Assembly (NCBI GenBank): GCA_009377525.1
Contig: WHTW01000018.1
Coordinates: forward strand, 1-64,000
Length of the DNA: 64,000 nt
Direction: 5' to 3'
DNA from: Rhodospirillales bacterium
GTDB taxonomy: Bacteria; Pseudomonadota; Alphaproteobacteria; Reyranellales; Reyranellaceae
This document shows, one piece after another, positions 1 to 64,000 of this stretch. Below the pieces are notes generated by a model, which did no database searches, had not been told where the DNA came from, and was given only the letters and a program-made list of their open reading frames with translations. Numbering within the stretch: the stretch's first letter is position 1; each line of letters starts with the position of its first letter. The position numbers were made by a program, and so were the translations under genes.

Positions 1-130
1 TCATCGTCAGCCAGGGCGGCAATAGTGCCGGCCGGGATCGGAGATGCTCGTCTCGACAATCCGATGCACCAGAGGCGATGCGCCAAGCACCAGCGCTGTT
101 CGTCCGGTGGGAACTACTTGGGGGTTGCAC

Positions 131-949
131 GTGATCAGTTTACTGAACCGGCGACAGGCCTTTGGTCCTCTGATCCAGAAACTAAGAAGTCTGGGCGTGG
201 ACAGCGACACGGAATTGGATGCCGTTCTGAATCGCCTCAAGGTGAGAGCGGGCACCCGTCGAGGCGAAGACATTATAGCCCCCGGCAGGTCGCCGAGACA
301 TTCGACGGTGCTGATTGACGGAGTCGCCTGCTTGTATGAGCGGCTCCAGGACGGCACCCGGCAGATATATGCGTTTCAGTATTCCGGTGACTTCTGTGAT
401 CTTCACCGGCATGTGTTGCCGGAAATGAACAATGAAGTCGCTGTAGCGGCGATAACGGACTGCTCGATCGGCATCATTGAGCACAAGGACCTCGAGCAGC
501 TGATCGCGCAATATCCATCGTTGGGCCTGGCCTTGTGGCGCGCCAGCATGCTTGAGGCGAGCATTTTCCGCAAAAGGTTGCTCAACGTTGGCCGACAGCC
601 AGCGCTTCAGCGCGTCGCCCATCTCCTCTGCGAGCAGCTGGCCCGGCGGGAAGCGGTCGGCCTCAACAGCGCAACCATTCCGCTTACCCAGATGGACCTG
701 GCAGATGCGGCGGGACTTTCGATCGTCCACATCAATCGCACCTTCCAGGAGCTTCGCAGGCTGAATATCCTGTCGAAGGAGGGACGCGCCATCAAAGTGG
801 TCGACAGAGAACGGCTCGCCGGGTTGGCCAGTTTCGACGGCAACTACCTCAATATGCCGCAGCTACTGTCACACTGGCAGGTCAGGATAGAGAGCACCCC
901 AACGCCAGCCAAGCGCAGGATTCGATCGCCCCTGGGGCTGCTGGCTTGA
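131..949 (+). CDS. Crp/Fnr-family transcription regulator
   Basis: Predicted cytoplasmic DNA-binding regulator of the Crp/Fnr superfamily, 272 residues. The N-terminal part (about residues 20-125) reads as a cyclic-nucleotide-type beta barrel, with QIYAFQYSGDFCDLH as a typical barrel segment. The C-terminal part (about 150-230) is a winged helix with a helix-turn-helix at LTQMDLADAAGLSIVHINRT. No N-terminal cysteine cluster of the Fnr type is seen, so an oxygen-sensing iron-sulfur cluster is unlikely. I chose the GTG at 131 because a GGGGGT run lies six bases upstream; an in-frame ATG at 44 would add 29 residues with no family resemblance. It stands alone with about 940 bases of apparently empty DNA after it, so its targets cannot be inferred from context. 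Confidence 0.85.
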   Translation: MISLLNRRQAFGPLIQKLRSLGVDSDTELDAVLNRLKVRAGTRRGEDIIAPGRSPRHSTVLIDGVACLYERLQDGTRQIYAFQYSGDFCDLHRHVLPEMNNEVAVAAITDCSIGIIEHKDLEQLIAQYPSLGLALWRASMLEASIFRKRLLNVGRQPALQRVAHLLCEQLARREAVGLNSATIPLTQMDLADAAGLSIVHINRTFQELRRLNILSKEGRAIKVVDRERLAGLASFDGNYLNMPQLLSHWQVRIESTPTPAKRRIRSPLGLLA

Positions 950-1886
950 GCACAACCTACTTGTGGGCGGACGACACATGGCAGGCGATCGTTCGCCGCG
1001 CGTATCACCCGTGGCTAGGACGGAGCTAGACTAGTGGCTCGGTTGATGTGTCGTCGCGCGAGGCTCATGAGGCATCGTTTCATGCTTCCTGGCAAGCCGG
1101 GTTGGTCATCTCCGGTTTATCGACACGCAGAGGAACTCACGCACCCGCAGTGTCGGTCGCGACCGCGAGGGTATGGAGTCGCTCGATGGGTGAGGATCGT
1201 ACATGTTGGAAGCGCTCGGCCATTTGGAACCGAGATGCGAGCGGCGCGGCCAGCCCACGTTGGCGATGGGTCAGCCCCAATTACGCGCCGGCTCCGAGGG
1301 CCGTTTATTCGTTGCGCGCCGTTCATAGGGCGAGCGCGCCGGTCGGAAATTTGCTGCTCTGATGGCATTGCTAAGCTTGGCGATCGACAAACTTTTTGAA
1401 GGCCAAGCAGGGATCGCGTCCCAAGACTGGCCACGCATCTCAGGCGATTGTGGATGCCTTGCTATTGGGCCACAGGCGAAGCGTTCGATGTCGGGAGGTT
1501 GGCGTGGCTGTCGGCATTGTCAGGAATAATCTTGCTGGGGTGGTGTCCCTGTGAGTCAGGGGACCCTGGCAGGCCCAGTGTCAGCTCGGGTGAGAAAATT
1601 GGGTGCTGACGCCCGGCGTGCTCTGAGGGTGTACTCATTCTGCACCGCCCAAGGTTACTGCTGCACCAGTAGCGGGCAGGGTATCAATGGAACGATGCGC
1701 ACTCTTCGGAACGGCCCGTCTGGTGGCGTGGTGCTTCGCTTCTACGGAATGGTCACGATGTCATCGCGCTGGCTGACAAGGGCACGGTCGGCAGGTGTCC
1801 GACAAGCCCCAGGGAGGAAACCGCGGGACAGGTTCGAGCAGACGTTCCATGACATCGGCCCAGCGCGCCGTTTTTGCCGTGGGCAG
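950..1886. other. Gene-poor intergenic stretch
   Basis: No convincing gene is seen between the Crp-type regulator and the M23 peptidase. Open frames exist (for example 1034-1399 and an in-frame extension from 1551), but their translations have no recognisable motif and their codon use is unlike the neighbours. No tRNA, terminator or repeat is recognised here. Confidence 0.5.
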
Positions 1887-3098
1887 ATGATCAAGCAAAC
1901 TTGGGCGGCGCTTGCCGCAGCTCTCTGTTGCTTTGCGTCGCCAGCTCAGGCCACGTCGCCAGATGAGACGCAGGTTGCGGCCGGGCGGCTGCTGGGCAGC
2001 GACTCCGAGCAGGCGCAGTGGCAGAGCTATTTGCCCTTTACTCGCAAGTTGCATGCCTGGGGCGTCGTCGTTGGATCGCTCACTGCATCCACGGAGGCAG
2101 CGGGCGTGCCGCCGGCGGCGATGATTGAGGCGCTGCAGGCTCTGGCAACGGCCATCGACCCAGAGCGCGATGTTAAAGGTGGTGATCTTTTCTGGGTGCA
2201 GTACGAACAAGAATGCACTGTCGAGGGTGATCCGATTGGCATCGGCCGCGTGCTGTGGGCCGAGCTGCGCACCGCGGCCAAAGGCACTGTGGCCATCCAT
2301 CGCTTCCGCATCGGCGAGTCCAGCGCCGAGCCGTTCTGGCTGGCGACGGGCCAGAGCACCGAGACGACGTCGGTCCGCCTGCCGCTCAACCAGATCAGCA
2401 TCGCCTCGGGCTTCGGTCTGCGCGCCGATCCGTTCGACCAGCAGATGTCGCGCGCCTGGGCGATAGGGCCCGTCCGCGTCACGCCATCGGGGAATCCGAA
2501 GCCGAAGCCCGCAAACACGCTTGGCAAGGGCAACTCGGCGGTGGACGCCGAAGCCCGGGCGAAGAAGACGCGCGCAAGGGCCAGCCTGACACCGCTCGGT
2601 CTCTCAATGGGCTTGTCGCCAGTTCGATTACGGGGCGCAGCGGCTCCATCGGGCGCCGCAGCCCGAGCGGTCGCCCCGCGCGCAACGCTCGTCATGCACC
2701 AGGGTATCGATCTCGTTGCCGAACCCGGAACACCTGTTCATGCGGCAGCCGACGGGGTCGTGACCGGCGCGGCGCCCAACGGCGGCTACGGCAACTGCAT
2801 CGAGATAGAGCACGAAGAGAAGCTCTCGACCCTCTACGGCCATCTCTCGTCGTTCGCGCCCGGAATCGCTCCCGGCGTGCGTGTGCAGAAGGGCGACCTG
2901 ATCGGCTTCGTCGGCAACACCGGCCGCTCGACCGGCCCGCACCTGCATTTCGAATTGCGGAGCAACGGCAAGCCGACCAATCCGGTCATTCATCCGTCGA
3001 TGAAGCCGCCGCAGTTGAGCGGCGGCGATCTCGAGCGCTTCCGCAAGGTCGTGGGGCGCAACCTCGCCGAGGCGCAGCGCGAAGGGAAGCCGAAATAG
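1887..3098 (+). CDS. M23-family (LytM-type) metallopeptidase with internal insertion
   Basis: Predicted secreted peptidoglycan endopeptidase of the M23 family, 403 residues. The ATG at 1887 is chosen because it opens a clear signal peptide (about residues 1-23, ending ASPAQA). The same frame runs open upstream to 1551, but that part has no family likeness. The catalytic domain carries the first zinc-ligand motif in MHQGIDL (about residue 270) and the HLHFE motif near residue 351, so the active site looks intact. In this family the SGFGxR strand usually lies only about 15-20 residues before the HxxxD motif. Here SGFGLRADPFDQQ (about 174-186) is separated from MHQGIDL by about 84 extra residues rich in Pro, Ala, Lys and Arg. 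It is not followed by a gene on its strand. Confidence 0.85.
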   Translation: MIKQTWAALAAALCCFASPAQATSPDETQVAAGRLLGSDSEQAQWQSYLPFTRKLHAWGVVVGSLTASTEAAGVPPAAMIEALQALATAIDPERDVKGGDLFWVQYEQECTVEGDPIGIGRVLWAELRTAAKGTVAIHRFRIGESSAEPFWLATGQSTETTSVRLPLNQISIASGFGLRADPFDQQMSRAWAIGPVRVTPSGNPKPKPANTLGKGNSAVDAEARAKKTRARASLTPLGLSMGLSPVRLRGAAAPSGAAARAVAPRATLVMHQGIDLVAEPGTPVHAAADGVVTGAAPNGGYGNCIEIEHEEKLSTLYGHLSSFAPGIAPGVRVQKGDLIGFVGNTGRSTGPHLHFELRSNGKPTNPVIHPSMKPPQLSGGDLERFRKVVGRNLAEAQREGKPK

Positions 3099-3429
3099 CC
3101 GGCATCTAGCAGGTTACTGCGCAGCGCCGACCGGCAGGCCCTAGGGAACGCGATCCGACACTTGGGACCGAAGTTCCCGACAGTACTGGTAGTTGACTTC
3201 TATGCGTGTGATGGCCTCTTGGAAAATCGTCTCGCGCATCACCGCGGCGCCGGCGGTCGGCGCCGGCCTCGTTGACGATCAGCCTACCAGATCCCGCCTC
3301 TCTTGCCAGCACGGATGGAGTTCTCGGTAGTCAGCCCACGGAACCGGCAAGTTCCGTAGTTGGCGGGTCGGTGCCGGGCATCACTCCGCACATCCCTGAA
3401 TGGGCGAAGGCAAAACAGGACGACGGGTC
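3099..3429. other. Intergenic stretch, nothing recognised
   Basis: Sequence between the M23 peptidase stop and the decayed RTX tail on the other strand. No gene, RNA or terminator is recognised. Confidence 0.4.
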
Positions 3430-3451
3430 TCGCGCGCGGGCGCAGGGTCAG
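3430..3451. repeat. Direct repeat at stop codons, copy 1
   Basis: These 22 bases match 3953-3974 at 21 of 22 positions. On the minus strand both copies begin at a TGA stop codon (3448-3450 here, 3971-3973 there) and run into the downstream flank. This suggests that the RTX fragment and the intact gene upstream of it are the ends of a former tandem duplication. Confidence 0.7.
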
Positions 3452-3792
3452 GAGAAAAGGAAGTGCTCGGTCGTGAAGCTGAGCGACGTCACGCCGGCCA
3501 GGCGGATGGTGCCGCTCCGCCGATGTCGGAAAGGTCGATCAGCGCCCCTGGGAGTCGAAGGTCGTTGCGGCAGCGTAGTTCGACGAGGGGCTGAAGCCGA
3601 CCAAACGGATCACATCGTTACTGACGATGTCGAAGTCGGTGATCCGGTCGGCGCCTGCCGCCACCCCGATGCGATAGACGAAGGCGTCGTTGCCGAGGTC
3701 TCCGGTCAGCACGTCAGCACCGGTGCCGCCCCCTAACCCCATGCCAGGGTGTCGGACGCCAAGTGGTTGCCGGGTCCATGGAGGAGGATCAG
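3448..3792 (-). pseudogene. Decayed RTX/type I secretion C-terminal module
   Basis: Remnant of the C-terminal part of an RTX-type, type I-secreted protein. Read leftwards from about 3740, one frame gives GGGTGADVLTGDLGNDAFVY followed by DRITDFDIVSNDVIRLVGF. This is the usual RTX glycine/aspartate repeat followed by the DxITDFD segment. That frame stops at 3539, but a shifted frame continues to TIRLAGVTSLSFTTEHFLFS and a stop at 3448-3450, a typical hydrophobic secretion end. At least two frameshifts are needed, so the module is not translated as one unit. It follows the DUF4082 protein on the same strand, whose own C terminus lacks such a module. Confidence 0.75.
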
Positions 3793-3952
3793 AAGGTGAA
3801 GAAGCTCCCAGCTGACGGACATCTCGGCGTTGGGGCCGGCTGCTCGCCGAGCTCGGCGGAATCAAGGGCCCGCCGCGTCCGGGGCGCCGCGAAGGACAGA
3901 GCTCCCGGGCCGCGGTCGGTGAAACGGAGCCGCCGGTGGTGCGCCGTCGCGA

Positions 3953-3974
3953 TCGCGCGCGGGCGCTGGGTCAG
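3953..3974. repeat. Direct repeat at stop codons, copy 2
   Basis: Partner of 3430-3451 (21 of 22 bases identical). It spans the stop codon of the large minus-strand gene and its immediate downstream flank. Confidence 0.7.
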
Positions 3975-6900
3975 AGGAAGTCAGTCGTGGGGACGAACGT
4001 GACGTCCGCCCAGTAGTTCGAGGCGTTGTAGGTCGCAGTCGGGAAGACGCCGGGTGTGCCGTCGGCGAAGACGCCGCTGGCGGTGCCGGCGGTCAGCACG
4101 CCGTCGGGCCCGCTGTGGGCACTGGCGAAGTAGTTTGAGCTGTGGGCGTAGTTCTGCGTGGTGCCGTAGGACACGGTGTAGGTCGCATCGGCCTCGATCC
4201 CAATCGGCGCCGCGAGGGTGCCGACCTGCCAGCCCGATTCACCCGCGGTCGAGGTGACGGTGACGGACCCGAGCAAGGTGCCGTCGTCGTTCCAGAGGTT
4301 CAGGGTACGCGCGTCGGTGTCGTTCGCGTCGGCCGCGCCGCGGAAGTAGCGCAGCTCGGTGATGTCGCCCGCGGTGTTCGCCGTGAACCTCATGCCGAGC
4401 TCGTAGTCGGTCGGGTCGGTTGTCTGGGTCGTCGCCGGCGCGTCGGTCGAGCCGAAGATGGTCGAGCCGGTGCCGTTCTCGGCCCGGTCGGTGACGGTGA
4501 CGGTGATCGCCTTGGTCACCGCCGGCGCGATGCCGTCGCTGACGCTGACGGTCAGGTCGTAGACGTTGTTGGCGCCCGCGTCGGCCGGGGCCTCGTAGTC
4601 CGGCGCTGACACGAAGCTCAGCACGCCGGTCGAGGCGTTGATGGTAAAGCGCGCGGCATCGGCCCCGCCGACGATCGCGTAGGTGAGCGGATCGACGTTG
4701 GCGTCGGTCGCGGTGATTGTGCCGGCGACCAGCCGGCTTTCCGGCGAGGTCAGCGCCGCAGCCGAGGTGATGACTGGGGCCGAGTTCACCGGCGGACTGA
4801 GGGCGTCGAAGGTGATGTCGACCCAGTAGTTGGCGCCGTTGTACGCTTCCGACGGCATGACCGCGGCACCGCTGCCGTAGTGGAAGATGCCGTTGGTGCC
4901 GCCGGCCCCGTCCTGGACGACGCGCACGACACCGCCAGAACCCCAGAAGGAATCGTTGTCGAGACCGTCGAAGGCCACGTCGTTCGCATCGACGAAGTAG
5001 TTGTTCGTCGACACGTAATTGTCGTCGGTGCGGTAGGAGACGATATATTGAGTCCCCGCCGTCAGGGTAACGGGCGACGACAGGGTGGCAACCTGCCAGC
5101 CGGTCTGGCCCAGGCCCGAGGTGAAGATCACCGTGGCGAGCAGGGTGCCGTCGGCGCGCCAGAGATGGCCCTCGCGCACGTCGGTGTCGCCGGCGTCGCC
5201 GCTGCCGCGCCAGTACTTGATCTCGGTCACGCTCCCGACTCGGTCGACGGCGAAGCGCATTCCGAGCTCGATCGTCGTCGCGTCGTTGGTCAGGACCGGC
5301 GAGCCCGGCGTTTTGCCGCCGAAGGCGCTGAAGTTACTCGACGGCGTGACCGTGACGGCCTCGCTGTCCGGGGTGATGTTGTAGACGTTCAGGCTGTCGT
5401 CGATTGCGCGGGCCTTGATCGTTAGGGCGCCCTGCGTCGTCGGATACCAGTAGAAGCTCCAAGTGGCCCAATTGTCGGCGGAGTTCGCGACCTTCCAGGT
5501 GTTGCCGCCGTCGACGGAGACCTCGACCGCCGCCACCCTGCCGTCGGTCGTCAACGGGTTGCCGTCATTGTCGGTCGCCGTGCCGGTGATCGTCACTGGC
5601 GACAGTGCCTCGACCGTGTCGGGCAGGTCGTTGATCGAAGCCACCGCGGCGGTGGTGTCGGTCGACGCGCTGGCGCGCTTCAGCCCTTGCGAGATCAGGA
5701 AGGCGTCAGCAACCCCGGGTTGGATTCCCATGTCCGCGAACATGTTGACCACGAACTGTTGGATGTCGACGTTCTCGATGTCGGCACCGTAAGGTGAGCT
5801 GTCATGCTCGTTGCTGAGCGCCCAGGACCAGAAGGTGGTGCCAGCGCCAAAGACCAGCGAGCCGCTTTCAGTCCGATAAAGCGAAAGGGTATGCGTTGCG
5901 ACGCCCGGGGCGGTGGTGTTGCCCTGGTCAATCAGGATGCCGTTCCAGGGCAGAGTCGTTTCGGACAGCTTGATGAGGCCGGCAGGTCGCATATTGTCGT
6001 CGGGCGAGGTGTCCCACTCGTAACCGAGGATGCCCGGCGACATGTCGAGGCTGCCGCCGTTGGCGACGGTTGTGTCGCGCCAGACGCGCAGGCTGGCGTA
6101 GTTCGATGGCACGTCAAGGGCGCCGCCAAACTGACCGGTGCCGTCGGGGCCAAACAGCTGGCCGGTCAGCTGGTTCTGAGCGCAATGGCAAGCCGGGTTG
6201 AGCCCCGTCATCGGATCCACGTCTTCGAGATTGCCGCCGCCGGCGAGGGGGTTGCCATGGAAACGGGTGTCCATCCACGTCCCGGTCCAGATGTCGCTCG
6301 GATCGAGGTTGTAGTAGTCCGCCGGGCCGGCGGTGGGATCCGCGACCGCAAGCGTCTCCTTGTAGCAGACGAGCGTGCGGTAGGCCGTGCCGTCGGGGCT
6401 GTAGGCGACCTCCCAACGGGTCTTCCAGTAGACTTCGTTGCCGCTCCAGAAGAGCAGGTTCACGCCGGAATCGCGCGCTTCCTCGACGTTTGCGCGCTGA
6501 TCGCCCGACCAGTATTCGTCATGGCCGACCGAGATGAACGACTCGTAGTTCTTGAGGTAGTCGGCCCCGAGCCGGTCGGTGTCGACGCCCGAGATGTAGG
6601 AAACGTCGTAGCCCTGTTTCTCGAGCCAGTAGATCGCTGCATAGTCAGCGCCGAACAAATAGTTCTGCGCGCCCGACGCATAGCTGGTGCCGTCGCGGTC
6701 GATGAAGGGGCGATTGTAGCTGACCGCATAGGCGCGATCCTGCGAGTGGGCACCGGCCCCCGGGATCGGGTCCCAGTTTATGCTGTCGTTCATGTCGCCA
6801 TAGAGGTTGGCACCCACCTCGCCATTGTTGCCGCCCCAGCCATTGTAGGCCTGCCACGTCGTGTCGGAGGTCTGCAGGACGATGTCGTGGGTCTCGCCGT

Positions 6901-7342
6901 CGTTGCGCACGACGAAGGGGATCTGGTTGACGGCGCCTTCGATCGGGTTGCCGTTCGAATCGAGGCGCTGCAAACGGGCGAGGTAGACGCCGGAGACGGC
7001 GTCGGCGGGCACGTTCCAGCCGTCGGTGACTGACCAGTTGCCGGCGTCGACCATGCCGCGCGAGGCATCGAAGAGCGCGTCCGGCTGGACCGTGGCGCTG
7101 GTGTTCGTCCACTGGGCAACCTCGCGGGCGCCGCTACCGCCGTAGTAGCCAAGGCGGAAGATCTCGACGATGTAGTCGCTGCCCGAACCGCCGTTGACGT
7201 TGATCTTGAAGTCAACGCGCGTGCCGGCGTTGACGCTCATGTCGGTGGCGAAGCCTTCGATCTCCGTGCTGTGGGGTACGTCCCAGTACGACCTGTCGGT
7301 ACGACCCTCGAGAATCGCATTCTCTTGGACAATCTCGTTCAT
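3971..7342 (-). CDS. Large DUF4082/cadherin protein with dimethylformamidase-beta-like domain
   Basis: Predicted large extracellular or surface protein of 1123 residues, function not known. Residues about 1-560 resemble the C-terminal domain of the N,N-dimethylformamidase large subunit (FRLGYYGGSGAREV and ISVGHDEYWSGDQRANVEEA are visible landmarks). An Ig-like segment follows (about 562-665), then a DUF4082 domain (669-847), a cadherin-type repeat (849-949) and a second DUF4082 domain (959-1120). Both DUF4082 copies share ELGMRF, YWRG or YFRG, and NYWxDxTF. There is no N-terminal signal peptide, as is usual for type I secretion substrates, yet the RTX tail such proteins carry is missing and lies broken just downstream. 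The ATG at 7342 follows a GAGGGA ribosome site. I infer an adhesin- or enzyme-like exported protein that may have lost its export signal. Confidence 0.8.
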   Translation of the reverse strand: MNEIVQENAILEGRTDRSYWDVPHSTEIEGFATDMSVNAGTRVDFKINVNGGSGSDYIVEIFRLGYYGGSGAREVAQWTNTSATVQPDALFDASRGMVDAGNWSVTDGWNVPADAVSGVYLARLQRLDSNGNPIEGAVNQIPFVVRNDGETHDIVLQTSDTTWQAYNGWGGNNGEVGANLYGDMNDSINWDPIPGAGAHSQDRAYAVSYNRPFIDRDGTSYASGAQNYLFGADYAAIYWLEKQGYDVSYISGVDTDRLGADYLKNYESFISVGHDEYWSGDQRANVEEARDSGVNLLFWSGNEVYWKTRWEVAYSPDGTAYRTLVCYKETLAVADPTAGPADYYNLDPSDIWTGTWMDTRFHGNPLAGGGNLEDVDPMTGLNPACHCAQNQLTGQLFGPDGTGQFGGALDVPSNYASLRVWRDTTVANGGSLDMSPGILGYEWDTSPDDNMRPAGLIKLSETTLPWNGILIDQGNTTAPGVATHTLSLYRTESGSLVFGAGTTFWSWALSNEHDSSPYGADIENVDIQQFVVNMFADMGIQPGVADAFLISQGLKRASASTDTTAAVASINDLPDTVEALSPVTITGTATDNDGNPLTTDGRVAAVEVSVDGGNTWKVANSADNWATWSFYWYPTTQGALTIKARAIDDSLNVYNITPDSEAVTVTPSSNFSAFGGKTPGSPVLTNDATTIELGMRFAVDRVGSVTEIKYWRGSGDAGDTDVREGHLWRADGTLLATVIFTSGLGQTGWQVATLSSPVTLTAGTQYIVSYRTDDNYVSTNNYFVDANDVAFDGLDNDSFWGSGGVVRVVQDGAGGTNGIFHYGSGAAVMPSEAYNGANYWVDITFDALSPPVNSAPVITSAAALTSPESRLVAGTITATDANVDPLTYAIVGGADAARFTINASTGVLSFVSAPDYEAPADAGANNVYDLTVSVSDGIAPAVTKAITVTVTDRAENGTGSTIFGSTDAPATTQTTDPTDYELGMRFTANTAGDITELRYFRGAADANDTDARTLNLWNDDGTLLGSVTVTSTAGESGWQVGTLAAPIGIEADATYTVSYGTTQNYAHSSNYFASAHSGPDGVLTAGTASGVFADGTPGVFPTATYNASNYWADVTFVPTTDFL

Positions 7343-7502
7343 GGATCCCTCGCAGACACGCGTTGGCGAGGCGAGAGAAGCAAATTACTCGATAGCGATC
7401 ACAGGACCTCCTGCCGTCGCCGCTCCTCAATTGCCTCGCGGACGAAAGGCAGTTTGCCATGCACGACATCCTGAGCCGTGCGGACATTCGGGGTACCACC
7501 CT

Positions 7503-7758
7503 TGAACCGCCCTGGGTTTGCCGGAGGCGCCAACTTGAGAGGGAGCGATGACAAGCAACACAGCGAACAGTTTCACCCGAAGTCCGTACGTGTTTTAGTG
7601 CAGCGGATGGTTGATTTCGAGCACGAGCATGCGTCGCGATGGTCAGTGATCGTCTCGATAGCAAGCAACATAGGCTGCGCGCCGCAGACGTTGAATGAGT
7701 GGAGAAGACCGAGCGCGACAGTGGGTATAGGCGGGGCCCGATGAGCGATATGGCAACA
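7503..7758 (+). mobile_element. IS3-family remnant: left end plus broken orfA
   Basis: The first 26 bases (7503-7528, starting TGAACCGCCCTGGGTTTGCC) resemble the terminal inverted repeat of IS3-type elements. A ribosome site and ATG at 7548 follow. Downstream, the reading frames together spell a worn OrfA helix-turn-helix protein: a PEVR start, then MVDFEHEHASRWSVIVSIAS, then NIGCAPQTLNEW. A frameshift then leads to a segment ending GPMSDMAT. At least three frame changes are present. The fragment ends exactly where the IS630-type remnant begins, so the latter probably inserted into it. OrfB and the right end are not found. Confidence 0.6.
7548..7758 (+). pseudogene. IS3-type transposase OrfA fragment
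   Basis: Frameshifted 5' part of a small helix-turn-helix transposase subunit. The clearest stretch is IGCAPQTLNEW, a common OrfA recognition-helix region. It cannot be translated in one frame and is cut short at the IS630-type inverted repeat at 7759. Confidence 0.6.
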
Positions 7759-8217
7759 AGTAGCTCTGCACAGTGGTTATGACGGTTTTAACTGGAGCTA
7801 TTCGAGGATCGGCAGCTCGTAAGGTGGGACGAGGATGGCGTCGCTTCTGGCGACGCCGGGCCGTCGAGGCCGTCGCGTTCGAGGGCAAGGACCATCTGAT
7901 GGACCGAAGGTGGAGTGACACGGAAGTGGGGTTGCATGTCGGCTTCCGCGGGCGGCTGGTGGAGCATGTGGGCATAGACATAGATCAAGGCCAGATACTG
8001 GCCCTGTTTTTGAGTGAAGCGATGCGAGCTGTTGAGCCGCGCGGTGCCGCCGCATCGGCGATCGCAAAACCCTCAATGCCGAGATCGCTGCCTGGCAGGA
8101 TCGGCGCAACGACCAAGCTGACGCTATCAAATGGATGTTCACCACTCAGCACGCTCGCAACAAACTACTTCGAGCCTATCCAGACCCCGACAAGCATAAC
8201 CACTGTGCAGAGCTACT
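7759..8217. mobile_element. IS630-type remnant with 23-base inverted ends
   Basis: An internally deleted transposon of 459 bases. The ends 7759-7781 and 8195-8217 are perfect 23-base inverted repeats, and a TA dinucleotide lies near each outer edge, consistent with the TA target of IS630/Tc1-type elements. Inside are two opposed fragments: a winged-helix passenger on the minus strand and the C-terminal end of an IS630 transposase on the plus strand. With intact ends and no working transposase it resembles a non-autonomous (MITE-like) derivative. Confidence 0.8.
7798..8035 (-). pseudogene. Small winged-helix (LexA-DNA-binding-like) protein fragment
   Basis: Reading leftwards from about 8035 gives RFTQKQGQYLALIYVYAHML, then HQPPAEADMQPHFRVTPPSV and HQMVLALERDGL, a winged-helix pattern common in small proteins found with IS630-like elements. 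After that the frame shifts, and the expected tail RPGVARSDAILVPPYELPIL is in another frame, ending at a TAG at 7798-7800. No start codon is convincing. It is therefore a broken passenger gene. Confidence 0.65.
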
Positions 8218-8248
8218 AGTGGCTCGTCACAGACGTTTTGACAGTTGA
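8051..8248 (+). pseudogene. IS630-family transposase, C-terminal fragment
   Basis: Only the last part of the transposase remains: RIGDRKTLNAEIAAWQDRRN followed by IKWMFTTQHARNKLLRAYP. The AEIAAWxxRRN...WMFTTxxAR...YP pattern is characteristic of the IS630 C terminus. The DDE catalytic core is absent. The frame runs through the right inverted repeat to a TGA at 8246-8248. It can have no transposase activity. Confidence 0.75.
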
Positions 8249-8270
8249 TATCGACCTCGATCCGATACGG

Positions 8271-8368
8271 TGACAGCATTGCCTGCACGTCGGTCGAGCG
8301 ACGCAAGTCATGGTATGACGGCGGCGGCGGCCCCCAGATATGGCCCTTCCTGGAGCCTCAAAAGTCGC
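8271..8368 (+). repeat. Dispersed repeat of about 99 bases, copy A
   Basis: Aligns end to end with 22933-23031 next to rnpB, with one single-base length difference. Identity is about two thirds overall but concentrated in blocks: 17 identical bases at the start (TGACAGCATTGCCTGCA), TGGTATG in the middle and TTCCTGGAGCC near the end. The nature of the element is unknown; see findings. Confidence 0.65.
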
Positions 8369-8946
8369 AATAAAAGAACCCGGCCTTCACGGGCGCACAC
8401 CATGAACGAGAGTTATTGACAAGCACGATGGTTTTCTAGCGTGCGAACGTCTGTCGCTCCATGCATCGTTCATCCGGCCGTAGGCCAGACCGCTCCCGCA
8501 CGGGAGCCGGTCATCCCGTCCGGTTGCGTCGCGCCGGACGGGATGGGCTCTCCAGGGCCTAACGCGATCGAGAAGGGACCATCGCGAAAACCGATAGCGA
8601 AACTGGCGTAACTATCCGAATTCGGCAGGCAGCAACAACCATAGAGGGTGCGATCTCGTGAAAACAGCCGGCGGAAAAGGCGCAAATGCCGGAAAATCCT
8701 CGCACCGCTGACAGCAGTGCATGCACCGCCCGGTGGCTTCTCAGCGTACTCCTCTGCGGCGTTGTTTAGGCTGCGCTCCGCGCTACGCCGGACGGTAGCG
8801 CAGGAGCCTCTCCGGTATGTCATGACGAACGACAAAATGGCGATGATGACGCTCAATGTACATGGAACTTCCTTACGATTTGATGCTGCAATAACAGCAT
8901 TTCAGGCACTTTTGACCTTCTACGCCTGTCGGCGTAAGAGGAAGCC
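8369..8946. other. Intergenic stretch with hairpins, no gene seen
   Basis: No coding region is supported here. Two strong stem-loops lie at about 8487-8545: a short one around GCTCCCGCACGGGAGC, and a second with perfect 12-base arms at 8512-8523 and 8534-8545. Neither is followed by a T run, so they do not look like simple terminators. A GAGGAA ribosome site just before 8947 belongs to the DUF1272 gene. Confidence 0.5.
8512..8545. repeat. Perfect 12-base inverted repeat (hairpin)
   Basis: Arms CATCCCGTCCGG (8512-8523) and CCGGACGGGATG (8534-8545) are perfectly complementary with a 10-base loop. There is no T tract on either side. Role unknown. Confidence 0.7.
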
Positions 8947-9198
8947 ATGCTCGACCTCCGCCCCAACTGCGAATGCTGCGACAAGGACCTGCCCAACGGC
9001 GCGACCGACGCCCTGATCTGCACCTACGAGTGCACGTTCTGTGCGGACTGCGCCCGAACTCGGCTGGGCGGTCTTTGCCCCAATTGCGGCGGTGACCTCG
9101 TGAAGCGTCCGACGCGCCCGGCGCGGATGCTGGAGAAACACCCCGCTTCGACCAAGAGGGTCCGCAAGGATCATGCGGCCTGTCGCCAAGTGGCTTGA
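8947..9198 (+). CDS. DUF1272 zinc-ribbon-like small protein
   Basis: Small cytoplasmic protein of 83 residues, matching the DUF1272 family in length and pattern. It opens MLDLRPNCECCDKDLP and has paired cysteines CECC, CTFCADC and CPNCGG that would form two zinc sites. The tail NPAST-like segment (HPASTKRV) is also typical. A GAGGAA ribosome site lies just before the ATG. It sits directly upstream of thrC; the thrC start lies 38 bases past its stop, so the two may be co-transcribed, though no functional link is known. Biochemical role is unknown. Confidence 0.85.
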   Translation: MLDLRPNCECCDKDLPNGATDALICTYECTFCADCARTRLGGLCPNCGGDLVKRPTRPARMLEKHPASTKRVRKDHAACRQVA

Positions 9199-9236
9199 GC
9201 ACGTGGCGTAGGGCTGCCCAGTCGGAGTTTTTTCTT

Positions 9237-10688
9237 TTGCGCTACATCAGCACGCGCCACGGCTCGCAGGGAAATCCCCAGCCGCTTGGCTTCGAGGACG
9301 TCATGCTCGCAGGCCTCGCCCGCGACGGCGGCCTCTATCTGCCGGCCGAATGGCCGCAATTCTCCAAGGCCGAGATCGCCGCCCTCAAGGACCAGCCCTA
9401 TGGCGAGGTCGCCTATCGGGTGATGCGCCCGTTCGTCGGCGATGCCTTCGACGAGGCGACCTTCCGTCGCCTGATCGGCGAGGCCTACGCCTCGTTCGAG
9501 ACCCCCGAAGTCGCGCCGGTGAAGGCATTGGGCGAGGTAACGCCTCAAGATGGGGGCCTGCACTTGCTCGAGCTATTCCACGGCCCCACGCTCGCCTTCA
9601 AGGACGTGGCGCTGCAGCTCCTCGGCCGAATGCTCGACCACACGCTGACGGCCCGGCGCCAGCACGCCACCATCGTCGGCGCCACTTCGGGCGACACCGG
9701 GTCGGCTGCCATCGAGGCGGTGCGCGACCGCCGGACCATCGACATCTTCATGCTGTTCCCGCGCGGCCGGGTGAGCGAGGTGCAGCGCCGCCAGATGACG
9801 ACGGTGCTGGCGCCCAACGTGCACAATGTCGCCATCGAGGGCACGTTCGACGACTGCCAGGACCTCGCCAAGGCGTGCTTCAACGATCTCGCCTTCCGCG
9901 ACCGCCATGCGCTGACGGCGGTGAACTCGATCAACTTCGCCCGGGTGATGGCGCAGATCGTCTACTACTTCTGGGCGGCGGTGAAGCTCGGCGCGCCCGA
10001 GCGGCCGGTCGCCTTCACCGTGCCGACGGGCAACTTCGGCAACGTCTATGCCGGCTACGCGGCGCGGCAGATGGGCCTGCCGGTGTCGCATTTCGTCGTG
10101 GCGACCAACAGCAACGACATCCTGGCGCGGTTCTTCGAGGCGGGCGCCATGACGATGACCGACGTCGTGCCGACCTACAGTCCCAGCATGGACATCCAGA
10201 TCTCGAGCAACTTCGAGAGGCTGCTGTTCGACCTCTACGGCCGCGACGGCAAGGCGCTGGCCGAGGCGATGGCCGGTTTCAGGAGCAGCGGCACGCTCGA
10301 GGTCGGCGCCAATGCGCTGGGCGGCGTCCGCGAGCTGTTCGACGCCGGCCGCCTCGACGACGAGGGCACGCTCGGCGCCATCGTCGATTGCCGCAAGCGC
10401 TTCGGCGTGACGCTCGATACCCACACCGCGGTGGGCTATGCCGTGGCCCAGCAGCACCGGCGCGACGCCAAGGTGCCGATGATCGTGCTGTCGACGGCGC
10501 ATCCCGCCAAGTTCCCGGATGCGGTGCAGAAGGCGACGGGCGAGCGGCCGGCGCTGCCGCCCCGGCTCGCCGACCTGATGGAGCGCACCGAGCGCGTCGA
10601 CGGACTGCCCAACGACGTCGTCGCGCTGAAGGACCTGATCGACGAGCGCAGGGCGGCGCTGCGTCAACCTCGTGCAGCAAGACGATAG
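9237..10688 (+). CDS. thrC: Threonine synthase
   Basis: Converts O-phospho-L-homoserine to L-threonine with pyridoxal phosphate; last step of threonine synthesis in the cytoplasm. The product has 483 residues, the usual length for the bacterial form. The N terminus RYISTRHGSQGN and GFEDVMLAGLARDGGLYLP match the family. The PLP lysine is in LAFKDVALQ (about residue 122) and the phosphate-binding SGDTGSAA follows. I chose the TTG at 9237 because it yields the expected (M)RYISTR start and a CGGAG site lies about ten bases upstream. An upstream GTG at 9195 would overlap the DUF1272 gene and add 14 foreign-looking residues. The M16 peptidase follows after 7 bases, a common pairing in alphaproteobacteria. 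Confidence 0.95.
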   Translation: MRYISTRHGSQGNPQPLGFEDVMLAGLARDGGLYLPAEWPQFSKAEIAALKDQPYGEVAYRVMRPFVGDAFDEATFRRLIGEAYASFETPEVAPVKALGEVTPQDGGLHLLELFHGPTLAFKDVALQLLGRMLDHTLTARRQHATIVGATSGDTGSAAIEAVRDRRTIDIFMLFPRGRVSEVQRRQMTTVLAPNVHNVAIEGTFDDCQDLAKACFNDLAFRDRHALTAVNSINFARVMAQIVYYFWAAVKLGAPERPVAFTVPTGNFGNVYAGYAARQMGLPVSHFVVATNSNDILARFFEAGAMTMTDVVPTYSPSMDIQISSNFERLLFDLYGRDGKALAEAMAGFRSSGTLEVGANALGGVRELFDAGRLDDEGTLGAIVDCRKRFGVTLDTHTAVGYAVAQQHRRDAKVPMIVLSTAHPAKFPDAVQKATGERPALPPRLADLMERTERVDGLPNDVVALKDLIDERRAALRQPRAARR

Positions 10689-10695
10689 GACGGCG

Positions 10696-11964
10696 ATGAG
10701 CAACGTCAAGGTCACCACCCTCCCCAACGGCCTGCGCGTGGCGGTCGATGAGATGCCCGAGGTCGAATCGGCGGCGCTCGGCATCTGGGTCGCCTGCGGC
10801 ACGCGCCACGAATCGGCCGAGCTCAACGGCATGGCGCACATGCTCGAGCACATGGCGTTCAAGGGCACGCGCGCGCGCTCGGCCCGCGCCATCGCCGAGG
10901 AGATCGAGAATGTCGGCGGCAGCCTGAACGCCTACACCGGCCGCGAGATCACCGCCTACCATGCCTCGGTGCTGAAGGAGGACGTGGCGCTCGGCGTCGA
11001 GATGGTGGCCGACATCCTGCGCAACTCGGTGTTCGATCCCGACGAGTTGCAGCGCGAGCGCGGCGTCATCCTGCAGGAGATCGGCCAGGCGCTCGACACG
11101 CCCGACGACGTGGTCTTCGACCAGTTCCAGGAGACTGCGTTTCCGGGCCAGCCGCTCGGCCGGCCAGTGCTGGGTACGGCAGTCACGGTCGAGGCGATCG
11201 GCCGCGACGATCTCTTCGCCTTTCTCGCCCGTCATTACACCGCGTCCAACATGGTCCTGTCGGCGGCCGGACGCGTCGAGGCCAACCAGATCGTCGACCT
11301 GGCCGAGAAGCATTTCGGCTCGGTGCCGCGCACGCCGGCCAACGCGGCGCCGCCGGTACCGCTTTCCTATGTCGGCGGCGACGGCCGCGAAGCGCGCGTG
11401 CTCGAGCAGGCGCATCTGGTGCTGGGCTGCCAGGGCATCGGCTATCGCGATCCCGACTATTTCGCGCTCGCCGTCTATTCGACGTTGTTCGGCGGCGGCA
11501 TGTCCTCGCGCCTGTTCCAGCGCATCCGCGAGGAGCGCGGCCTGGTCTACGGCATCCACTGCTTCAACACCGCCTATGCCGACGGCGGCCTGTTCGGCAT
11601 TTATGCCGGCACCGGCGAGGACGATCTCGCCGAGCTGGTGCCGGCGGTGTGCGAGGAGTTCGCCGGTGTTGCCGATACGCTGAGCGAAGCCGAGCTGGTG
11701 CGCGCCCGCAACCAGATCAAGGCCGGCACGCTGATGGCGCTGGAATCGAGCGGCGCGCGGTCGGAGCAGGCGGCCCGCCATCTGATCATCCATGGCCGGC
11801 CGATCCCCTACGCCGAGATCGTGACCCGCATCGAGGCGGTCGACCAGAACGCCGTGCGCCGCGTCGCACGCCGCCTCCTGCAGGGCGAGCTCACGCTCGC
11901 CGCGCTCGGTCCGATCGACGAATTGGAATCTTTGGACAAGATCGCCGCCCGCTTGGCGGCGTAG
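10696..11964 (+). CDS. M16-family zinc peptidase
   Basis: Predicted zinc metallopeptidase of the M16B (processing-peptidase-like) family, 422 residues. The inverted zinc motif HxxEH is present as H48-M-L-E51-H52 in GMAHMLEHMAFKGT, and the downstream acidic ligand region ERGVILQEI is intact. The usual second half follows, with YSTLFGGGMSSRLFQRIRE as the conserved substrate-binding landmark. The start at 10696 opens MSNVKVTTLPNGLRV, the typical N terminus. It lies 7 bases after thrC. The gene ends just before a palindromic element. Substrate is unknown; relatives are related to mitochondrial processing peptidase. Confidence 0.93.
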   Translation: MSNVKVTTLPNGLRVAVDEMPEVESAALGIWVACGTRHESAELNGMAHMLEHMAFKGTRARSARAIAEEIENVGGSLNAYTGREITAYHASVLKEDVALGVEMVADILRNSVFDPDELQRERGVILQEIGQALDTPDDVVFDQFQETAFPGQPLGRPVLGTAVTVEAIGRDDLFAFLARHYTASNMVLSAAGRVEANQIVDLAEKHFGSVPRTPANAAPPVPLSYVGGDGREARVLEQAHLVLGCQGIGYRDPDYFALAVYSTLFGGGMSSRLFQRIREERGLVYGIHCFNTAYADGGLFGIYAGTGEDDLAELVPAVCEEFAGVADTLSEAELVRARNQIKAGTLMALESSGARSEQAARHLIIHGRPIPYAEIVTRIEAVDQNAVRRVARRLLQGELTLAALGPIDELESLDKIAARLAA

Positions 11965-11965
11965 T

Positions 11966-12053
11966 CTTCCGGACCGCGCGCTGGGTCGCGTCTGACGCGA
12001 CCTTCCCGCGCGCTCATGATCATGAGGCGCGCGAGACGCGCGTGGTCCGGAAG
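11966..12053. repeat. Nested palindromic element, site 1
   Basis: Outer arms CTTCCGGACCGCG (from 11966) and its complement ending at 12053 enclose two further hairpins: GTCGCGTC/GACGCGAC, and a GCGCG stem whose tip is CTCATGATCATGAG. A partial AGCATGAGC flank follows. It lies between the convergent M16 peptidase and the beta-hydroxylase-like gene. Same family as 47015-47145, 52433-52550 and 57867-57926. Confidence 0.8.
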
Positions 12054-12068
12054 AGCATGAGCCCCCGA

Positions 12069-12917
12069 CTACTTGCGGTCGACGCTCGCTGGCGACGTCG
12101 TGTGGCTCGCCATGCTGATCAGGCCCTGTGATACCTGGGGCTGCGCCGCGTTGCGCGGCGGCACGCCGATGGCGGCGCGCTCCCTGACGGTGACGACCTC
12201 GGCGCTGCGGCGGATCAGGTTGTAGCGCAGGCCGGTGTAGAGGTTCACCGGGAACGGCATGTCGGCGTTGAAGTCGATGATCAGCACCACGCGCGTCTCG
12301 TCGGTCTGGTTCTTGACCCAGTGCTCGCGTGTGTCGTCGAACACCAGCGGCTCGCCTTCCTGCCAGAAGAAGTGGTGGCCGCCGATCTCGATCCAGCACT
12401 TCTCCGGCTCGGTCGGCACGATCAGCGGATAGTGGAAGCGGATCACGCCGGCCGCCGAGCCGCGATGGGGCTCGATCTCCGCCCCGCCGGCCAGGATGCT
12501 GAAGAGGGCGGAGTGCACGCCCGGGATGCGCGAGATCGCCTCGTAGGCGTCGGGCACCGCGGCGGTGTTCTCGGTGATCTCGTGGCCCCAGATCTTCAGC
12601 AGGAAGGTGCGCCAGGCGCGGCCAGGCACGTACAGGTCGCGCGGATGGACCTCGTGCAGCGCGGGGATTTCCTCGTGGTGGCTGAGCAGGTACTGCAGGT
12701 CAGCCTTGATCTTGTCGTGGCTCTTCTTGAGTTCGACGAGAACCGGAAAGGCCCGGATCGCATCCTCGCCACCCAGCGGCAGCTTGGGCATGCGGCGCAG
12801 GATGATGTCCGACATCTTGAGATTGAGTTTCTCGATGGGCTCCTGCGGCACCCAGATGTGCTTGGTCAAATAAAAGCGGCCTTTGTGGCCGATACTGGTA
12901 TTCGCGTTCGTTTCCAT
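12069..12917 (-). CDS. Aspartyl/asparaginyl beta-hydroxylase-like dioxygenase (LpxO-type family)
   Basis: Predicted 2-oxoglutarate/Fe(II) dioxygenase of the aspartyl/asparaginyl beta-hydroxylase family, 282 residues. The core is at about residues 120-225: iron and cosubstrate ligands are expected in EPHRGSAAGVIRFHYPL and in DDTREHWVKNQTDETRVVL, matching the HxxxxxxxRxH and downstream His/Arg pattern of the family. Lipid A hydroxylase LpxO belongs to the same family, so a membrane-lipid or peptide substrate is possible, but there is no clear N-terminal membrane helix. The ATG at 12917 follows an AGGA site. It is transcribed against its neighbours and interrupts what is otherwise a thrC-M16-GNAT run. 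Confidence 0.8.
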   Translation of the reverse strand: METNANTSIGHKGRFYLTKHIWVPQEPIEKLNLKMSDIILRRMPKLPLGGEDAIRAFPVLVELKKSHDKIKADLQYLLSHHEEIPALHEVHPRDLYVPGRAWRTFLLKIWGHEITENTAAVPDAYEAISRIPGVHSALFSILAGGAEIEPHRGSAAGVIRFHYPLIVPTEPEKCWIEIGGHHFFWQEGEPLVFDDTREHWVKNQTDETRVVLIIDFNADMPFPVNLYTGLRYNLIRRSAEVVTVRERAAIGVPPRNAAQPQVSQGLISMASHTTSPASVDRK

Positions 12918-13083
12918 GGCCGTCCTGGCGGGATATCTCCGTGAAGGAGGGGAATTTCACATCATGATCGGGCCGTTTCAAGACCTGGCTTTTGGCTGGG
13001 TGGCGCGGCGGACAGTCTCAATTTCCTACGTCAAGCCTCGGAAAACATGTAACAATTCCAAAGCTGGATTACTATAGACCAAG

Positions 13084-13692
13084 ATGTTCCGCTTTGCCGA
13101 TGTCCCGTTGTCGCTGTCCGGGATGACCAGAATCGCCGGTCGGCGCGTGTTTTTGCGCGCCCCGGCCATGGACGACTGGGCCGAATGGGCCGAATTGCGG
13201 GCCCGCAGCCGGGCCTTTCTCACACCGTGGGAACCGACGTGGCCGGAGGATTCCCTGGGCCGCGACCACTACCGCCGCCGCCTGCGCCAGCAGGCCCGGG
13301 AATGGCGGTCGGGCGAGGCTTACAGCCTGTTCGTCTTCACCAACGAGGGCCGGCGGCTGGCCGGCGGCATCAACCTCAGCAACGTCCGCCGCGGCGTCGC
13401 CCAGGCCGCCTCCGTCGGCTACTGGATGGGCCGGCCCCATGCCGGCCAGGGCCTGATGACCGACGCCTTGCGCGCGACGCTGCCCTTCGTGTTCGACGAC
13501 TTGAGGCTGCATCGCCTGGAGGCGGCCTGCCTGCCGCACAACGAGCCCTCCAAGGCGGTGCTGGCCAAGGTCGGGTTCCACGAGGAAGGGCTGGCCCGCC
13601 AGTACCTTCGGATCAACGGTCATTGGGCCGACCATCTGTTGTTCGCCCTGCTTCGCGCCGACTACGATGCACTCCTGAGGGCGGCCCGCTAG
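13084..13692 (+). CDS. RimJ/RimL-type GNAT N-acetyltransferase
   Basis: Predicted acetyl-CoA-dependent N-acetyltransferase of the RimJ (ribosomal-protein alanine acetyltransferase) subgroup, 202 residues. Landmarks are RRVFLRAPAMDDWAEWAELR near the N terminus, FLTPWEPTWP, the acetyl-CoA motif YWMGRPHAGQGLMTDALRA and LEAACLPHNEPSKAVLAKVG. Full length is reached only with the ATG at 13084. There is no ribosome-binding purine run before it, and a TACTAT box at 13070-13075 would place a start of transcription within a few bases of the ATG, so the mRNA may be nearly leaderless. Substrate is inferred from family only. Confidence 0.85.
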   Translation: MFRFADVPLSLSGMTRIAGRRVFLRAPAMDDWAEWAELRARSRAFLTPWEPTWPEDSLGRDHYRRRLRQQAREWRSGEAYSLFVFTNEGRRLAGGINLSNVRRGVAQAASVGYWMGRPHAGQGLMTDALRATLPFVFDDLRLHRLEAACLPHNEPSKAVLAKVGFHEEGLARQYLRINGHWADHLLFALLRADYDALLRAAR

Positions 13693-13814
13693 AGCGGATC
13701 CCGATCAGATGGAACCGCTCGCGGTTCCATCTGATCGGGATCGCGCGCCCGGGAGTTGCTGATTTCACAGGGCATATTCCGTTCGGCTGCTTCCAGCCGA
13801 ACGGAATATGCTTT
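13691..13814. repeat. Two-hairpin 124-base element, copy 1
   Basis: First hairpin: perfect 22-base arms 13697-13718 and 13721-13742 with a 2-base loop. Second hairpin: perfect 18-base arms 13772-13789 and 13794-13811 with a 4-base loop. The element begins AGAGCG. It matches 62083-62206 in length and in the position of every arm. It begins at the stop codon of the acetyltransferase gene and ends 27 bases before the dioxygenase start. Confidence 0.9.
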
Positions 13815-13841
13815 AGACGGCCGTCCCTGGAGGAGCCCTTC

Positions 13842-14711
13842 ATGCGCAACCTGACGCCGACCAGCATCACCCAGGCTTTCGCCGACTATGCCAAGAACGC
13901 GCCGTCGGAGCGTACGCGCACCCTGCTGGTCAGCCTGGCCGGCCATCTGCACAGCTTCGTGCGCGACAACAAGGTCACCCAGGCCGAATGGGGGGCGGCG
14001 ATCGACGCGCTGACGCGCGCGACCAAGTTCACCGACGACAAGCGCAACGAATACATCCTGTTCTCCGACCTTTTAGGTGTCTCCTCGCTGGTCGACATGA
14101 TCAACGCCGCCACCACCGGCACGCAGTCGTCGGTGCTGGGGCCATTCCTCATCGAAGGCGCGCCCAGACTGCCCAACGGCGGCGACCTGTGGAAAGGCCA
14201 GGTCGGTGAGCCGCTGGTCGTGCACGGCCGCATCCGGGACGGCAAGGGCGCGCCGGCCAAGGGCGCGGTGGTGCAGCTCTGGCAGAACGGCGGCGACGGG
14301 CTTTATTCCCAGCAGGATCCCAAGAACTCGCCGACCAACTATCACGGGCAGCTGACCGTGGCCGACGACGGCACCTTCTCCTACTCGACGGTGCGGCCGA
14401 TCGCCTACACCGTGCCCGACGACGGGCCGGCGGGCGACATGCTGCGCGCGCTCGGCCGCAACGCCTGGCGGCCGGCGCATCTGCACATGATCATCAATGC
14501 GCCGGGCCACAAGCCGCTGATCACCGAGTTCTTCCCCGAGGACGACAAGTATCTCGACGGCGACGCCGTGTTCGGCGTGCGCGCCGGCCTCGTGCTGCCC
14601 CTCAAGAAGGTCGCCGATCGCAAGGAGCTGCCGGCCAATCTCGCGGCGCGCGAGACCCTGCCGATGCCGGTGTGGACCGCCACGCTCGATCTCACGCTGC
14701 CATCGGCCTGA
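13842..14711 (+). CDS. Intradiol ring-cleavage dioxygenase (catechol or hydroxyquinol 1,2-dioxygenase type)
   Basis: Predicted non-haem Fe(III) enzyme that opens catechol-type rings between the two hydroxyls, 289 residues. The N-terminal helical dimerisation domain covers about residues 15-95. The four iron ligands are visible: Tyr in GDGLYSQQDP, Tyr in PIAYTVPDDGP, and two His in RPAHLHMII. The downstream ITEFFPEDDKYLDGDAVFGV matches the family closely. The ATG at 13842 follows GGAGGA; the longer open frame upstream runs through the repeat element and is not used. No other ring-degradation genes flank it, so the ring substrate (catechol, hydroxyquinol or chlorocatechol) cannot be fixed. An ABC transporter pair follows 11 bases later. 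Confidence 0.92.
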   Translation: MRNLTPTSITQAFADYAKNAPSERTRTLLVSLAGHLHSFVRDNKVTQAEWGAAIDALTRATKFTDDKRNEYILFSDLLGVSSLVDMINAATTGTQSSVLGPFLIEGAPRLPNGGDLWKGQVGEPLVVHGRIRDGKGAPAKGAVVQLWQNGGDGLYSQQDPKNSPTNYHGQLTVADDGTFSYSTVRPIAYTVPDDGPAGDMLRALGRNAWRPAHLHMIINAPGHKPLITEFFPEDDKYLDGDAVFGVRAGLVLPLKKVADRKELPANLAARETLPMPVWTATLDLTLPSA

Positions 14712-14722
14712 TGCGGCCCTGA

Positions 14723-15469
14723 ATGCGGCTGGTCGGTGTTCGCGGCGTCTCGAAGGTCTTTGCCAACGGCGTAAAAGCTCTCGCCGGCGTCTCGCTCGAT
14801 GTTCAGGCCGGGGAATTCCTGAGCGTGTTGGGCCCCTCCGGCTGCGGCAAGTCGACCTTGCTGCGCCTGATCGCGGGCCTCGCGCAGCCCACCACCGGCA
14901 CCATCGATTGGTCGGATGAAGGAGGCAGGGGGGATCTCGGCTTCGTTTTCCAGGAACCGACCCTGATGCCGTGGGCGACAGCCCTTGCCAATGTCGCCTT
15001 GCCCCTGAAGCTGCGCGGCATCGCGAAAGGCGAGCGCGAGGCGCGGGCAGCCGAGGCGCTCGAAAATGTCGGGCTGAAGGGCTTCGAGCGGGTCTGGCCG
15101 CGCGAGCTGTCGGGCGGCATGAAGATGCGCGTGTCGCTTGCCCGCGCCCTGGTGGTCCAGCCCCGGCTGCTGCTGATGGACGAGCCGTTCGCCGCCCTCG
15201 ACGAGATCACGCGGCATCGCCTGAATGACGATCTGCTGGCGCTGTGGCAGCGCAGCGGCGTCACGATCGTGTTCGTCACGCATTCGGTGTTCGAATCGGT
15301 CTTCCTGTCGCAGCGCATCGTGGTGATGACGGCGCGGCCCGGTCGCGTGTCGGCCGAGCTCGCCGTGACGACGCCGCATCCGCGCAGCCAGGCCTTTCGC
15401 ACCTCGGCGGAGTACGCGGCGTGGTGCCGCAAGGCCTCGTCGCGGCTGGGCGAGGCGATGGCCGCATGA
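14723..15469 (+). CDS. ABC transporter ATP-binding protein, nitrate/sulfonate/taurine type
   Basis: ATPase subunit of an importer of the SsuB/TauB/NrtD type, 248 residues, acting on the inner face of the membrane. Walker A is GPSGCGKST (about residue 37), the Q-loop is FVFQEPTLMPW, the signature is LSGGM and Walker B is LLLMDEPFAALD, so the enzyme looks complete. Its stop overlaps the ATG of the permease (ATGA), showing translational coupling. It lies 11 bases after the intradiol dioxygenase gene. No substrate-binding protein gene is adjacent, so the ligand is unknown; an aromatic compound is possible from context but unproven. Confidence 0.92.
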   Translation: MRLVGVRGVSKVFANGVKALAGVSLDVQAGEFLSVLGPSGCGKSTLLRLIAGLAQPTTGTIDWSDEGGRGDLGFVFQEPTLMPWATALANVALPLKLRGIAKGEREARAAEALENVGLKGFERVWPRELSGGMKMRVSLARALVVQPRLLLMDEPFAALDEITRHRLNDDLLALWQRSGVTIVFVTHSVFESVFLSQRIVVMTARPGRVSAELAVTTPHPRSQAFRTSAEYAAWCRKASSRLGEAMAA

Positions 15470-16245
15470 CCGGCGCCAAGGTGATCGCGCCGATCGTGTT
15501 GGGCGTCCTGATGCTCGCTTTGTGGGAGGGCATCGTGCGCGCCGTCGGCATCCCGCCCTACATCCTGCCGGGCCCGATCCTGGTGGCGAAGACGCTGGTC
15601 GCCGACTGGAGCACGCTCGAGCCCTCGTTGCTGGTCACCGTGCGCATCACCCTCGAGGCGCTGGCTGCCGCCGTCGTGATCGGCGGCCTGCTCGCCATCC
15701 TGTTCTCACTGTCGCGCTGGATCGAGCTGTCGCTCTTCCCTTACGCCATCATCCTGCAGGTCACTCCGATCGTGGCGATCGCGCCGCTGATCATCGTGTG
15801 GGCCGACAATGTCGAGCTGTCGCTCCTGATCTGCGCCTGGCTGGTGGCGTTCTTCCCCATCCTGTCCAACACCATCCTCGGCCTGCGCTCGGTCGATCCC
15901 AACCTGCTCGACCTGTTCCAGCTCTACGGCGCGGGTCGCTGGCGCACCCTGGCCGATCTGCGCCTGCCCGCGGCGCTGCCGTACTTCCTGGGTGGGCTCC
16001 GCATCTCGGGCGGGCTGGCGCTGATCGGCGCGGTGGTGGCGGAGTTCGTCGCCGGCACAGGCGGCAACGCCTCGGGCCTGGCCTGGCGCATCCTCGAATC
16101 GGGCTATCAGCTGAAAATCCCGCGCATGTTCGCGGCCCTGGTGCTGATCTCGGCGACCGGCATCGTGATCTTCCTGCTGCTGTCCTGGCTCAGTCACCTC
16201 CTGCTGCGGCGCTGGCACGAGAGCGCGCTTGTGACGGAACGCTGA
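15466..16245 (+). CDS. ABC transporter permease, SsuC/TauC type
   Basis: Membrane subunit paired with the preceding ATPase, 259 residues with about six membrane helices. The EAA-type coupling loop is visible as LYGAGRWRTLADLRLPAALP, which docks on the ATPase in this family. The start ATG at 15466 overlaps the previous stop. The open frame extends upstream to 15244 but that part is a shadow of the ATPase. The gene ends 8 bases before the convergent hydrolase stop. Confidence 0.92.
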   Translation: MTGAKVIAPIVLGVLMLALWEGIVRAVGIPPYILPGPILVAKTLVADWSTLEPSLLVTVRITLEALAAAVVIGGLLAILFSLSRWIELSLFPYAIILQVTPIVAIAPLIIVWADNVELSLLICAWLVAFFPILSNTILGLRSVDPNLLDLFQLYGAGRWRTLADLRLPAALPYFLGGLRISGGLALIGAVVAEFVAGTGGNASGLAWRILESGYQLKIPRMFAALVLISATGIVIFLLLSWLSHLLLRRWHESALVTER

Positions 16246-16252
16246 CCGCTGC

Positions 16253-17104
16253 CTATTGCAAGCTGGCCAGGAACTCGCTGATCGGGCGGGACCATGCCGC
16301 CACGCCGTCGGCGCTGTTTACCAACGCGTGGCCATCCCTGCCGAAGGCGGGCAGCAGCCGGTACGTGCCGTGGCCGCCGGCAGCCGCGTAGGCGTCGAAC
16401 ATCCGGCGCGCCAACGCCGGTTTGAAGAAGCTGTCGTTGGCGGTGTAGATCCAGAGCGTCGGCACGCGCGCGGTCGCTCCATATCGACCGGCTGCCGTCA
16501 CCAGCGCGTCGGGTGCGCAGTTGCCGATCCTGCCGTCCGCCAGTCGCTGCTGGCCGCCACGGCCACCGGCGAAATTGATCGTCCCTGACACGCCCGGGGG
16601 ATTTTGGCTGGACAGCGCGAGCGTGGCCCAGCCACCGGCCGATTCGCCAATCACGATAGAGCGGTCGGCGGCGACGTAGGGCTGCCGGCGCATGAAGGCG
16701 AGCGTGGCCCGGATGTCCTGGGCGCCGTGCAAGCCGGCATTGTAGTAGTCCGGCTGCTGGCACTGGCCATAGCTCTCGGCCCACTCGCCGCCGGTGTCGC
16801 CATAGCCGCGGCGCAGAGGCAGGACGACGACGTAGCCGCGTGCGACGAACCAGGAGGAAAGCGCGTCGTAACGCGGCAGCTCCATGTCCTCGCGCGCGCC
16901 ACTGGCCGGCGAACCGTGATTGATGATCGCAAGCGGGCGCTTTCCCGCGCCGGCGGGCCGCATCACCGTGGCGAGCATCGAGACATCGCCGCCGGCCGGA
17001 ATCCCCATTGTGTGCTCGCGCGCCGTTTGCTGCGATCCGGCTTGTAACGCGAGGATGACCGTCGATACGGCTGCCAACAGCAGGGCGAACGAACGTCGCC
17101 GCAC
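16253..17104 (-). CDS. Exported alpha/beta hydrolase
   Basis: Predicted alpha/beta-hydrolase, 283 residues from a GTG at 17104. That start opens a signal-peptide or membrane-anchor stretch (RRRSFALLLAAVSTVILALQ), so the enzyme probably acts outside the cytoplasmic membrane. The nucleophile elbow is GESAGG, the oxyanion region INHGSPASG, and the acid/His pair are expected in the TANDSF and GRDGHALV segments. The frame is open to an ATG at 17218, but this would overlap the end of uvrB by about 100 bases and hide the signal sequence. The GTG lies about ten bases after the uvrB stop, so it is likely co-transcribed with uvrB. Substrate unknown. Confidence 0.8.
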   Translation of the reverse strand: MRRRSFALLLAAVSTVILALQAGSQQTAREHTMGIPAGGDVSMLATVMRPAGAGKRPLAIINHGSPASGAREDMELPRYDALSSWFVARGYVVVLPLRRGYGDTGGEWAESYGQCQQPDYYNAGLHGAQDIRATLAFMRRQPYVAADRSIVIGESAGGWATLALSSQNPPGVSGTINFAGGRGGQQRLADGRIGNCAPDALVTAAGRYGATARVPTLWIYTANDSFFKPALARRMFDAYAAAGGHGTYRLLPAFGRDGHALVNSADGVAAWSRPISEFLASLQ

Positions 17105-17114
17105 CGATGGTCTC

Positions 17115-19303
<2,189 letters not shown>

Positions 19304-19304
<1 letters not shown>

Positions 19305-19342
19305 GGCCTGCATTATATGATGCTCAGCTCGTGCACCGGCAA
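19304..19342 (-). promoter_or_regulatory. Putative uvrB promoter, near-leaderless
   Basis: On the minus strand a perfect TATAAT (19312-19317) is preceded by TTGCCG (19337-19342) with a 19-base spacer. The expected transcription start, about seven bases past the TATAAT, falls on or beside the A of the uvrB ATG at 19304. There is no room for a ribosome-binding site. Confidence 0.5.
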
Positions 19343-19398
19343 TGCTAGAGCTTGCGGGATGCTGCCATTCCCTGACATCGGGACGAGGTAGGGGCCCG

Positions 19399-20130
19399 AT
19401 GCCGGACCTGCTGGCTCCGCCCTTCCTGATCTGCGCCGTCGTGGCCTGCATTGCAGGCATGGTGCGGGGTTTCGCGGGCTTTGGCGCGGCCATGATCATG
19501 ACTCCCATCTTCTCGGCGCTCTACGGGCCGGCGGTCGGCGTGGCCCTTTGCCTGATGCTGGAGATCGCCGTCGCCTTGCCGGTGGTTCCCGGCGTCGTGC
19601 GGCTGGTCGATTGGCATCGCATCGGGCTGCTGCTGGTGGCCGCTGTCCTCGGCGTTCCGGTCGGCAACTTGGTGTTGACCCAGGTCGCCGCCGAGCCGAT
19701 GCGCTGGGCGATCTCGGCGATCGTTCTAGGTGCCGTCGCCCTGCTGGCCAGCGGCTGGCGCTTCGCCGGGCGGCCACGGCCGGCGACGACGCTGGCGGCC
19801 GGTATCACCAGCGGCTTCCTCAACGGCCTTGCGGGAATGGCTGGGCCGCCGATCGCCTTCTACTACCTGGCAGGTGACGAAAGCGTGACGCGCGTGCGGG
19901 CCAACCTCACGACCTATTTCGTGTTCGTCGATCTGGTGGCCATCGCAGCCTTTGTCGCCCGCGACCTGGTCGACCGGGATACGCTCGTCCTGGGCCTGTT
20001 TCTGGCCCCCGCCGTCATGCTGGGTGGCGTGCTGGGCGCAAGGCTGTTCCCGCTGGCCAGCGAGGGCTTTTACCGGCGCCTTGCGCTCGCCCTGCTGGTC
20101 GGCGTGGCGATCGGCGCCTTGATCCTGTGA
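19399..20130 (+). CDS. TauE/SafE-family membrane permease
   Basis: Predicted polytopic inner-membrane transporter of the TauE/SafE (formerly DUF81) family, 243 residues with about seven or eight hydrophobic helices. The twin family motifs are visible: [13 protein letters not shown] near the N terminus and [19 protein letters not shown] in the middle. The ATG at 19399 has a GAGGTAGGGG purine run just upstream. It is divergent from uvrB. Family members export or import sulfur-containing or small organic anions; no neighbour points to a substrate. Confidence 0.88.
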
Positions 20131-20154
20131 GCGCGAACGCGTAGCGGGGCAGAC

Positions 20155-20868
20155 ATGAAGACCTGGGACAAGATCGTCGAGGGAGCGACGCGACTGGCCA
20201 ACGGCGAATCGTTCGGCTCGCTGCTCGGTCTCTCGTCGCCGCCGGCCGACGACGGCGCGCATCCCGGGCTGCGCCAGATTGCCTTCACCATCGGGGTGAT
20301 CGCGCTCGGCGCCAAGATGGCGCGCGCCGATGGCGAGGTGTCGGAAATCGAAGCGGCCGCTTTCCGCGATTTCTTCCAGGTGCCGCCGGGCGAGGAACGC
20401 AACGTCGAGCGCTTCTTCAATCTGGCTAAGCGCGATATCGCGGGTTTCGAGACCTATGCACGGCAGCTCGCGGCGCTGTTCCCCGATGCGCCCGAGATCC
20501 TCGAGAACGTGCTCGAGGGGCTGTTCAGCATCGGCAAGGCCGACGGGCCGATCGACGTCGCCGAAGCCGCCTATCTCGCCGAGGTCGCGCAGATCTTCGG
20601 GCTGAGCAACGCGCGCTTCGAGCGCGCCAAGGCCGCGGCGCTGGGCGTCGTCGAGTGCGAGCCCTGCACCATCCTGGGTATTGATCCGCTGGCGACCGAC
20701 GAGCAGATCCGCGAGGCCTGGCTGCGCCAGGTGAAGGCCAACCATCCCGACCGGCTGATCGCGCAGGGCCTGCCCGAGGAGGCTATCGCCATGGCCAACC
20801 GCAAGCTCGCCCTGATCAACGATGCCTACGACCGGCTGCGCCGCGAGCGCGGCCTCGTTCCTGCGTGA
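20155..20868 (+). CDS. TerB/DjlA-like protein with C-terminal J domain
   Basis: Predicted co-chaperone-like protein, 237 residues. Residues about 35-145 form a TerB-type helical domain (IGVIALGAKMARADGEVSEIE is its acidic signature). Residues about 168-235 are a J domain with the essential HPD motif in KANHPDRLIA, which should stimulate an Hsp70. Unlike enterobacterial DjlA there is no clear N-terminal membrane segment. It overlaps the amidase gene by a GTGA stop-start junction, so the two are translated together; with the amidohydrolase they form a three-gene operon. Confidence 0.88.
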   Translation: MKTWDKIVEGATRLANGESFGSLLGLSSPPADDGAHPGLRQIAFTIGVIALGAKMARADGEVSEIEAAAFRDFFQVPPGEERNVERFFNLAKRDIAGFETYARQLAALFPDAPEILENVLEGLFSIGKADGPIDVAEAAYLAEVAQIFGLSNARFERAKAAALGVVECEPCTILGIDPLATDEQIREAWLRQVKANHPDRLIAQGLPEEAIAMANRKLALINDAYDRLRRERGLVPA

Positions 20869-21545
20869 TCGAGCTTCCGTCGCTCAATCACGCGGCGCGC
20901 CAGTCGGCGGTCGACGTGCTGGTGCTGCACTACACTGAATTGCCGCTCGACGAATCGCTGAAGGTCCTGCGAGACGACAAGCGGCCCAATCGCGTCAGCG
21001 CGCACTATGTGCTGGCCGAGGACGGCACCGTCTATCGACTGGTGCCCGAAGATCGCGTCGCCTGGCATGCCGGCCGTTCGCACTGGCGCGGTCGCGAGGC
21101 GCTGAACGGCAGTTCGATCGGCATCGAGATCGTGAACCTGCATGGCGATCGTCATGACTATCCCGATGTCCAGATCGGAGCCCTCGTCGAGCTCTGCTGC
21201 GACATCATCGGGCGCCATCAGGCCATCGTGCCGTGCAACGTCGTCGGCCATTCCGACATCGCGCCCAAGCGCAAGATCGATCCCGGCCTGCGTTTCCCGT
21301 GGGCCAGGCTCGCTGCGGGCGGCATCGGCTTGTGGCCTCGCGCCGGCGCGAAGCCCGTCGAAGGCGATGTTCAGGCGGCCCTGCAACGCTTCGGGTATCC
21401 GCCGGCCGTTGACGTGACGACGACCGAGATCGTTGCCGCGTTCCAGCGTCGTTTTCGGCCGACCGGGGTCGACGGAATCGCCGATCCGGAGACGCGCGCC
21501 CTGCTCGCCGACCTGCTCAGCCAAGGGGAGACTCGATGCGAATAG
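20865..21545 (+). CDS. AmpD-type N-acetylmuramoyl-L-alanine amidase
   Basis: Predicted zinc amidase (Amidase_2 family) cleaving the MurNAc-L-Ala bond, 226 residues. Zinc ligands are expected in VLHYTE, in NVVGHSDIAPKRKIDPG, and in the final Asp of that segment. Residues about 175-222 look like a peptidoglycan-binding domain (DVQAALQRFGYPPA...VAAFQRRFRP). No signal peptide is seen, so by analogy with AmpD it may recycle anhydro-muropeptides in the cytoplasm. It starts with GTG at 20865 overlapping the previous stop, and its end overlaps the next gene by 10 bases. Confidence 0.9.
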   Translation: MIELPSLNHAARQSAVDVLVLHYTELPLDESLKVLRDDKRPNRVSAHYVLAEDGTVYRLVPEDRVAWHAGRSHWRGREALNGSSIGIEIVNLHGDRHDYPDVQIGALVELCCDIIGRHQAIVPCNVVGHSDIAPKRKIDPGLRFPWARLAAGGIGLWPRAGAKPVEGDVQAALQRFGYPPAVDVTTTEIVAAFQRRFRPTGVDGIADPETRALLADLLSQGETRCE

Positions 21546-22492
21546 ACGTGCACGCCCATCTGTGGAGCGAACACTATCTCGACCTTCTTGCCCGGCTTGG
21601 AAACAGCCGCACCGCGGTCCATCGCGGCCTCGGCGCGGGGGAGACGGATGACGAGCTTCGCAAACGATTCGAGCTGATGGATGGCGCCGGGATCGAGATG
21701 CAGGTCCTGTCCGTAACGCCGGCGTCGCCGCATTTCGAGCGCCAAGCGGATGCCGTGGAAGCCGCGCGCGCGGCAAACGACGAATACGCCGCGCTCACGC
21801 GGCGCTTCCCGCAGCGCTTCCGCGCCTTCGCCGCTCTTCCCCTGCCGCACACGGAGGCCGCGTTGGCGGAGCTGGGGCGGGCCCTCGACGAACTGGGCAT
21901 GGTCGGCGCCGCGGTCACGACGTCGGTGGCGGGCCGCTCGCTCGCCGATCCTGCGTTCCATCCGCTCTATACCGAGCTCAACCGTCGAAAAAGTGTCCTC
22001 TACATACACCCGGCCGGCTGTGGCGCGGATTCGCCGTTGATCAACGGACATCGCATCGTCTGGTCGGTCGGCGCACCGATCGAGGACACGATCGCCATCA
22101 TGCACCTCGTCATCGCGGGCATTCCCAGCCGATATCCCGACATGAAGATCATCGCGTCCCATCTCGGAGGCTTGCTGCCCATGGTGGTGAGACGCGTCGA
22201 CGACCACATGGACTTCGAGGCGCCGGATACGCCGGAGAAGCCGAGCCTGGCGTTCAGGCGCCTGTGGTACGACACCGTCGGCCACAATCATGTGCCGGCG
22301 CTGCGTGCCGCGGCCGAGGCGCTGGGGGCGGATCGGCTGTTGCTGGGGACCGACTTTCCCTATCAGCCGGGCGAGCTGTTCCATGCTGCCGTCGACTATG
22401 TGAGACGGGCGGGGCTCTCCGAAGACGATGTCCGGGCGATCCTGGATCGCAATGCCGCCTCCTTGTTCGGACTGCCGTCGGCCTCCCCTTGA
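21536..22492 (+). CDS. Amidohydrolase-2 (ACMSD-like) family protein
   Basis: Predicted metal-dependent hydrolase or decarboxylase of the amidohydrolase-2 family, which includes aminocarboxymuconate-semialdehyde decarboxylase, 318 residues. The metal ligands are visible: HxH in IDVHAHLW, His in YIHPAG, His in IIASHLGGLLP and Asp in LLLGTDFPY. The ATG at 21536 has an AGGGGAGA ribosome site within the end of the amidase gene. Reaction cannot be fixed from sequence; decarboxylation of an aromatic or muconate acid is a family-based guess. It is followed by rnpB on the same strand. Confidence 0.88.
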   Translation: MRIDVHAHLWSEHYLDLLARLGNSRTAVHRGLGAGETDDELRKRFELMDGAGIEMQVLSVTPASPHFERQADAVEAARAANDEYAALTRRFPQRFRAFAALPLPHTEAALAELGRALDELGMVGAAVTTSVAGRSLADPAFHPLYTELNRRKSVLYIHPAGCGADSPLINGHRIVWSVGAPIEDTIAIMHLVIAGIPSRYPDMKIIASHLGGLLPMVVRRVDDHMDFEAPDTPEKPSLAFRRLWYDTVGHNHVPALRAAAEALGADRLLLGTDFPYQPGELFHAAVDYVRRAGLSEDDVRAILDRNAASLFGLPSASP

Positions 22493-22526
22493 CCGGGTCC
22501 GGGCGGGAGCCTAGCTAGGCCCCTCG

Positions 22527-22904
22527 GGTCAGACGGCTGGATGGCTGCGCTCCGCAAGGGGCGAGGAAAGTCCGGGCTCCACGGAGACACGGTGCCGGCT
22601 AACGGCCGGCGGGGGCGACCCCAGGGAAAGTGCCACAGAGAAAAGACCGCCAGCCCGGTTCGCCGGGAAGGTAAGGGTGAAACGGTGGGGTAAGAGCCCA
22701 CCGCGCGACCGGCAACGGAAGCGGCACGGCAAACCCCACCGGGAGCAAGACCAAATAGGGGCGGCACGCCGGGCAACCGGCAGCGGTGTTTCCGCGTCGC
22801 CGCCCGGGTCGGTCGCGCGAGGCGCTCGGCAACGGGCGTCCCAGAGGAATGGCCATCCATCGCCGAAAGGCGAGGACAGAACCCGGCTTACAGGCCGTCT
22901 GACC
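22527..22904 (+). ncRNA. rnpB: RNase P RNA (type A)
   Basis: Catalytic RNA that matures tRNA 5' ends. The first ten bases GGTCAGACGG (22527-22536) pair with the last ten CCGTCTGACC (22895-22904) to form helix P1. The universally conserved GAGGAAAGTCCGGGCTCC lies shortly after the 5' end, ACAGAGAAAAGACCGCC follows, and the 3' conserved block AGAACCCGGCTTACAGGCC lies just before P1 closes. About 378 bases is normal for alphaproteobacteria, and a position immediately upstream of mraZ is common in the class. Open frames on both strands of this region are artefacts. Confidence 0.95.
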
Positions 22905-22932
22905 TGCCTTTCTCCGCGCCAGCCAGGCGCGA

Positions 22933-23031
22933 TGACAGCATTGCCTGCAACAAGGCGGAACAGCGCAAGCCGTGGTATGGGCGCCGCTTCGAGCCTCATC
23001 CTGTGGTGCTTCCTGGAGCCCAAAAAGTCGC
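22933..23031 (+). repeat. Dispersed repeat of about 99 bases, copy B
   Basis: Counterpart of 8271-8368 (see there). Just beyond it a 7-base stem TCGCCAG/CTGGCGA with loop AGCGAAA closes at about 23048. The 13 bases AGCGAAACTGGCG (23035-23047) recur at 8596-8608, so copy A may once have continued further and been interrupted. Confidence 0.65.
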
Positions 23032-23289
23032 CAGAGCGAAACTGGCGATAGACTAAACTGAAGTTATTTTTGTTGAAATGTGCTCTAACTTAAGTTATTG
23101 TTTCACAATGTGGCATGGCCAGGTGGGTTGGAGATTTCCCGAGTCATCAAGGTCTGGAGGCGGGACGGACGGGGAGCATCCATACTTGCGACGGATTCAA
23201 TTACTTGCGGTTCAGGGCGATGGATGGACAATAGATTTGGTAGCTAAGCGCTTCAGATTCCTTGTGGATTCTTGCTCTTATGCATTGCT

Positions 23290-23323
23290 TCCCTGAAATT
23301 CCCATGCTATCCCATAACATCCC
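23290..23323. promoter_or_regulatory. Putative MraZ operator: four TCCC/GGGA sites at 10-base period
   Basis: TCCC occurs at 23290, 23300, 23310 and 23320, so the other strand reads GGGA four times at exactly ten-base spacing, mostly as TGGGA. MraZ of Escherichia coli is known to bind TGGGN direct repeats separated by five bases, giving the same period. The sites lie about 60-90 bases before mraZ and suggest autoregulation of the dcw cluster. Confidence 0.75.
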
Positions 23324-23380
23324 GTAGAACAGGCCGGGGCGTGGGGCACCGGCCGCGGGTAGTGCAGGGGGACTGGGCCG

Positions 23381-23860
23381 GTGGCGTTTCGGTCCGAAAT
23401 CCTGATCAAGCTCGACAAGAAGGGACGGGTGCTTCTGCCCGCCGCCTTTCGCGACGAGCTGCCGGCCGACGACCGTGGTGCTTTCGTGCTCTATCACTCA
23501 CCCAACCTGCCGGGCGTGGTAAACGGCAACTCGCGCGCCGGTTTCGACGCCATGCTTGATCGGCTGCGCGCCGAGGCGCTCGGACCCAAGGGCGCCCTCA
23601 AAGTCACGCTCGACGACGAGGCCTTCGATCCCGCCGGCTACCTGTCCGCATCCGCCCGCACCATCGCCATGGAGCCCGACGGCCGCTTCTCTCTGCCCGC
23701 CGAGTTCGCGAGCGTGCTCGAGGTCTCCGACGGCGTGATGTTGGTCGGCAAGGGCGACAAGTTTCAGCTGTGGAATCCGGGTCGCTGGCAGGCCCGCCGC
23801 GATTCCGATCGCGACAAGATGGCCGCCTTCGTGCGCGGCCTCGGGGCAGGTGACGCATGA
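23381..23860 (+). CDS. mraZ: Transcription regulator MraZ
   Basis: DNA-binding regulator of the dcw cluster, 159 residues, with two SpoVT-AbrB-type halves. The first half shows [18 protein letters not shown] and the second [19 protein letters not shown], the paired DxxGRhxhP signature of MraZ. It starts with GTG at 23381, eight bases after a CAGGGGGA ribosome site. Its stop overlaps the rsmH start (ATGA). MraZ generally represses its own operon through an oligomeric ring on repeated sites; four such sites lie just upstream. Confidence 0.95.
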
Positions 23861-24807
23861 GCGAGCGCCACATCCCCGTCCTGTTGACTGAAGTGGTCGA
23901 CGCCCTGCAACCGCGCGACGGCGGCCGCTATGTCGACGGCACCTTCGGCGCCGGCGGCTACGCCACGGCCATGCTCGATCGCGCCGACTGCCAGGTGGTC
24001 GCCATCGACCGCGATCCCGACGCCATCAGCGCCGGCCGCGCACTCGCCGAGCGCTACGCGCCGCGCCTGCGGCTGATCGAAGGCCGCTTCGGCGACATGG
24101 CCGAGCTGTTGTCGGCCGAGGGCGTCGATGACGTCGACGGCGTGGCGCTCGATCTCGGCGTCTCCTCCATGCAGTTCGACCAGGCCGATCGCGGCTTCTC
24201 GTTCCGCGCCTCCGGCCCGCTCGACATGCGCATGGAGAAGAGTGGTCCGTCGGCCACGGATCTGGTGAACGAGGCCGACGAGGCCGAGCTCGCCGACATC
24301 ATCTTCCGCTACGGCGAGGAGCGCCGCAGCCGCCGCGTGGCCCGCGCCATCGTCGAGGCACGCAAGAGCAAGCGCATCGAGACCACCGGCGAGCTGGCCG
24401 AGATCGTGCGCCGTGCCGTCGGCCCAAAGGGCCGCGACGAGAGCGACCCCGCCACCCGCACCTTCCAGGCGCTGCGCATCGCCGTGAACGACGAACTGGG
24501 CGAGCTCGAGCGTGGGCTGGCCGCCGCTGAGCAGGTACTGGCGCCAGGTGGCCGCCTTGCCGTCGTCTCCTTCCACTCGCTGGAAGATCGCGCCGTGAAG
24601 GAGTTCGTGCGCAGCCGCGCCGGCCGCACGTCGGGACCGTCACGCCATGCGCCGCCGCGCGCTGAAGCCGAGGCTCCCAAGCTGCGCGATCTCACGCGCA
24701 AGCCCGTGCTGCCGTCGGCCGCCGAGATCGCCGACAATCCGCGCGCCCGCTCGGCGCGCCTGCGCGTCGCCGAGAAGATCGCCGGTCAGGAAGGGGGCCG
24801 CGCATGA
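23857..24807 (+). CDS. rsmH: 16S rRNA (cytosine-1402-N4)-methyltransferase
   Basis: Methylates N4 of C1402 in 16S rRNA using S-adenosylmethionine (formerly MraW), 316 residues. The N terminus [13 protein letters not shown], the SAM-binding [11 protein letters not shown], the [19 protein letters not shown] block and the C-terminal [15 protein letters not shown] are all standard. The start overlaps the mraZ stop and the end overlaps ftsL, both by ATGA, as part of one long polycistronic unit. Confidence 0.97.
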
Positions 24808-25361
24808 TCCATCGCGGACTCGTGTTCTGGTCGATGGCCGCGGTCGCCACTGCGATCGGTCTCTTCACCGTCAAGTACAAGGTGCAGGACCTCGAAGAGC
24901 AGATCGACCGCACCAACCAGAAGATCGTCGAAAGCCAGCAGGCCACGCACATCCTGCGGGTCGAATGGGCTCACCTCAACGAGGCCGAGCGCATCGAAAA
25001 GCTCGCCATCAAGCATCTCAAGCTCGAGCCGGCATCGATCAAGCAGGTCGTGCGGTTCGATTCCCTCAAACCACCTGCAGATTCACAGCCCCCGCGCCGC
25101 GATCCACCACTCCCTTCCCCCCCACGAACGGGCAACGACGTCCCCTCGTCGACTTTGCCCGGTGGTGGTCGCGTCGCAGCGGAGGCCGGCAGCCCCTCGC
25201 CGGCCTCCGCACCCCCTCCAGGGCGTACGACCGGACCCTCGACGCCCCCTCGACCGGCCACAATCCAAGAGCCGGCTACAGCGGGTCCGGTTGGCGACGG
25301 CCAGAGCGCCGCGGTCTCCATCGATGAAATTCTCTCGCGACACGAAGGGAATCGTCGATGA
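24804..25361 (+). CDS. ftsL: Cell division protein FtsL with long proline-rich tail
   Basis: Small bitopic divisome protein that forms a coiled coil with FtsB and activates FtsW-FtsI. The 185-residue product has a membrane helix near residues 5-22 and a coiled-coil region at about 25-60 ([20 protein letters not shown]). The segment [20 protein letters not shown] is the hallmark of FtsL in this class. Residues about 88-165 are a Pro/Ser/Gly-rich tail, much longer than usual. Within it the DNA has a perfect 10-base inverted repeat (25181-25190 and 25199-25208), suggesting the tail grew by insertion of a palindromic sequence. Overlaps both neighbours by ATGA. Confidence 0.9.
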
Positions 25362-27223
25362 AGCTGTGGCGCAAGCGAGCCTCGCCCGAACCGGCCGCCG
25401 CGGCGAACGCGGCGGCCGGCGCGCATTACGGATCGGCGCACGAGCGGCTCAAGGGCGACGCCCAGGAGACCGCCCGTCAGCGCCTGGTCATCGCATCAGG
25501 GCTGTTCGCCGTGATGTTCGTCGCCATCGCGCTGCGCATGGGCTACGTGTCGCTGCTGCGCGATGGTGCCGAGCCGACGCAGCGCGTCGCCGCCCGCGGC
25601 GGCTCGATCCAGTCGGAGCGCGCCGACATCGTCGACCGCAATGGCGCGGTGCTGGCGACGTCGGTCCCGGTGATGTCGGCCTTCGTCAATCCGCGGCTGC
25701 TGATCGATCCGCAGGACGCCGCCAAGAAGATCGTCTCGGCGCTGCCCGACCTCAAGTACGACGACGTCCGCGCCAAGCTGGAGGAAGACAAGACCTTCGT
25801 CTGGATCAAGCGGGGCTTGAGCCCGCGCGAGCATGATCGCGTCAACCGTCTCGGCATTCCCGGCCTCGAGTTCCAGGCCGAGGAGCGGCGGATCTATCCG
25901 CAGGGCACGGCGGCAGCGCATATCCTGGGCTATGCCGGCGTCGACAACGCCGGTCTCGCCGGTGTCGAGCGCTACTTCGACCAGCAGCTCCACAGCGGCG
26001 AGACGCTGCAGCTTGCCATCGATCTGCGCCTGCAGCGCCTGATCGAGCGCGAGATCGCCCGCGCGGTCCAGAAGTTCTCGGCGATCGGCGCCACCGCCAT
26101 CGTCATGGACGCGACCAACGGCGAGGTCCTCGCCATGGCTTCGCTGCCGACCTACGACCCCAACAGCGCCAAGACCATCACCAACGAGGCGCTGTTCAAC
26201 CGCGCCACCCTGGGCGTCTACGAGCAGGGCTCGACCTTCAAGATCTTCAACACGGCAATGGCGCTCGACACCGGCCGGGTGACGATGACCTCGGTGTTCG
26301 ACGCCACCTCGCCGATCAAGATCGACCGCTTCACCATCAATGACGACCACGCTCAGCGCCGGCCGCTTACCGTGCCGGAGCTGTTCAAGTTCTCGTCCAA
26401 CATCGCCTCGGCCAAGATGGCGGTCGAGATGGGCAGCGACACCCAGCGCGCCTTCTTTGACAAGATCGGCTTCCTGCGGTCGCTCAACACCCAGCTCACC
26501 GAGGTCGCGGCGCCGCTCTATCCGCGGCACTGGAAGAAGATCAACACCATGACCATCGCCTTCGGTCACGGCATCTCGGTGACGCCGCTGCATCTGGCCA
26601 CCGGATCGGCCGCCGTGATCAACGGCGGCACCCTGTACCAGCCGAGCCTGGTCAAGCGCACCGCGGCCAGCGACCCGGGGCGCCGCGTCATCCAGGCCAA
26701 AACCTCGGTCATGATGCGCCAGCTCCTGCGTCTGAACGCCGTCGAGGGCACCGGCAGGAACGCCGACGTGCCGGGCTACGAGGTCGGCGGCAAGACCGGC
26801 ACGGCCGAGAAGGCGTCGCGCGGCGGCTACCGCCAAAAAGCCCTAATCAGCTCGTTCGTTGGGGCGTTCCCGATGAACGATCCGAAGTTCGTCATCCTGG
26901 TCTCGCTGGACGAGCCCAAGGGCACGAAGGAAACCTACGGCTACGCGACCGCGGGCTGGGTGGCGGCCCCTTCGGTGAAGGTCATCATCGAGGGGATGGC
27001 ATCGCTCTACGGCATCCTGCCGGGCGACCTGAAGCAGGGCCTGCCGCCCATCGAGATTGCATCCACGCCCGTGCGGGCACCGGTGCCGCCGCCGCAGTTC
27101 GTCCCGGCGAGCGCCCGCCATCGTGGCGCCCAGGAACAGCGTAAGGCTCAGCCGGTACGGCCCGGCCCCAGTCAGGCCGCGGCCGCACCCCAAACGGGAG
27201 TGCGTCGCGTTGCTGCTGAGTGA
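25358..27223 (+). CDS. ftsI: Septal peptidoglycan transpeptidase FtsI (PBP3)
   Basis: Crosslinks septal peptidoglycan together with FtsW, 621 residues. There is one N-terminal membrane helix (about residues 45-62), a pedestal domain with GSIQSERADIVDRNGAVLA, and a penicillin-binding transpeptidase domain. Catalytic motifs are complete: SxxK in YEQGSTFKIF, SxN in KFSSNIASAK and KTGT in GGKTGTAEKA. The C-terminal tail of about 60 residues is Pro/Ala/Arg-rich. It starts by ATGA overlap with ftsL. Its last bases overlap the murE start proposed here. Confidence 0.96.
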   Translation: MKLWRKRASPEPAAAANAAAGAHYGSAHERLKGDAQETARQRLVIASGLFAVMFVAIALRMGYVSLLRDGAEPTQRVAARGGSIQSERADIVDRNGAVLATSVPVMSAFVNPRLLIDPQDAAKKIVSALPDLKYDDVRAKLEEDKTFVWIKRGLSPREHDRVNRLGIPGLEFQAEERRIYPQGTAAAHILGYAGVDNAGLAGVERYFDQQLHSGETLQLAIDLRLQRLIEREIARAVQKFSAIGATAIVMDATNGEVLAMASLPTYDPNSAKTITNEALFNRATLGVYEQGSTFKIFNTAMALDTGRVTMTSVFDATSPIKIDRFTINDDHAQRRPLTVPELFKFSSNIASAKMAVEMGSDTQRAFFDKIGFLRSLNTQLTEVAAPLYPRHWKKINTMTIAFGHGISVTPLHLATGSAAVINGGTLYQPSLVKRTAASDPGRRVIQAKTSVMMRQLLRLNAVEGTGRNADVPGYEVGGKTGTAEKASRGGYRQKALISSFVGAFPMNDPKFVILVSLDEPKGTKETYGYATAGWVAAPSVKVIIEGMASLYGILPGDLKQGLPPIEIASTPVRAPVPPPQFVPASARHRGAQEQRKAQPVRPGPSQAAAAPQTGVRRVAAE

Positions 27224-28727
27224 CCTCATGCGGGCAAGCGCTTCCCCCTCCGGCCCGTCGGGCCACCTCCCCCCGCAGAGCGGGGAGGGTCGGAGAGGGG
27301 GCGGTGACCCCGCGCTCGCTGGCTTGACCCTCGACTCGCGCAAGGTCGGGCCGGGCTTCCTTTTCGCCGCCCTTGCCGGCAACCGGCAGGACGGCGCGGC
27401 CTTCGTCGCCGAGGCGGTGAAGCGCGGCGCGGTCGCGATCCTGGCGGCGTCCGACGCCAACCTGCCGCCGCTCGATCCCTCGGTCGTCGTCATCCGCGAC
27501 GCCAATCCGCGCCGGCGCATGGCGCTGATGGCGGCCGCCTTCGCCGGTGCGCAACCTGCGTCGATAGCGGCCGTCACCGGCACCAACGGCAAGTCCTCGA
27601 CCGTCCATTTCGTGCGCCACATCTGGGCGAGCCTTGGCCTGACGGCGGCGAGCGTGGGCACGCTCGGCATCTTCTCACCCGGCCTGACGCGCGACGCCGG
27701 CCTGACCACGCCGGATCCGGTGCAACTCCACCACGACCTGGCGATCCTGGCGCGCCACGGCGTCACCCATCTCGCCATCGAGGCGTCGAGCCACGGCCTC
27801 GACCAGCACCGGCTTGACGGCCTTCGCCTGTCGGCCGCCTGCTTCACCAACCTGACGCACGAGCATCTCGACTATCACGCCTCGATGGAAACCTACTTCG
27901 CGGCCAAGGCGCGGCTGTTCGACGGCCTGCTGCCGGAAAGCGGCACGGCGGTGGTCAATGCCGACAGCGATCGCGCCCAGGCCCTGATGGCGATCTGCGT
28001 GCGGCGCGGCATTCGCTGCTGGACCTACGGCGCCAAGGGCCGCGAGTTCCGCCTGCTCAAGGACCGGGCGACGTCAGCCGGCCAGCATCTGGCGGTCGAG
28101 ATCCTGGGCGAGTTGCACGGCATCGAGCTGCCGCTGGTCGGCGGCTTCCAGGCCTCCAATGCGCTGGGCGCGCTGGCGCTCGCCGTGGCGACCGGCGGCG
28201 ACGTCGGCCACTCGGTCGAGGCCCTGGGCAGCGTGACCGGCGCGCCCGGCCGCTTGCAGCTCGTCGCCCGCCATCGCACCGGCGCCAGCGTCTATGTCGA
28301 CTACGCCCACAAGCCCGAGGCGCTGGAGACCGTGCTCACGACGTTGCGGCCCTTCGCGCACGGCCGGCTGGTCGTGGTGTTCGGCTGCGGCGGCGATCGC
28401 GACCGCGGCAAGCGGCGGGTGATGGGCGAGATCGCCACACGGCTTGCCGACCTCACCTTGGTCACTGACGACAATCCGCGCAGCGAGGAACCCGAGGAGA
28501 TCCGTGCCGAGATCGTGCGCGGCATTCCCGCCGACCGGCGCAACTGGATCGAGGTTCGCGACGGCCGGCATGCCGCCATCGAGCGCGGCATGGCCTCGCT
28601 CCGCAGCAAGGACGATCTGCTGCTGATCGCCGGTAAGGGCCACGAGACCGGCCAGACCATCAAGGGCGTCACGCATCATTTCGATGACGCCGAGGTGGCG
28701 CGCGAGTTTGCCGAGGCGGTGTCGTGA
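27210..28727 (+). CDS. murE: UDP-MurNAc-tripeptide synthetase MurE
   Basis: Adds meso-diaminopimelate to UDP-MurNAc-L-Ala-D-Glu, 505 residues. The ATP loop is GTNGKSSTVHF and the diaminopimelate-specific DNPR motif is in VTDDNPRSEEP. The usual N-terminal segment LTLDSRKVGPGFLFAAL is reached only after an unusual stretch of about 25 residues (residues 9-33) whose DNA looks like an inserted repeat (27238-27300). I prefer the TTG at 27210, which gives the family-like opening LLLSDLM and overlaps the ftsI stop by 14 bases. An ATG at 27228 is the alternative. Domain order is N-terminal UMAG-binding, central ATPase and C-terminal ligase domains. Confidence 0.93.
   Translation: MLLSDLMRASASPSGPSGHLPPQSGEGRRGGGDPALAGLTLDSRKVGPGFLFAALAGNRQDGAAFVAEAVKRGAVAILAASDANLPPLDPSVVVIRDANPRRRMALMAAAFAGAQPASIAAVTGTNGKSSTVHFVRHIWASLGLTAASVGTLGIFSPGLTRDAGLTTPDPVQLHHDLAILARHGVTHLAIEASSHGLDQHRLDGLRLSAACFTNLTHEHLDYHASMETYFAAKARLFDGLLPESGTAVVNADSDRAQALMAICVRRGIRCWTYGAKGREFRLLKDRATSAGQHLAVEILGELHGIELPLVGGFQASNALGALALAVATGGDVGHSVEALGSVTGAPGRLQLVARHRTGASVYVDYAHKPEALETVLTTLRPFAHGRLVVVFGCGGDRDRGKRRVMGEIATRLADLTLVTDDNPRSEEPEEIRAEIVRGIPADRRNWIEVRDGRHAAIERGMASLRSKDDLLLIAGKGHETGQTIKGVTHHFDDAEVAREFAEAVS
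27238..27300. repeat. Palindromic repeat inside the murE reading frame
   Basis: This stretch contains a short hairpin GGCCCGTCGGGCC and then CCTCCCC...GGGGAGG arms. It resembles the CCCTCCGGCCC-type repeats scattered between genes in many alphaproteobacteria. Here it is read in frame as part of the MurE N terminus. Confidence 0.6.
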
Positions 28728-30127
28728 GTGCGCTCTGGACCTCCGACGAAGTGGCGCGTGCACTCGGCACGGCCATCGCCACGCCCTTCGAGGCCAATGG
28801 CGTCACCTTCGACAGCCGCGCCGTCGGCAAGGGTGACCTGTTCTTCGCCCTGAAGGGTGAGACGACGGACGGCCACGGCTTCGTGGCCGAGGCGATGAAG
28901 CGCGGCGCCGCGGCGGCGGTCGTGTCGCGCGATGTGGAGAATGTCGGCGGCACGCTGATCCGCGTGCCCGACACCATGAAGGCGCTGGTCGATCTCGGTC
29001 ATGCCGCCCGCCGGCGCAGCAACGCGCGGATCGCCAGCGTCACCGGCTCGGTCGGCAAGACCAGCACCAAGGATGCGCTGCGCGCCATGCTGTCGGCCCA
29101 GGCGCCGACCTCGGCCAGCGCCGCGTCTTTCAACAACCACGTCGGCGTGCCCATCAGCCTGGCCCGCCTGCCGCGTGAGGCGCGCTACGGCGTGTTCGAG
29201 ATCGGCATGAACCATCCCGGCGAGATCGAGCCGCTGGCCCGCCAAGTCGAGGCCCATGTCGGTGTCGTGACCAATGTCGGGCCGGTCCATATCGGCTTCA
29301 TGGGCTCCGAGGAAGCGATCGCCGACGAGAAGGCCTGCCTGTTCGCCGGCATGGCCCAAGGTGCAGTGGCCGTGCTCAATCGCGACAGCCGGCACTATGA
29401 GCGGCTGGCCGGCCACGCGCGCCGCTTCGGCGTGTCGCGCATCGTGGGTTTCGGCCGCGGCGAGACGGCCGGCGCCCGGCTTCTGTCCTGCGGCCTGCAG
29501 GATTCCGGCAGCGACGTTGTCGCCTTGATCCATGGCCGGCGCATCGAGTATCGGCTGGGTGCGGCGGGCGAGCACTGGGTGCTGAACAGCATCGCGGCGC
29601 TGGCTGTCGTCGAGGCGCTGGGTGCAGATGTCGTGCAGGCGGCGGCCTCGCTCGTCGGCGTGTCGGCATCGCCGGGTCGCGGCGCGCGGCGCGTCCTGAA
29701 GTTCGGCGACGGCACAGTCGAGCTTTTGGATGAGAGCTACAACGCCAACCCGGTGTCGGTTCGCGCCATGCTCGCCGTGCTGGCGCGCACCGAACCGGCC
29801 AAGGGCGGCCGCCGGCTGCTGGCGCTGGGCGACATGCGCGAGCTGGGCGAGGGCGTCGACGCCTACCACGCCGGGCTCGCCGATGCGGTGTCGGCCAGCG
29901 GCGCTACGCAGGTCTTCCTGTGCGGGCCGCACATGGAAGCGCTGTGGCGCAAGCTCGAGCCGGCGCGGCGCGGCGTGCATCGGCCGGATTCGATGGCGCT
30001 CGCCGGCGAGGTCGCGGCGGCGTTGCAGGCAGGAGATGTGATCGCGGTGAAGGGTTCGCTGGGTTCGAAAATGAAGATTGTCGTCGACGCCATCCTGGCG
30101 GCCAGTGGCGGCAAGGCGGGACGCTAG
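28724..30127 (+). CDS. murF: UDP-MurNAc-tripeptide:D-Ala-D-Ala ligase MurF
   Basis: Adds D-Ala-D-Ala to the UDP-MurNAc tripeptide, 467 residues. The N-terminal VTFDSRAVGKGDLFFALKGE, the ATP loop VTGSVGKTSTKDALR, the ASFNNHVGVPISL block and LLDESYNANPVSVRAML are all typical. It starts with GTG at 28724 overlapping the murE stop (GTGA), and its stop codon directly abuts the ATG of mraY with no gap. Confidence 0.96.
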   Translation: MSALWTSDEVARALGTAIATPFEANGVTFDSRAVGKGDLFFALKGETTDGHGFVAEAMKRGAAAAVVSRDVENVGGTLIRVPDTMKALVDLGHAARRRSNARIASVTGSVGKTSTKDALRAMLSAQAPTSASAASFNNHVGVPISLARLPREARYGVFEIGMNHPGEIEPLARQVEAHVGVVTNVGPVHIGFMGSEEAIADEKACLFAGMAQGAVAVLNRDSRHYERLAGHARRFGVSRIVGFGRGETAGARLLSCGLQDSGSDVVALIHGRRIEYRLGAAGEHWVLNSIAALAVVEALGADVVQAAASLVGVSASPGRGARRVLKFGDGTVELLDESYNANPVSVRAMLAVLARTEPAKGGRRLLALGDMRELGEGVDAYHAGLADAVSASGATQVFLCGPHMEALWRKLEPARRGVHRPDSMALAGEVAAALQAGDVIAVKGSLGSKMKIVVDAILAASGGKAGR

Positions 30128-31216
30128 ATGTTCTACAACCTCCTTTATCCGCTGGCGGACGTCTTCAGCCCGTTCAACCTCTTCCGCTACTTGACGTTCC
30201 GGTCCATTGCGGCGTTCCTGACGGCGCTGGTGCTGAGCTTCCTGATTGGCGGCGGGCTGATCCGCTGGCTGCGCAGCAAGCAGGCGCAGGGCCAGCCGAT
30301 CCGCAACGACGGCCCGGCCACTCATCTCACCAAGAAGGGCACGCCCACCATGGGCGGGCTTCTGATCCTGATCACGCTCACGGTGGCGACGCTTCTGTGG
30401 GCCGATCTCACCAATCGCTACGTCTGGATCGTGCTCGCCATCACGCTGGCCTTCGGCGCGGTCGGCTTCTGGGACGACTTCCTCAAGGTCACCAAGGAGA
30501 ACCCCAAGGGCGTGCCGGGCAAGATCAAGCTTCTGATCTCGGTCGCGGTGGCCGCCATCGCAACCTATTTGATCGCCCAGGCCTCGCCCGCGGCCCTGCG
30601 CTACACGATGGCGCTGCCCTTCCTCAAGGACGTGCTCTTGCCGCTCGGGCTGATCGGCTTCCTTGCCTTCGGCACGCTGGTCATGGTTGGCGCCTCCAAC
30701 GCCGTCAACCTGACCGACGGTCTCGACGGCCTCGCCATCGGCCCGGTGATCATGGCCTCGGCGGTGTTCGGCCTGATCGCCTATGTGGTGGGCAACACCA
30801 TCCTCACCAACTACCTCTATCTCCATCACATACCGCGCTCGGGCGAGCTTGCCGTGCTGCTGTCGGCGCTGGTCGGCGCCGGGCTGGGCTTCCTGTGGTT
30901 CAACGCGCCACCGGCCATGGTGTTCATGGGCGACACCGGCTCGCTCGCCATCGGCGGCGCCCTGGGCGCGGTCGCCGTCGTCACCAAGCACGAGATCGTG
31001 CTGGCGATCGTGGGTGGCCTGTTCGTGCTCGAGACCGTCTCGGTGATCGTCCAGGTCCTGTCCTTCAAATGGACCGGCCGCCGCGTCTTTCGCATGGCCC
31101 CGCTGCACCATCACTTCGAGCAAAAGGGCTGGGCCGAGCCCACCATCGTCTTCCGTTTCTGGATCATCGCCGCCATCCTGGCGATGGCCGGCCTCGCCAC
31201 CCTGAAGCTGAGGTGA
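30128..31216 (+). CDS. mraY: Phospho-MurNAc-pentapeptide transferase MraY
   Basis: Transfers phospho-MurNAc-pentapeptide to undecaprenyl phosphate, making lipid I; inner membrane enzyme of 362 residues with about ten helices. Diagnostic segments are [43 protein letters not shown] (magnesium-binding acidic residues) and [15 protein letters not shown]. It follows murF with zero spacing and is four bases from murD. Confidence 0.97.
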
Positions 31217-31220
31217 GCGG

Positions 31221-32612
31221 ATGATCGATCTCGGCATCCTGAAAGGTTCGTCGTTCGTCGTGCTGGGGCTGGCACGCTCCGGCCTGGCGACCGGACGCGC
31301 CCTGAAGGCGGCCGGCATCGACTACATCTGCTGGGACGACAACGCCGGCTCGCGCGATGCCGCCCTCGAGGCCGGACTGAACGTCGCCGACCCCATGGGC
31401 ATCGACTGGTCGCGCATCACCGCGCTGATCATCAGCCCGGGCATTCCGAGCACCTTTCCCAAGCCGCATCCCGTGGCCGCCGCGGCACGCGCGGCCGGCA
31501 AGAAGGTCATCTGCGACGTCGAGCTGCTGGCGCGCGCCCGGGAAAAGGCGCGGTTCGTCGCCATCACCGGTACCAACGGCAAGTCGACGACGACGGCGCT
31601 GATCGGCCATATCCTCATGGAGGCCGGCGTGCGCTGCGAGGTCGGCGGCAATATCGGCCGCGGCGCGCTCGACCTGGCGCCGCTGGGCGAGGGCGGCCTG
31701 TATGTGCTCGAGCTCTCGTCCTACCAGCTCGAGCTGCTGGAGACCTTCCGCGCCCATGTCGCGGTGTGGCTCAACATCACGCCGGACCACATCGATCGCC
31801 ATGGCGATCTCTTGGGCTATGTCGCCGCCAAGGAAAACATCTTCGCCCGCCAGCAGGTCCGCGACTGCGCCGTGATCGGCGTCGATGATGAACCGTCGCG
31901 CGCCGTCTACGGCAAGCTGGCCAAGCGCGGCCTCCCGACGGTCCCGGTGAAGCTCGAGACGCCAGTCGCCGGCGGCATATCGTACCGGGCCGGCATGCTG
32001 GTCGATGCCGACGGCTACACCGTCGATTTCGCCGACGTGCCGACCCTGCCGGGCGACCACAACGCGCAGAACGCCGCCTGCGCCTGGGCGGCCTGCCGCT
32101 GGCTCGGCGTGCCGCGCGAGAAGATCGTGGCGGGGCTAAAAACCTATCCCGGCCTGCCGCATCGCCAGGAACGAGTCGCGTCCGTCGGCAACGTCGTCTA
32201 CGTCAACGACAGCAAGGCGACCAACGCCGACGCCACGGCGCGCGCGCTGTCGTCCTATCACGACATCTACTGGATCCTGGGCGGCCAGGCGAAGGAGGGC
32301 GGCGTGGCGCCGCTCGCGCCGTGGTTCGAGCGCATCCGCCATGCCTTCCTGATCGGCGAGGCGACCGAGCTGTTCGCCGGCCAGCTCGAGGGCAAGATCG
32401 CCTACAGTCGCTGCGGCGACCTCAAGTCGGCGCTCGACGCCGCGCACGCGCACGCGCGCGCGCAGCGCGAGGCGAAAACGCCCGCCGTGGTGCTGCTGTC
32501 GCCGGCCTGCGCCTCATGGGACCAGTGGAAGAGCTACGAACACCGTGGCGATGCGTTTCGCGCCATGGCGCGCGCCCTGCCGGGGGCGCAGGTTTTGGGG
32601 AGAGCGGCGTGA
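31221..32612 (+). CDS. murD: UDP-MurNAc-L-Ala:D-Glu ligase MurD
   Basis: Adds D-glutamate to UDP-MurNAc-L-Ala, 463 residues. It shows an N-terminal LGLARSGLATGRALKAAG, the ATP loop ITGTNGKSTTTALIGHI, ELSSYQLELLETF, the NITPDHIDRHGD block and the C-terminal NDSKATNADATARAL. The ATG at 31221 is preceded by a GTGAGCGG run. The stop overlaps the ftsW GTG. Confidence 0.97.
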   Translation: MIDLGILKGSSFVVLGLARSGLATGRALKAAGIDYICWDDNAGSRDAALEAGLNVADPMGIDWSRITALIISPGIPSTFPKPHPVAAAARAAGKKVICDVELLARAREKARFVAITGTNGKSTTTALIGHILMEAGVRCEVGGNIGRGALDLAPLGEGGLYVLELSSYQLELLETFRAHVAVWLNITPDHIDRHGDLLGYVAAKENIFARQQVRDCAVIGVDDEPSRAVYGKLAKRGLPTVPVKLETPVAGGISYRAGMLVDADGYTVDFADVPTLPGDHNAQNAACAWAACRWLGVPREKIVAGLKTYPGLPHRQERVASVGNVVYVNDSKATNADATARALSSYHDIYWILGGQAKEGGVAPLAPWFERIRHAFLIGEATELFAGQLEGKIAYSRCGDLKSALDAAHAHARAQREAKTPAVVLLSPACASWDQWKSYEHRGDAFRAMARALPGAQVLGRAA

Positions 32613-33736
32613 TCCAGGTACCGCGCGACGACCGCAGCGTGATAGGCCAATGGTGGTGGACCGTCGACCGCTGGTCGCTGGGCGCCGTCCTGGGCATCAT
32701 CGCCTTCGGCGTCATGCTGACGCTCGCCGCCTCGCCACCCGCCGCCGAGCGCATCGGCGCCGATTCCTTCGTCTTCGCCAAGCGCCAGTTCTTCTTCCTG
32801 CCCATCGCCCTGATGCTGATGCTGGTGATTTCGCTCGCCTCGCCGCGCCACATCAGGCGGCTCGCGCTGCTGGTGTTCTGCGGCAGCGTGCTGCTGCTGG
32901 CCGCCACCTTCGTGATCGGCGTCGAGATCAAGGGCGCGCGGCGCTGGATCTCGGTGCCCGGCCTGTCGAGCCTGCAACCCTCCGAGTTCGTCAAGCCCAG
33001 CCTGGCGGTGATCTCGGCCTGGCTGCTGGCACAGAGCCGTGCCGAACGGCGGGCGCCGGGCTACATACTCTCGACCCTGCTGGTCGGAGGCGTGCTGGCG
33101 CTGCTGGTGATGCAGCCCGACCTCGGCATGAGCGTGGTGGTGGCGCTGGTGTGGGCGGCGCAGCTCTTCGTCGTCGGCCTGCCGATATGGGTCGCGGCCT
33201 TCGGCGTGATCGGCGGCGCCGCCGGACTGGTCGGCGCCTACTTCTCCTTCCATCACGTGCGCAGCCGCTTTGACCGCTTCCTCGATCCCTCGTCGGGCGA
33301 CAACTACCAGGTCAACACCTCGCTCGAGGCCTTCATGAACGGCGGCCCGTTCGGCCGTGGCCCGGGCGAGGGTACGGTCAAGGCGCAGCTTCCCGACGCC
33401 CATACCGACTTCATCATGGCGGTCGCCGGCGAGGAGTTCGGCCTGGTCGTCTGCCTGATGATCCTGGCGCTGTTCGCCTTCGTCACCATGCGCTCGATGT
33501 CGCGTGCCTCGAAGGAGACCAGCCTGTTCATCACGCTCGCCGCCACCGGGCTTGCCGTGCAGTTCGGCCTGCAGGCCGCCATCAACATGGCCTCGACCAT
33601 CCAGCTCATCCCGGCCAAGGGCATGACCCTGCCGTTCATCTCCTATGGCGGCTCCTCGGCGCTGGCGATGGCGATCTGCCTCGGCATGCTGCTGTCGCTG
33701 ACGCGCGAGCATGCCGGCTTGCGGGAGGCGGTGTGA
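32609..33736 (+). CDS. ftsW: Septal peptidoglycan glycosyltransferase FtsW
   Basis: SEDS-family polymerase that elongates septal glycan strands with FtsI, 375 residues with about ten membrane helices. Landmarks are [35 protein letters not shown], the [21 protein letters not shown] loop region, [15 protein letters not shown] (with the catalytic-region Asp) and [15 protein letters not shown] chose GTG at 32609, overlapping the murD stop and following a GGGAGAG site; the frame is open upstream to 32321 but that part is a murD shadow. Confidence 0.95.
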
Positions 33737-34851
33737 TGGCGATACGCCCCGTGGTCCTGGCAGCGGGCGGCACCGGCGGGCACGTGTTCCCGGCCGAGGC
33801 GCTGGCCGGCGAGCTCGAGGCACGCGGCGTGCCGTTCGCCCTGGTCACCGATTCGCGCGGCCGCCGGTGGCAGGGGGCGCTGTCCCACCGGCCGATCCAC
33901 TACATCCATTCGGCCAGCCCCAGCGGCTCGCTGGGCCAGCGGCTGAAGGCCATGCTGTCGCTTGGCCTCGGCCTGTTCGATGCCTGGTGGGCGTTGGGCC
34001 GCATCGGTCCGTCGGCCGTCGTCGGCTTCGGCGGCTATGCCTCCGTGCCGACCATGGTCGCTGCCCGCCTGCGCCGCCTGCCGGCGATGCTGCACGAGCA
34101 GAACGCCGTGCTGGGCCGGGCCAACCGCATGGTGCTGGGCGGCGTCGAGCGCATCGCCACTTCGTTCGATCACACCCGCTTCATCGCCGACGGCGACGGG
34201 CGTGCCCGCCTGGTCGGCAATCCTGTGCGCGAGACTGTGCGCGTGCTGCGCGACCAGCCCTACCGCGCGCCAGCCGCGGGCCGCGTCATCGACCTCGTGG
34301 TGTTCGGCGGGAGCCAAGGCGCGACCTCGTTCAGCCAGGTCGTGCCCGAGGCGATCCTGTCGCTGCCGCAGGCGTTGCGCTCCCGCGTCCGCCTGGTCCA
34401 GCAGTGCCGGTCGGAGGATTTCGACAAGGTGCGTCAGCGCTACACGCGTGGTGGCGTGGTCGTCGAGCTGGCGCCGTTCTTCACCGACCTGCCGCGGCGC
34501 CTGGCGGCGGCGCATCTGGTGATCGGCCGCGCCGGCGCCTCGACTGTGGCCGAGCTCGCGACCATCGGCCGGCCGTCGATCCTGGTGCCCTATCCCTACG
34601 CCGCCGACGATCACCAGACCGCCAATGCCCGTGCCTTCGAGGCGGCGGGAGCGTGCATCGTGATGCCGCATGCCGAGTTCACCGCCGCGGCGCTGGCCGG
34701 CCATCTGTCGGCGCTGTTCGGCGAGCCGCAGCGGCTCGCCGCCATGGCTGCGGCCGCCCATGCCGCGGGCCGGCCCGACGCCGCCGCACGCCTCGCCGAC
34801 CTGGTCGGCGAGATGAGCAAGACATTCTCGCCGGCAGGAGTCGCCGCATGA
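33736..34851 (+). CDS. murG: Lipid II synthase MurG
   Basis: Adds GlcNAc to lipid I on the cytoplasmic membrane face, giving lipid II, 371 residues. The N-terminal [14 protein letters not shown] loop, [48 protein letters not shown] and the C-terminal [20 protein letters not shown] are conserved. A GGGAGG site at 33722-33727 suits the ATG at 33736; a GTG at 33733 would add one residue. The stop overlaps murC by ATGA. Confidence 0.96.
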
Positions 34852-36317
34852 GGGCAATGCCGCTCGATCTCGGATTGATCCATTTCGTCGGCATCGGCGG
34901 CATCGGCATGTCGGGCATCGCCGAGGTGCTGCACAATCTCGGCTACAAGGTGCAGGGCAGCGACATCGCCGACGGCGCCAACACGCGCCGGCTGCAGGAG
35001 ATCGGCATCAAGGTCGCGATCGGCCATCGCGCCGACAACATCGCCAACGCCCATGTCGTGGTCGTGTCGAGCGCCGTCAAGAAGGACAATCCCGAGGTGC
35101 TGGCCGCCCGCGCGCGCCTCCTGCCGGTGGTGCGCCGCGCCGAGATGCTGGGCGAGCTGATGCGGCTGAAATGGTCGGTGGCGATCGGCGGCACCCACGG
35201 CAAGACGACGACGACCTCGATGGTCGCCGCCATGCTCGATGCCGGCGGCCTCGATCCCACGGTCATCAACGGCGGCATCATCAACGCCTACGGCACCAAT
35301 GCCCGGCTGGGCGGCGGCGACTGGATGGTGGTCGAATCCGATGAATCGGACGGCTCGTTCCTGCGCCTCCCGGCGGTCATCGCCGTGGTCACCAATGTCG
35401 ATCCCGAGCATCTCGACCACTACGGCACCTTCGACGCGCTGCGCGACGCCTTCGTGCGCTTCGTCGAGAACATCCCGTTCTACGGCTTCGCCGTGCTGTG
35501 CACCGACCATCCCGAGGTGCAGGCGCTGATCCCGCGCATCGCTGATCGCCGCCTCATCACCTACGGCATCGGCGCCAGTGCCGACATCCGCGCCATCAAT
35601 CTTCGGCTCGACCGTGGCGGCGCCGACTTCGACGTCATGATCCAGAACCGCGCGACCAACGAATCGCGCACCATCGTCGACCTGCGCCTGCCGATGTTCG
35701 GCCAGCACAATGTGCAGAATGCGCTGGCCGCCATCGCCGTGGCCCAGGAGATGGGCCTGCCCGACGAGACCATCCGCCGCGCGCTGGGCTCCTTCGCCGG
35801 CGTCAAGCGGCGCTTCACCAAGACCGGCGAAGCCCACGGCATCACCGTGATCGACGATTACGGCCACCATCCCGTCGAGATCGCCGCCGTCCTGCGCGCC
35901 GCCCGCCAGGCCTATGGCGGCTCGGGCCGGGTGATCGCCGTCATGCAGCCGCACCGCTACACGCGGCTCGCCTCGCTGAAGGGCGAATTCGCCACCTGCT
36001 TTGCCGATGCCGATGCCGTCCTGATCGCCGACGTCTATGCCGCCGGCGAGACGCCGATCGAGGGCGTGAACCGTGACATGCTGGTGAGCCTGGTGCAGCG
36101 CGCCGGCCATCGCGACGTGACGGCGCTGGGCGGGCCGGGCGACCTTCCAGGCCTGATCTGGCAGATGGCGCGGCCTGGCGATGTCGTGGTCTGTCTCGGC
36201 GCCGGCAACATCACGGCCTGGGCGCATGCGCTGCCCGGCCAGCTCCAGCAGATCGCGGCGGAGCAAGCCGGTCCACGCTCGATCGCCAACGATCACGGTC
36301 CAGGGACGGCGGCATGA
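34848..36317 (+). CDS. murC: UDP-MurNAc:L-Ala ligase MurC
   Basis: First amino-acid ligase of the pentapeptide pathway, 489 residues. The N-terminal [20 protein letters not shown], the ATP loop [17 protein letters not shown], the [12 protein letters not shown] and [11 protein letters not shown] blocks and the C-terminal [14 protein letters not shown] and FQPHRYTR-like [12 protein letters not shown] motifs are present. It starts by ATGA overlap with murG and ends by ATGA overlap with murB. The open frame upstream of 34848 is a murG shadow. Confidence 0.97.
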
Positions 36318-37228
36318 TGGCGGTGGCGACCCGTCCTCAACTGATCGACCGGCTGCCCAAGCCGCGCGGCCGGCTCACGGCCGATGCGCCGTTGGGCCCG
36401 CAGACCTGGCTCGCTACCGGCGGGCCGGCCGAGGTGCTGTTCCGGCCGGCCGATGTCGAAGATCTCGCGAGCTTTCTTGCTGCGCTGCCGTCGGATGTGC
36501 CGGTCACGGTGCTGGGCGTGGGCTCGAATGTCATCGTCCGTGACGGCGGCATCAGGGGCGTCGTTATCCGGCTGTTGCGCGGCTTCACCGGCATCACGGT
36601 CGAAGGCCACGAGGTGGTGGCCGGCGCCGGTGCGCCCGACCTCAATGTGGCGCTGACGGCACACGAACATGCGCTGACGGGGCTGGAGTTCTTGAGCGGC
36701 ATCCCTGGCACGATCGGCGGCGCGTTCCCGACCAATGCTGGCGCCTATGGCGGCGAGCTCGCCGAGGTGCTGATCTCGGCCAAGGCGGTCGATCGTGCCG
36801 GCAGGATCTTCACTGTGACGCCGGCAGAGCTCGGACTTTCCTACCGTCACAGCGATGCGCCGGCTGACTGGATTTTCACCTCGGCGCGGCTCAGGGCAGT
36901 GCCAGGCGACCAGCTTGCGATCGCACGGCGCATCAACGAGATCGACGCGGCACGCGCCGACTCCCAGCCGCGCAGCCGCACCGGCGGCTCGACCTTCGCC
37001 AATCCGCCCGGCCACAAGGCGTGGGAGCTGATCGACGCTGCCGGCTGCCGTGGGCTGAAGATCGGCGGCGCGCAGGTCTCCGAGAAGCATACCAATTTCC
37101 TGATCAATCTCGGCGCCGCCACCGCTTCCGACATCGAGAAGCTGGGCGAGGAGGTGCGCCGGCGCGTGTTCGACAAGAGTGGCGTGCGGCTCGAATGGGA
37201 GATCCGCCGCCTCGGAGAGTTCCCATGA
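36314..37228 (+). CDS. murB: UDP-N-acetylenolpyruvylglucosamine reductase MurB
   Basis: FAD-dependent reductase that forms UDP-MurNAc with NADPH, 304 residues. FAD-binding segments [20 protein letters not shown] and [20 protein letters not shown] are clear. The [20 protein letters not shown] segment with its catalytic serine is the type II MurB pattern, and the C-terminal catalytic glutamate is expected in [14 protein letters not shown]. Overlaps murC by ATGA and ddl by ATGA. Two in-frame ATGs (36314, 36317) differ by one residue. Confidence 0.96.
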
Positions 37229-38157
37229 GTCGCAAGGTTGCGGTTCTGATGGGCGGCTGGTCGCCCGAGCGTGAGGTCTCGCTGGTGAGCGGCAAGGCCT
37301 GCGCCGAAGGATTGCGCGAGGGCGGCCATGACGTCATCGAGTACGACGTCAAACGCGACCTGCGCGCGCTGATCGAGTTCCTGCGGCCGGCAGCCGGCGG
37401 CGGGCCGGCCGTGGTGTTCAACGCCCTGCACGGCAAGTACGGTGAGGATGGCTGCATCCAGGGCGTGCTGGAAGTGCTGGCCGTGCCCTACACCCATTCC
37501 GGCGTGCTGGCGTCGGCCATCGCGATGGACAAGCCGATGGCGCGCCACGTCTTCACCTCGCTCGGCATGCGCGTCGCCGATGGCCGGGTGATCGAACGCC
37601 AGTCGCTTGCCTGGGGCGATCCCATGCCGCGGCCCTATGTCGTCAAGCCGATCGATCAGGGTTCCAGTGTCGGCGTGCACATCGTGCGCGAGGGCGACAA
37701 TCTCGCCGCGGTGGAGCTCACGGAGGCGAAGTTCGGCAATCGGGTCCTGGTCGAGAAGTTCGTGCCTGGGCGCGAGCTCACCGTCGCGGTGATGGGCGAC
37801 AAGCCGATTGCCGTCACCGAGCTGCGTCCGCGCACGCGCTTCTACGACTACGAGGCCAAGTACACCGACGGCGTCACCGAGCATCTCGTGCCGGCGCCGA
37901 TCCCGGCGGAAGTCTACGAGCTCGCGAAGGACTGGGCACTGATGGCGCACGAGGCGCTGGGCTGCAGCGGTCTGACGCGCACTGACCTGCGCTGGGACGA
38001 TTCCAAGCCCGACACCAGCGGCCTGGTGGTGCTCGAGATCAATACCCAGCCCGGCATGACGCCACTGTCGCTGGCGCCCGAGCAGGCCAAGTGGGCCGGC
38101 ATCTCCTGGGCGCAGCTCATGACCTGGATGGTCGACAATGCGAGGCATCCGGCATGA
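37225..38157 (+). CDS. ddl: D-alanine--D-alanine ligase
   Basis: ATP-grasp enzyme that joins two D-alanines for MurF, 310 residues. Key blocks are VLMGGWSPEREVSLVSGKAC, ALHGKYGEDGCIQGVLEVL, YVVKPIDQGSSVGVHIV and the metal-binding LVVLEINTQPGMTPLSL. The length is the normal DdlB type for a dcw cluster. The ATG at 37225 overlaps the murB stop. Upstream extension of the frame to 37021 is a shadow. Confidence 0.97.
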   Translation: MSRKVAVLMGGWSPEREVSLVSGKACAEGLREGGHDVIEYDVKRDLRALIEFLRPAAGGGPAVVFNALHGKYGEDGCIQGVLEVLAVPYTHSGVLASAIAMDKPMARHVFTSLGMRVADGRVIERQSLAWGDPMPRPYVVKPIDQGSSVGVHIVREGDNLAAVELTEAKFGNRVLVEKFVPGRELTVAVMGDKPIAVTELRPRTRFYDYEAKYTDGVTEHLVPAPIPAEVYELAKDWALMAHEALGCSGLTRTDLRWDDSKPDTSGLVVLEINTQPGMTPLSLAPEQAKWAGISWAQLMTWMVDNARHPA

Positions 38158-39017
38158 AGGCGGATCCCACCGAGGCACCTCGTCGGCGCGACTACGATCG
38201 TCGCAAGAAGCGCGCGCCGATCAAGAAGAACGGCCGCCCGTTCTGGCGTCAGCCGCTGCTGCTCGGCCTCGTGGTGCTGCTGCTGGGCTGCGGCGGTGGC
38301 GGCGGCTGGTGGGCCTGGCGCGAGGGCTGGCTGGTCGAGGCGCGCAACCGGATGGACGCGATCGGCTTGGCCATCGTCGGCGCCGTCACGCCCTTCAAGC
38401 TGGTCGACGTCTCGGTCGAGGGCCGCGACTATGTCGAGCGCAGCGCCATCCTGGGCGCGCTCGGCGTCAAGGCGGGCGATTCGCTGCTGGGCATCGATCT
38501 GCAGGCCTCGCGCCAGAGGCTCGAGGCGATCGACTGGGTGGCGAGCGCCACCGTCGAGCGCCGCCTGCCGGACACGCTCTACGTCATCCTGGTCGAGCGC
38601 CGCGCCGTCGCCATCTGGCAGAACGGCGAGGAGTACACGCTGATCGACCGCGACGGCCGCACCGTGCGCGCCAGCCGCATGCCGCCGGGAGCGGAGAAGC
38701 TGCTGCTGCTGGGTGGTCCCGGCGCGCCCGAGCATGTCGGCGAGCTGCTTCTGCTGCTCGCCTACGAGCCTGCCGTCGCCCGCGAATTGCGCTCCGCCGT
38801 GTGGGTCGGCCAGCGCCGCTGGAACCTGGTGCTCAACAACGGTGTCGAGATCTGGCTGCCCGAGGAGGACGCGGTCGCCGCCCTCAGCCAGCTCGTCAAG
38901 CTCGACGACAAACACAAATTGCTCTCGCGCGAGTTCGGCGTCGTCGATCTACGATTGCCGGACAAGCTCTATCTCAGGAAACGCGGACCAGGCGATGCGC
39001 CGCCCGGACCGGTGTGA
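38154..39017 (+). CDS. ftsQ: Cell division protein FtsQ
   Basis: Bitopic divisome protein that bridges early and late components, 287 residues. A basic cytoplasmic N terminus (RRKKRAPIKKNGRP) precedes one membrane helix at about residues 38-58, then the periplasmic POTRA domain (LVDVSVEGRDYVERSAILGA) and the beta domain (AVAIWQNGEEYTLIDRDGRT, WNLVLNNGVEIWLP). It starts by ATGA overlap with ddl. A 43-base gap, the first real one since mraZ, separates it from ftsA. Confidence 0.95.
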   Translation: MKADPTEAPRRRDYDRRKKRAPIKKNGRPFWRQPLLLGLVVLLLGCGGGGGWWAWREGWLVEARNRMDAIGLAIVGAVTPFKLVDVSVEGRDYVERSAILGALGVKAGDSLLGIDLQASRQRLEAIDWVASATVERRLPDTLYVILVERRAVAIWQNGEEYTLIDRDGRTVRASRMPPGAEKLLLLGGPGAPEHVGELLLLLAYEPAVARELRSAVWVGQRRWNLVLNNGVEIWLPEEDAVAALSQLVKLDDKHKLLSREFGVVDLRLPDKLYLRKRGPGDAPPGPV

Positions 39018-39060
39018 TGCTCGGTGAACCTTTAGTGTAGGCGTAGCGACGGGGGAGATC

Positions 39061-40296
39061 GTGGCTAAGACAAGAAACGGCGTGATTGCGGCTCTCGATA
39101 TCGGCACCAGCAAGGTCGTCTGCTTCGTGGCTCGGGTCGACGGCCAGGGTTTGCGCGTGGTCGGTATCGGCCATCAACCGGCCCAGGGCATGCGATCGGG
39201 CAACATCGTCGACATGGAGGCCGCCACGCGCGCCATCTCATCGGCGGTGTCGACGGCGGAGGAGATGTGCGGTGAGCACGTCCGCGAGGTCATCGTCGGC
39301 GTGAGCGGCGGCTCGGCCGCCTCGCACAACCAGAGCCTCGACGTCGCCATCGGCCACCACGAGATCGGCGAGCGCGACGTGCGCCGTGTGCAGCAGCACA
39401 TCCACCTGCCGGCCGAGACCGCCGACCGCGACATCATCCATTCCGAGGCCATCGGCTTCTCGGTCGACGGCACGCCGGTGCGCGACGCACGCGGTATGTT
39501 CGGCGAGCGCCTCGGCGTCGAGGTCCACCTGGTGACGGCGGCGAGCGGCGCGATGCGCAACCTGCAGGTCTGCGTGCGGCGCGCCCATCTCGAGATCGCC
39601 GACCGCGTCGTGGCGGCCCACGCCGCGGGCCTGAGCTCGCTGGTATCCGACGAGCGCGACCTCGGCGTCACCTTGATCGACATGGGCGGCGGCACGACCT
39701 CGATCGCGGTCTTCTACGAAGGCCATCTCGTGCACGTCGACAGCATCCCGGTCGGCGGCGAGCACGTCACCCGCGACATCGCCCGCGGCCTCAGCACGCC
39801 GCTGGCCCATGCCGAGCGCATGAAGACCCAGATCGGCCGCGCCGTCGCCAAGCCCAACGACGAGTACGACATCATCGACGTGCCGCTGATCGGCGAGGAG
39901 GATCGCACCCGTCCCAACCACATCCCGCGCTCGATCCTGGTCGGCATCATCCGGCCGCGCATCGAGGAGACCTTCGAGCTGGTGCGCAGCCGGCTCGAGG
40001 CCAGCGGTGTGGATAAGTTGGCCGGCGGACGCGCCGTTCTGGTCGGCGGGGCTTGCCAGCTCGACGGCGTGCCCGAGGTTGCCGCGTCGATCCTCAACAA
40101 GAAAGTGCGCACCGGTGGCCCGTTGCGGCTCGCCGGCCTCGCGGATTCGACCGGCGGCCCGGCGTTTTCGGCCGCTGCCGGCCTGCTCGCCTTCGCGCTC
40201 AACAACCACGCTGCCGGTCAGGCTCAACCGGTGCCGACGGAGATGCCGTCGAGTCGAATTGGGCGGATTGGCAGTTGGATTAGGGAGAACTTTTAG
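39061..40296 (+). CDS. ftsA: Cell division protein FtsA
   Basis: Actin-like membrane tether for the FtsZ ring, 411 residues. Nucleotide-binding segments ALDIGTSKVVCFVARV and TLIDMGGGTTSIAVF are clear, as are the PVGGEHVTRDIARGLSTPL block and the VLVGGACQLDGVPEVA adenosine site. The C-terminal amphipathic helix that targets the membrane is SRIGRIGSWIRENF. It starts with GTG at 39061 after a CGGGGGAG site. Confidence 0.97.
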   Translation: MAKTRNGVIAALDIGTSKVVCFVARVDGQGLRVVGIGHQPAQGMRSGNIVDMEAATRAISSAVSTAEEMCGEHVREVIVGVSGGSAASHNQSLDVAIGHHEIGERDVRRVQQHIHLPAETADRDIIHSEAIGFSVDGTPVRDARGMFGERLGVEVHLVTAASGAMRNLQVCVRRAHLEIADRVVAAHAAGLSSLVSDERDLGVTLIDMGGGTTSIAVFYEGHLVHVDSIPVGGEHVTRDIARGLSTPLAHAERMKTQIGRAVAKPNDEYDIIDVPLIGEEDRTRPNHIPRSILVGIIRPRIEETFELVRSRLEASGVDKLAGGRAVLVGGACQLDGVPEVAASILNKKVRTGGPLRLAGLADSTGGPAFSAAAGLLAFALNNHAAGQAQPVPTEMPSSRIGRIGSWIRENF

Positions 40297-40441
40297 GCAA
40301 TATGTTGTGCGGGGAAAGGCAATCCCCACAGGCTATTGATAAGAACCAAGAAAAGCCGGTGGCGGCGAAGGGTCCGGCCAAAAAATGGGTCCACGCCGCT
40401 GCTCCGAGCAGATTACCCCCTCGTTTGCGTGGAGAAGCCGA

Positions 40442-42226
40442 ATGACAATCAACCTCAGCCTCCCCCAAAAGGAGTCCGAGATTAAGCCGCGTATCACCGT
40501 CATCGGCGTCGGTGGCGCGGGCGGAAACGCCGTCAACAACATGATCAGCGCCGCGCTGGAAGGCGTGGAGTTCATCGTCGCCAACACCGACGCCCAGGCG
40601 CTCGGCCAGTCGCTCGCCGACCGCCGCGTCCAGCTCGGCATCACCATCACCCAGGGCCTGGGCGCGGGTGCGCGCCCCGAGGTCGGCCGGCAGGCCGCCG
40701 AAGAGGCGCTGCCGGAGATCCTGCAGCTGCTCGACGGCGCCAACATGGTGTTCGTCACTGCCGGCATGGGCGGCGGCACCGGCACCGGTGCCGCACCCGT
40801 CATCGCCGCGGCGGCGCGCGAGCAGGGTATCCTCACTATCGGCGTCGTCACCAAGCCCTTCCACTTCGAGGGCCGCCGCCGCATGCAGTCGGCCGAGCAG
40901 GGCATCACCGAGCTGGAGAAGGTGGTCGACACGTTGATCGTCATCCCCAACCAGAACCTGTTCAAGATCGCCAACGAGAAGACGACCTTCGCCGACGCCT
41001 TCAAGATGGCCGACGACGTGCTGCACATGGGCGTGCGCGGCGTCACCGACCTCATGGTCATGCCCGGCCTGATCAACCTCGACTTCGCCGACATCCGTAC
41101 GGTGATGGGCGAGATGGGCAAGGCGATGATGGGCACCGGCGAGGCCGAGGGCCAGGATCGCAGCCGCGTCGCGGCCGAGTCGGCGATCTCCAACCCGCTG
41201 CTGGAAGATCACTCGATGAAGGGCGCCAAGGGCGTGCTCATCAACATCACCGGCGGCCTCGACATGACCCTGCACGAGGTCGACGAGGCGGCCAACCGCA
41301 TCCGCGAGGAAGTCGACGCCGACGCCAACATCATCTTCGGCTCGACCTTCGACGCCACCATGCAGGGCCGCATGCGCGTGTCGGTGGTCTCCACCGGCAT
41401 CTCCGCCGTGGCCGCCCAGCAACCGGCGCCGAACTACCTGTCGCTCGACATGAACCGGCCGATGCAGACCGGCCAGCCGGCGCTCAGCCGTCCGATCGCG
41501 CCGCCGGTCGGCCGCGTCGCCATGCCGGCTGCTGCGGTCGCGGCACCCGCCGCTGCCTCTCCCACGCTGGCAGCGCCTCCGGTGGCGCCCATGGTCGCCG
41601 CCACTCCGCAGGTGATGGCGCCCGTGACCGCTGCTTCGGCTCCCGCGCCGGTCGCCGCCGCGCCCGTCGCTCCGGCGCCGGCGGCACCGCCGATCCCGGT
41701 GATGGCCGAGACACCGATCCCGGCCCAGATCGTCGCGGCGCCGGTCGAGCCGGTCGTCGCGCCGGCTCCTGTCGCCGCTCCGGCGCCGGTCACACCCGCT
41801 GCGCCTCCGATCGCGGCTTCGGCGCCCGCTCCGGTCGCCGCACCGCCAGCCGCCGCGCCGCCGCGTCCGCTGGTCGACGAGAACGACTGGCGCGTCAGCC
41901 GTCCGGCGACCAGGCCGGCGGTGCGGGCCGGCGAGCCGATCGCGCGACCGGTTGCCGCGCGGGCGGCCAGCGAGAGCCGTGCGCCGAACCTGTTCCAGCG
42001 CATCACGGGCGCGTTTGCCCCGCCCAAGCCGGCGGCGGCTCCCGCCGTCGAGCCGATGGCACCGCGCACGGTGCCGGAGAATGTCGTGGCGGTGGCCCCC
42101 AAGCCCGCGCCGCGGCCCGCTCCGGCGCAGGCCTCGATCAATCTCGACGTCACCGAGCGCGCCAAGCCCGCGCGAGATGACGACGACCTGCAAATTCCCG
42201 CGTTCCTGCGCCGGCAAGCCAACTGA
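40442..42226 (+). CDS. ftsZ: Cell division protein FtsZ with very long Ala/Pro linker
   Basis: Tubulin-like GTPase that forms the division ring, 594 residues. The globular domain covers about residues 15-320: [16 protein letters not shown], the tubulin signature [16 protein letters not shown], and [20 protein letters not shown]. An Ala/Pro/Val-rich linker of roughly 240 residues follows. The conserved C-terminal peptide that binds FtsA is at the very end as [10 protein letters not shown]. Typical FtsZ is about 380-400 residues; long linkers are known in alphaproteobacteria but this one is at the long end. The ATG at 40442 follows a GGAGAAG site; the frame open from 40385 lacks family likeness. 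A 145-base gap after ftsA could hold its own promoter. Confidence 0.96.
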
Positions 42227-42257
42227 CGCAGGCGTGCAAGTTTTCCACGCATCACTG

Positions 42258-42284
42258 GAGGGGCCCTGCGGCCCCTCTTTTTTT
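42258..42284 (+). terminator. Rho-independent terminator of the dcw cluster
   Basis: Perfect 8-base stem GAGGGGCC/GGCCCCTC with a CTGC loop, followed by seven T. It starts 31 bases after the ftsZ stop and separates the dcw transcript from bamD. Confidence 0.92.
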
Positions 42285-42332
42285 CGCCCCGCCATGATAT
42301 AAACGCGCCGGCGCAACGGGTTATGGGTCAGC

Positions 42333-43157
42333 ATGTCGAAAGCGGTCTTCACAACGATTCGCGGCGCGTTCGCCGGGCTGGCGATGGCTGTCGCGACGCT
42401 GACGCTTTCCGGCTGCGGCTCGTCGGACGACGACGACAACTACGTCGAGCGGCCGGTCGACCTGCTCTATAACCGCGCCCTCGATGACCTGGGCGCCCAG
42501 GACTACAAGGCCGCCGCCAAGGGCTTCGAAGAGGTCGACCGCCAGCATCCCTATTCGGTGTGGGCGACCAAGGCGCAGATCATGGCGGCCTTCGCCTACT
42601 ACCAGTCGAACAAGTACGACGAGGCGGTCATCGCGCTGGACCGCTTCATCCAGCTCCATCCCGGCCATCGCGACATTCCCTACGCCTACTACCTGAAGGC
42701 GCTCTGCTTCTACGAGCAGATCTCCGACGTCGGCCGCGATCAGCGCGTCACGCAGCAGGCGCTGGATGCACTCGCCGAGGTGGTCAAACGCTTCCCCGAA
42801 TCGCCCTATGCCCGCGACGCGCGCCTCAAGGTCGAGCTCGCCATCGACCATCTCGCCGGCAAGGAGATGGCGGTCGGTCGCTACTACCAGAGCAACCAGC
42901 AATATGTCGGCGCCATCAACCGCTATCGCGTGGTGATCGAGCGCTACCAGACGACCACGCACGTGCCGGAGGCGCTGCACCGCCTGGTCGAGAGCTATCT
43001 GTCGCTCGGCGTCAAGAGCGAGGCACAGGAAGCGGCGGCGGTGCTCGGCTACAACTTCCCGGGCAGCGAATGGTACCAGGACAGCTACTTCTTGATGACC
43101 GGCGAAGGAACGCGGCCGCCAGACGAGAAGAGCGGCTGGTTCTTCGGCCTGTTCTGA
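42333..43157 (+). CDS. bamD: Outer membrane assembly lipoprotein BamD
   Basis: Essential lipoprotein of the BAM complex that folds outer membrane beta barrels, 274 residues. A lipoprotein signal ends in LSGC with the lipidated cysteine at residue 28. The rest is built of tetratricopeptide-type helices (NRALDDLGAQDYKAAAKGFE, AYYQSNKYDEAVIALDRFIQ, HPYSVWATKAQIMAAFAYY), the usual five-repeat BamD fold. It begins after the dcw terminator, with a TATAAA box at 42298-42303 that may be its -10. recN starts 7 bases after its stop. Confidence 0.95.
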   Translation: MSKAVFTTIRGAFAGLAMAVATLTLSGCGSSDDDDNYVERPVDLLYNRALDDLGAQDYKAAAKGFEEVDRQHPYSVWATKAQIMAAFAYYQSNKYDEAVIALDRFIQLHPGHRDIPYAYYLKALCFYEQISDVGRDQRVTQQALDALAEVVKRFPESPYARDARLKVELAIDHLAGKEMAVGRYYQSNQQYVGAINRYRVVIERYQTTTHVPEALHRLVESYLSLGVKSEAQEAAAVLGYNFPGSEWYQDSYFLMTGEGTRPPDEKSGWFFGLF

Positions 43158-43164
43158 ACCCTGC

Positions 43165-44844
43165 ATGCTGGTCTCGCTTTCGATCCGCGACTTCGTGCTG
43201 ATCGAGAAGCTCGACCTCGACTTCGTGCGCTCCCGTGGTGGCGGCCTCGGCGCCCTCACCGGTGAGACCGGCGCCGGCAAGTCCATCCTGATCGACGCAC
43301 TTGGCCTGGCGCTGGGCAATCGCGCCGAATCGGCCGCGGTCCGGCGCGGCGCGACCCAGGCCTCGGTGGTGGCCTCGTTCGACCTGCCCAAGGATCACCC
43401 GGCGCATGCGGTGCTGGCAGAGCACGGCCTCGCAGACGACGACGTGCTCACCCTGCGGCGCATCGTCGGCGCCGACGGTCGCGGCCGCGCCTTCGTCAAC
43501 GACCAGCCGGCCTCGGTGGCGCTGCTGCGCCGGCTGGGCGACACGCTGGTCGAGATCCAGGGCCAGATGGAGCAGCACGGCCTGCTCGACATGGGCACGC
43601 ATCGCGCCTCGCTCGACGCTTTTGCCGGGCTCGACAAGCAGGCCGAGGCGGTGCGTGCGGCCTGGCACGCCTGGCGGGCCGCCGAGCAGGCGCGCGCCGA
43701 TGCCGAGGCGGCGGCGGCAGCGGCGCGCCGCGACGAGGACTTCCTGCGCCATTCGGTGAAGGAACTGGTGGTGCTTTCGCCCAAGCCCGACGACGAGGAG
43801 AAGCTCGCTGAAGAGCGCCAGCTCCTGCGCGCCGGCAGCGCCCTGGGCGAGGCGGTGACCCAGGCGATGGCCGAGCTGGAGCACGGACGCGGCGCGGTCG
43901 GCGCCTTGCGCAATGCGCATCGGCTGCTCGAACGCAACGTCGACAAGGCGATGGGGCGGCTCGACACGGCGCTCGCGGCACTCGACCGGGCACTGAGCGA
44001 AGCCACCGAGGCGCAGGCCCAGCTCGAGGCGGCGCAGGCGGCGCTTGAATTCGATCCGGCACGGCTCGAGAAGGTCGAGGAGCGCCTGTTCGCGCTGCGT
44101 GCGGCGGCACGCAAGCACAATGTCACGGTGCCGGAGCTGGCGGCGCTCACCGAGCGGTTCGGCGCGCAACTGGCGGCGCTGGACGATGGCAAAGCCGGCC
44201 TCGAGCGGCTGGCCGACGAGGCGAAGGCCGCACGCGACGCCTACCTCGCCGCGGCCGAGGCTCAGTCCACCGCCAGGCGCAAAGGCGCGGCACGGCTCGA
44301 CAAGGCCGTGGCCGCTGAGCTCGGGCCGCTCAGGCTGGAGAGGGCCAAGTTCGTCACTGATCTTGCACCCTTGCCCGAGACCGAATGGTCGGAGCACGGC
44401 GCTGATCGCGTGCAGTTCACCGTCGCCACCAATCCGGGCACGCCGCCGGCGCCGATCGCGCGCATCGCCTCGGGCGGCGAGCTGTCGCGTTTCCTGCTGG
44501 CGCTGAAAGTCTGCCTGGCCAAGGTCGGCGATGCGGCGACCATCGTGTTCGACGAGGTCGATTCGGGCATCGGCGGCGCCACCGCGGCCGCCGTCGGCGA
44601 GCGATTGAAGCGGCTGGCCAAGGACGTGCAGGTGCTGGTGGTCACGCACTCGCCGCAGGTCGCGGCCGTCGCCGATCGCCACTGGCTGATCCGCAAGACC
44701 ACGACCAAGAGTGCGGCCAGCACCGATGTGTTGGCGCTCGACGCCAAGGGCCGCCGCGAGGAGATTGCCCGCATGCTGTCGGGCGCGCAGGTGACGGCCG
44801 AGGCGCGTGCCGCCGCCGACCGGCTGCTGGCGGCGGCAGGTTAG
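43165..44844 (+). CDS. recN: DNA repair protein RecN
   Basis: SMC-like ATPase used in double-strand break repair, 559 residues. The N-terminal Walker A is LTGETGAGKSILIDAL, the central part (about 150-360) is a long Ala/Glu/Arg-rich coiled coil, and the C-terminal half carries the ABC signature IASGGELSRFLLALK and Walker B TIVFDEVDSGIGG. The QMEQHGLLD segment is RecN-specific. It sits between bamD and ligA, the usual order in alphaproteobacteria. No LexA-type box is obvious upstream. Confidence 0.95.
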   Translation: MLVSLSIRDFVLIEKLDLDFVRSRGGGLGALTGETGAGKSILIDALGLALGNRAESAAVRRGATQASVVASFDLPKDHPAHAVLAEHGLADDDVLTLRRIVGADGRGRAFVNDQPASVALLRRLGDTLVEIQGQMEQHGLLDMGTHRASLDAFAGLDKQAEAVRAAWHAWRAAEQARADAEAAAAAARRDEDFLRHSVKELVVLSPKPDDEEKLAEERQLLRAGSALGEAVTQAMAELEHGRGAVGALRNAHRLLERNVDKAMGRLDTALAALDRALSEATEAQAQLEAAQAALEFDPARLEKVEERLFALRAAARKHNVTVPELAALTERFGAQLAALDDGKAGLERLADEAKAARDAYLAAAEAQSTARRKGAARLDKAVAAELGPLRLERAKFVTDLAPLPETEWSEHGADRVQFTVATNPGTPPAPIARIASGGELSRFLLALKVCLAKVGDAATIVFDEVDSGIGGATAAAVGERLKRLAKDVQVLVVTHSPQVAAVADRHWLIRKTTTKSAASTDVLALDAKGRREEIARMLSGAQVTAEARAAADRLLAAAG

Positions 44845-47010
<2,166 letters not shown>

Positions 47011-47014
47011 GGGC

Positions 47015-47145
47015 GCGCGGGCCTCCGGCCCGCTCATGATCTTCCGGACCGCGAGCCTCCTACGCCGAATCGGCCAGAGGCCGATTCGGCGTAGGAGGCT
47101 CGCGGTCCAGAAGACGAAGAGTATGAGCGGGCCCGAGGCCCGCGC
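47015..47145. repeat. Nested palindromic element, site 2
   Basis: Outer arms 47015-47037 and 47123-47145 pair at 22 of 23 positions and end in CTCAT/ATGAG. Between them lies an inner hairpin with 35-base arms (47041-47075 and 47079-47113, one mismatch) and only a 3-base loop AGA. The inner arms begin CTTCCGGACCGCG as at 11966 and 52465. It lies between the convergent ligA and OmpA-like genes. Confidence 0.9.
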
Positions 47146-47151
47146 TCCAAG

Positions 47152-47177
47152 AAAAACGGCCGGGCAATGCCCGGCCG
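47152..47177 (-). terminator. Rho-independent terminator of the OmpA-like gene
   Basis: On the minus strand a perfect 9-base stem CGGCCGGGC/GCCCGGCCG with a 3-base loop is followed by five T. It starts 25 bases after the stop codon of the OmpA-like gene. Confidence 0.9.
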
Positions 47178-47201
47178 CTCCTGCTCCGAAATCCCGATCG
47201 T

Positions 47202-48146
47202 CTACTGGATGACGATCTCGACGCGGCGGTTCTGCGGTTCGCGCACGCCGTCGGCGGTCTGGACCAGGAGGCCCGCCTCGCCGCGGCCGATCACCGTGAT
47301 CGCCTGCGCCGGCACGCCCTCGCGCACCAGGGCATCCTTGACCGCGTTGGCGCGACGCAGCGACAGCGCCATGTTGTAGGCCTCCGGGCCCGACGTGTCG
47401 GTGTGGCCGGTCGCCGTGATGCGGGCATTGCCCTTGGTCTTGAACGCAGCCGCGGCCTGCTTGATCGTGGCCAGCGCCTGCTGGCTCAGGTTCGAGCGGT
47501 CCCAGTCGAAGAACACCATGAACGACGGCGGCGCAACCGCCGGCGGCGGCGGGGGCGGCGGCGGCGGAGCCGAGCCGAACTTGACCTGCACGGCGGCGAG
47601 CAGGGCGACGTTGTTGTTGGTCCACGACGTCCCGGCGACCGTCGGGTTGGTGGTGCCGATATAGCGGCCTTCGAGATTGAAGCGCAGGTTCGGCGTGGCG
47701 TTGTAGCCCACACCCAGGATGCCTTGATAGGCGAAGGTCGTGCTGCCGAGGTTGTAATCGGAATCGATGAAGCCGACGCCGGCGCCCGCGCCGATATAAG
47801 GCACGAAGGTGCCCGTGGCGTTGAAGTCGTAAAGGAAGTTGGCCATCGCCGTCACCTGGCTGATCTGTCCGGTGATCGCGCGGCCGCCAAAGAAGTTGCC
47901 GTTGTTGTTCTGGCGATAGAGGCCTTCGACTTCGATGCGCGGGCCGATGAAGTCGTAGCCGAACTTGCCGCCGAGTGCCCAGCCCGTCTGAGGAGAGACG
48001 TTCTGGCCGAGGATGGTGGTGTTGAACAGCCAGTTCAGGCCGCCTTGGACGCCGAAGTACACGCCGGGCGCTTGGACATCTTGAGCTTGAGCGGTAGACG
48101 CTGGCAGTGCCGCGATGGCTGCCGCCGCAATCAAGACCTTCTTCAT
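47202..48146 (-). CDS. Outer membrane beta-barrel protein with OmpA-type peptidoglycan-binding domain
   Basis: Predicted outer membrane protein that links the envelope to peptidoglycan, 314 residues. A signal peptide opens MKKVLIAAAAIAALPAS and is cleaved near residue 21. Residues about 25-195 form an eight-strand-type barrel (GVYFGVQGGLNWLF, RIEVEGLYRQN, VPYIGAGAGVGFID). A run of nine prolines then leads to an OmpA C-terminal domain with TATGHTDTSGPEAYNMALS and NRRVEIVIQ. The ATG at 48146 has an AGGAGA ribosome site; the frame is open to 48203 but without a signal sequence. A terminator follows at 47152. Confidence 0.93.
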   Translation of the reverse strand: MKKVLIAAAAIAALPASTAQAQDVQAPGVYFGVQGGLNWLFNTTILGQNVSPQTGWALGGKFGYDFIGPRIEVEGLYRQNNNGNFFGGRAITGQISQVTAMANFLYDFNATGTFVPYIGAGAGVGFIDSDYNLGSTTFAYQGILGVGYNATPNLRFNLEGRYIGTTNPTVAGTSWTNNNVALLAAVQVKFGSAPPPPPPPPPAVAPPSFMVFFDWDRSNLSQQALATIKQAAAAFKTKGNARITATGHTDTSGPEAYNMALSLRRANAVKDALVREGVPAQAITVIGRGEAGLLVQTADGVREPQNRRVEIVIQ

Positions 48147-48703
48147 GCGTATCTCCTGGTGGAAGACTTCAGAGAGGTTTGCTTCGCGTTGGGGCTGAGG
48201 CAATTGCGTAGCGGGCGGAGTCTACGCGCCGCAAATTTCGGTCGCCACCAAATGGCGCCTGCATCGACGCATTCCTGCCTCGGTGTGGTCTCGTGGTAAC
48301 AGTCGCTGTGGCCATCCTGTGACCGCGGCAAGTCGCTGGGCTTCCTTCATCGGGACATCAGAAATTTTCCGCTTCGCGCGCTGTCTTCGTCATCAATTGA
48401 GATCTTCGATGCGCAGCGTACGCTTTCAGACTGATCAACTGTACCGCACCAACAGTGAAGCCTCCTGGGTCGTGGCCGGTTTCCTCATCGACGAGAAGGA
48501 ATCTCGACTGCCCCGCATGCAGGCATGGTGAACAACCGAACCGAGCACGACCACTTTGTTCCGGAGTGATACTCGGGCCTGCATATTGGATTGAATAGAC
48601 GTCATAATATACACGCCGAACATGTTCGACGTTCGCTTGCCGATGGCTTCCTCGAAGCCCCTCGGAATGCTAGAGGCTGCACCGCCTTACTGGAGTTGAT
48701 CGA
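48147..48703. other. Intergenic region, no gene recognised
   Basis: Divergent intergenic space between the OmpA-like gene and the desulfhydrase-like gene. Small open frames (for example 48283-48531) have no recognisable features. A 12-base perfect palindrome CGAACATGTTCG lies at 48617-48628, about 76 bases before the next gene and in a position suitable for an operator. No promoter pair can be named with confidence. Confidence 0.5.
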
Positions 48704-49738
48704 ATGGATTTGGCTCGTTTTCCGCGTCGCCGTTACACTCATGCCCCCACGCCAATCGAGCCACTTCCGCACTTCACCAAGGCCCTGGCGGCGAGCTGTC
48801 CGGGCGGCGTCGGCCCGGAGATCTGGATCAAGCGTGACGACCTGCTGGGCCTCTTCCCCGGCGGCAACAAGACCCGCAAGCTCGAGTTTCTCGCTGCGGA
48901 CGCGTTGGCCCAGGGCGCCGATACGCTGATCACCTGCGGCGCGCCGCAGTCCAACCATTGCCGCATCACCCTTTCGGCCGCGATCAAGGAAGGGCTGAAA
49001 TGCCGCTTCGTGATCGAGGAGCGCGTGCCCGGCAGCTACAAGAAGGAGGCCGGCGGCAACAACTTCATGTTCGAGCTGATGGGCGTCGAAGCCATCACCG
49101 TGGTCCCCGGCGGTTCGGACATGGGGGCCGCCATGTCCAAGGTCGCCCAGGAAGTCGCCTCGCTCGACCGCAAGGGCTACGTCATCCCGGGTGGCGGGTC
49201 GAACGCGATCGGCGGCCTGGGCTATGTCGCCTGCGTGCAGGAAATGCAGCAGCAGTGGTCGGACATGGGGCTGGTGCTCGATGCCGTCGTCGTCGGTTCG
49301 GGCAGCTCAGGCACCCATGGCGGCATGGTGGCGGGCTTCTTCGGCAACCACATCAAGATCCCGCTGATCGGCATCGGCGTCAGCCGCGATCCCGCCGACC
49401 AGGAGCCGCTGGTCCACAAGGAGGCGCAGGCAGTCGCCGACCTTTTAGGCATCGGCAAGGTGCCGCGCGAAGCGATCAAGAGCTTCGGCGGCTACTGGCA
49501 GCCGAAATACTCGGTGCCAAATGCCAAGATGGTGGAAGCCGTCCAGCTACTGGCGCGCACCGAAGGCATCCTGCTCGACCCGGTCTATACCGGAAAGATC
49601 ATGGCCGGCCTGATCGGCCTTGCGCGCCAGGGCCACTTCAAGCCCAATGCGAAGGTGCTGTTCATGCACACCGGCGGCCTGCCGTCGCTGCACGCCTATG
49701 AAGACGTCGTGCTTGGGCGGACTGTCCTGAAGGACTAG
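48704..49738 (+). CDS. D-cysteine desulfhydrase / L-cysteate sulfo-lyase family enzyme
   Basis: Predicted PLP enzyme of the D-cysteine desulfhydrase/ACC deaminase-like family, 344 residues. The PLP lysine is in FPGGNKTRKLEFLAADAL and the phosphate/substrate region in ITCGAPQSNHCRITLSAAI. The N terminus DLARFPRRRYTHAPTPIEPL is typical of both DcyD and the sulfo-lyase CuyA. The choice between D-cysteine and L-cysteate as substrate cannot be made by eye. It stands alone on its strand and its stop codon shares the tetranucleotide CTAG with the convergent aminopeptidase stop. Confidence 0.88.
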   Translation: MDLARFPRRRYTHAPTPIEPLPHFTKALAASCPGGVGPEIWIKRDDLLGLFPGGNKTRKLEFLAADALAQGADTLITCGAPQSNHCRITLSAAIKEGLKCRFVIEERVPGSYKKEAGGNNFMFELMGVEAITVVPGGSDMGAAMSKVAQEVASLDRKGYVIPGGGSNAIGGLGYVACVQEMQQQWSDMGLVLDAVVVGSGSSGTHGGMVAGFFGNHIKIPLIGIGVSRDPADQEPLVHKEAQAVADLLGIGKVPREAIKSFGGYWQPKYSVPNAKMVEAVQLLARTEGILLDPVYTGKIMAGLIGLARQGHFKPNAKVLFMHTGGLPSLHAYEDVVLGRTVLKD

Positions 49739-51744
49739 ATCGCGCGCGTCGCCTCGGCGAGCCAAGCCTTGGTCGCCTCGTCGACCTGCGGCGCCACTGT
49801 CTCGCGCACGCGCCGGTGATAGTCGTTCAGCCACAGCCGCTCGGCTTCGGTCAGCAGGCCGGATTCGACGCAGGCAAGGTCGATTGGCGCCAGGGTCAGG
49901 GTCTCGAATTCCAGATAGCGGCGGTCGGCGCCCTCGATCTTCGCTTCGCGCACCGCAACCAGGTTTTCTATGCGAATGCCGTAGGCGTCGGTCTTGTAGT
50001 AGCCGGGTTCGTTGCTGACGATCATGCCGGGCTGCAGGGCGACGTTGTTGGGCATCTTGGAGATGCGGTGCGGCCCCTCATGCACCGAGAGGTAGGCGCC
50101 GACGCCATGGCCGGTGCCGTGGTCGTAGTCGAGGCCGGCCTGCCACAGCGCATAGCGCGCCAGTGCGTCGAGCTGCGAGCCCGTCGTGCCGACCGGAAAG
50201 CGCGCCATGCCGAGCGCGATATGGCCCTTGAGCACGCGCGTGAAGCGGTCGCGCATCTCGGGGCTCGGCGTGCCGACGGCGACCGTGCGGGTGATGTCGG
50301 TCGTGCCGTCGCGGTACTGGCCGCCTGAATCCACCAGATAGAGGCTGCCCGGCTCGAGCGTGCGCTCGGTCGCCGCGGAGGCGTGATAGTGCACGATGGC
50401 ACCGTTGGGGCCGGCGCCGGAGATGGTGTCGAAGCTGAGATCGCGCAGCTTGCCGGTCTCCTGGCGCAGCGCCTGCAGGCGGTCCGACACTTCGATCTCG
50501 CGCAGCTTGCCGCCTTTCGATTCGCGCCCCAGCCAGCCCAGGAAGCGGCTGACGGCGGCGCCGTCGCGGCGATGGGCGTTGCGGATGCCTTCCATCTCGA
50601 TGGCGTTCTTGCAGGCCTTTGGCAGCGCCACCGGATCGGCGTCGGGCACCACCGTGACGCCCGCGCCCTGCAGGCGGTTGGCCGCCCAGATCGGCGCCGT
50701 CGCGGTCTCGATCAGGACCTTCTTGTTCACCTTGCCCAGCGTGTCGAGCGCTGAGCCGAGCTCGTCGGTCGGCGCCAGTGTCACGGCATTGCCCAGCCAG
50801 GCCAGCGTGCGGTCGGGCACCTTGCGGCGGTCCATGTAGAGGTCGACATGGCCGTCGCTGTGCAGCAGCGCGAAACCCAGCGCGAAGGGCGTGCGCGGCA
50901 CGTCGCCGCCGCGCACGTTGAGCAACCAGGCGATCGAATCGGGCTGGGTGATCAGTGCCACGTCGGCGCCCTTGGCCTTGACGGTGCCGGCGATGCGCGC
51001 GCGCTTGGCCGCGCTGCTCTCGCCCGCGAACTCGTCGGGGTGCGGCAGCACCGGCGCCAGCGGCGCCGGCGGGCGGTCGCGCCACACGGAGTCGACGGGA
51101 TTGGAATCGACCGGCACGAACTCAGCCCCGGCGCGTTGGCAGGCACGGGCGAAGCGGTCGTGGCCGTCGACGGTCGCCAGCCAGGGATCGAAGCCGAGCT
51201 TGCCGCCCTTGGGCAGGTTCTCGGCGATCCACGTCTCGGGCGATTGCTCGGGGATCTGGTGCGGCATGAAGGCATCGGTGTCGACCTGGGCGCGCACCGC
51301 CAGCGTATAGCGGCCGTCGATGAAGATCGCCGCGCGACCGGCCAGCACGATGGCAAGGCCGGCCGAGCCACGGAAGCCGGTGAGCCAGGCGAGCCGCTGC
51401 GAGTGCCGCGGCACGTATTCGCCCTGATGCTCGTCGGCGCGCGGCACCACGAAGCCGTCGAGGCCGCGTTGCCTGAGCTCGGCGCGCAGCGCGGCCAGAC
51501 GCGACACCGGCGCCGGCGCGGCGCCGAGCCCGTCATCGACCCGCGCCAGCTCCTCGCGCCAGGCCTTGAGTGCCCGGGTGAGCTCGCCATCTGCACTGGG
51601 ATCGACCAGTTCGACCCATTCCGGACCAGCCAGGCCCTCGGGGGCTGCGGCGACACCGCGCATCAGGGAATCGAGGGCCGAGGGGTCAAGGTTTCGGCCA
51701 CGCTGGCGAAGCAGGTGGAGGACGTCGTCTGGGGCGGAACTCAT
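49735..51744 (-). CDS. Aminopeptidase P family (M24B) protein
   Basis: Predicted cytoplasmic metallopeptidase that removes N-terminal residues before proline, 669 residues, the long three-domain form. Residues about 1-80 are an extra N-terminal segment, then two creatinase-like domains (residues about 85-380), then the pita-bread catalytic domain. Metal ligands are visible in LYLVDSGGQYRDGTTDITRT (two Asp), in GTGHGVGAYLSVHEGP (His) and in the final Glu pair NEPGYY and IRIENLVAV. The ATG at 51744 is the natural N terminus (MSSAPDD). Convergent with the desulfhydrase-like gene, sharing CTAG at the stops. Confidence 0.92.
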   Translation of the reverse strand: MSSAPDDVLHLLRQRGRNLDPSALDSLMRGVAAAPEGLAGPEWVELVDPSADGELTRALKAWREELARVDDGLGAAPAPVSRLAALRAELRQRGLDGFVVPRADEHQGEYVPRHSQRLAWLTGFRGSAGLAIVLAGRAAIFIDGRYTLAVRAQVDTDAFMPHQIPEQSPETWIAENLPKGGKLGFDPWLATVDGHDRFARACQRAGAEFVPVDSNPVDSVWRDRPPAPLAPVLPHPDEFAGESSAAKRARIAGTVKAKGADVALITQPDSIAWLLNVRGGDVPRTPFALGFALLHSDGHVDLYMDRRKVPDRTLAWLGNAVTLAPTDELGSALDTLGKVNKKVLIETATAPIWAANRLQGAGVTVVPDADPVALPKACKNAIEMEGIRNAHRRDGAAVSRFLGWLGRESKGGKLREIEVSDRLQALRQETGKLRDLSFDTISGAGPNGAIVHYHASAATERTLEPGSLYLVDSGGQYRDGTTDITRTVAVGTPSPEMRDRFTRVLKGHIALGMARFPVGTTGSQLDALARYALWQAGLDYDHGTGHGVGAYLSVHEGPHRISKMPNNVALQPGMIVSNEPGYYKTDAYGIRIENLVAVREAKIEGADRRYLEFETLTLAPIDLACVESGLLTEAERLWLNDYHRRVRETVAPQVDEATKAWLAEATRAI

Positions 51745-51865
51745 GTCGGCAGGACCCTACGCGGCAGGTCTGGAGGAGGCAATCTGAGCAATTTTCGTTC
51801 TCTCGCGAGTGCGAAATGCGCAATCAGAGAGCATCATGCAAGATATGCATATCAGTCGTTCCAAG

Positions 51866-51952
51866 CCTTCACTTATCGTTGTAACTCAAGGCTCTATATT
51901 TGCTCTGTGCGACGCAGCATGACGTACCGCGTCGCACAATAAGGAGCTAATC
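51866..51952 (+). promoter_or_regulatory. Leader of the DUF1127 gene with hairpin and possible heat-shock-type promoter
   Basis: A perfect 9-base inverted repeat GTGCGACGC (51907-51915) / GCGTCGCAC (51929-51937) lies just upstream of the AAGGAG ribosome site at 51941-51946. Further upstream, CTTATC and TCTATATTTG about 15 bases apart loosely resemble the alphaproteobacterial RpoH promoter pattern. The hairpin ends four bases before the ribosome site, so it could affect translation. Confidence 0.4.
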
Positions 51953-52360
51953 ATGATGACCCAGCCGATCCAGATGTTTGAAAATCTGACCAGCGAAACT
52001 TCGCCGGCGGGGGGAAACGACATCGCCAAGACGACCCTGTCCTTTGAGGACCGCCGGATGCTCGAGCTGCGTGCCCGCTACGCCCGCGCCGAGCTGGTGG
52101 CCAACGGCCTGGCAGACGCCCTGCTGTGGGTCGGCCGCCAATACAATCGCCTGGTCGCGGCGATCAAGACGGACTTCAAGCTGCGCGCCGCCGAGAGCCA
52201 GCTGTTCCGCATGAGCGACCGCGAGCTGGCCGACATCGGCCTGTGCCGCGGCGACATCCACTTCGCCATCCGCGAGACCGCGGAAGGCGTCATGCCGGAG
52301 ATCGATCACGTGACCCATACGGCCATGCCGGCAAACCAGAATTTGCGTTGCGTGGCGTAA
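51953..52360 (+). CDS. DUF1127 domain protein
   Basis: Small protein of 135 residues with a C-terminal DUF1127 (YjiS-like) motif: LFRMSDRELADIGLCRGDIH. This arginine-rich helix is found in many small alphaproteobacterial proteins linked to RNA turnover and to phosphate or stress responses, though the role here is unknown. The N-terminal 35 residues are low in features. The ATG at 51953 (or 51956) follows AAGGAG. A stable hairpin precedes it and a terminator follows at 52398, so it forms a single-gene transcript. Confidence 0.85.
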   Translation: MMTQPIQMFENLTSETSPAGGNDIAKTTLSFEDRRMLELRARYARAELVANGLADALLWVGRQYNRLVAAIKTDFKLRAAESQLFRMSDRELADIGLCRGDIHFAIRETAEGVMPEIDHVTHTAMPANQNLRCVA

Positions 52361-52397
52361 GCGACAGTAACGTTAGTAGCGTAGCGTAAGCGTACGA

Positions 52398-52422
52398 GGG
52401 CCGGCGAAAGCCGGCCCTTTTT
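52398..52422 (+). terminator. Rho-independent terminator of the DUF1127 gene
   Basis: Perfect 8-base stem GGGCCGGC/GCCGGCCC with a GAAA tetraloop followed by five T, 38 bases after the stop codon. Confidence 0.93.
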
Positions 52423-52432
52423 CTTGCCGGAA

Positions 52433-52550
52433 CGCGGGCCTCCAGGCCCGCTCATAGTCTTCGTCTTCCGGACCGCGCGCGTCTCGCGCGCTCATGAGGC
52501 GCGCGGGACGCGCGCGGTCCGGAAGAGCATGAGCGGACCCGGAGGTCCGC
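52433..52550. repeat. Nested palindromic element, site 3
   Basis: Outer arms 52433-52455 and 52529-52550 end in CTCAT/ATGAG. Inside is a hairpin with 19-base perfect arms (52465-52483 and 52507-52525) that continue through a single T-G mismatch into CGCGCGC/GCGCGCG, with tip CTCATGAG. The inner arms begin CTTCCGGACCGCG as at 11966 and 47041. It lies between the DUF1127 terminator and the convergent prmA gene. Confidence 0.9.
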
Positions 52551-52561
52551 TTCGGCAAGAG

Positions 52562-53413
52562 TTATTGCCTCTTCAACAGCAGCGTGCGCCACATCGCGCC
52601 GCCAGTCTCGAGGTCGACATGGCGCTCGAAGGCGAAGCCCCAGCGGCGATAGACGGCGAGGATGTCGTCGGCCTGCTCGAGAAGAAGTCCACTCAGCAGC
52701 GCCCGGCCACCCGGCCGGACCGCGGCGGAGAAGGAATCGGACAGCTCCATCAGCGGGCCGGCCAGGATATTGGCGACGACGAGGTCGTAAGGCCTGAGCG
52801 CCTGCAGCTCGTCATGGCGCAGGCCGATGGCGTGCACGAACCGGCAGAGATCGCCCACTCCATTGAGCTTGGCATTCTCTCGCGCCACGTCGATCGCTTC
52901 GGCATCGTTGTCGCCGCCGATTACCGGCCGCCGCCACAGCTTGGCCATGGCGATCGCAAGAATCCCGCTGCCGCAGCCGACATCGACGACGTTGGCCGTC
53001 TCGACGCGATCGAGCGTCGCCAGCAGTTTTAGACAGCCGCGCGTCGTGGCATGCGTGCCGGTACCGAATGCCATGCCGGCATCGATGCGCAGCGGTAGCA
53101 AACCGGCCGGCATGCCCGCGGCGGCGTGCGAGGGATGGACCCAGAAAGGTCCGACGACGAATGGCTGGAACGAACGCTGGTTCTCGGCGACCCAATCCTT
53201 GTCGGGCAGCTCCTCCCAGTGCCAGCCGGCGCCGATCGCTGCCGCGACTGCGGTTCGGTCGCCTTCGCCGAAGATTTCGATGCGCCACGGCCCGTCGCGC
53301 GAGACCTCGCGGCTGGTCACCACGAAGCCGTTTTCGGCGAGATGCTCCAGCGCCTGCTCGCGGTTGGCGCGGTCGGCAGCGGGGACTTCCAGCCAGGCCG
53401 TCCAGATGCTCAC
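52562..53413 (-). CDS. prmA: Ribosomal protein L11 methyltransferase
   Basis: Methylates ribosomal protein L11 using S-adenosylmethionine, 283 residues. An N-terminal substrate-recognition domain (about 1-100) leads to FGTGTHATTRGCLKLL, the SAM loop VVDVGCGSGILAIAMAKL and the NILAGPLMEL motif. It starts with GTG at 53413, overlapping the stop of the upstream helicase gene by GTGA, so the two are translationally coupled. Confidence 0.94.
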   Translation of the reverse strand: MSIWTAWLEVPAADRANREQALEHLAENGFVVTSREVSRDGPWRIEIFGEGDRTAVAAAIGAGWHWEELPDKDWVAENQRSFQPFVVGPFWVHPSHAAAGMPAGLLPLRIDAGMAFGTGTHATTRGCLKLLATLDRVETANVVDVGCGSGILAIAMAKLWRRPVIGGDNDAEAIDVARENAKLNGVGDLCRFVHAIGLRHDELQALRPYDLVVANILAGPLMELSDSFSAAVRPGGRALLSGLLLEQADDILAVYRRWGFAFERHVDLETGGAMWRTLLLKRQ

Positions 53414-55725
53414 GCCGCCTCGATGAAGCTGTCCAAAACCTTTTTGGACCCGGCCTTCTCGAACTCAATGTCGAGCTTGTTGCCGTCGACCGCGACGATG
53501 CGGCCATAGCCGAACTTCTGATGGAACACGCGCTGGCCGACACTGAGATCGGGCTTGTCGCCCTCGACGGCGCGGCGGTCGTCGAACGTCTCGTCGCGCC
53601 AGCGCGTCCGCGCCCGGCCGACGCTGGTCACGCCCAGGCTCTCATAGTCGAAGCCGCTCGCCTGCTCGCGCAGGCCGCCGTGATGGCCGGCGGAATAGGT
53701 GGCGTAGAGGCCGGCGTCGCTGCTTTCGGCAAGCTGCTCGGTCGGCAGTTCACGCAGGAAGCGCGACGGGATGGCGGCCTGCCACTGGTTGAACACGCGC
53801 CGGTTGGCGGCGAACGAGACATAGGCCCGCTTGCGCGCCCGCGTCAGGCCGACATAGGCCAGCCGGCGCTCCTCCTCGAGCCCGGCCAGGCCCTTGTCGT
53901 CGAGCGCGCGCTGGTTGGGGAACAGGCCTTCCTCCCAGCCCGGCAGGAACACGGTGTCGAATTCCAGCCCCTTGGCGGCGTGCAGGGTCATGACGCTCAC
54001 CATGTCGCTGCCCGCGCGCTCGGCATTGTCGGTCAGCAACGCCACGTGCTCGAGGAAGGCGGGCAAGGTGTCGAACTCCTGCAGGGCGTTGGTCAGCTCC
54101 TTCAGGTTCTCCAGCCGTCCCTCGGCCTCGGGCGAGCGATCCATGCGCAGCATGTCGGTGTAGCCCGACTCGTCGAGAATGGTCTCCACGACCTCGACAT
54201 GGTTCATGCCGTCCAGCATGGCGCGCCAGCGGTCGAAGCTCTTGACGAGGTCGCCCAGCGACTTGCGCTGGCGGCCTTTCAGCTCGTCGGTCTCCAGTGC
54301 GCGCCGCGTCGCCTCGAACAGCGACACCTTCTGGGCGCGCTGGATGGTGCGCAGCGAGCGCAGCGCCGATTCGCCGAGCCCGCGGCGCGGCGTGTTGTAG
54401 ATGCGCTCGAAGGCGAGGTCGTCGTCGGGCTGGACCGTGACGCGGCAGTAGGCCATCGCGTCGCGGATCTCCTGGCGCTCGTAGAAGCGCGGCCCGCCGA
54501 TCACCCGGTAGGGCAGGCCCATGGTGATGAAGCGTTCCTCGAACTCGCGGGTCTGGAAGCCGGCGCGCACCAGGATGGCGATCTGGCTCAGCGCATGCTT
54601 GTCGCGCTGCAGGGCCTCGATCTCCTCGCCGACCGTGCGCGCCTCCTCGTCGCCGTCCCACACGCCGCGCAGGGAGATGCGCTCGCCTTCCTTCATATCC
54701 GTCCACAGGGTTTTCCCCAGGCGGCCCTCGTTGTGGGCGATCAGATGCGAGGCGGCGGCCAGGATGTGCGGCGTCGACCGGTAGTTGCGCTCCAGGCGCA
54801 CAATGGTGGCGCCCGGGAAATCCTTCTCGAAGCGCAGGATGTTGCCGACCTCCGCGCCGCGCCAGCCGTAGATCGACTGGTCGTCGTCACCGACGCAGCA
54901 AACGTCCTGGGTGCCCTGCGCCAGCAGCCGCAGCCACAGGTACTGCGCCACGTTGGTGTCCTGGTACTCGTCGACCAGGATGTGGCGGAAGCGGCGGTGA
55001 TACTGCGCCAGCACGTCGGGATGGGTCTGCCACAGGGTGACGCAATGCATCACCAGGTCGCCGAAATCGACGGCGTTCACCTCGGCGAGCCGCGCCTGGT
55101 ACTGGCGGTAGATCTCGGCCGCCTTGCCGTTGGCGAACTCGCCAGCGTCGTCGCCCGACACCTTGTCGGGCGTCAGCGCGCGGTCCTTCCAGCGCTGGAT
55201 GATGCCGGAGAGTATGCGGGCTGGCCATTTCTTGTCGTCGATGCCCTCGGCCTGCAGGAGCTGCTTGATCAGGCGCGTCTGATCGTCGGTGTCGAGGATG
55301 GTGAAATTGCTCTTCAGCCCGACCAACTCGGCATGACGGCGCAGCACGCGCACGCCGATGGCGTGGAAGGTGCCCAGCCACATGCCGTCGGCCGCACCAC
55401 CGATGAGGCTCGCGACGCGGTCGAGCATTTCACGCGCCGCCTTGTTGGTGAAGGTGACTGCAAGAATCTGTGAGGTGCGGGTGCGGCCGGTGATCAAAAG
55501 GTGAGCGATGCGGGTGGTCAGCACACGCGTCTTGCCGGTGCCGGCGCCGGCCAGCACCAGCAGAGGTCCGCCCTCGTGGACCACGGCCTGGCGCTGCGCC
55601 TCGTTCAGCCCTTCGAGATGGGCGTTGGGCACGACGGCTCGGCGCGCCGGCTGCGGCATTGCCCCGTCACCCTGGGGCGGTACGGGATCGTCGGTGATTT
55701 CGAACGGATCGGCGGGGGGCGCCAT
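53410..55725 (-). CDS. uvrD: UvrD/PcrA-type superfamily 1 DNA helicase
   Basis: ATP-dependent 3'-5' helicase of repair and replication, 771 residues. Motif I is LAGAGTGKTRVLTTRI, motif Ia AVTFTNKAAREML, motif II DEYQDTNVAQYLWL, motif III GDDDQSIYGWRGA, motif V SVMTLHAAKGLEF and motif VI AYVGLTRARKRAYV. The C-terminal tail after residue 690 includes a segment (VGQRVFHQKFGYGRIVAVDG) found in UvrD/PcrA, where it contacts RNA polymerase. uvrD and pcrA names cannot be separated by eye. The prmA gene overlaps its stop. Confidence 0.95.
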   Translation of the reverse strand: MAPPADPFEITDDPVPPQGDGAMPQPARRAVVPNAHLEGLNEAQRQAVVHEGGPLLVLAGAGTGKTRVLTTRIAHLLITGRTRTSQILAVTFTNKAAREMLDRVASLIGGAADGMWLGTFHAIGVRVLRRHAELVGLKSNFTILDTDDQTRLIKQLLQAEGIDDKKWPARILSGIIQRWKDRALTPDKVSGDDAGEFANGKAAEIYRQYQARLAEVNAVDFGDLVMHCVTLWQTHPDVLAQYHRRFRHILVDEYQDTNVAQYLWLRLLAQGTQDVCCVGDDDQSIYGWRGAEVGNILRFEKDFPGATIVRLERNYRSTPHILAAASHLIAHNEGRLGKTLWTDMKEGERISLRGVWDGDEEARTVGEEIEALQRDKHALSQIAILVRAGFQTREFEERFITMGLPYRVIGGPRFYERQEIRDAMAYCRVTVQPDDDLAFERIYNTPRRGLGESALRSLRTIQRAQKVSLFEATRRALETDELKGRQRKSLGDLVKSFDRWRAMLDGMNHVEVVETILDESGYTDMLRMDRSPEAEGRLENLKELTNALQEFDTLPAFLEHVALLTDNAERAGSDMVSVMTLHAAKGLEFDTVFLPGWEEGLFPNQRALDDKGLAGLEEERRLAYVGLTRARKRAYVSFAANRRVFNQWQAAIPSRFLRELPTEQLAESSDAGLYATYSAGHHGGLREQASGFDYESLGVTSVGRARTRWRDETFDDRRAVEGDKPDLSVGQRVFHQKFGYGRIVAVDGNKLDIEFEKAGSKKVLDSFIEAA

Positions 55726-55819
55726 GCAGCGTCATATAGCAATCGGGAGCCCAGACGCCTATCTTTGACGTCCGGGGGGAATGTGCCGGCGCCGTGCGCG
55801 CCGGAGGTGGAGGTTGCCG

Positions 55820-56836
55820 ATGGCCCGAGGTTTGAACGGTTCGGCGAACGGCGCGGGTGGTCATGTTCCGACCGGCCGGGAAGCCGTCGAAGCACGGCTG
55901 CCAGGTGTTTCCAATCTGCCGCCGGCGGTGGCCGGCGCGCTTCCGGCGGTGGTTGGCCTCAGAACCACCGTCCCCAAGGACCGCCGCTCGGCCCAGACGC
56001 TGGGCACCGAGCGCGAGGGTTATGGCGTCCTGATCGGTGACGACGGGCTGGTCGTCACCATCGGCTACCTGATCATGGAGGCCGACACCGTCACCATCAC
56101 CGACATCGATGGCAACGAGTGGGCGGCCTACATCGTCGGCTACGACTATGAGAGCGGCTTCGGCCTGGTGCGCACCGAGCGGCCGATCCGGCTGAACCCC
56201 CTGGTGCTGGGCGATTCCGACACGCTGGAGTTGCGCAGCGAAGCCTATGTCGCAGGACTCGGCGGCGAGAAGGCGACCCTCAAGGTCAAGGTCGCCGGCC
56301 GCCGCGAATTCGCCGGCTACTGGGAATACCTCTTGGACAACGCGATCTTCACCGTGCCTGCCTATCCGCTGTGGGGTGGCTCGGCCCTGATCGGCCAGGA
56401 CGGCGCGCTGCTCGGTGTCGGCTCGCTGTTGGTGCAGGAAGCGCTTGGCCCGGGGGCGCCGGCGTTCCCCGGCAACATGTACGTGCCCATCAACCGCCTG
56501 AAGACGATCTTCCAGGAACTGGTGTCGAAGGGCCGGCTGGCGACGCCGCCGCGGCCCTGGCTCGGCCTCCTCACGGTCGAACACATGGGCCAGCTCGTGG
56601 TCGGCGGCATCTCCGACGGCGGCCCGGCCGACCGCGCCGGGCTGCAGCGCGGCGACATCCTGCATGCGCTGAACGGCGACGTGCTCGACGACGTCGCCGA
56701 CCTCTATCGCAAGCTGTGGGCAAGCGGCCCCGCCGGCACGGCGGTGACCTTGCGCATGGAGCGCGACAACGACGCCTTCGAGGTCACGGTGCGCACCGGC
56801 GACAGGGCGCGTTATCACAAGTTCGGCTCGGACTGA
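55820..56836 (+). CDS. HtrA-like trypsin-fold plus PDZ protein, catalytic residues apparently lost
   Basis: Resembles S1C (HtrA/DegP) proteases but probably inactive, 338 residues. Residues about 55-220 follow the protease fold: GYGVLIGDDGLVVTIGYLIM aligns with the strand that normally ends in TNxHV, but His is absent. DYESGFGLVRT aligns with DxxxDLAVL without the Asp. YPLWGGSALIGQDGALLGV aligns with GNSGGALxNxxGxLxG, with Gly where the nucleophilic Ser should be. A PDZ domain follows (about 240-330, GGISDGGPADRAGLQRGDIL). No signal peptide is seen. The ATG at 55820 follows GGAGGT. A metallo-hydrolase-like gene lies 50 bases downstream. Confidence 0.82.
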   Translation: MARGLNGSANGAGGHVPTGREAVEARLPGVSNLPPAVAGALPAVVGLRTTVPKDRRSAQTLGTEREGYGVLIGDDGLVVTIGYLIMEADTVTITDIDGNEWAAYIVGYDYESGFGLVRTERPIRLNPLVLGDSDTLELRSEAYVAGLGGEKATLKVKVAGRREFAGYWEYLLDNAIFTVPAYPLWGGSALIGQDGALLGVGSLLVQEALGPGAPAFPGNMYVPINRLKTIFQELVSKGRLATPPRPWLGLLTVEHMGQLVVGGISDGGPADRAGLQRGDILHALNGDVLDDVADLYRKLWASGPAGTAVTLRMERDNDAFEVTVRTGDRARYHKFGSD

Positions 56837-56886
56837 CTTGCCCTATACTGGCGCCATCGTCGGACGACCAAGAAGGAGACAGATCG

Positions 56887-57840
56887 ATGGCCCGGGTCTT
56901 CGCCTCGCAGGCGGACATGGCGGAGAAGAAGATCACCTTCAGCCGTTTGTCGGAGCATGCCTACGCCTTCACCGCCGAGGGTGATCCCAACACCGGCATC
57001 GTCGTCGGTGACGACGCGGTGCTGGTGGTCGATGCGCAGGCGACGCCCAAGATGGCGCACAAGGTCATCGAGTACGTCCGCACCGTCACCGACAAGCCGA
57101 TCAAGTACGTGGTGCTGTCGCATTACCACGCGGTGCGCGTGCTGGGCGCCTCGGGCTTCGAGCCGCAGCACATCATTTGCAGCGAGGCGACGCGCGAGAT
57201 GATCGTCGAGCGCGGCGCGCAGGACTACAAGTCCGAGCTGCAGCGTTTTCCGCGCCTGTTCGACGCCGCCGAGACCATTCCGGGGCTGACCTGGCCCACG
57301 ATCACCTTTGCCGACCGCATGTCGCTGTGGCTGGGCAAGCTGCAGGTCGACATCATCCATGCCGGGCGCGGCCACACCAAGGGCGACACGATCGTCTGGC
57401 TGCCCGGGGAGCGCACCCTGTTCAGCGGCGACCTGGTCGAGTACGGCGCCACGCCCTATGCCGGCGACGCCCACTACAGGGACTGGCCCGAGACGCTGCA
57501 GAAGCTGCGCGACCTCAAGGCGCTGGCGCTGGTGCCCGGTCGCGGCGACGCGCTGCTCGGCGAGGGTGCGGTCGAGGAAGGCATCGCCGGCACGCAGGCG
57601 TTCCTCAGCGAGCTCTACAAGGCGGTGTCGCAGAGCGCCGAGTCGGGCGATTCGCTGAAGCAGGCCTACGACAAGGCGATGGTCGCCCTGCAGCCGCGCT
57701 ACGGCAACTGGGTGATCTTCGAGCACTGCATGCCGTTCGACGTGTCGCGCGCTTACGACGAGGCCAAGGGCCTCGACCATCCGCGCATCTGGACCGCCGA
57801 GCGCGACATCGAGATGTGGTCGGCGCTGGAGAAGGCGTGA
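56887..57840 (+). CDS. Metallo-beta-lactamase-fold protein with altered metal motif
   Basis: Member of the metallo-beta-lactamase fold superfamily, 317 residues. The first metal motif, normally HxHxDH, reads H79-Y-H81-A-V-R84, so the Asp and third His are missing. Later ligand positions look kept (GRGHTKGDTIVWLPGERTLFSGDLVE, with His and Asp). It may bind one metal or have a changed reaction. The ATG at 56887 follows AAGGAG; the longer frame upstream is a shadow of the preceding gene. A palindromic element and an FAD monooxygenase gene follow. Substrate unknown. Confidence 0.85.
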   Translation: MARVFASQADMAEKKITFSRLSEHAYAFTAEGDPNTGIVVGDDAVLVVDAQATPKMAHKVIEYVRTVTDKPIKYVVLSHYHAVRVLGASGFEPQHIICSEATREMIVERGAQDYKSELQRFPRLFDAAETIPGLTWPTITFADRMSLWLGKLQVDIIHAGRGHTKGDTIVWLPGERTLFSGDLVEYGATPYAGDAHYRDWPETLQKLRDLKALALVPGRGDALLGEGAVEEGIAGTQAFLSELYKAVSQSAESGDSLKQAYDKAMVALQPRYGNWVIFEHCMPFDVSRAYDEAKGLDHPRIWTAERDIEMWSALEKA

Positions 57841-57866
57841 TCATGGGAGCGCCGAGCCCCTCATGC

Positions 57867-57926
57867 GGAGCGCGGACCTCCAGGTCCGCATCATGATTCA
57901 TGAGCGGACCTGGAGGTCCGCGCTCC
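57867..57926. repeat. Palindromic element, site 4 (outer module only)
   Basis: Perfect 23-base inverted arms at 57867-57889 and 57904-57926 around a 14-base loop containing TCATGATTCATGA. Each arm also holds an internal palindrome GCGGACCTCCAGGTCCGC. It corresponds to the outer module of the elements at 47015 and 52433, without an inner insertion. The FAD monooxygenase ATG at 57928 follows its right edge by one base. Confidence 0.92.
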
Positions 57927-57927
57927 G

Positions 57928-59532
57928 ATGAGTTCGTACACTTACAAGCACTATCCTTGTTGCCGCCCAGCTGAGCTCGACGGCCAGTCGACACGCCGCC
58001 CCGTTGTCATCGTCGGCGCCGGCATAGCGGGGCCGACCCTGGCGCTCGAGCTCGCCGCGCGCGGGGTGCCGTCAGTCGTGCTCGACGAGGACGACACGGT
58101 TAGTCTTGGCAGCCGCTCGATCTGCCAGGCCAAGCACAGCCTGGAGGTCTGGGACCGCTTCGGCATTTCGCAACGCATGGTCGAGAAGGGCATCACCTGG
58201 GAGCAGGGCGAGGTCTATCTCGGCGACCAGCCGGTCTGGCGCTTCAACCTGCAGCCCGAGCCCGGCCACAAGTTTCCGGCGTTCGTGAACCTGCAGCAGT
58301 ATTACGTCGAGGAATTCCTTTACGAGCGCTGCCTGGCCGACCCGGCGATCGAGATGCGTTTTTGCAACAAGGTCGTCGGCGTGACGGCCCATGACGATTT
58401 CGTCGCCGTCGATGTCGAGACACCGGACGGTCGCTATACGCTCGAGGCCCAGTGGCTGGTCGCCTGCGACGGCGTGCGCAGCCCGGTGCGTCACATGCTC
58501 GGCCTGCCGTTCGAGGGCGAGGTCTTCCATGACCAGTTCCTGATCGCCGACATCCGCTTGGCTGACGACCTGCCCAAGGAACGGCGCTTCTGGTTCTACC
58601 CGCCGTTCCATCCCACCAACTCGGTGCTGCTGCACCGCCAGGCCGACAACGTGCTGCGCGTCGACTTCCAGCTCGGCCGCGACGCCGACGCCGAGGAGGA
58701 GAAGAAGACCGAGAACGTCGACCGCCGGCTGCGCCTGATGTTCGGGCCTGAGGCGCGCTGGGAGCACGAATGGACCAGCGTCTACACCTTCACCTGCCGC
58801 ATGATGCAGCGCTTCGTGCATGGCCGCGTTGTCTTCGCCGGCGACTCCGCCCATGTCGTCTCGCCGTTCGGCGCGCACGGCGGCAACGGCGCGATCGCCG
58901 ACGTCGACAACCTCGCCTGGAAGCTCGCTTTGGTCGTCGCCGGCAAGGCGCCCGCCGTGCTGCTCGACAGCTACTGCAGTGAGCGCCGTGCGGCGGCGCG
59001 CGAGGACATCCTCAATTCCACGCGCAGCACCGATTTCATCACGCCCAAGTTCCCGGCCTCGCGCGCCTTTCGCGACGCCGCGCTGACGCTGGCGCCGGAT
59101 TTCCCGTTCGCCCGCGGCCTGATCAACAGCGGCCGGCTGTCGGTGCCGACGGCACAGCCCGATTCGCCGCTCGACACGCCCGACCGCGATGGCGACTGGG
59201 TCGGCGGTCCGGGACCGGGACGGGCGATGCTCGATGCGCCCGTCGGCCCAAAAGGCGAAAAGGGGGGCTGGCTGATCGATCGCCTGGGCCGCGACTTCAG
59301 CCTGCTGACGTTCGGCAGCGACGATGTCGGGGCCGTGCCGCCAGGCGCGACCGCCGTGGCCATCGCCGGCAATGGCCTGGCCTGGCAGCGCTACGACAGC
59401 CGGCCCGGCACGACGTACCTGATCCGCCCCGACCGCTATGTCGCGGCGCGCTGGCGCACCTATGATCCGGCCGCCGTAAGCGCGGCGCTCGATCGCGCCC
59501 AGGGACGCAACATGGGCAGGAGCCACCCATGA
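57928..59532 (+). CDS. FAD-dependent aromatic-type monooxygenase
   Basis: Predicted flavoprotein hydroxylase of the UbiH/PHBH-type FAD_binding_3 family, 534 residues. The Rossmann GxGxxG is in VVIVGAGIAGPTLALELA, the DG motif in LVACDGVRSPVRHMLG and the GD motif in VVFAGDSAHVVSPFGAHGGN. A C-terminal thioredoxin-like domain (about 430-530) is typical of phenol- or MhpA-type enzymes. The ATG at 57928 lies directly after a palindromic element; no good ribosome site is visible. It overlaps a DUF2783 gene by ATGA, and that gene overlaps an acetyltransferase, so the three form an operon. Substrate probably an aromatic acid or phenol. Confidence 0.9.
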   Translation: MSSYTYKHYPCCRPAELDGQSTRRPVVIVGAGIAGPTLALELAARGVPSVVLDEDDTVSLGSRSICQAKHSLEVWDRFGISQRMVEKGITWEQGEVYLGDQPVWRFNLQPEPGHKFPAFVNLQQYYVEEFLYERCLADPAIEMRFCNKVVGVTAHDDFVAVDVETPDGRYTLEAQWLVACDGVRSPVRHMLGLPFEGEVFHDQFLIADIRLADDLPKERRFWFYPPFHPTNSVLLHRQADNVLRVDFQLGRDADAEEEKKTENVDRRLRLMFGPEARWEHEWTSVYTFTCRMMQRFVHGRVVFAGDSAHVVSPFGAHGGNGAIADVDNLAWKLALVVAGKAPAVLLDSYCSERRAAAREDILNSTRSTDFITPKFPASRAFRDAALTLAPDFPFARGLINSGRLSVPTAQPDSPLDTPDRDGDWVGGPGPGRAMLDAPVGPKGEKGGWLIDRLGRDFSLLTFGSDDVGAVPPGATAVAIAGNGLAWQRYDSRPGTTYLIRPDRYVAARWRTYDPAAVSAALDRAQGRNMGRSHP

Positions 59533-59720
59533 CCGCCTTGCGACGCACCCTCAACCTCGCCCATCCCGACGACGTCTACAACGCCATCGTCGATGCCCAT
59601 AAGGGCCTTACAGACGAGCAGTGCCGCGACTTCGACGCGCGGCTGATCCTGCTGCTGGTCAACCACATCGGCGACGACGCCGTGATCCGCGAAGCATTGA
59701 AGGAGGCCGCGGCAAGATGA
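59529..59720 (+). CDS. DUF2783 small protein
   Basis: Small protein of 63 residues matching DUF2783, with NLAHPDDVYNAIVDAHKGLT followed by DARLILLLVNHIGDDAVIRE. This family is usually found right after FAD monooxygenase genes, as here, suggesting a shared pathway or a partner role, which remains unproven. Both ends overlap neighbours by ATGA. Confidence 0.88.
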   Translation: MTALRRTLNLAHPDDVYNAIVDAHKGLTDEQCRDFDARLILLLVNHIGDDAVIREALKEAAAR

Positions 59721-60226
59721 AGGACAAGGCGCCCATCGCTCCTGTCACCGTCCGGATGGCGACAGTCGACGATGTCGAGCTGCTGCACCGCTTCTCGGTC
59801 GATCTCTCGACCTACGAGGACGAGCCCGACGCCGTCACCTCGACGCCGCAGACCCTGGCGCGCGACGGCTTCGGCAAGGACCCGCAATTCGCCGCCCTGG
59901 TCGCCGAGCGCGGCCGCGCGCCCGTGGGCTTCGCGCTCTACACCTTCAATTACTCGGTGTGGACGGCGGCGCGCGGCATCTTCATCGAGGACATCTGGGT
60001 GGTGCCCGAGGAACGCCGCGGCGGCGTGGCGCGCGCGCTCATGCAGGCGCTGGCCCAGGAGTGCGTCGCCAAGGGCTTCAAGCGCATCGACCTCAACGTG
60101 CTCGACTGGAACCCGGCGCGCGGCTTCTACGAACGCATCGGCTTCAAATGGATCCGCAACTGGCTGCCTTATCGTCTCAGCGGCGAGGCGCTGGAGAAGC
60201 TGGCATCGTCCGCAGCGCCTTCTTGA
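59717..60226 (+). CDS. GNAT-family N-acetyltransferase
   Basis: Predicted acetyl-CoA-dependent acetyltransferase similar to diamine/thialysine acetyltransferases, 169 residues. Landmarks are VRMATVDDVELLHRF, the FIEDIWVVPEERRGGVARAL acetyl-CoA loop and LNVLDWNPARGFYERIGFKW. The ATG at 59717 overlaps the DUF2783 stop. The stop codon lies within the first half-site of the toxin-antitoxin operator that follows. Substrate unknown. Confidence 0.9.
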   Translation: MKDKAPIAPVTVRMATVDDVELLHRFSVDLSTYEDEPDAVTSTPQTLARDGFGKDPQFAALVAERGRAPVGFALYTFNYSVWTAARGIFIEDIWVVPEERRGGVARALMQALAQECVAKGFKRIDLNVLDWNPARGFYERIGFKWIRNWLPYRLSGEALEKLASSAAPS

Positions 60227-60256
60227 TGTCGCCAATTTTGATGTCTTGACATCAAA
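60223..60256. promoter_or_regulatory. Putative VapBC operator/promoter
   Basis: TTTGATGTC (60237-60245) and GACATCAAA (60248-60256) are perfect 9-base inverted arms with a TT spacer, and a further TTGATGTC half-site lies at 60223-60230, 15 bases to the left. A TTGACA -35-type hexamer (60246-60251) lies inside the palindrome, so binding here would block transcription of the antitoxin gene. Confidence 0.75.
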
Positions 60257-60281
60257 TTGCACCCGCCCCAGAGTCCTGGCC

Positions 60282-60581
60282 ATGCGTACCACCCTGACGA
60301 TCGACGACGACTTGGCGGGACTCCTGAAGGAGCGCGCGCGGGAGATGGGCGTTCCCTTCAAGGAAGCTGTCAATCGCACGATCCGAGCCGGCTTGGGCGA
60401 GAGTGCGAAGAAACGTCGGGGCGCTCCGAAGACAATGCCGCATTCGTTCGGATTCAAGCCTGGCATAGACCCCGACAAGCTCGGCCAGCTTGCCGACGAA
60501 CTGGAAGCCGAGACCTTTGCGGCCTCGGCGGGACGGTCGCGTGATCCTGCCCGACGTCAACGTTCTCGTTCACGCGCATAA
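60282..60581 (+). CDS. VapB-type antitoxin (ribbon-helix-helix)
   Basis: Predicted antitoxin and autorepressor of 99 residues. The N terminus MRTTLTIDDDLAGLLKERAR is a ribbon-helix-helix DNA-binding domain, and the middle FKEAVNRTIRAGL continues it. The C-terminal part (HSFGFKPGIDPDKLGQLADE) is the usual toxin-binding tail. It overlaps the PIN-domain gene by 41 bases, and an inverted-repeat operator lies about 26 bases upstream, both typical of type II toxin-antitoxin pairs. Confidence 0.85.
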   Translation: MRTTLTIDDDLAGLLKERAREMGVPFKEAVNRTIRAGLGESAKKRRGAPKTMPHSFGFKPGIDPDKLGQLADELEAETFAASAGRSRDPARRQRSRSRA

Positions 60582-60972
60582 CGCCGACTCCGGCGTCCAC
60601 CAAGCGGCGCGACGGTGGTGGGACGACTGCCTGGCCGGGTCGGAGGGCGTCGGCCTTGCCTGGGCCGCGCTGCTGGGTTTCGTCCGCATCACCACCAACC
60701 GGAGGATTGTCGCCCGGCCGTTGGCTGTCGCTGACGTCATGGAACGCATCGACACCTGGCTGGCGCTGCCCCACGTGCATATTGCCCAGCCATCGGACGC
60801 GCATTTCGCCCGGCTGCGCGCCGAGCTTGAGCGTGTCGGGGTGGCTGGCACCCTCACGACCGACGCACATCTGGCCGTCCTGGCGATGGAACGAGGCTAC
60901 GTCCTGTATTCCACCGACGCCGACTTCGCGCGGTTCGCTCGCTTGCGCTGGGTCAATCCCGTCGAACGGTGA
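60541..60972 (+). CDS. VapC-type PIN-domain ribonuclease toxin
   Basis: Predicted toxin ribonuclease of 143 residues. PIN-domain acidic residues are visible in ILPDVNVLVHAHN, LTTDAHLAVLA and YSTDADFARF; the WAALLGFVRI segment matches the subfamily in which the second acidic position is not obvious. It starts with GTG at 60541 within the end of the antitoxin gene. The pair is expected to be neutral while VapB is intact, with RNA cleavage when VapB is lost. Confidence 0.85.
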   Translation: MILPDVNVLVHAHNADSGVHQAARRWWDDCLAGSEGVGLAWAALLGFVRITTNRRIVARPLAVADVMERIDTWLALPHVHIAQPSDAHFARLRAELERVGVAGTLTTDAHLAVLAMERGYVLYSTDADFARFARLRWVNPVER

Positions 60973-60989
60973 CGCTGCACGGAGCCCGA

Positions 60990-61505
60990 TTACTTCTTCC
61001 CCAGCCCCATCACCCGACCGGCCTTGGCCGGCCGCGGCAGATCCTTGTGCGTCCGCCACAGCTCCTCCAGCCGCGCCGCCACCGGGACCGGCCAGGGTGC
61101 CGAGCGGCGGCTGGCGTAGTCGATGTTCATCACGATGGTCTCGTTGGTCGCGGCCAGATAGCCCTGCTCGGCGTGGTACATCTCGTGGAAGAGATGGACC
61201 TTCTTGTCGTCGCGCGCGAGCAGCTGCGTGGTGAAGCGCATCGGCGCGCCCTCGCGCATCTCGCGGTCGTAGGTGACGTGGGTCTCCAGCACGAAGGTCA
61301 TGCCAAGCTTGTCGTCGACGTAGCGCCGACCCAATCCCATGTTTCGCATGAAGGCGCCCGAGGCCTGGTCGAACGCCGTGACATAGAAGGCGACGTTCAT
61401 GTGGCCGTTCCAGTCGACCCATCCGGGCAGAACGGTCGAGCGATGGGTGTCGAGCGGGGCGCGGGTCACCAGCTCGGGCAACGCGTAGGGCAATGAATCG
61501 AGCAT
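60990..61505 (-). CDS. Hotdog-fold acyl-CoA thioesterase, copy 1
   Basis: Predicted 4HBT_2-type thioesterase, 171 residues. VLPGWVDWNGHMNVAFYVTA carries the catalytic-region DWNGHMN motif, followed by THVTYDREMREGAP and YLAATNETIVMNIDY. It is a close paralogue of the gene just upstream (61512-62024), from which it is separated by six bases, so the pair arose by tandem duplication. Betainyl-CoA thioesterases of carnitine breakdown have this motif set, but no carnitine genes are nearby. The two could form a heteromer. Confidence 0.88.
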   Translation of the reverse strand: MLDSLPYALPELVTRAPLDTHRSTVLPGWVDWNGHMNVAFYVTAFDQASGAFMRNMGLGRRYVDDKLGMTFVLETHVTYDREMREGAPMRFTTQLLARDDKKVHLFHEMYHAEQGYLAATNETIVMNIDYASRRSAPWPVPVAARLEELWRTHKDLPRPAKAGRVMGLGKK

Positions 61506-61511
61506 ACGCTG

Positions 61512-62024
61512 CTACTTCCTCTTGATTCCGATCAGCCGGCCGGCCTGCGCCGGGACGGGCAGGATCTCGTGCGCAGCGGCGAGCTTGTCGAGCCGGTCCA
61601 TGGCCCATTCCGGCCACGGCGCCGCGCGGCGCGTCTCGTAGTCGATGTTCATCAGCATCAGCTCGTTGGTCGCGGCGAGGTAGCCCTCGGTGCCGTGATA
61701 CATGCAATGGATGTAGTGCAGGCGCTTGGCGTCGAGGTCGAGGATCTGGCTGGTGATGCGCAGCGGATCGCCTTCCTTGACCTCGCGGTCGTAGGTGACG
61801 TGCGCCTCGAGCACGAAGGTCATGCCGATCTTCTCGCGCGTGTAGTCCCAGCTGCAGCCGAACTGGTTGCACAGCGTGTCGGTCGCCTTGTCGAAGGCCA
61901 CGACGTAGTAACCGACGTTCATGTGACCGTTCCAGTCGATCCACTCCGGCAGCACGGTGCCGCGGTGCTGGTCGAACGGCGCGGCCAGATCGAGTTCGAT
62001 CATGGGGTAGGGAGGTAATTTCAT
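61512..62024 (-). CDS. Hotdog-fold acyl-CoA thioesterase, copy 2
   Basis: Paralogue of the preceding entry, 170 residues, with VLPEWIDWNGHMNVGYYVVA, AHVTYDREVKEGDP and YLAATNELMLMNIDYETRRA. I chose the ATG at 62024, which gives an N terminus (MKLPPYP) colinear with the paralogue; a second ATG at 62003 would lose seven residues. No strong ribosome site is visible at either. It is the first gene of the two-gene unit and lies next to the two-hairpin element at 62083. Confidence 0.88.
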   Translation of the reverse strand: MKLPPYPMIELDLAAPFDQHRGTVLPEWIDWNGHMNVGYYVVAFDKATDTLCNQFGCSWDYTREKIGMTFVLEAHVTYDREVKEGDPLRITSQILDLDAKRLHYIHCMYHGTEGYLAATNELMLMNIDYETRRAAPWPEWAMDRLDKLAAAHEILPVPAQAGRLIGIKRK

Positions 62025-62082
62025 GCGGGCGGACCGTAGCGAAGCCGCTGGCCGCACCGCAAGTTCCTCGCAGCGTTGTGCC

Positions 62083-62206
62083 AGAGCGTTTCCCGATATG
62101 GTGGAACCGCGCGCGGTTCCACCATATCGGGAAAGCGCGCACGGGAGATCGTGGTTGCAACGGGCACATTCCGTTCGGCTGATTCCAGCCGAACGGAATG
62201 TGCTCT
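62083..62206. repeat. Two-hairpin 124-base element, copy 2
   Basis: Same geometry as 13691-13814: perfect 22-base arms at 62089-62110 and 62113-62134, and perfect 18-base arms at 62164-62181 and 62186-62203 around loop ATTC. It starts AGAGCG and ends TGCTCT. It lies between the divergent thioesterase and SDR genes. Confidence 0.9.
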
Positions 62207-62219
62207 GGCGAGGATCGAT

Positions 62220-62963
62220 ATGGCGAAGAAAAAGAAGGCGGTCGTGCTGGGCGTCGGTGCGGAAATGGGCCTGGGCGCCGCCGCCAGCCGCCGCTTTGCG
62301 AAAGAGGGCTACCATGTGCTGGTGGCCGGCCGCACGGCGGCCAAGGTCGAGAAGGTGGCGGACTCGATCCGCGCCGCCAATGGTTCGGCGACGGCGGTGA
62401 CGGTCGACGGCACCAAGGAAGCCGAGGTGATCGCGCTGTGGGACAAGGCCATGGCCGACGATGCCGACGGCGCGCCCACGGATCTCGCCGTCTTCAACAT
62501 GGGCAACAACGCCGCCGTCGACATCCGCGAGATGACGGCCCAGCACTTCGAGGACTCCTGGCGCGTCGGCTGCTTTGCCGGCTTCCTGTTCGGCCGTGAG
62601 GCGGTGCGCCGACTGGCGCCGCTCGGCCGCGGCACCGTGCTCTTTACCGGCGCCTCGGGCTCGCTGCGCGGTCGGCCGCGCTTCGCCGCCTTCAACGCCA
62701 CCAAGGGTGGGCTCCGCCTGCTGGTGCAGTCGCTGGCGCGCGAGTTCGGCTCGCAGGGCCTGCACATCGCCCACGCCATCATCGACGGCGGCATCGAGGG
62801 CGAGCGGCTGCTGTCGCGCATGCCCGACCGCAAGGACAAGGCCGGCGCCGACGGCCTTTTGAACATCGAAGCCATCGCCGACAGCTACTGGCACCTGCAC
62901 ACCCAGCACCGCAGCGCCTGGACGCACGAGATCGACCTCAGGCCGTACAAGGAGCCGTTCTAG
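62220..62963 (+). CDS. Short-chain dehydrogenase-like protein with Phe in place of catalytic Tyr
   Basis: SDR-fold protein, 247 residues. The nucleotide loop is VLGVGAEMGLGAAASRRF, NMGNNAAVDIREM matches the NxAG region, and the active-site strand is LFTGASGSLRGRPRFAAFNA followed by TKGGLRLL. In classical SDRs the motif is YxxxK; here it reads F-N-A-T-K, so the catalytic Tyr is replaced by Phe while Lys and the upstream Ser remain. It may bind NAD(P) without normal reductase chemistry. The ATG at 62220 follows CGAGGATCG; the upstream open frame covers the repeat element. Its stop shares CTAG with the convergent MFS gene. Confidence 0.85.
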   Translation: MAKKKKAVVLGVGAEMGLGAAASRRFAKEGYHVLVAGRTAAKVEKVADSIRAANGSATAVTVDGTKEAEVIALWDKAMADDADGAPTDLAVFNMGNNAAVDIREMTAQHFEDSWRVGCFAGFLFGREAVRRLAPLGRGTVLFTGASGSLRGRPRFAAFNATKGGLRLLVQSLAREFGSQGLHIAHAIIDGGIEGERLLSRMPDRKDKAGADGLLNIEAIADSYWHLHTQHRSAWTHEIDLRPYKEPF

Positions 62964-64000
62964 CTCTTCGACGACCGCGCGTTCTCGTACCAGCGCGACA
63001 TCAATTCGATGGCGATCCAGGTCAGGATCGAGCTGGCCAGCAGGACGTAGAGCCCGTTGTGCCAGCCGATCTGGTCGACGATCAGGGCGAACAGCGCCGG
63101 CGAGAAGGCGTTGACCAGCAGGATCGGCGTGGCGATCAGGCCCAGCACGGCGCCGTAGCCCTCGGCGCCGAACAGCGCCAGCGGCACGGCGCCGCGCACG
63201 ATGGTGATGACACCCTGCGAGGCGCCCAGCAGCAGGGTGAAAGCGACCAGCAGCCAAAGCTCGCCGCGCGCCAGCATCAGCAACACCAGGCAGGGCGGCA
63301 GCACGCTGATGGCGATGCGCGCCACGGTCATGGCCTTGAGGTTCTTGGCGAAGAAGATCTCTATCAACCGCCCGCCGAACTGGCCGTGGCCCTTGAGAGA
63401 GGCAACCCATACGGCCACCGCACCGACAAGGCCTGCCGCTTCGAGCAAGGGCACGAGCTGAAGGGAGATCACGCCGAACACGAAGCCGTTCAGCGACATG
63501 ATGAGGGCGAACAGGGCCATGCCGACGACGCGTTGTCGGCCCTGGAGCACCGGCCCTTCGGGGGACGACGTCGCGGGTTTGGCAGTCGCCGCCGTCGTCG
63601 TGCCGGTCTCGCGCCACGACAGGCCGAACCAGTTCAACGGCAGGCAGATCACCAGGTTGATCACGGCGAAAAGCATCAGCGTGCCGCGCCAGCCATAGGC
63701 CTCGTTGAGGTAATGGCCGATCACCCAGAAGACCGTCGAGGCATAGGCGCCGTACAGCGTGAGATAGGAGATGGCCACCCGCCCGCGGCTCGGCACGACC
63801 TGCACCAGGGCGGCGAAGGCTGCGTCATAGAGGCAGCAGCGCATGCCGATGCCCAGCACCACCCAGGCCGCGAAATAGGTCGCGACGTCGTGGACCTGCG
63901 CCAGGCCGAACAGGCCCAGCGACACGATCACCGTGCCGACCGACATGACGATGCGCCCGCCGATGCGGTCGATCAGCCGCCCGATCGACGTCGAGATCAC
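62960..64000 (-). CDS. MFS transporter, partial (5' end outside window)
   Basis: C-terminal part of a major facilitator superfamily permease, 346 residues visible, reading in from the right edge of the window. The first visible segment GRLIDRIGGRIVMSVGT is the MFS loop motif A between helices 2 and 3, so about two helices are missing. About ten hydrophobic segments follow, with a long cytoplasmic loop near residues 130-155 (TGTTTAATAKPATSSPEG). Substrate unknown. Convergent with the SDR gene, stop codons overlapping on CTAG. Confidence 0.88.
   Translation of the reverse strand: MISTSIGRLIDRIGGRIVMSVGTVIVSLGLFGLAQVHDVATYFAAWVVLGIGMRCCLYDAAFAALVQVVPSRGRVAISYLTLYGAYASTVFWVIGHYLNEAYGWRGTLMLFAVINLVICLPLNWFGLSWRETGTTTAATAKPATSSPEGPVLQGRQRVVGMALFALIMSLNGFVFGVISLQLVPLLEAAGLVGAVAVWVASLKGHGQFGGRLIEIFFAKNLKAMTVARIAISVLPPCLVLLMLARGELWLLVAFTLLLGASQGVITIVRGAVPLALFGAEGYGAVLGLIATPILLVNAFSPALFALIVDQIGWHNGLYVLLASSILTWIAIELMSRWYENARSSKS

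Follow-up and report, generated by a model that had tools for sequence, protein, structure and literature searches.

How do short palindromes come to lie inside one another, each seated at the tip of the one around it? The question is raised by four sites in a 64,000-nucleotide window, the whole stretch of DNA that was analysed (positions 1 to 64,000 of contig WHTW01000018.1), from a Reyranella-like genome of 7.35 Mb. A sequence-only reading of the window had described, at 52433-52550, an outer inverted repeat ending CTCAT / ATGAG with a second inverted repeat between its halves, and the site does read this way. It had also taken 57867 for the outer module alone, 47015-47145 for both modules combined with another core, and 11966 for the inner module with a third stem. 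On re-examination, 57867 proved to be a doublet of the outer family, B-type arms were confirmed at the second of these sites with a different core tip, and the third stem was located within the left hairpin. The features are as follows, with '.' where no strand is assigned:

52422..52561, strand., nested element A[B] (sequence, inverted repeats, REP scan, fold z -13.9)
52422-52455 and 52529-52561, outer A arms and hairpins of A[B], with the inner B doublet inside the tip
52464..52526, strand., inner B doublet with arms TCTTCCGGACC, hairpin feet CTCAT/ATGAG and tip CTCATGAG
47012..47148, strand., A enclosing a B-type element with a long core; outer A halves at 47012-47037 and 47123-47148
47040..47114, strand., B-type arms and long core hairpin without a TCAT tip (sequence, inverted repeats)
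57866..57927, strand., unfilled A doublet with ATCATGATTCATGA between the arms
11965..12054, strand., B doublet whose left hairpin carries an additional stem (GGGTCGCG...CGCGACC), with tip CTCATGATCATGAG

The outer repeat of the first element has its hairpins at 52434-52451 and 52533-52550 and ends in CTCAT / ATGAG, and the palindrome that it encloses (52464-52526) has arms of 28 nt that are 96% complementary. The core within 47012-47148 lacks the CTCATGAG tip and has GGCCAGAGGCC instead. The doublet at 57866-57927 has 24-nt arms that are 100% complementary, separated by the 14 nt ATCATGATTCATGA. Variants similar to the 11965 doublet occur at L047:6370 and L057:4368. When folded as single-stranded DNA, all four sites beat 200/200 shuffles (z -13.9, -15.6, -14.0 and -7.2).

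The sites belong to three families, each built from a half that is present twice in inverted order, which places the foot CTCAT opposite the foot ATGAG at the tip of a full copy. The family A half, the 'outer' module, is [TCTTGCC]GG[GA]A[GC]CGCGG[AG]CC-TCC-AGG[TC]CCGC followed by CTCAT. The family B half, the 'inner' module, is TCTTCCGGACC with the hairpin GCGCGC/GCCGGC/GCGAGC and CTCAT, and the family C half is GCTGGG[AG]GCGCGCCACT-CC-AGTGGCGCG with TCAT. These are inverted doublets of short palindromes that fold to one hairpin, as REPINs are. A foot of GT[AG]G is typical, though not universal, of described REPs; here the foot is ATGA(G)/CTCAT. Copy number is as high as expected of REPIN/RAYT systems. 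The B arm TCTTCCGGACCGCG, with at most one mismatch, gave 549 matches in the genome against 19 for a reversed-pattern control, which rules out that the sites are unique and, together with the folds, that they are chance palindromes. The genome carries hundreds of short hairpin DNAs, and these are apparently mobile. As regards the extragenic position expected of REPIN/RAYT systems, for 63 paired B copies crude gene calls placed both flanks in non-coding DNA for 24 and both in coding DNA for 13. Five contigs of this genome (C10, C32, C34, C39 and C50) start within about 55 bases of a B arm, where the elements may break the assembly.

The genome yielded four PF01797 (Y1_Tnp) genes. All four RAYT-type genes lie between the CTCAT and the ATGAG of one palindrome:

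L033 and L034, RAYT genes in B arms (L034 is broken)
L031 and L032, RAYT genes in A arms (flank reading)

At L031 an additional A half stands between the 3′ end of the RAYT gene and the closing half. Both proteins tested exceeded the cut-off of 80 for NCBIfam NF047646, 'REP-associated tyrosine transposase' (84.2 and 86.3), the best solved chain was TnpAREP 4er8 (E 7.5e-5), and the RAYT sequences contain the HUH and catalytic tyrosine motifs NH[VI]HVV and YVE[NQ]NPVKA. A C-terminal HTH extension, as in TIRtron/TIRYT proteins (subclass 2.1 of PMC6006769), was not found in these proteins, which are 181-189 aa long and in three of which Pfam finds Y1_Tnp alone.

Across the genus, 35/65 genomes gave a RAYT match and 30/65 gave none. 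In the flank analysis the loci were mostly bounded by matching A, B or C halves, and some had no clear flanking repeat (e.g. L084/L175 and L087/L179). TCAT and ATGA are the usual feet in the 28 genus rows listed; some rows differ (TCAA, TCAG or TTAT, for example). When arm family is mapped on a tree of 39 RAYT rows, two changes suffice, which is the minimum, against a shuffled mean of 18.2 (as low in 0/200); the A and C branches are well supported and the B branch is weak (50/67). Across the genus, each of the three arm families A, B and C goes with a transposase lineage of its own. A cognate RAYT flanked by the same repeats is the rule, with two exceptions. One genome (G024) has the most B arms (582) and two RAYT matches, one of the A lineage (65% identity) and one at 56% outside the tree; it may lack a B-lineage gene, or the gene may have fallen into an assembly gap. 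Another (G042) has 102 B arms and zero RAYT match. The assemblies are drafts, and genes between repeats can drop out. Several RAYTs of other phyla, each read at a single locus, have similarly built arms (GGGAGCGCGGGCGTCCCGCCCGC) and different feet.

Since RAYT genes sit in palindrome tips and arm types follow transposase lineages, the elements are REPIN-like and RAYT-associated and do not form a nameless class. The earlier suggestion that no named family behaves in this way was therefore not borne out, because they are REPIN/TIR-type doublets tied to RAYT transposases. REPINs are multi-copy inverted doublets of short palindromes, and every REPIN type has a RAYT of its own (Bertels & Rainey 2011, PMC3116915), and the Reyranella doublets are alike in copy number, inversion and a cognate RAYT for each type. 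In that account a REPIN cluster lies beside each RAYT, whereas here the gene is inside the doublet. The same paper remarks in one sentence that in some clusters a REPIN seems to have been inserted into, or beside, another; here the foot is ATGA(G), and tip insertion is regular and reciprocal among three families. TIRtrons/TIRYT share with our elements a RAYT-like gene within long, partly self-complementary inverted repeats that also form repeat families and dimers (Di Nocera et al. 2013, PMC3733652). That work also notes some REP dimers within other palindromes in A. variabilis and H. neapolitanus, and REPs as targets of insertion sequences. However, its motif GGGGWSAS, found in some TIRs, was not seen when the A, B and C arms at the listed Reyranella loci were inspected by eye, and the parts consulted describe no tip-directed nesting, target word or ortholog series. 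In the guide/target model of IS200/IS605, as outlined in PMC8266576, a foot tetranucleotide can pair with the target and insertion occurs beside a short word. Our elements resemble IS200/IS605 in the Y1 HUH enzyme, the hairpins near both ends, a foot complementary to the preferred word and, apparently, short-word insertion. They differ in being mostly non-autonomous doublets with feet that face inward to the tip, and their pairing and cleavage are predicted. BIMEs are mosaic palindrome clusters, and some insertion sequences target REP elements. In contrast to both, the intruder here is itself a RAYT-type palindrome that brings the target word along.

We consider it likely that the palindromes are non-autonomous REPIN-like doublets, that the related families A, B and C are each served by their own RAYT lineage, and that they nest via their TCAT tips. 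The RAYT would act as a Y1/HUH single-strand transposase of the IS200/IS605 kind, with catalysis by the proteins found here. The full element would be arm-hairpin-CTCAT-[RAYT gene]-ATGAG-hairpin-arm, and in the abundant short copies a few bases would replace the gene. The foot ATGA(G) would serve as guide by complementing the preferred landing word (C)TCAT, a relation proposed by analogy with IS200/IS605 and the TnpAREP model, and insertion would occur 3′ of TCAT. Upon extrusion of the palindrome as a single strand, the tip would become a loop. Since every tip carries TCAT and would be offered as a single-strand loop, it would be a favoured and harmless target and the elements would nest, each being a landing pad for the next that combines target specificity with a tolerated, perhaps single-stranded, loop. 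Later loss of the outer halves would leave the inner element at the old site.

The arrangement of the families in the genome agrees with insertion into tips. Clusters with halves of two families numbered 30 in 1.218 Mb, of which 9 were concentric, 16 partly nested and 5 two-token fragments; none was tandem and none crossing. The scoring was mechanical (the clusters at 52433 and L053:5496, each with one half unoriented, scored as partial but read as concentric), two of the partial clusters (Aab and Bba) are doubtful, and the sampled stretches were partly picked for B arms. Nesting is reciprocal, with B in A, B in C, A in C and A in B. The outer and inner roles proposed earlier are those seen for A at the window sites, but they are not fixed, as A also lies inside B and inside C. 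It had likewise been proposed to ask whether inner modules always start between CTCAT and ATGAG. This mostly holds at the junctions read, where the inner element begins after a foot TCAT (or TCTT, TCAA) and stops before ATGA or AGA, but some hairpin loops also gain stems. The core of the proposal, that palindromes insert into the tips of others, is upheld by the absence of tandem or crossing order in all 30 clusters, by the junctions after TCAT and by unfilled tips at orthologous sites, a check that the sequence-only reading had proposed.

TCATG lies exactly at -6 to -2 of 75/172 B arms, with no signal visible further out. TCAT within 9 nt upstream was present at 91/171 B arms (53%) compared with 13/684 control positions (1.9%), and was lacking there at the other 80/171. 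It was likewise found upstream of the A2 (22/68; control 6/272), A1 (4/19; 0/76) and C arms (3/21; 0/84). The hairpin foot ATGA is the exact complement of TCAT. The cleanest target, CTCAT|TCATTC, is empty on contig C111 of this genome and in G010, and filled directly after CTCAT in G024 and G040. On insertion directly 3′ of a fixed word, as in IS200/IS605, the evidence is mixed: TCAT is enriched and one empty site is clean, but some sites lack TCAT; at two filled sites (G000_C99:65282 compared with G051, and the L044 site) the empty relative shows none. Whether the flanking TCATG is part of the element or of the target, the empty sites point both ways. The two flanks of the 45 solo B copies behave independently (13 with both, 13.9 expected), which a one-sided target model does not predict.

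In a second explanation, the enzyme has no preference for the tip, and nests pile up only because an insertion into a palindrome does no harm, whereas one elsewhere is removed by selection. A B element lies beside an A or C half in 18/63 paired B copies. Per available target, there were 18 B elements per 50 A/C halves with a TCAT foot and 45 per 907 TCAT/ATGA sites in the 142 kb of DNA called intergenic outside elements, i.e. far fewer per intergenic site. The resulting odds ratio of 10.8 depends on a crude gene caller, and enzyme preference and mere tolerance cannot be told apart cleanly by it. Conversely, the same intergenic sites are filled in different species, as expected if permissive space is short. 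On this evidence we regard selection without enzyme preference as a serious though doubtful alternative to tip-directed insertion.

We compared 20 nested or tip-filled sites with G040, G024, G010, G038 and G051; some relatives were not recovered at every site and some from one side only. Unfilled and filled tips were found at the same loci. The C186:26138 site is C[A] in G051 and C[A[x]] in this genome. At L239:3146, A is unfilled in G040, A[B] in G010 and a single hairpin in G038; at L231:19075, A is unfilled in G040 and A[B] in G010; at L045:14606, A[B] is present in G040 and unfilled A in G038. The shared C left half at C44:25889 leads into B in this genome and into A in G040, whose contig stops short of the right half. 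In the remaining filled/unfilled pairs the A subtypes differ, and the elements may have been inserted separately. G051 has an empty site for L044:15199, and G038 has empty sites for L050:7996, L053:5496 and C186:26138. The window sites also vary. At 57866, this genome and G010 have A, G051 and G038 have C, G024 and G040 have B, and G052 has another palindrome; at 47012, G038 is nearly empty, G024 keeps a mosaic A/B/C remnant and G010 has another repeat.

Alternatively, nests could be made by recombination, template switching or gene conversion among similar palindromes. Consistent with this, mosaics are common: a B doublet often has two unlike hairpins, A/B hybrids and chimeric remnants are present, and much the same nested junction at L050:10125 is found with different cores and outer subtypes in G000 (this genome), G051 and G010, where the arms seem to change in concert. 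However, such exchange does not sit well with filled and unfilled tips within the same outer flanks, with the lack of tandem or crossing clusters or with the TCAT-directed filling of an empty site, and we consider it unlikely as the source of the nests. The mosaic hairpins and concerted arm change do suggest that conversion or template switching acts as well. That the elements are not mobile DNA but transcription terminators or regulatory hairpins which selection maintains at the ends of genes is highly improbable: the hairpins are strong and several adjoin gene ends, but orthologous sites in relatives are empty or hold other palindromes, a turnover that rules out conserved regulatory hairpins, and B-arm matches range from 1 to 582 among 65 genus genomes.

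Returning to tip-directed insertion, remnants suggest how outer layers may be lost. In G024, the B element at the L053 site has a leftover A arm (ATGAGCGCTCC) next to it, and the one at G040_C14:34302 lies within what look like leftover outer arms. Collapse to one hairpin occurs and is rare, with one A and one B by exact patterns in 1.218 Mb here and one C in 0.684 Mb of relatives; collapsed variants were also read at two A sites in G038. More tentatively, at somewhat less than even confidence, these observations could be joined into a self-similar ecology, in which three RAYT lineages share TCAT, shown in a single-stranded loop, and each insertion rebuilds a structure-presented target. The families would then colonise each other's loops and bring a transposase gene into them, and by nesting and outer-layer loss one family would replace another at the same intergenic sites.

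RAYTs, REPINs, TIRtrons and REP mosaics are already known. New, as far as searched, are the gene-in-tip layout with ATGA feet, the regular reciprocal tip nesting of three families and the series of filled and unfilled orthologs; we found no paper on nested REPINs in Reyranella in the open-licence literature. Target choice by REP/REPIN elements and their spread through bacterial genomes remain an open question, and close relatives within this genus supply numerous natural insertions, empty sites and tips both filled and unfilled, together with three transposase lineages. With this material, the idea of a guide-target relation and the part played by single-stranded hairpin loops can be tested directly, and nesting is a possible explanation for the mosaic palindrome clusters of such genomes.

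Further palindromes occur within such tips, namely a GGGGGAGAGG family, a CATCC[CT]GAGCG / CACCCTGAGGAGC family and a small GCGCATTCACATGCGC hairpin. At L066:14143-14323, L054:5343 and L239:3146 the tips hold the CCTCTCCCCC...GGGGGAGAGG family and the small GCGCATTCACATGCGC hairpin. Palindromes of the type CACCTCACCCTGAGGAGC / GTCATCC[CT]GAGCG, which are common in Alphaproteobacteria, are found at such sites and in C tips (G024_C171:57055, G010_C90:8346 and others). Extra small palindromes also lie inside hairpin loops and not in tips alone (GACGGAGTAAACTCCGTC and GGGTCGCGTCTGACGCGACC; L231:19075 compared with G038, and window 11965). A different compound repeat, made of two adjacent perfect palindromes (GATCAGATGGAACCGC... 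and ...ATTCCGTTCGGCTG), is present in the window at 13697-13811 and 62089-62203. It has 69 arm matches with at most two mismatches in 1.218 Mb, and a related pair occupies a B-element site in G040 (G000_C99:65282).
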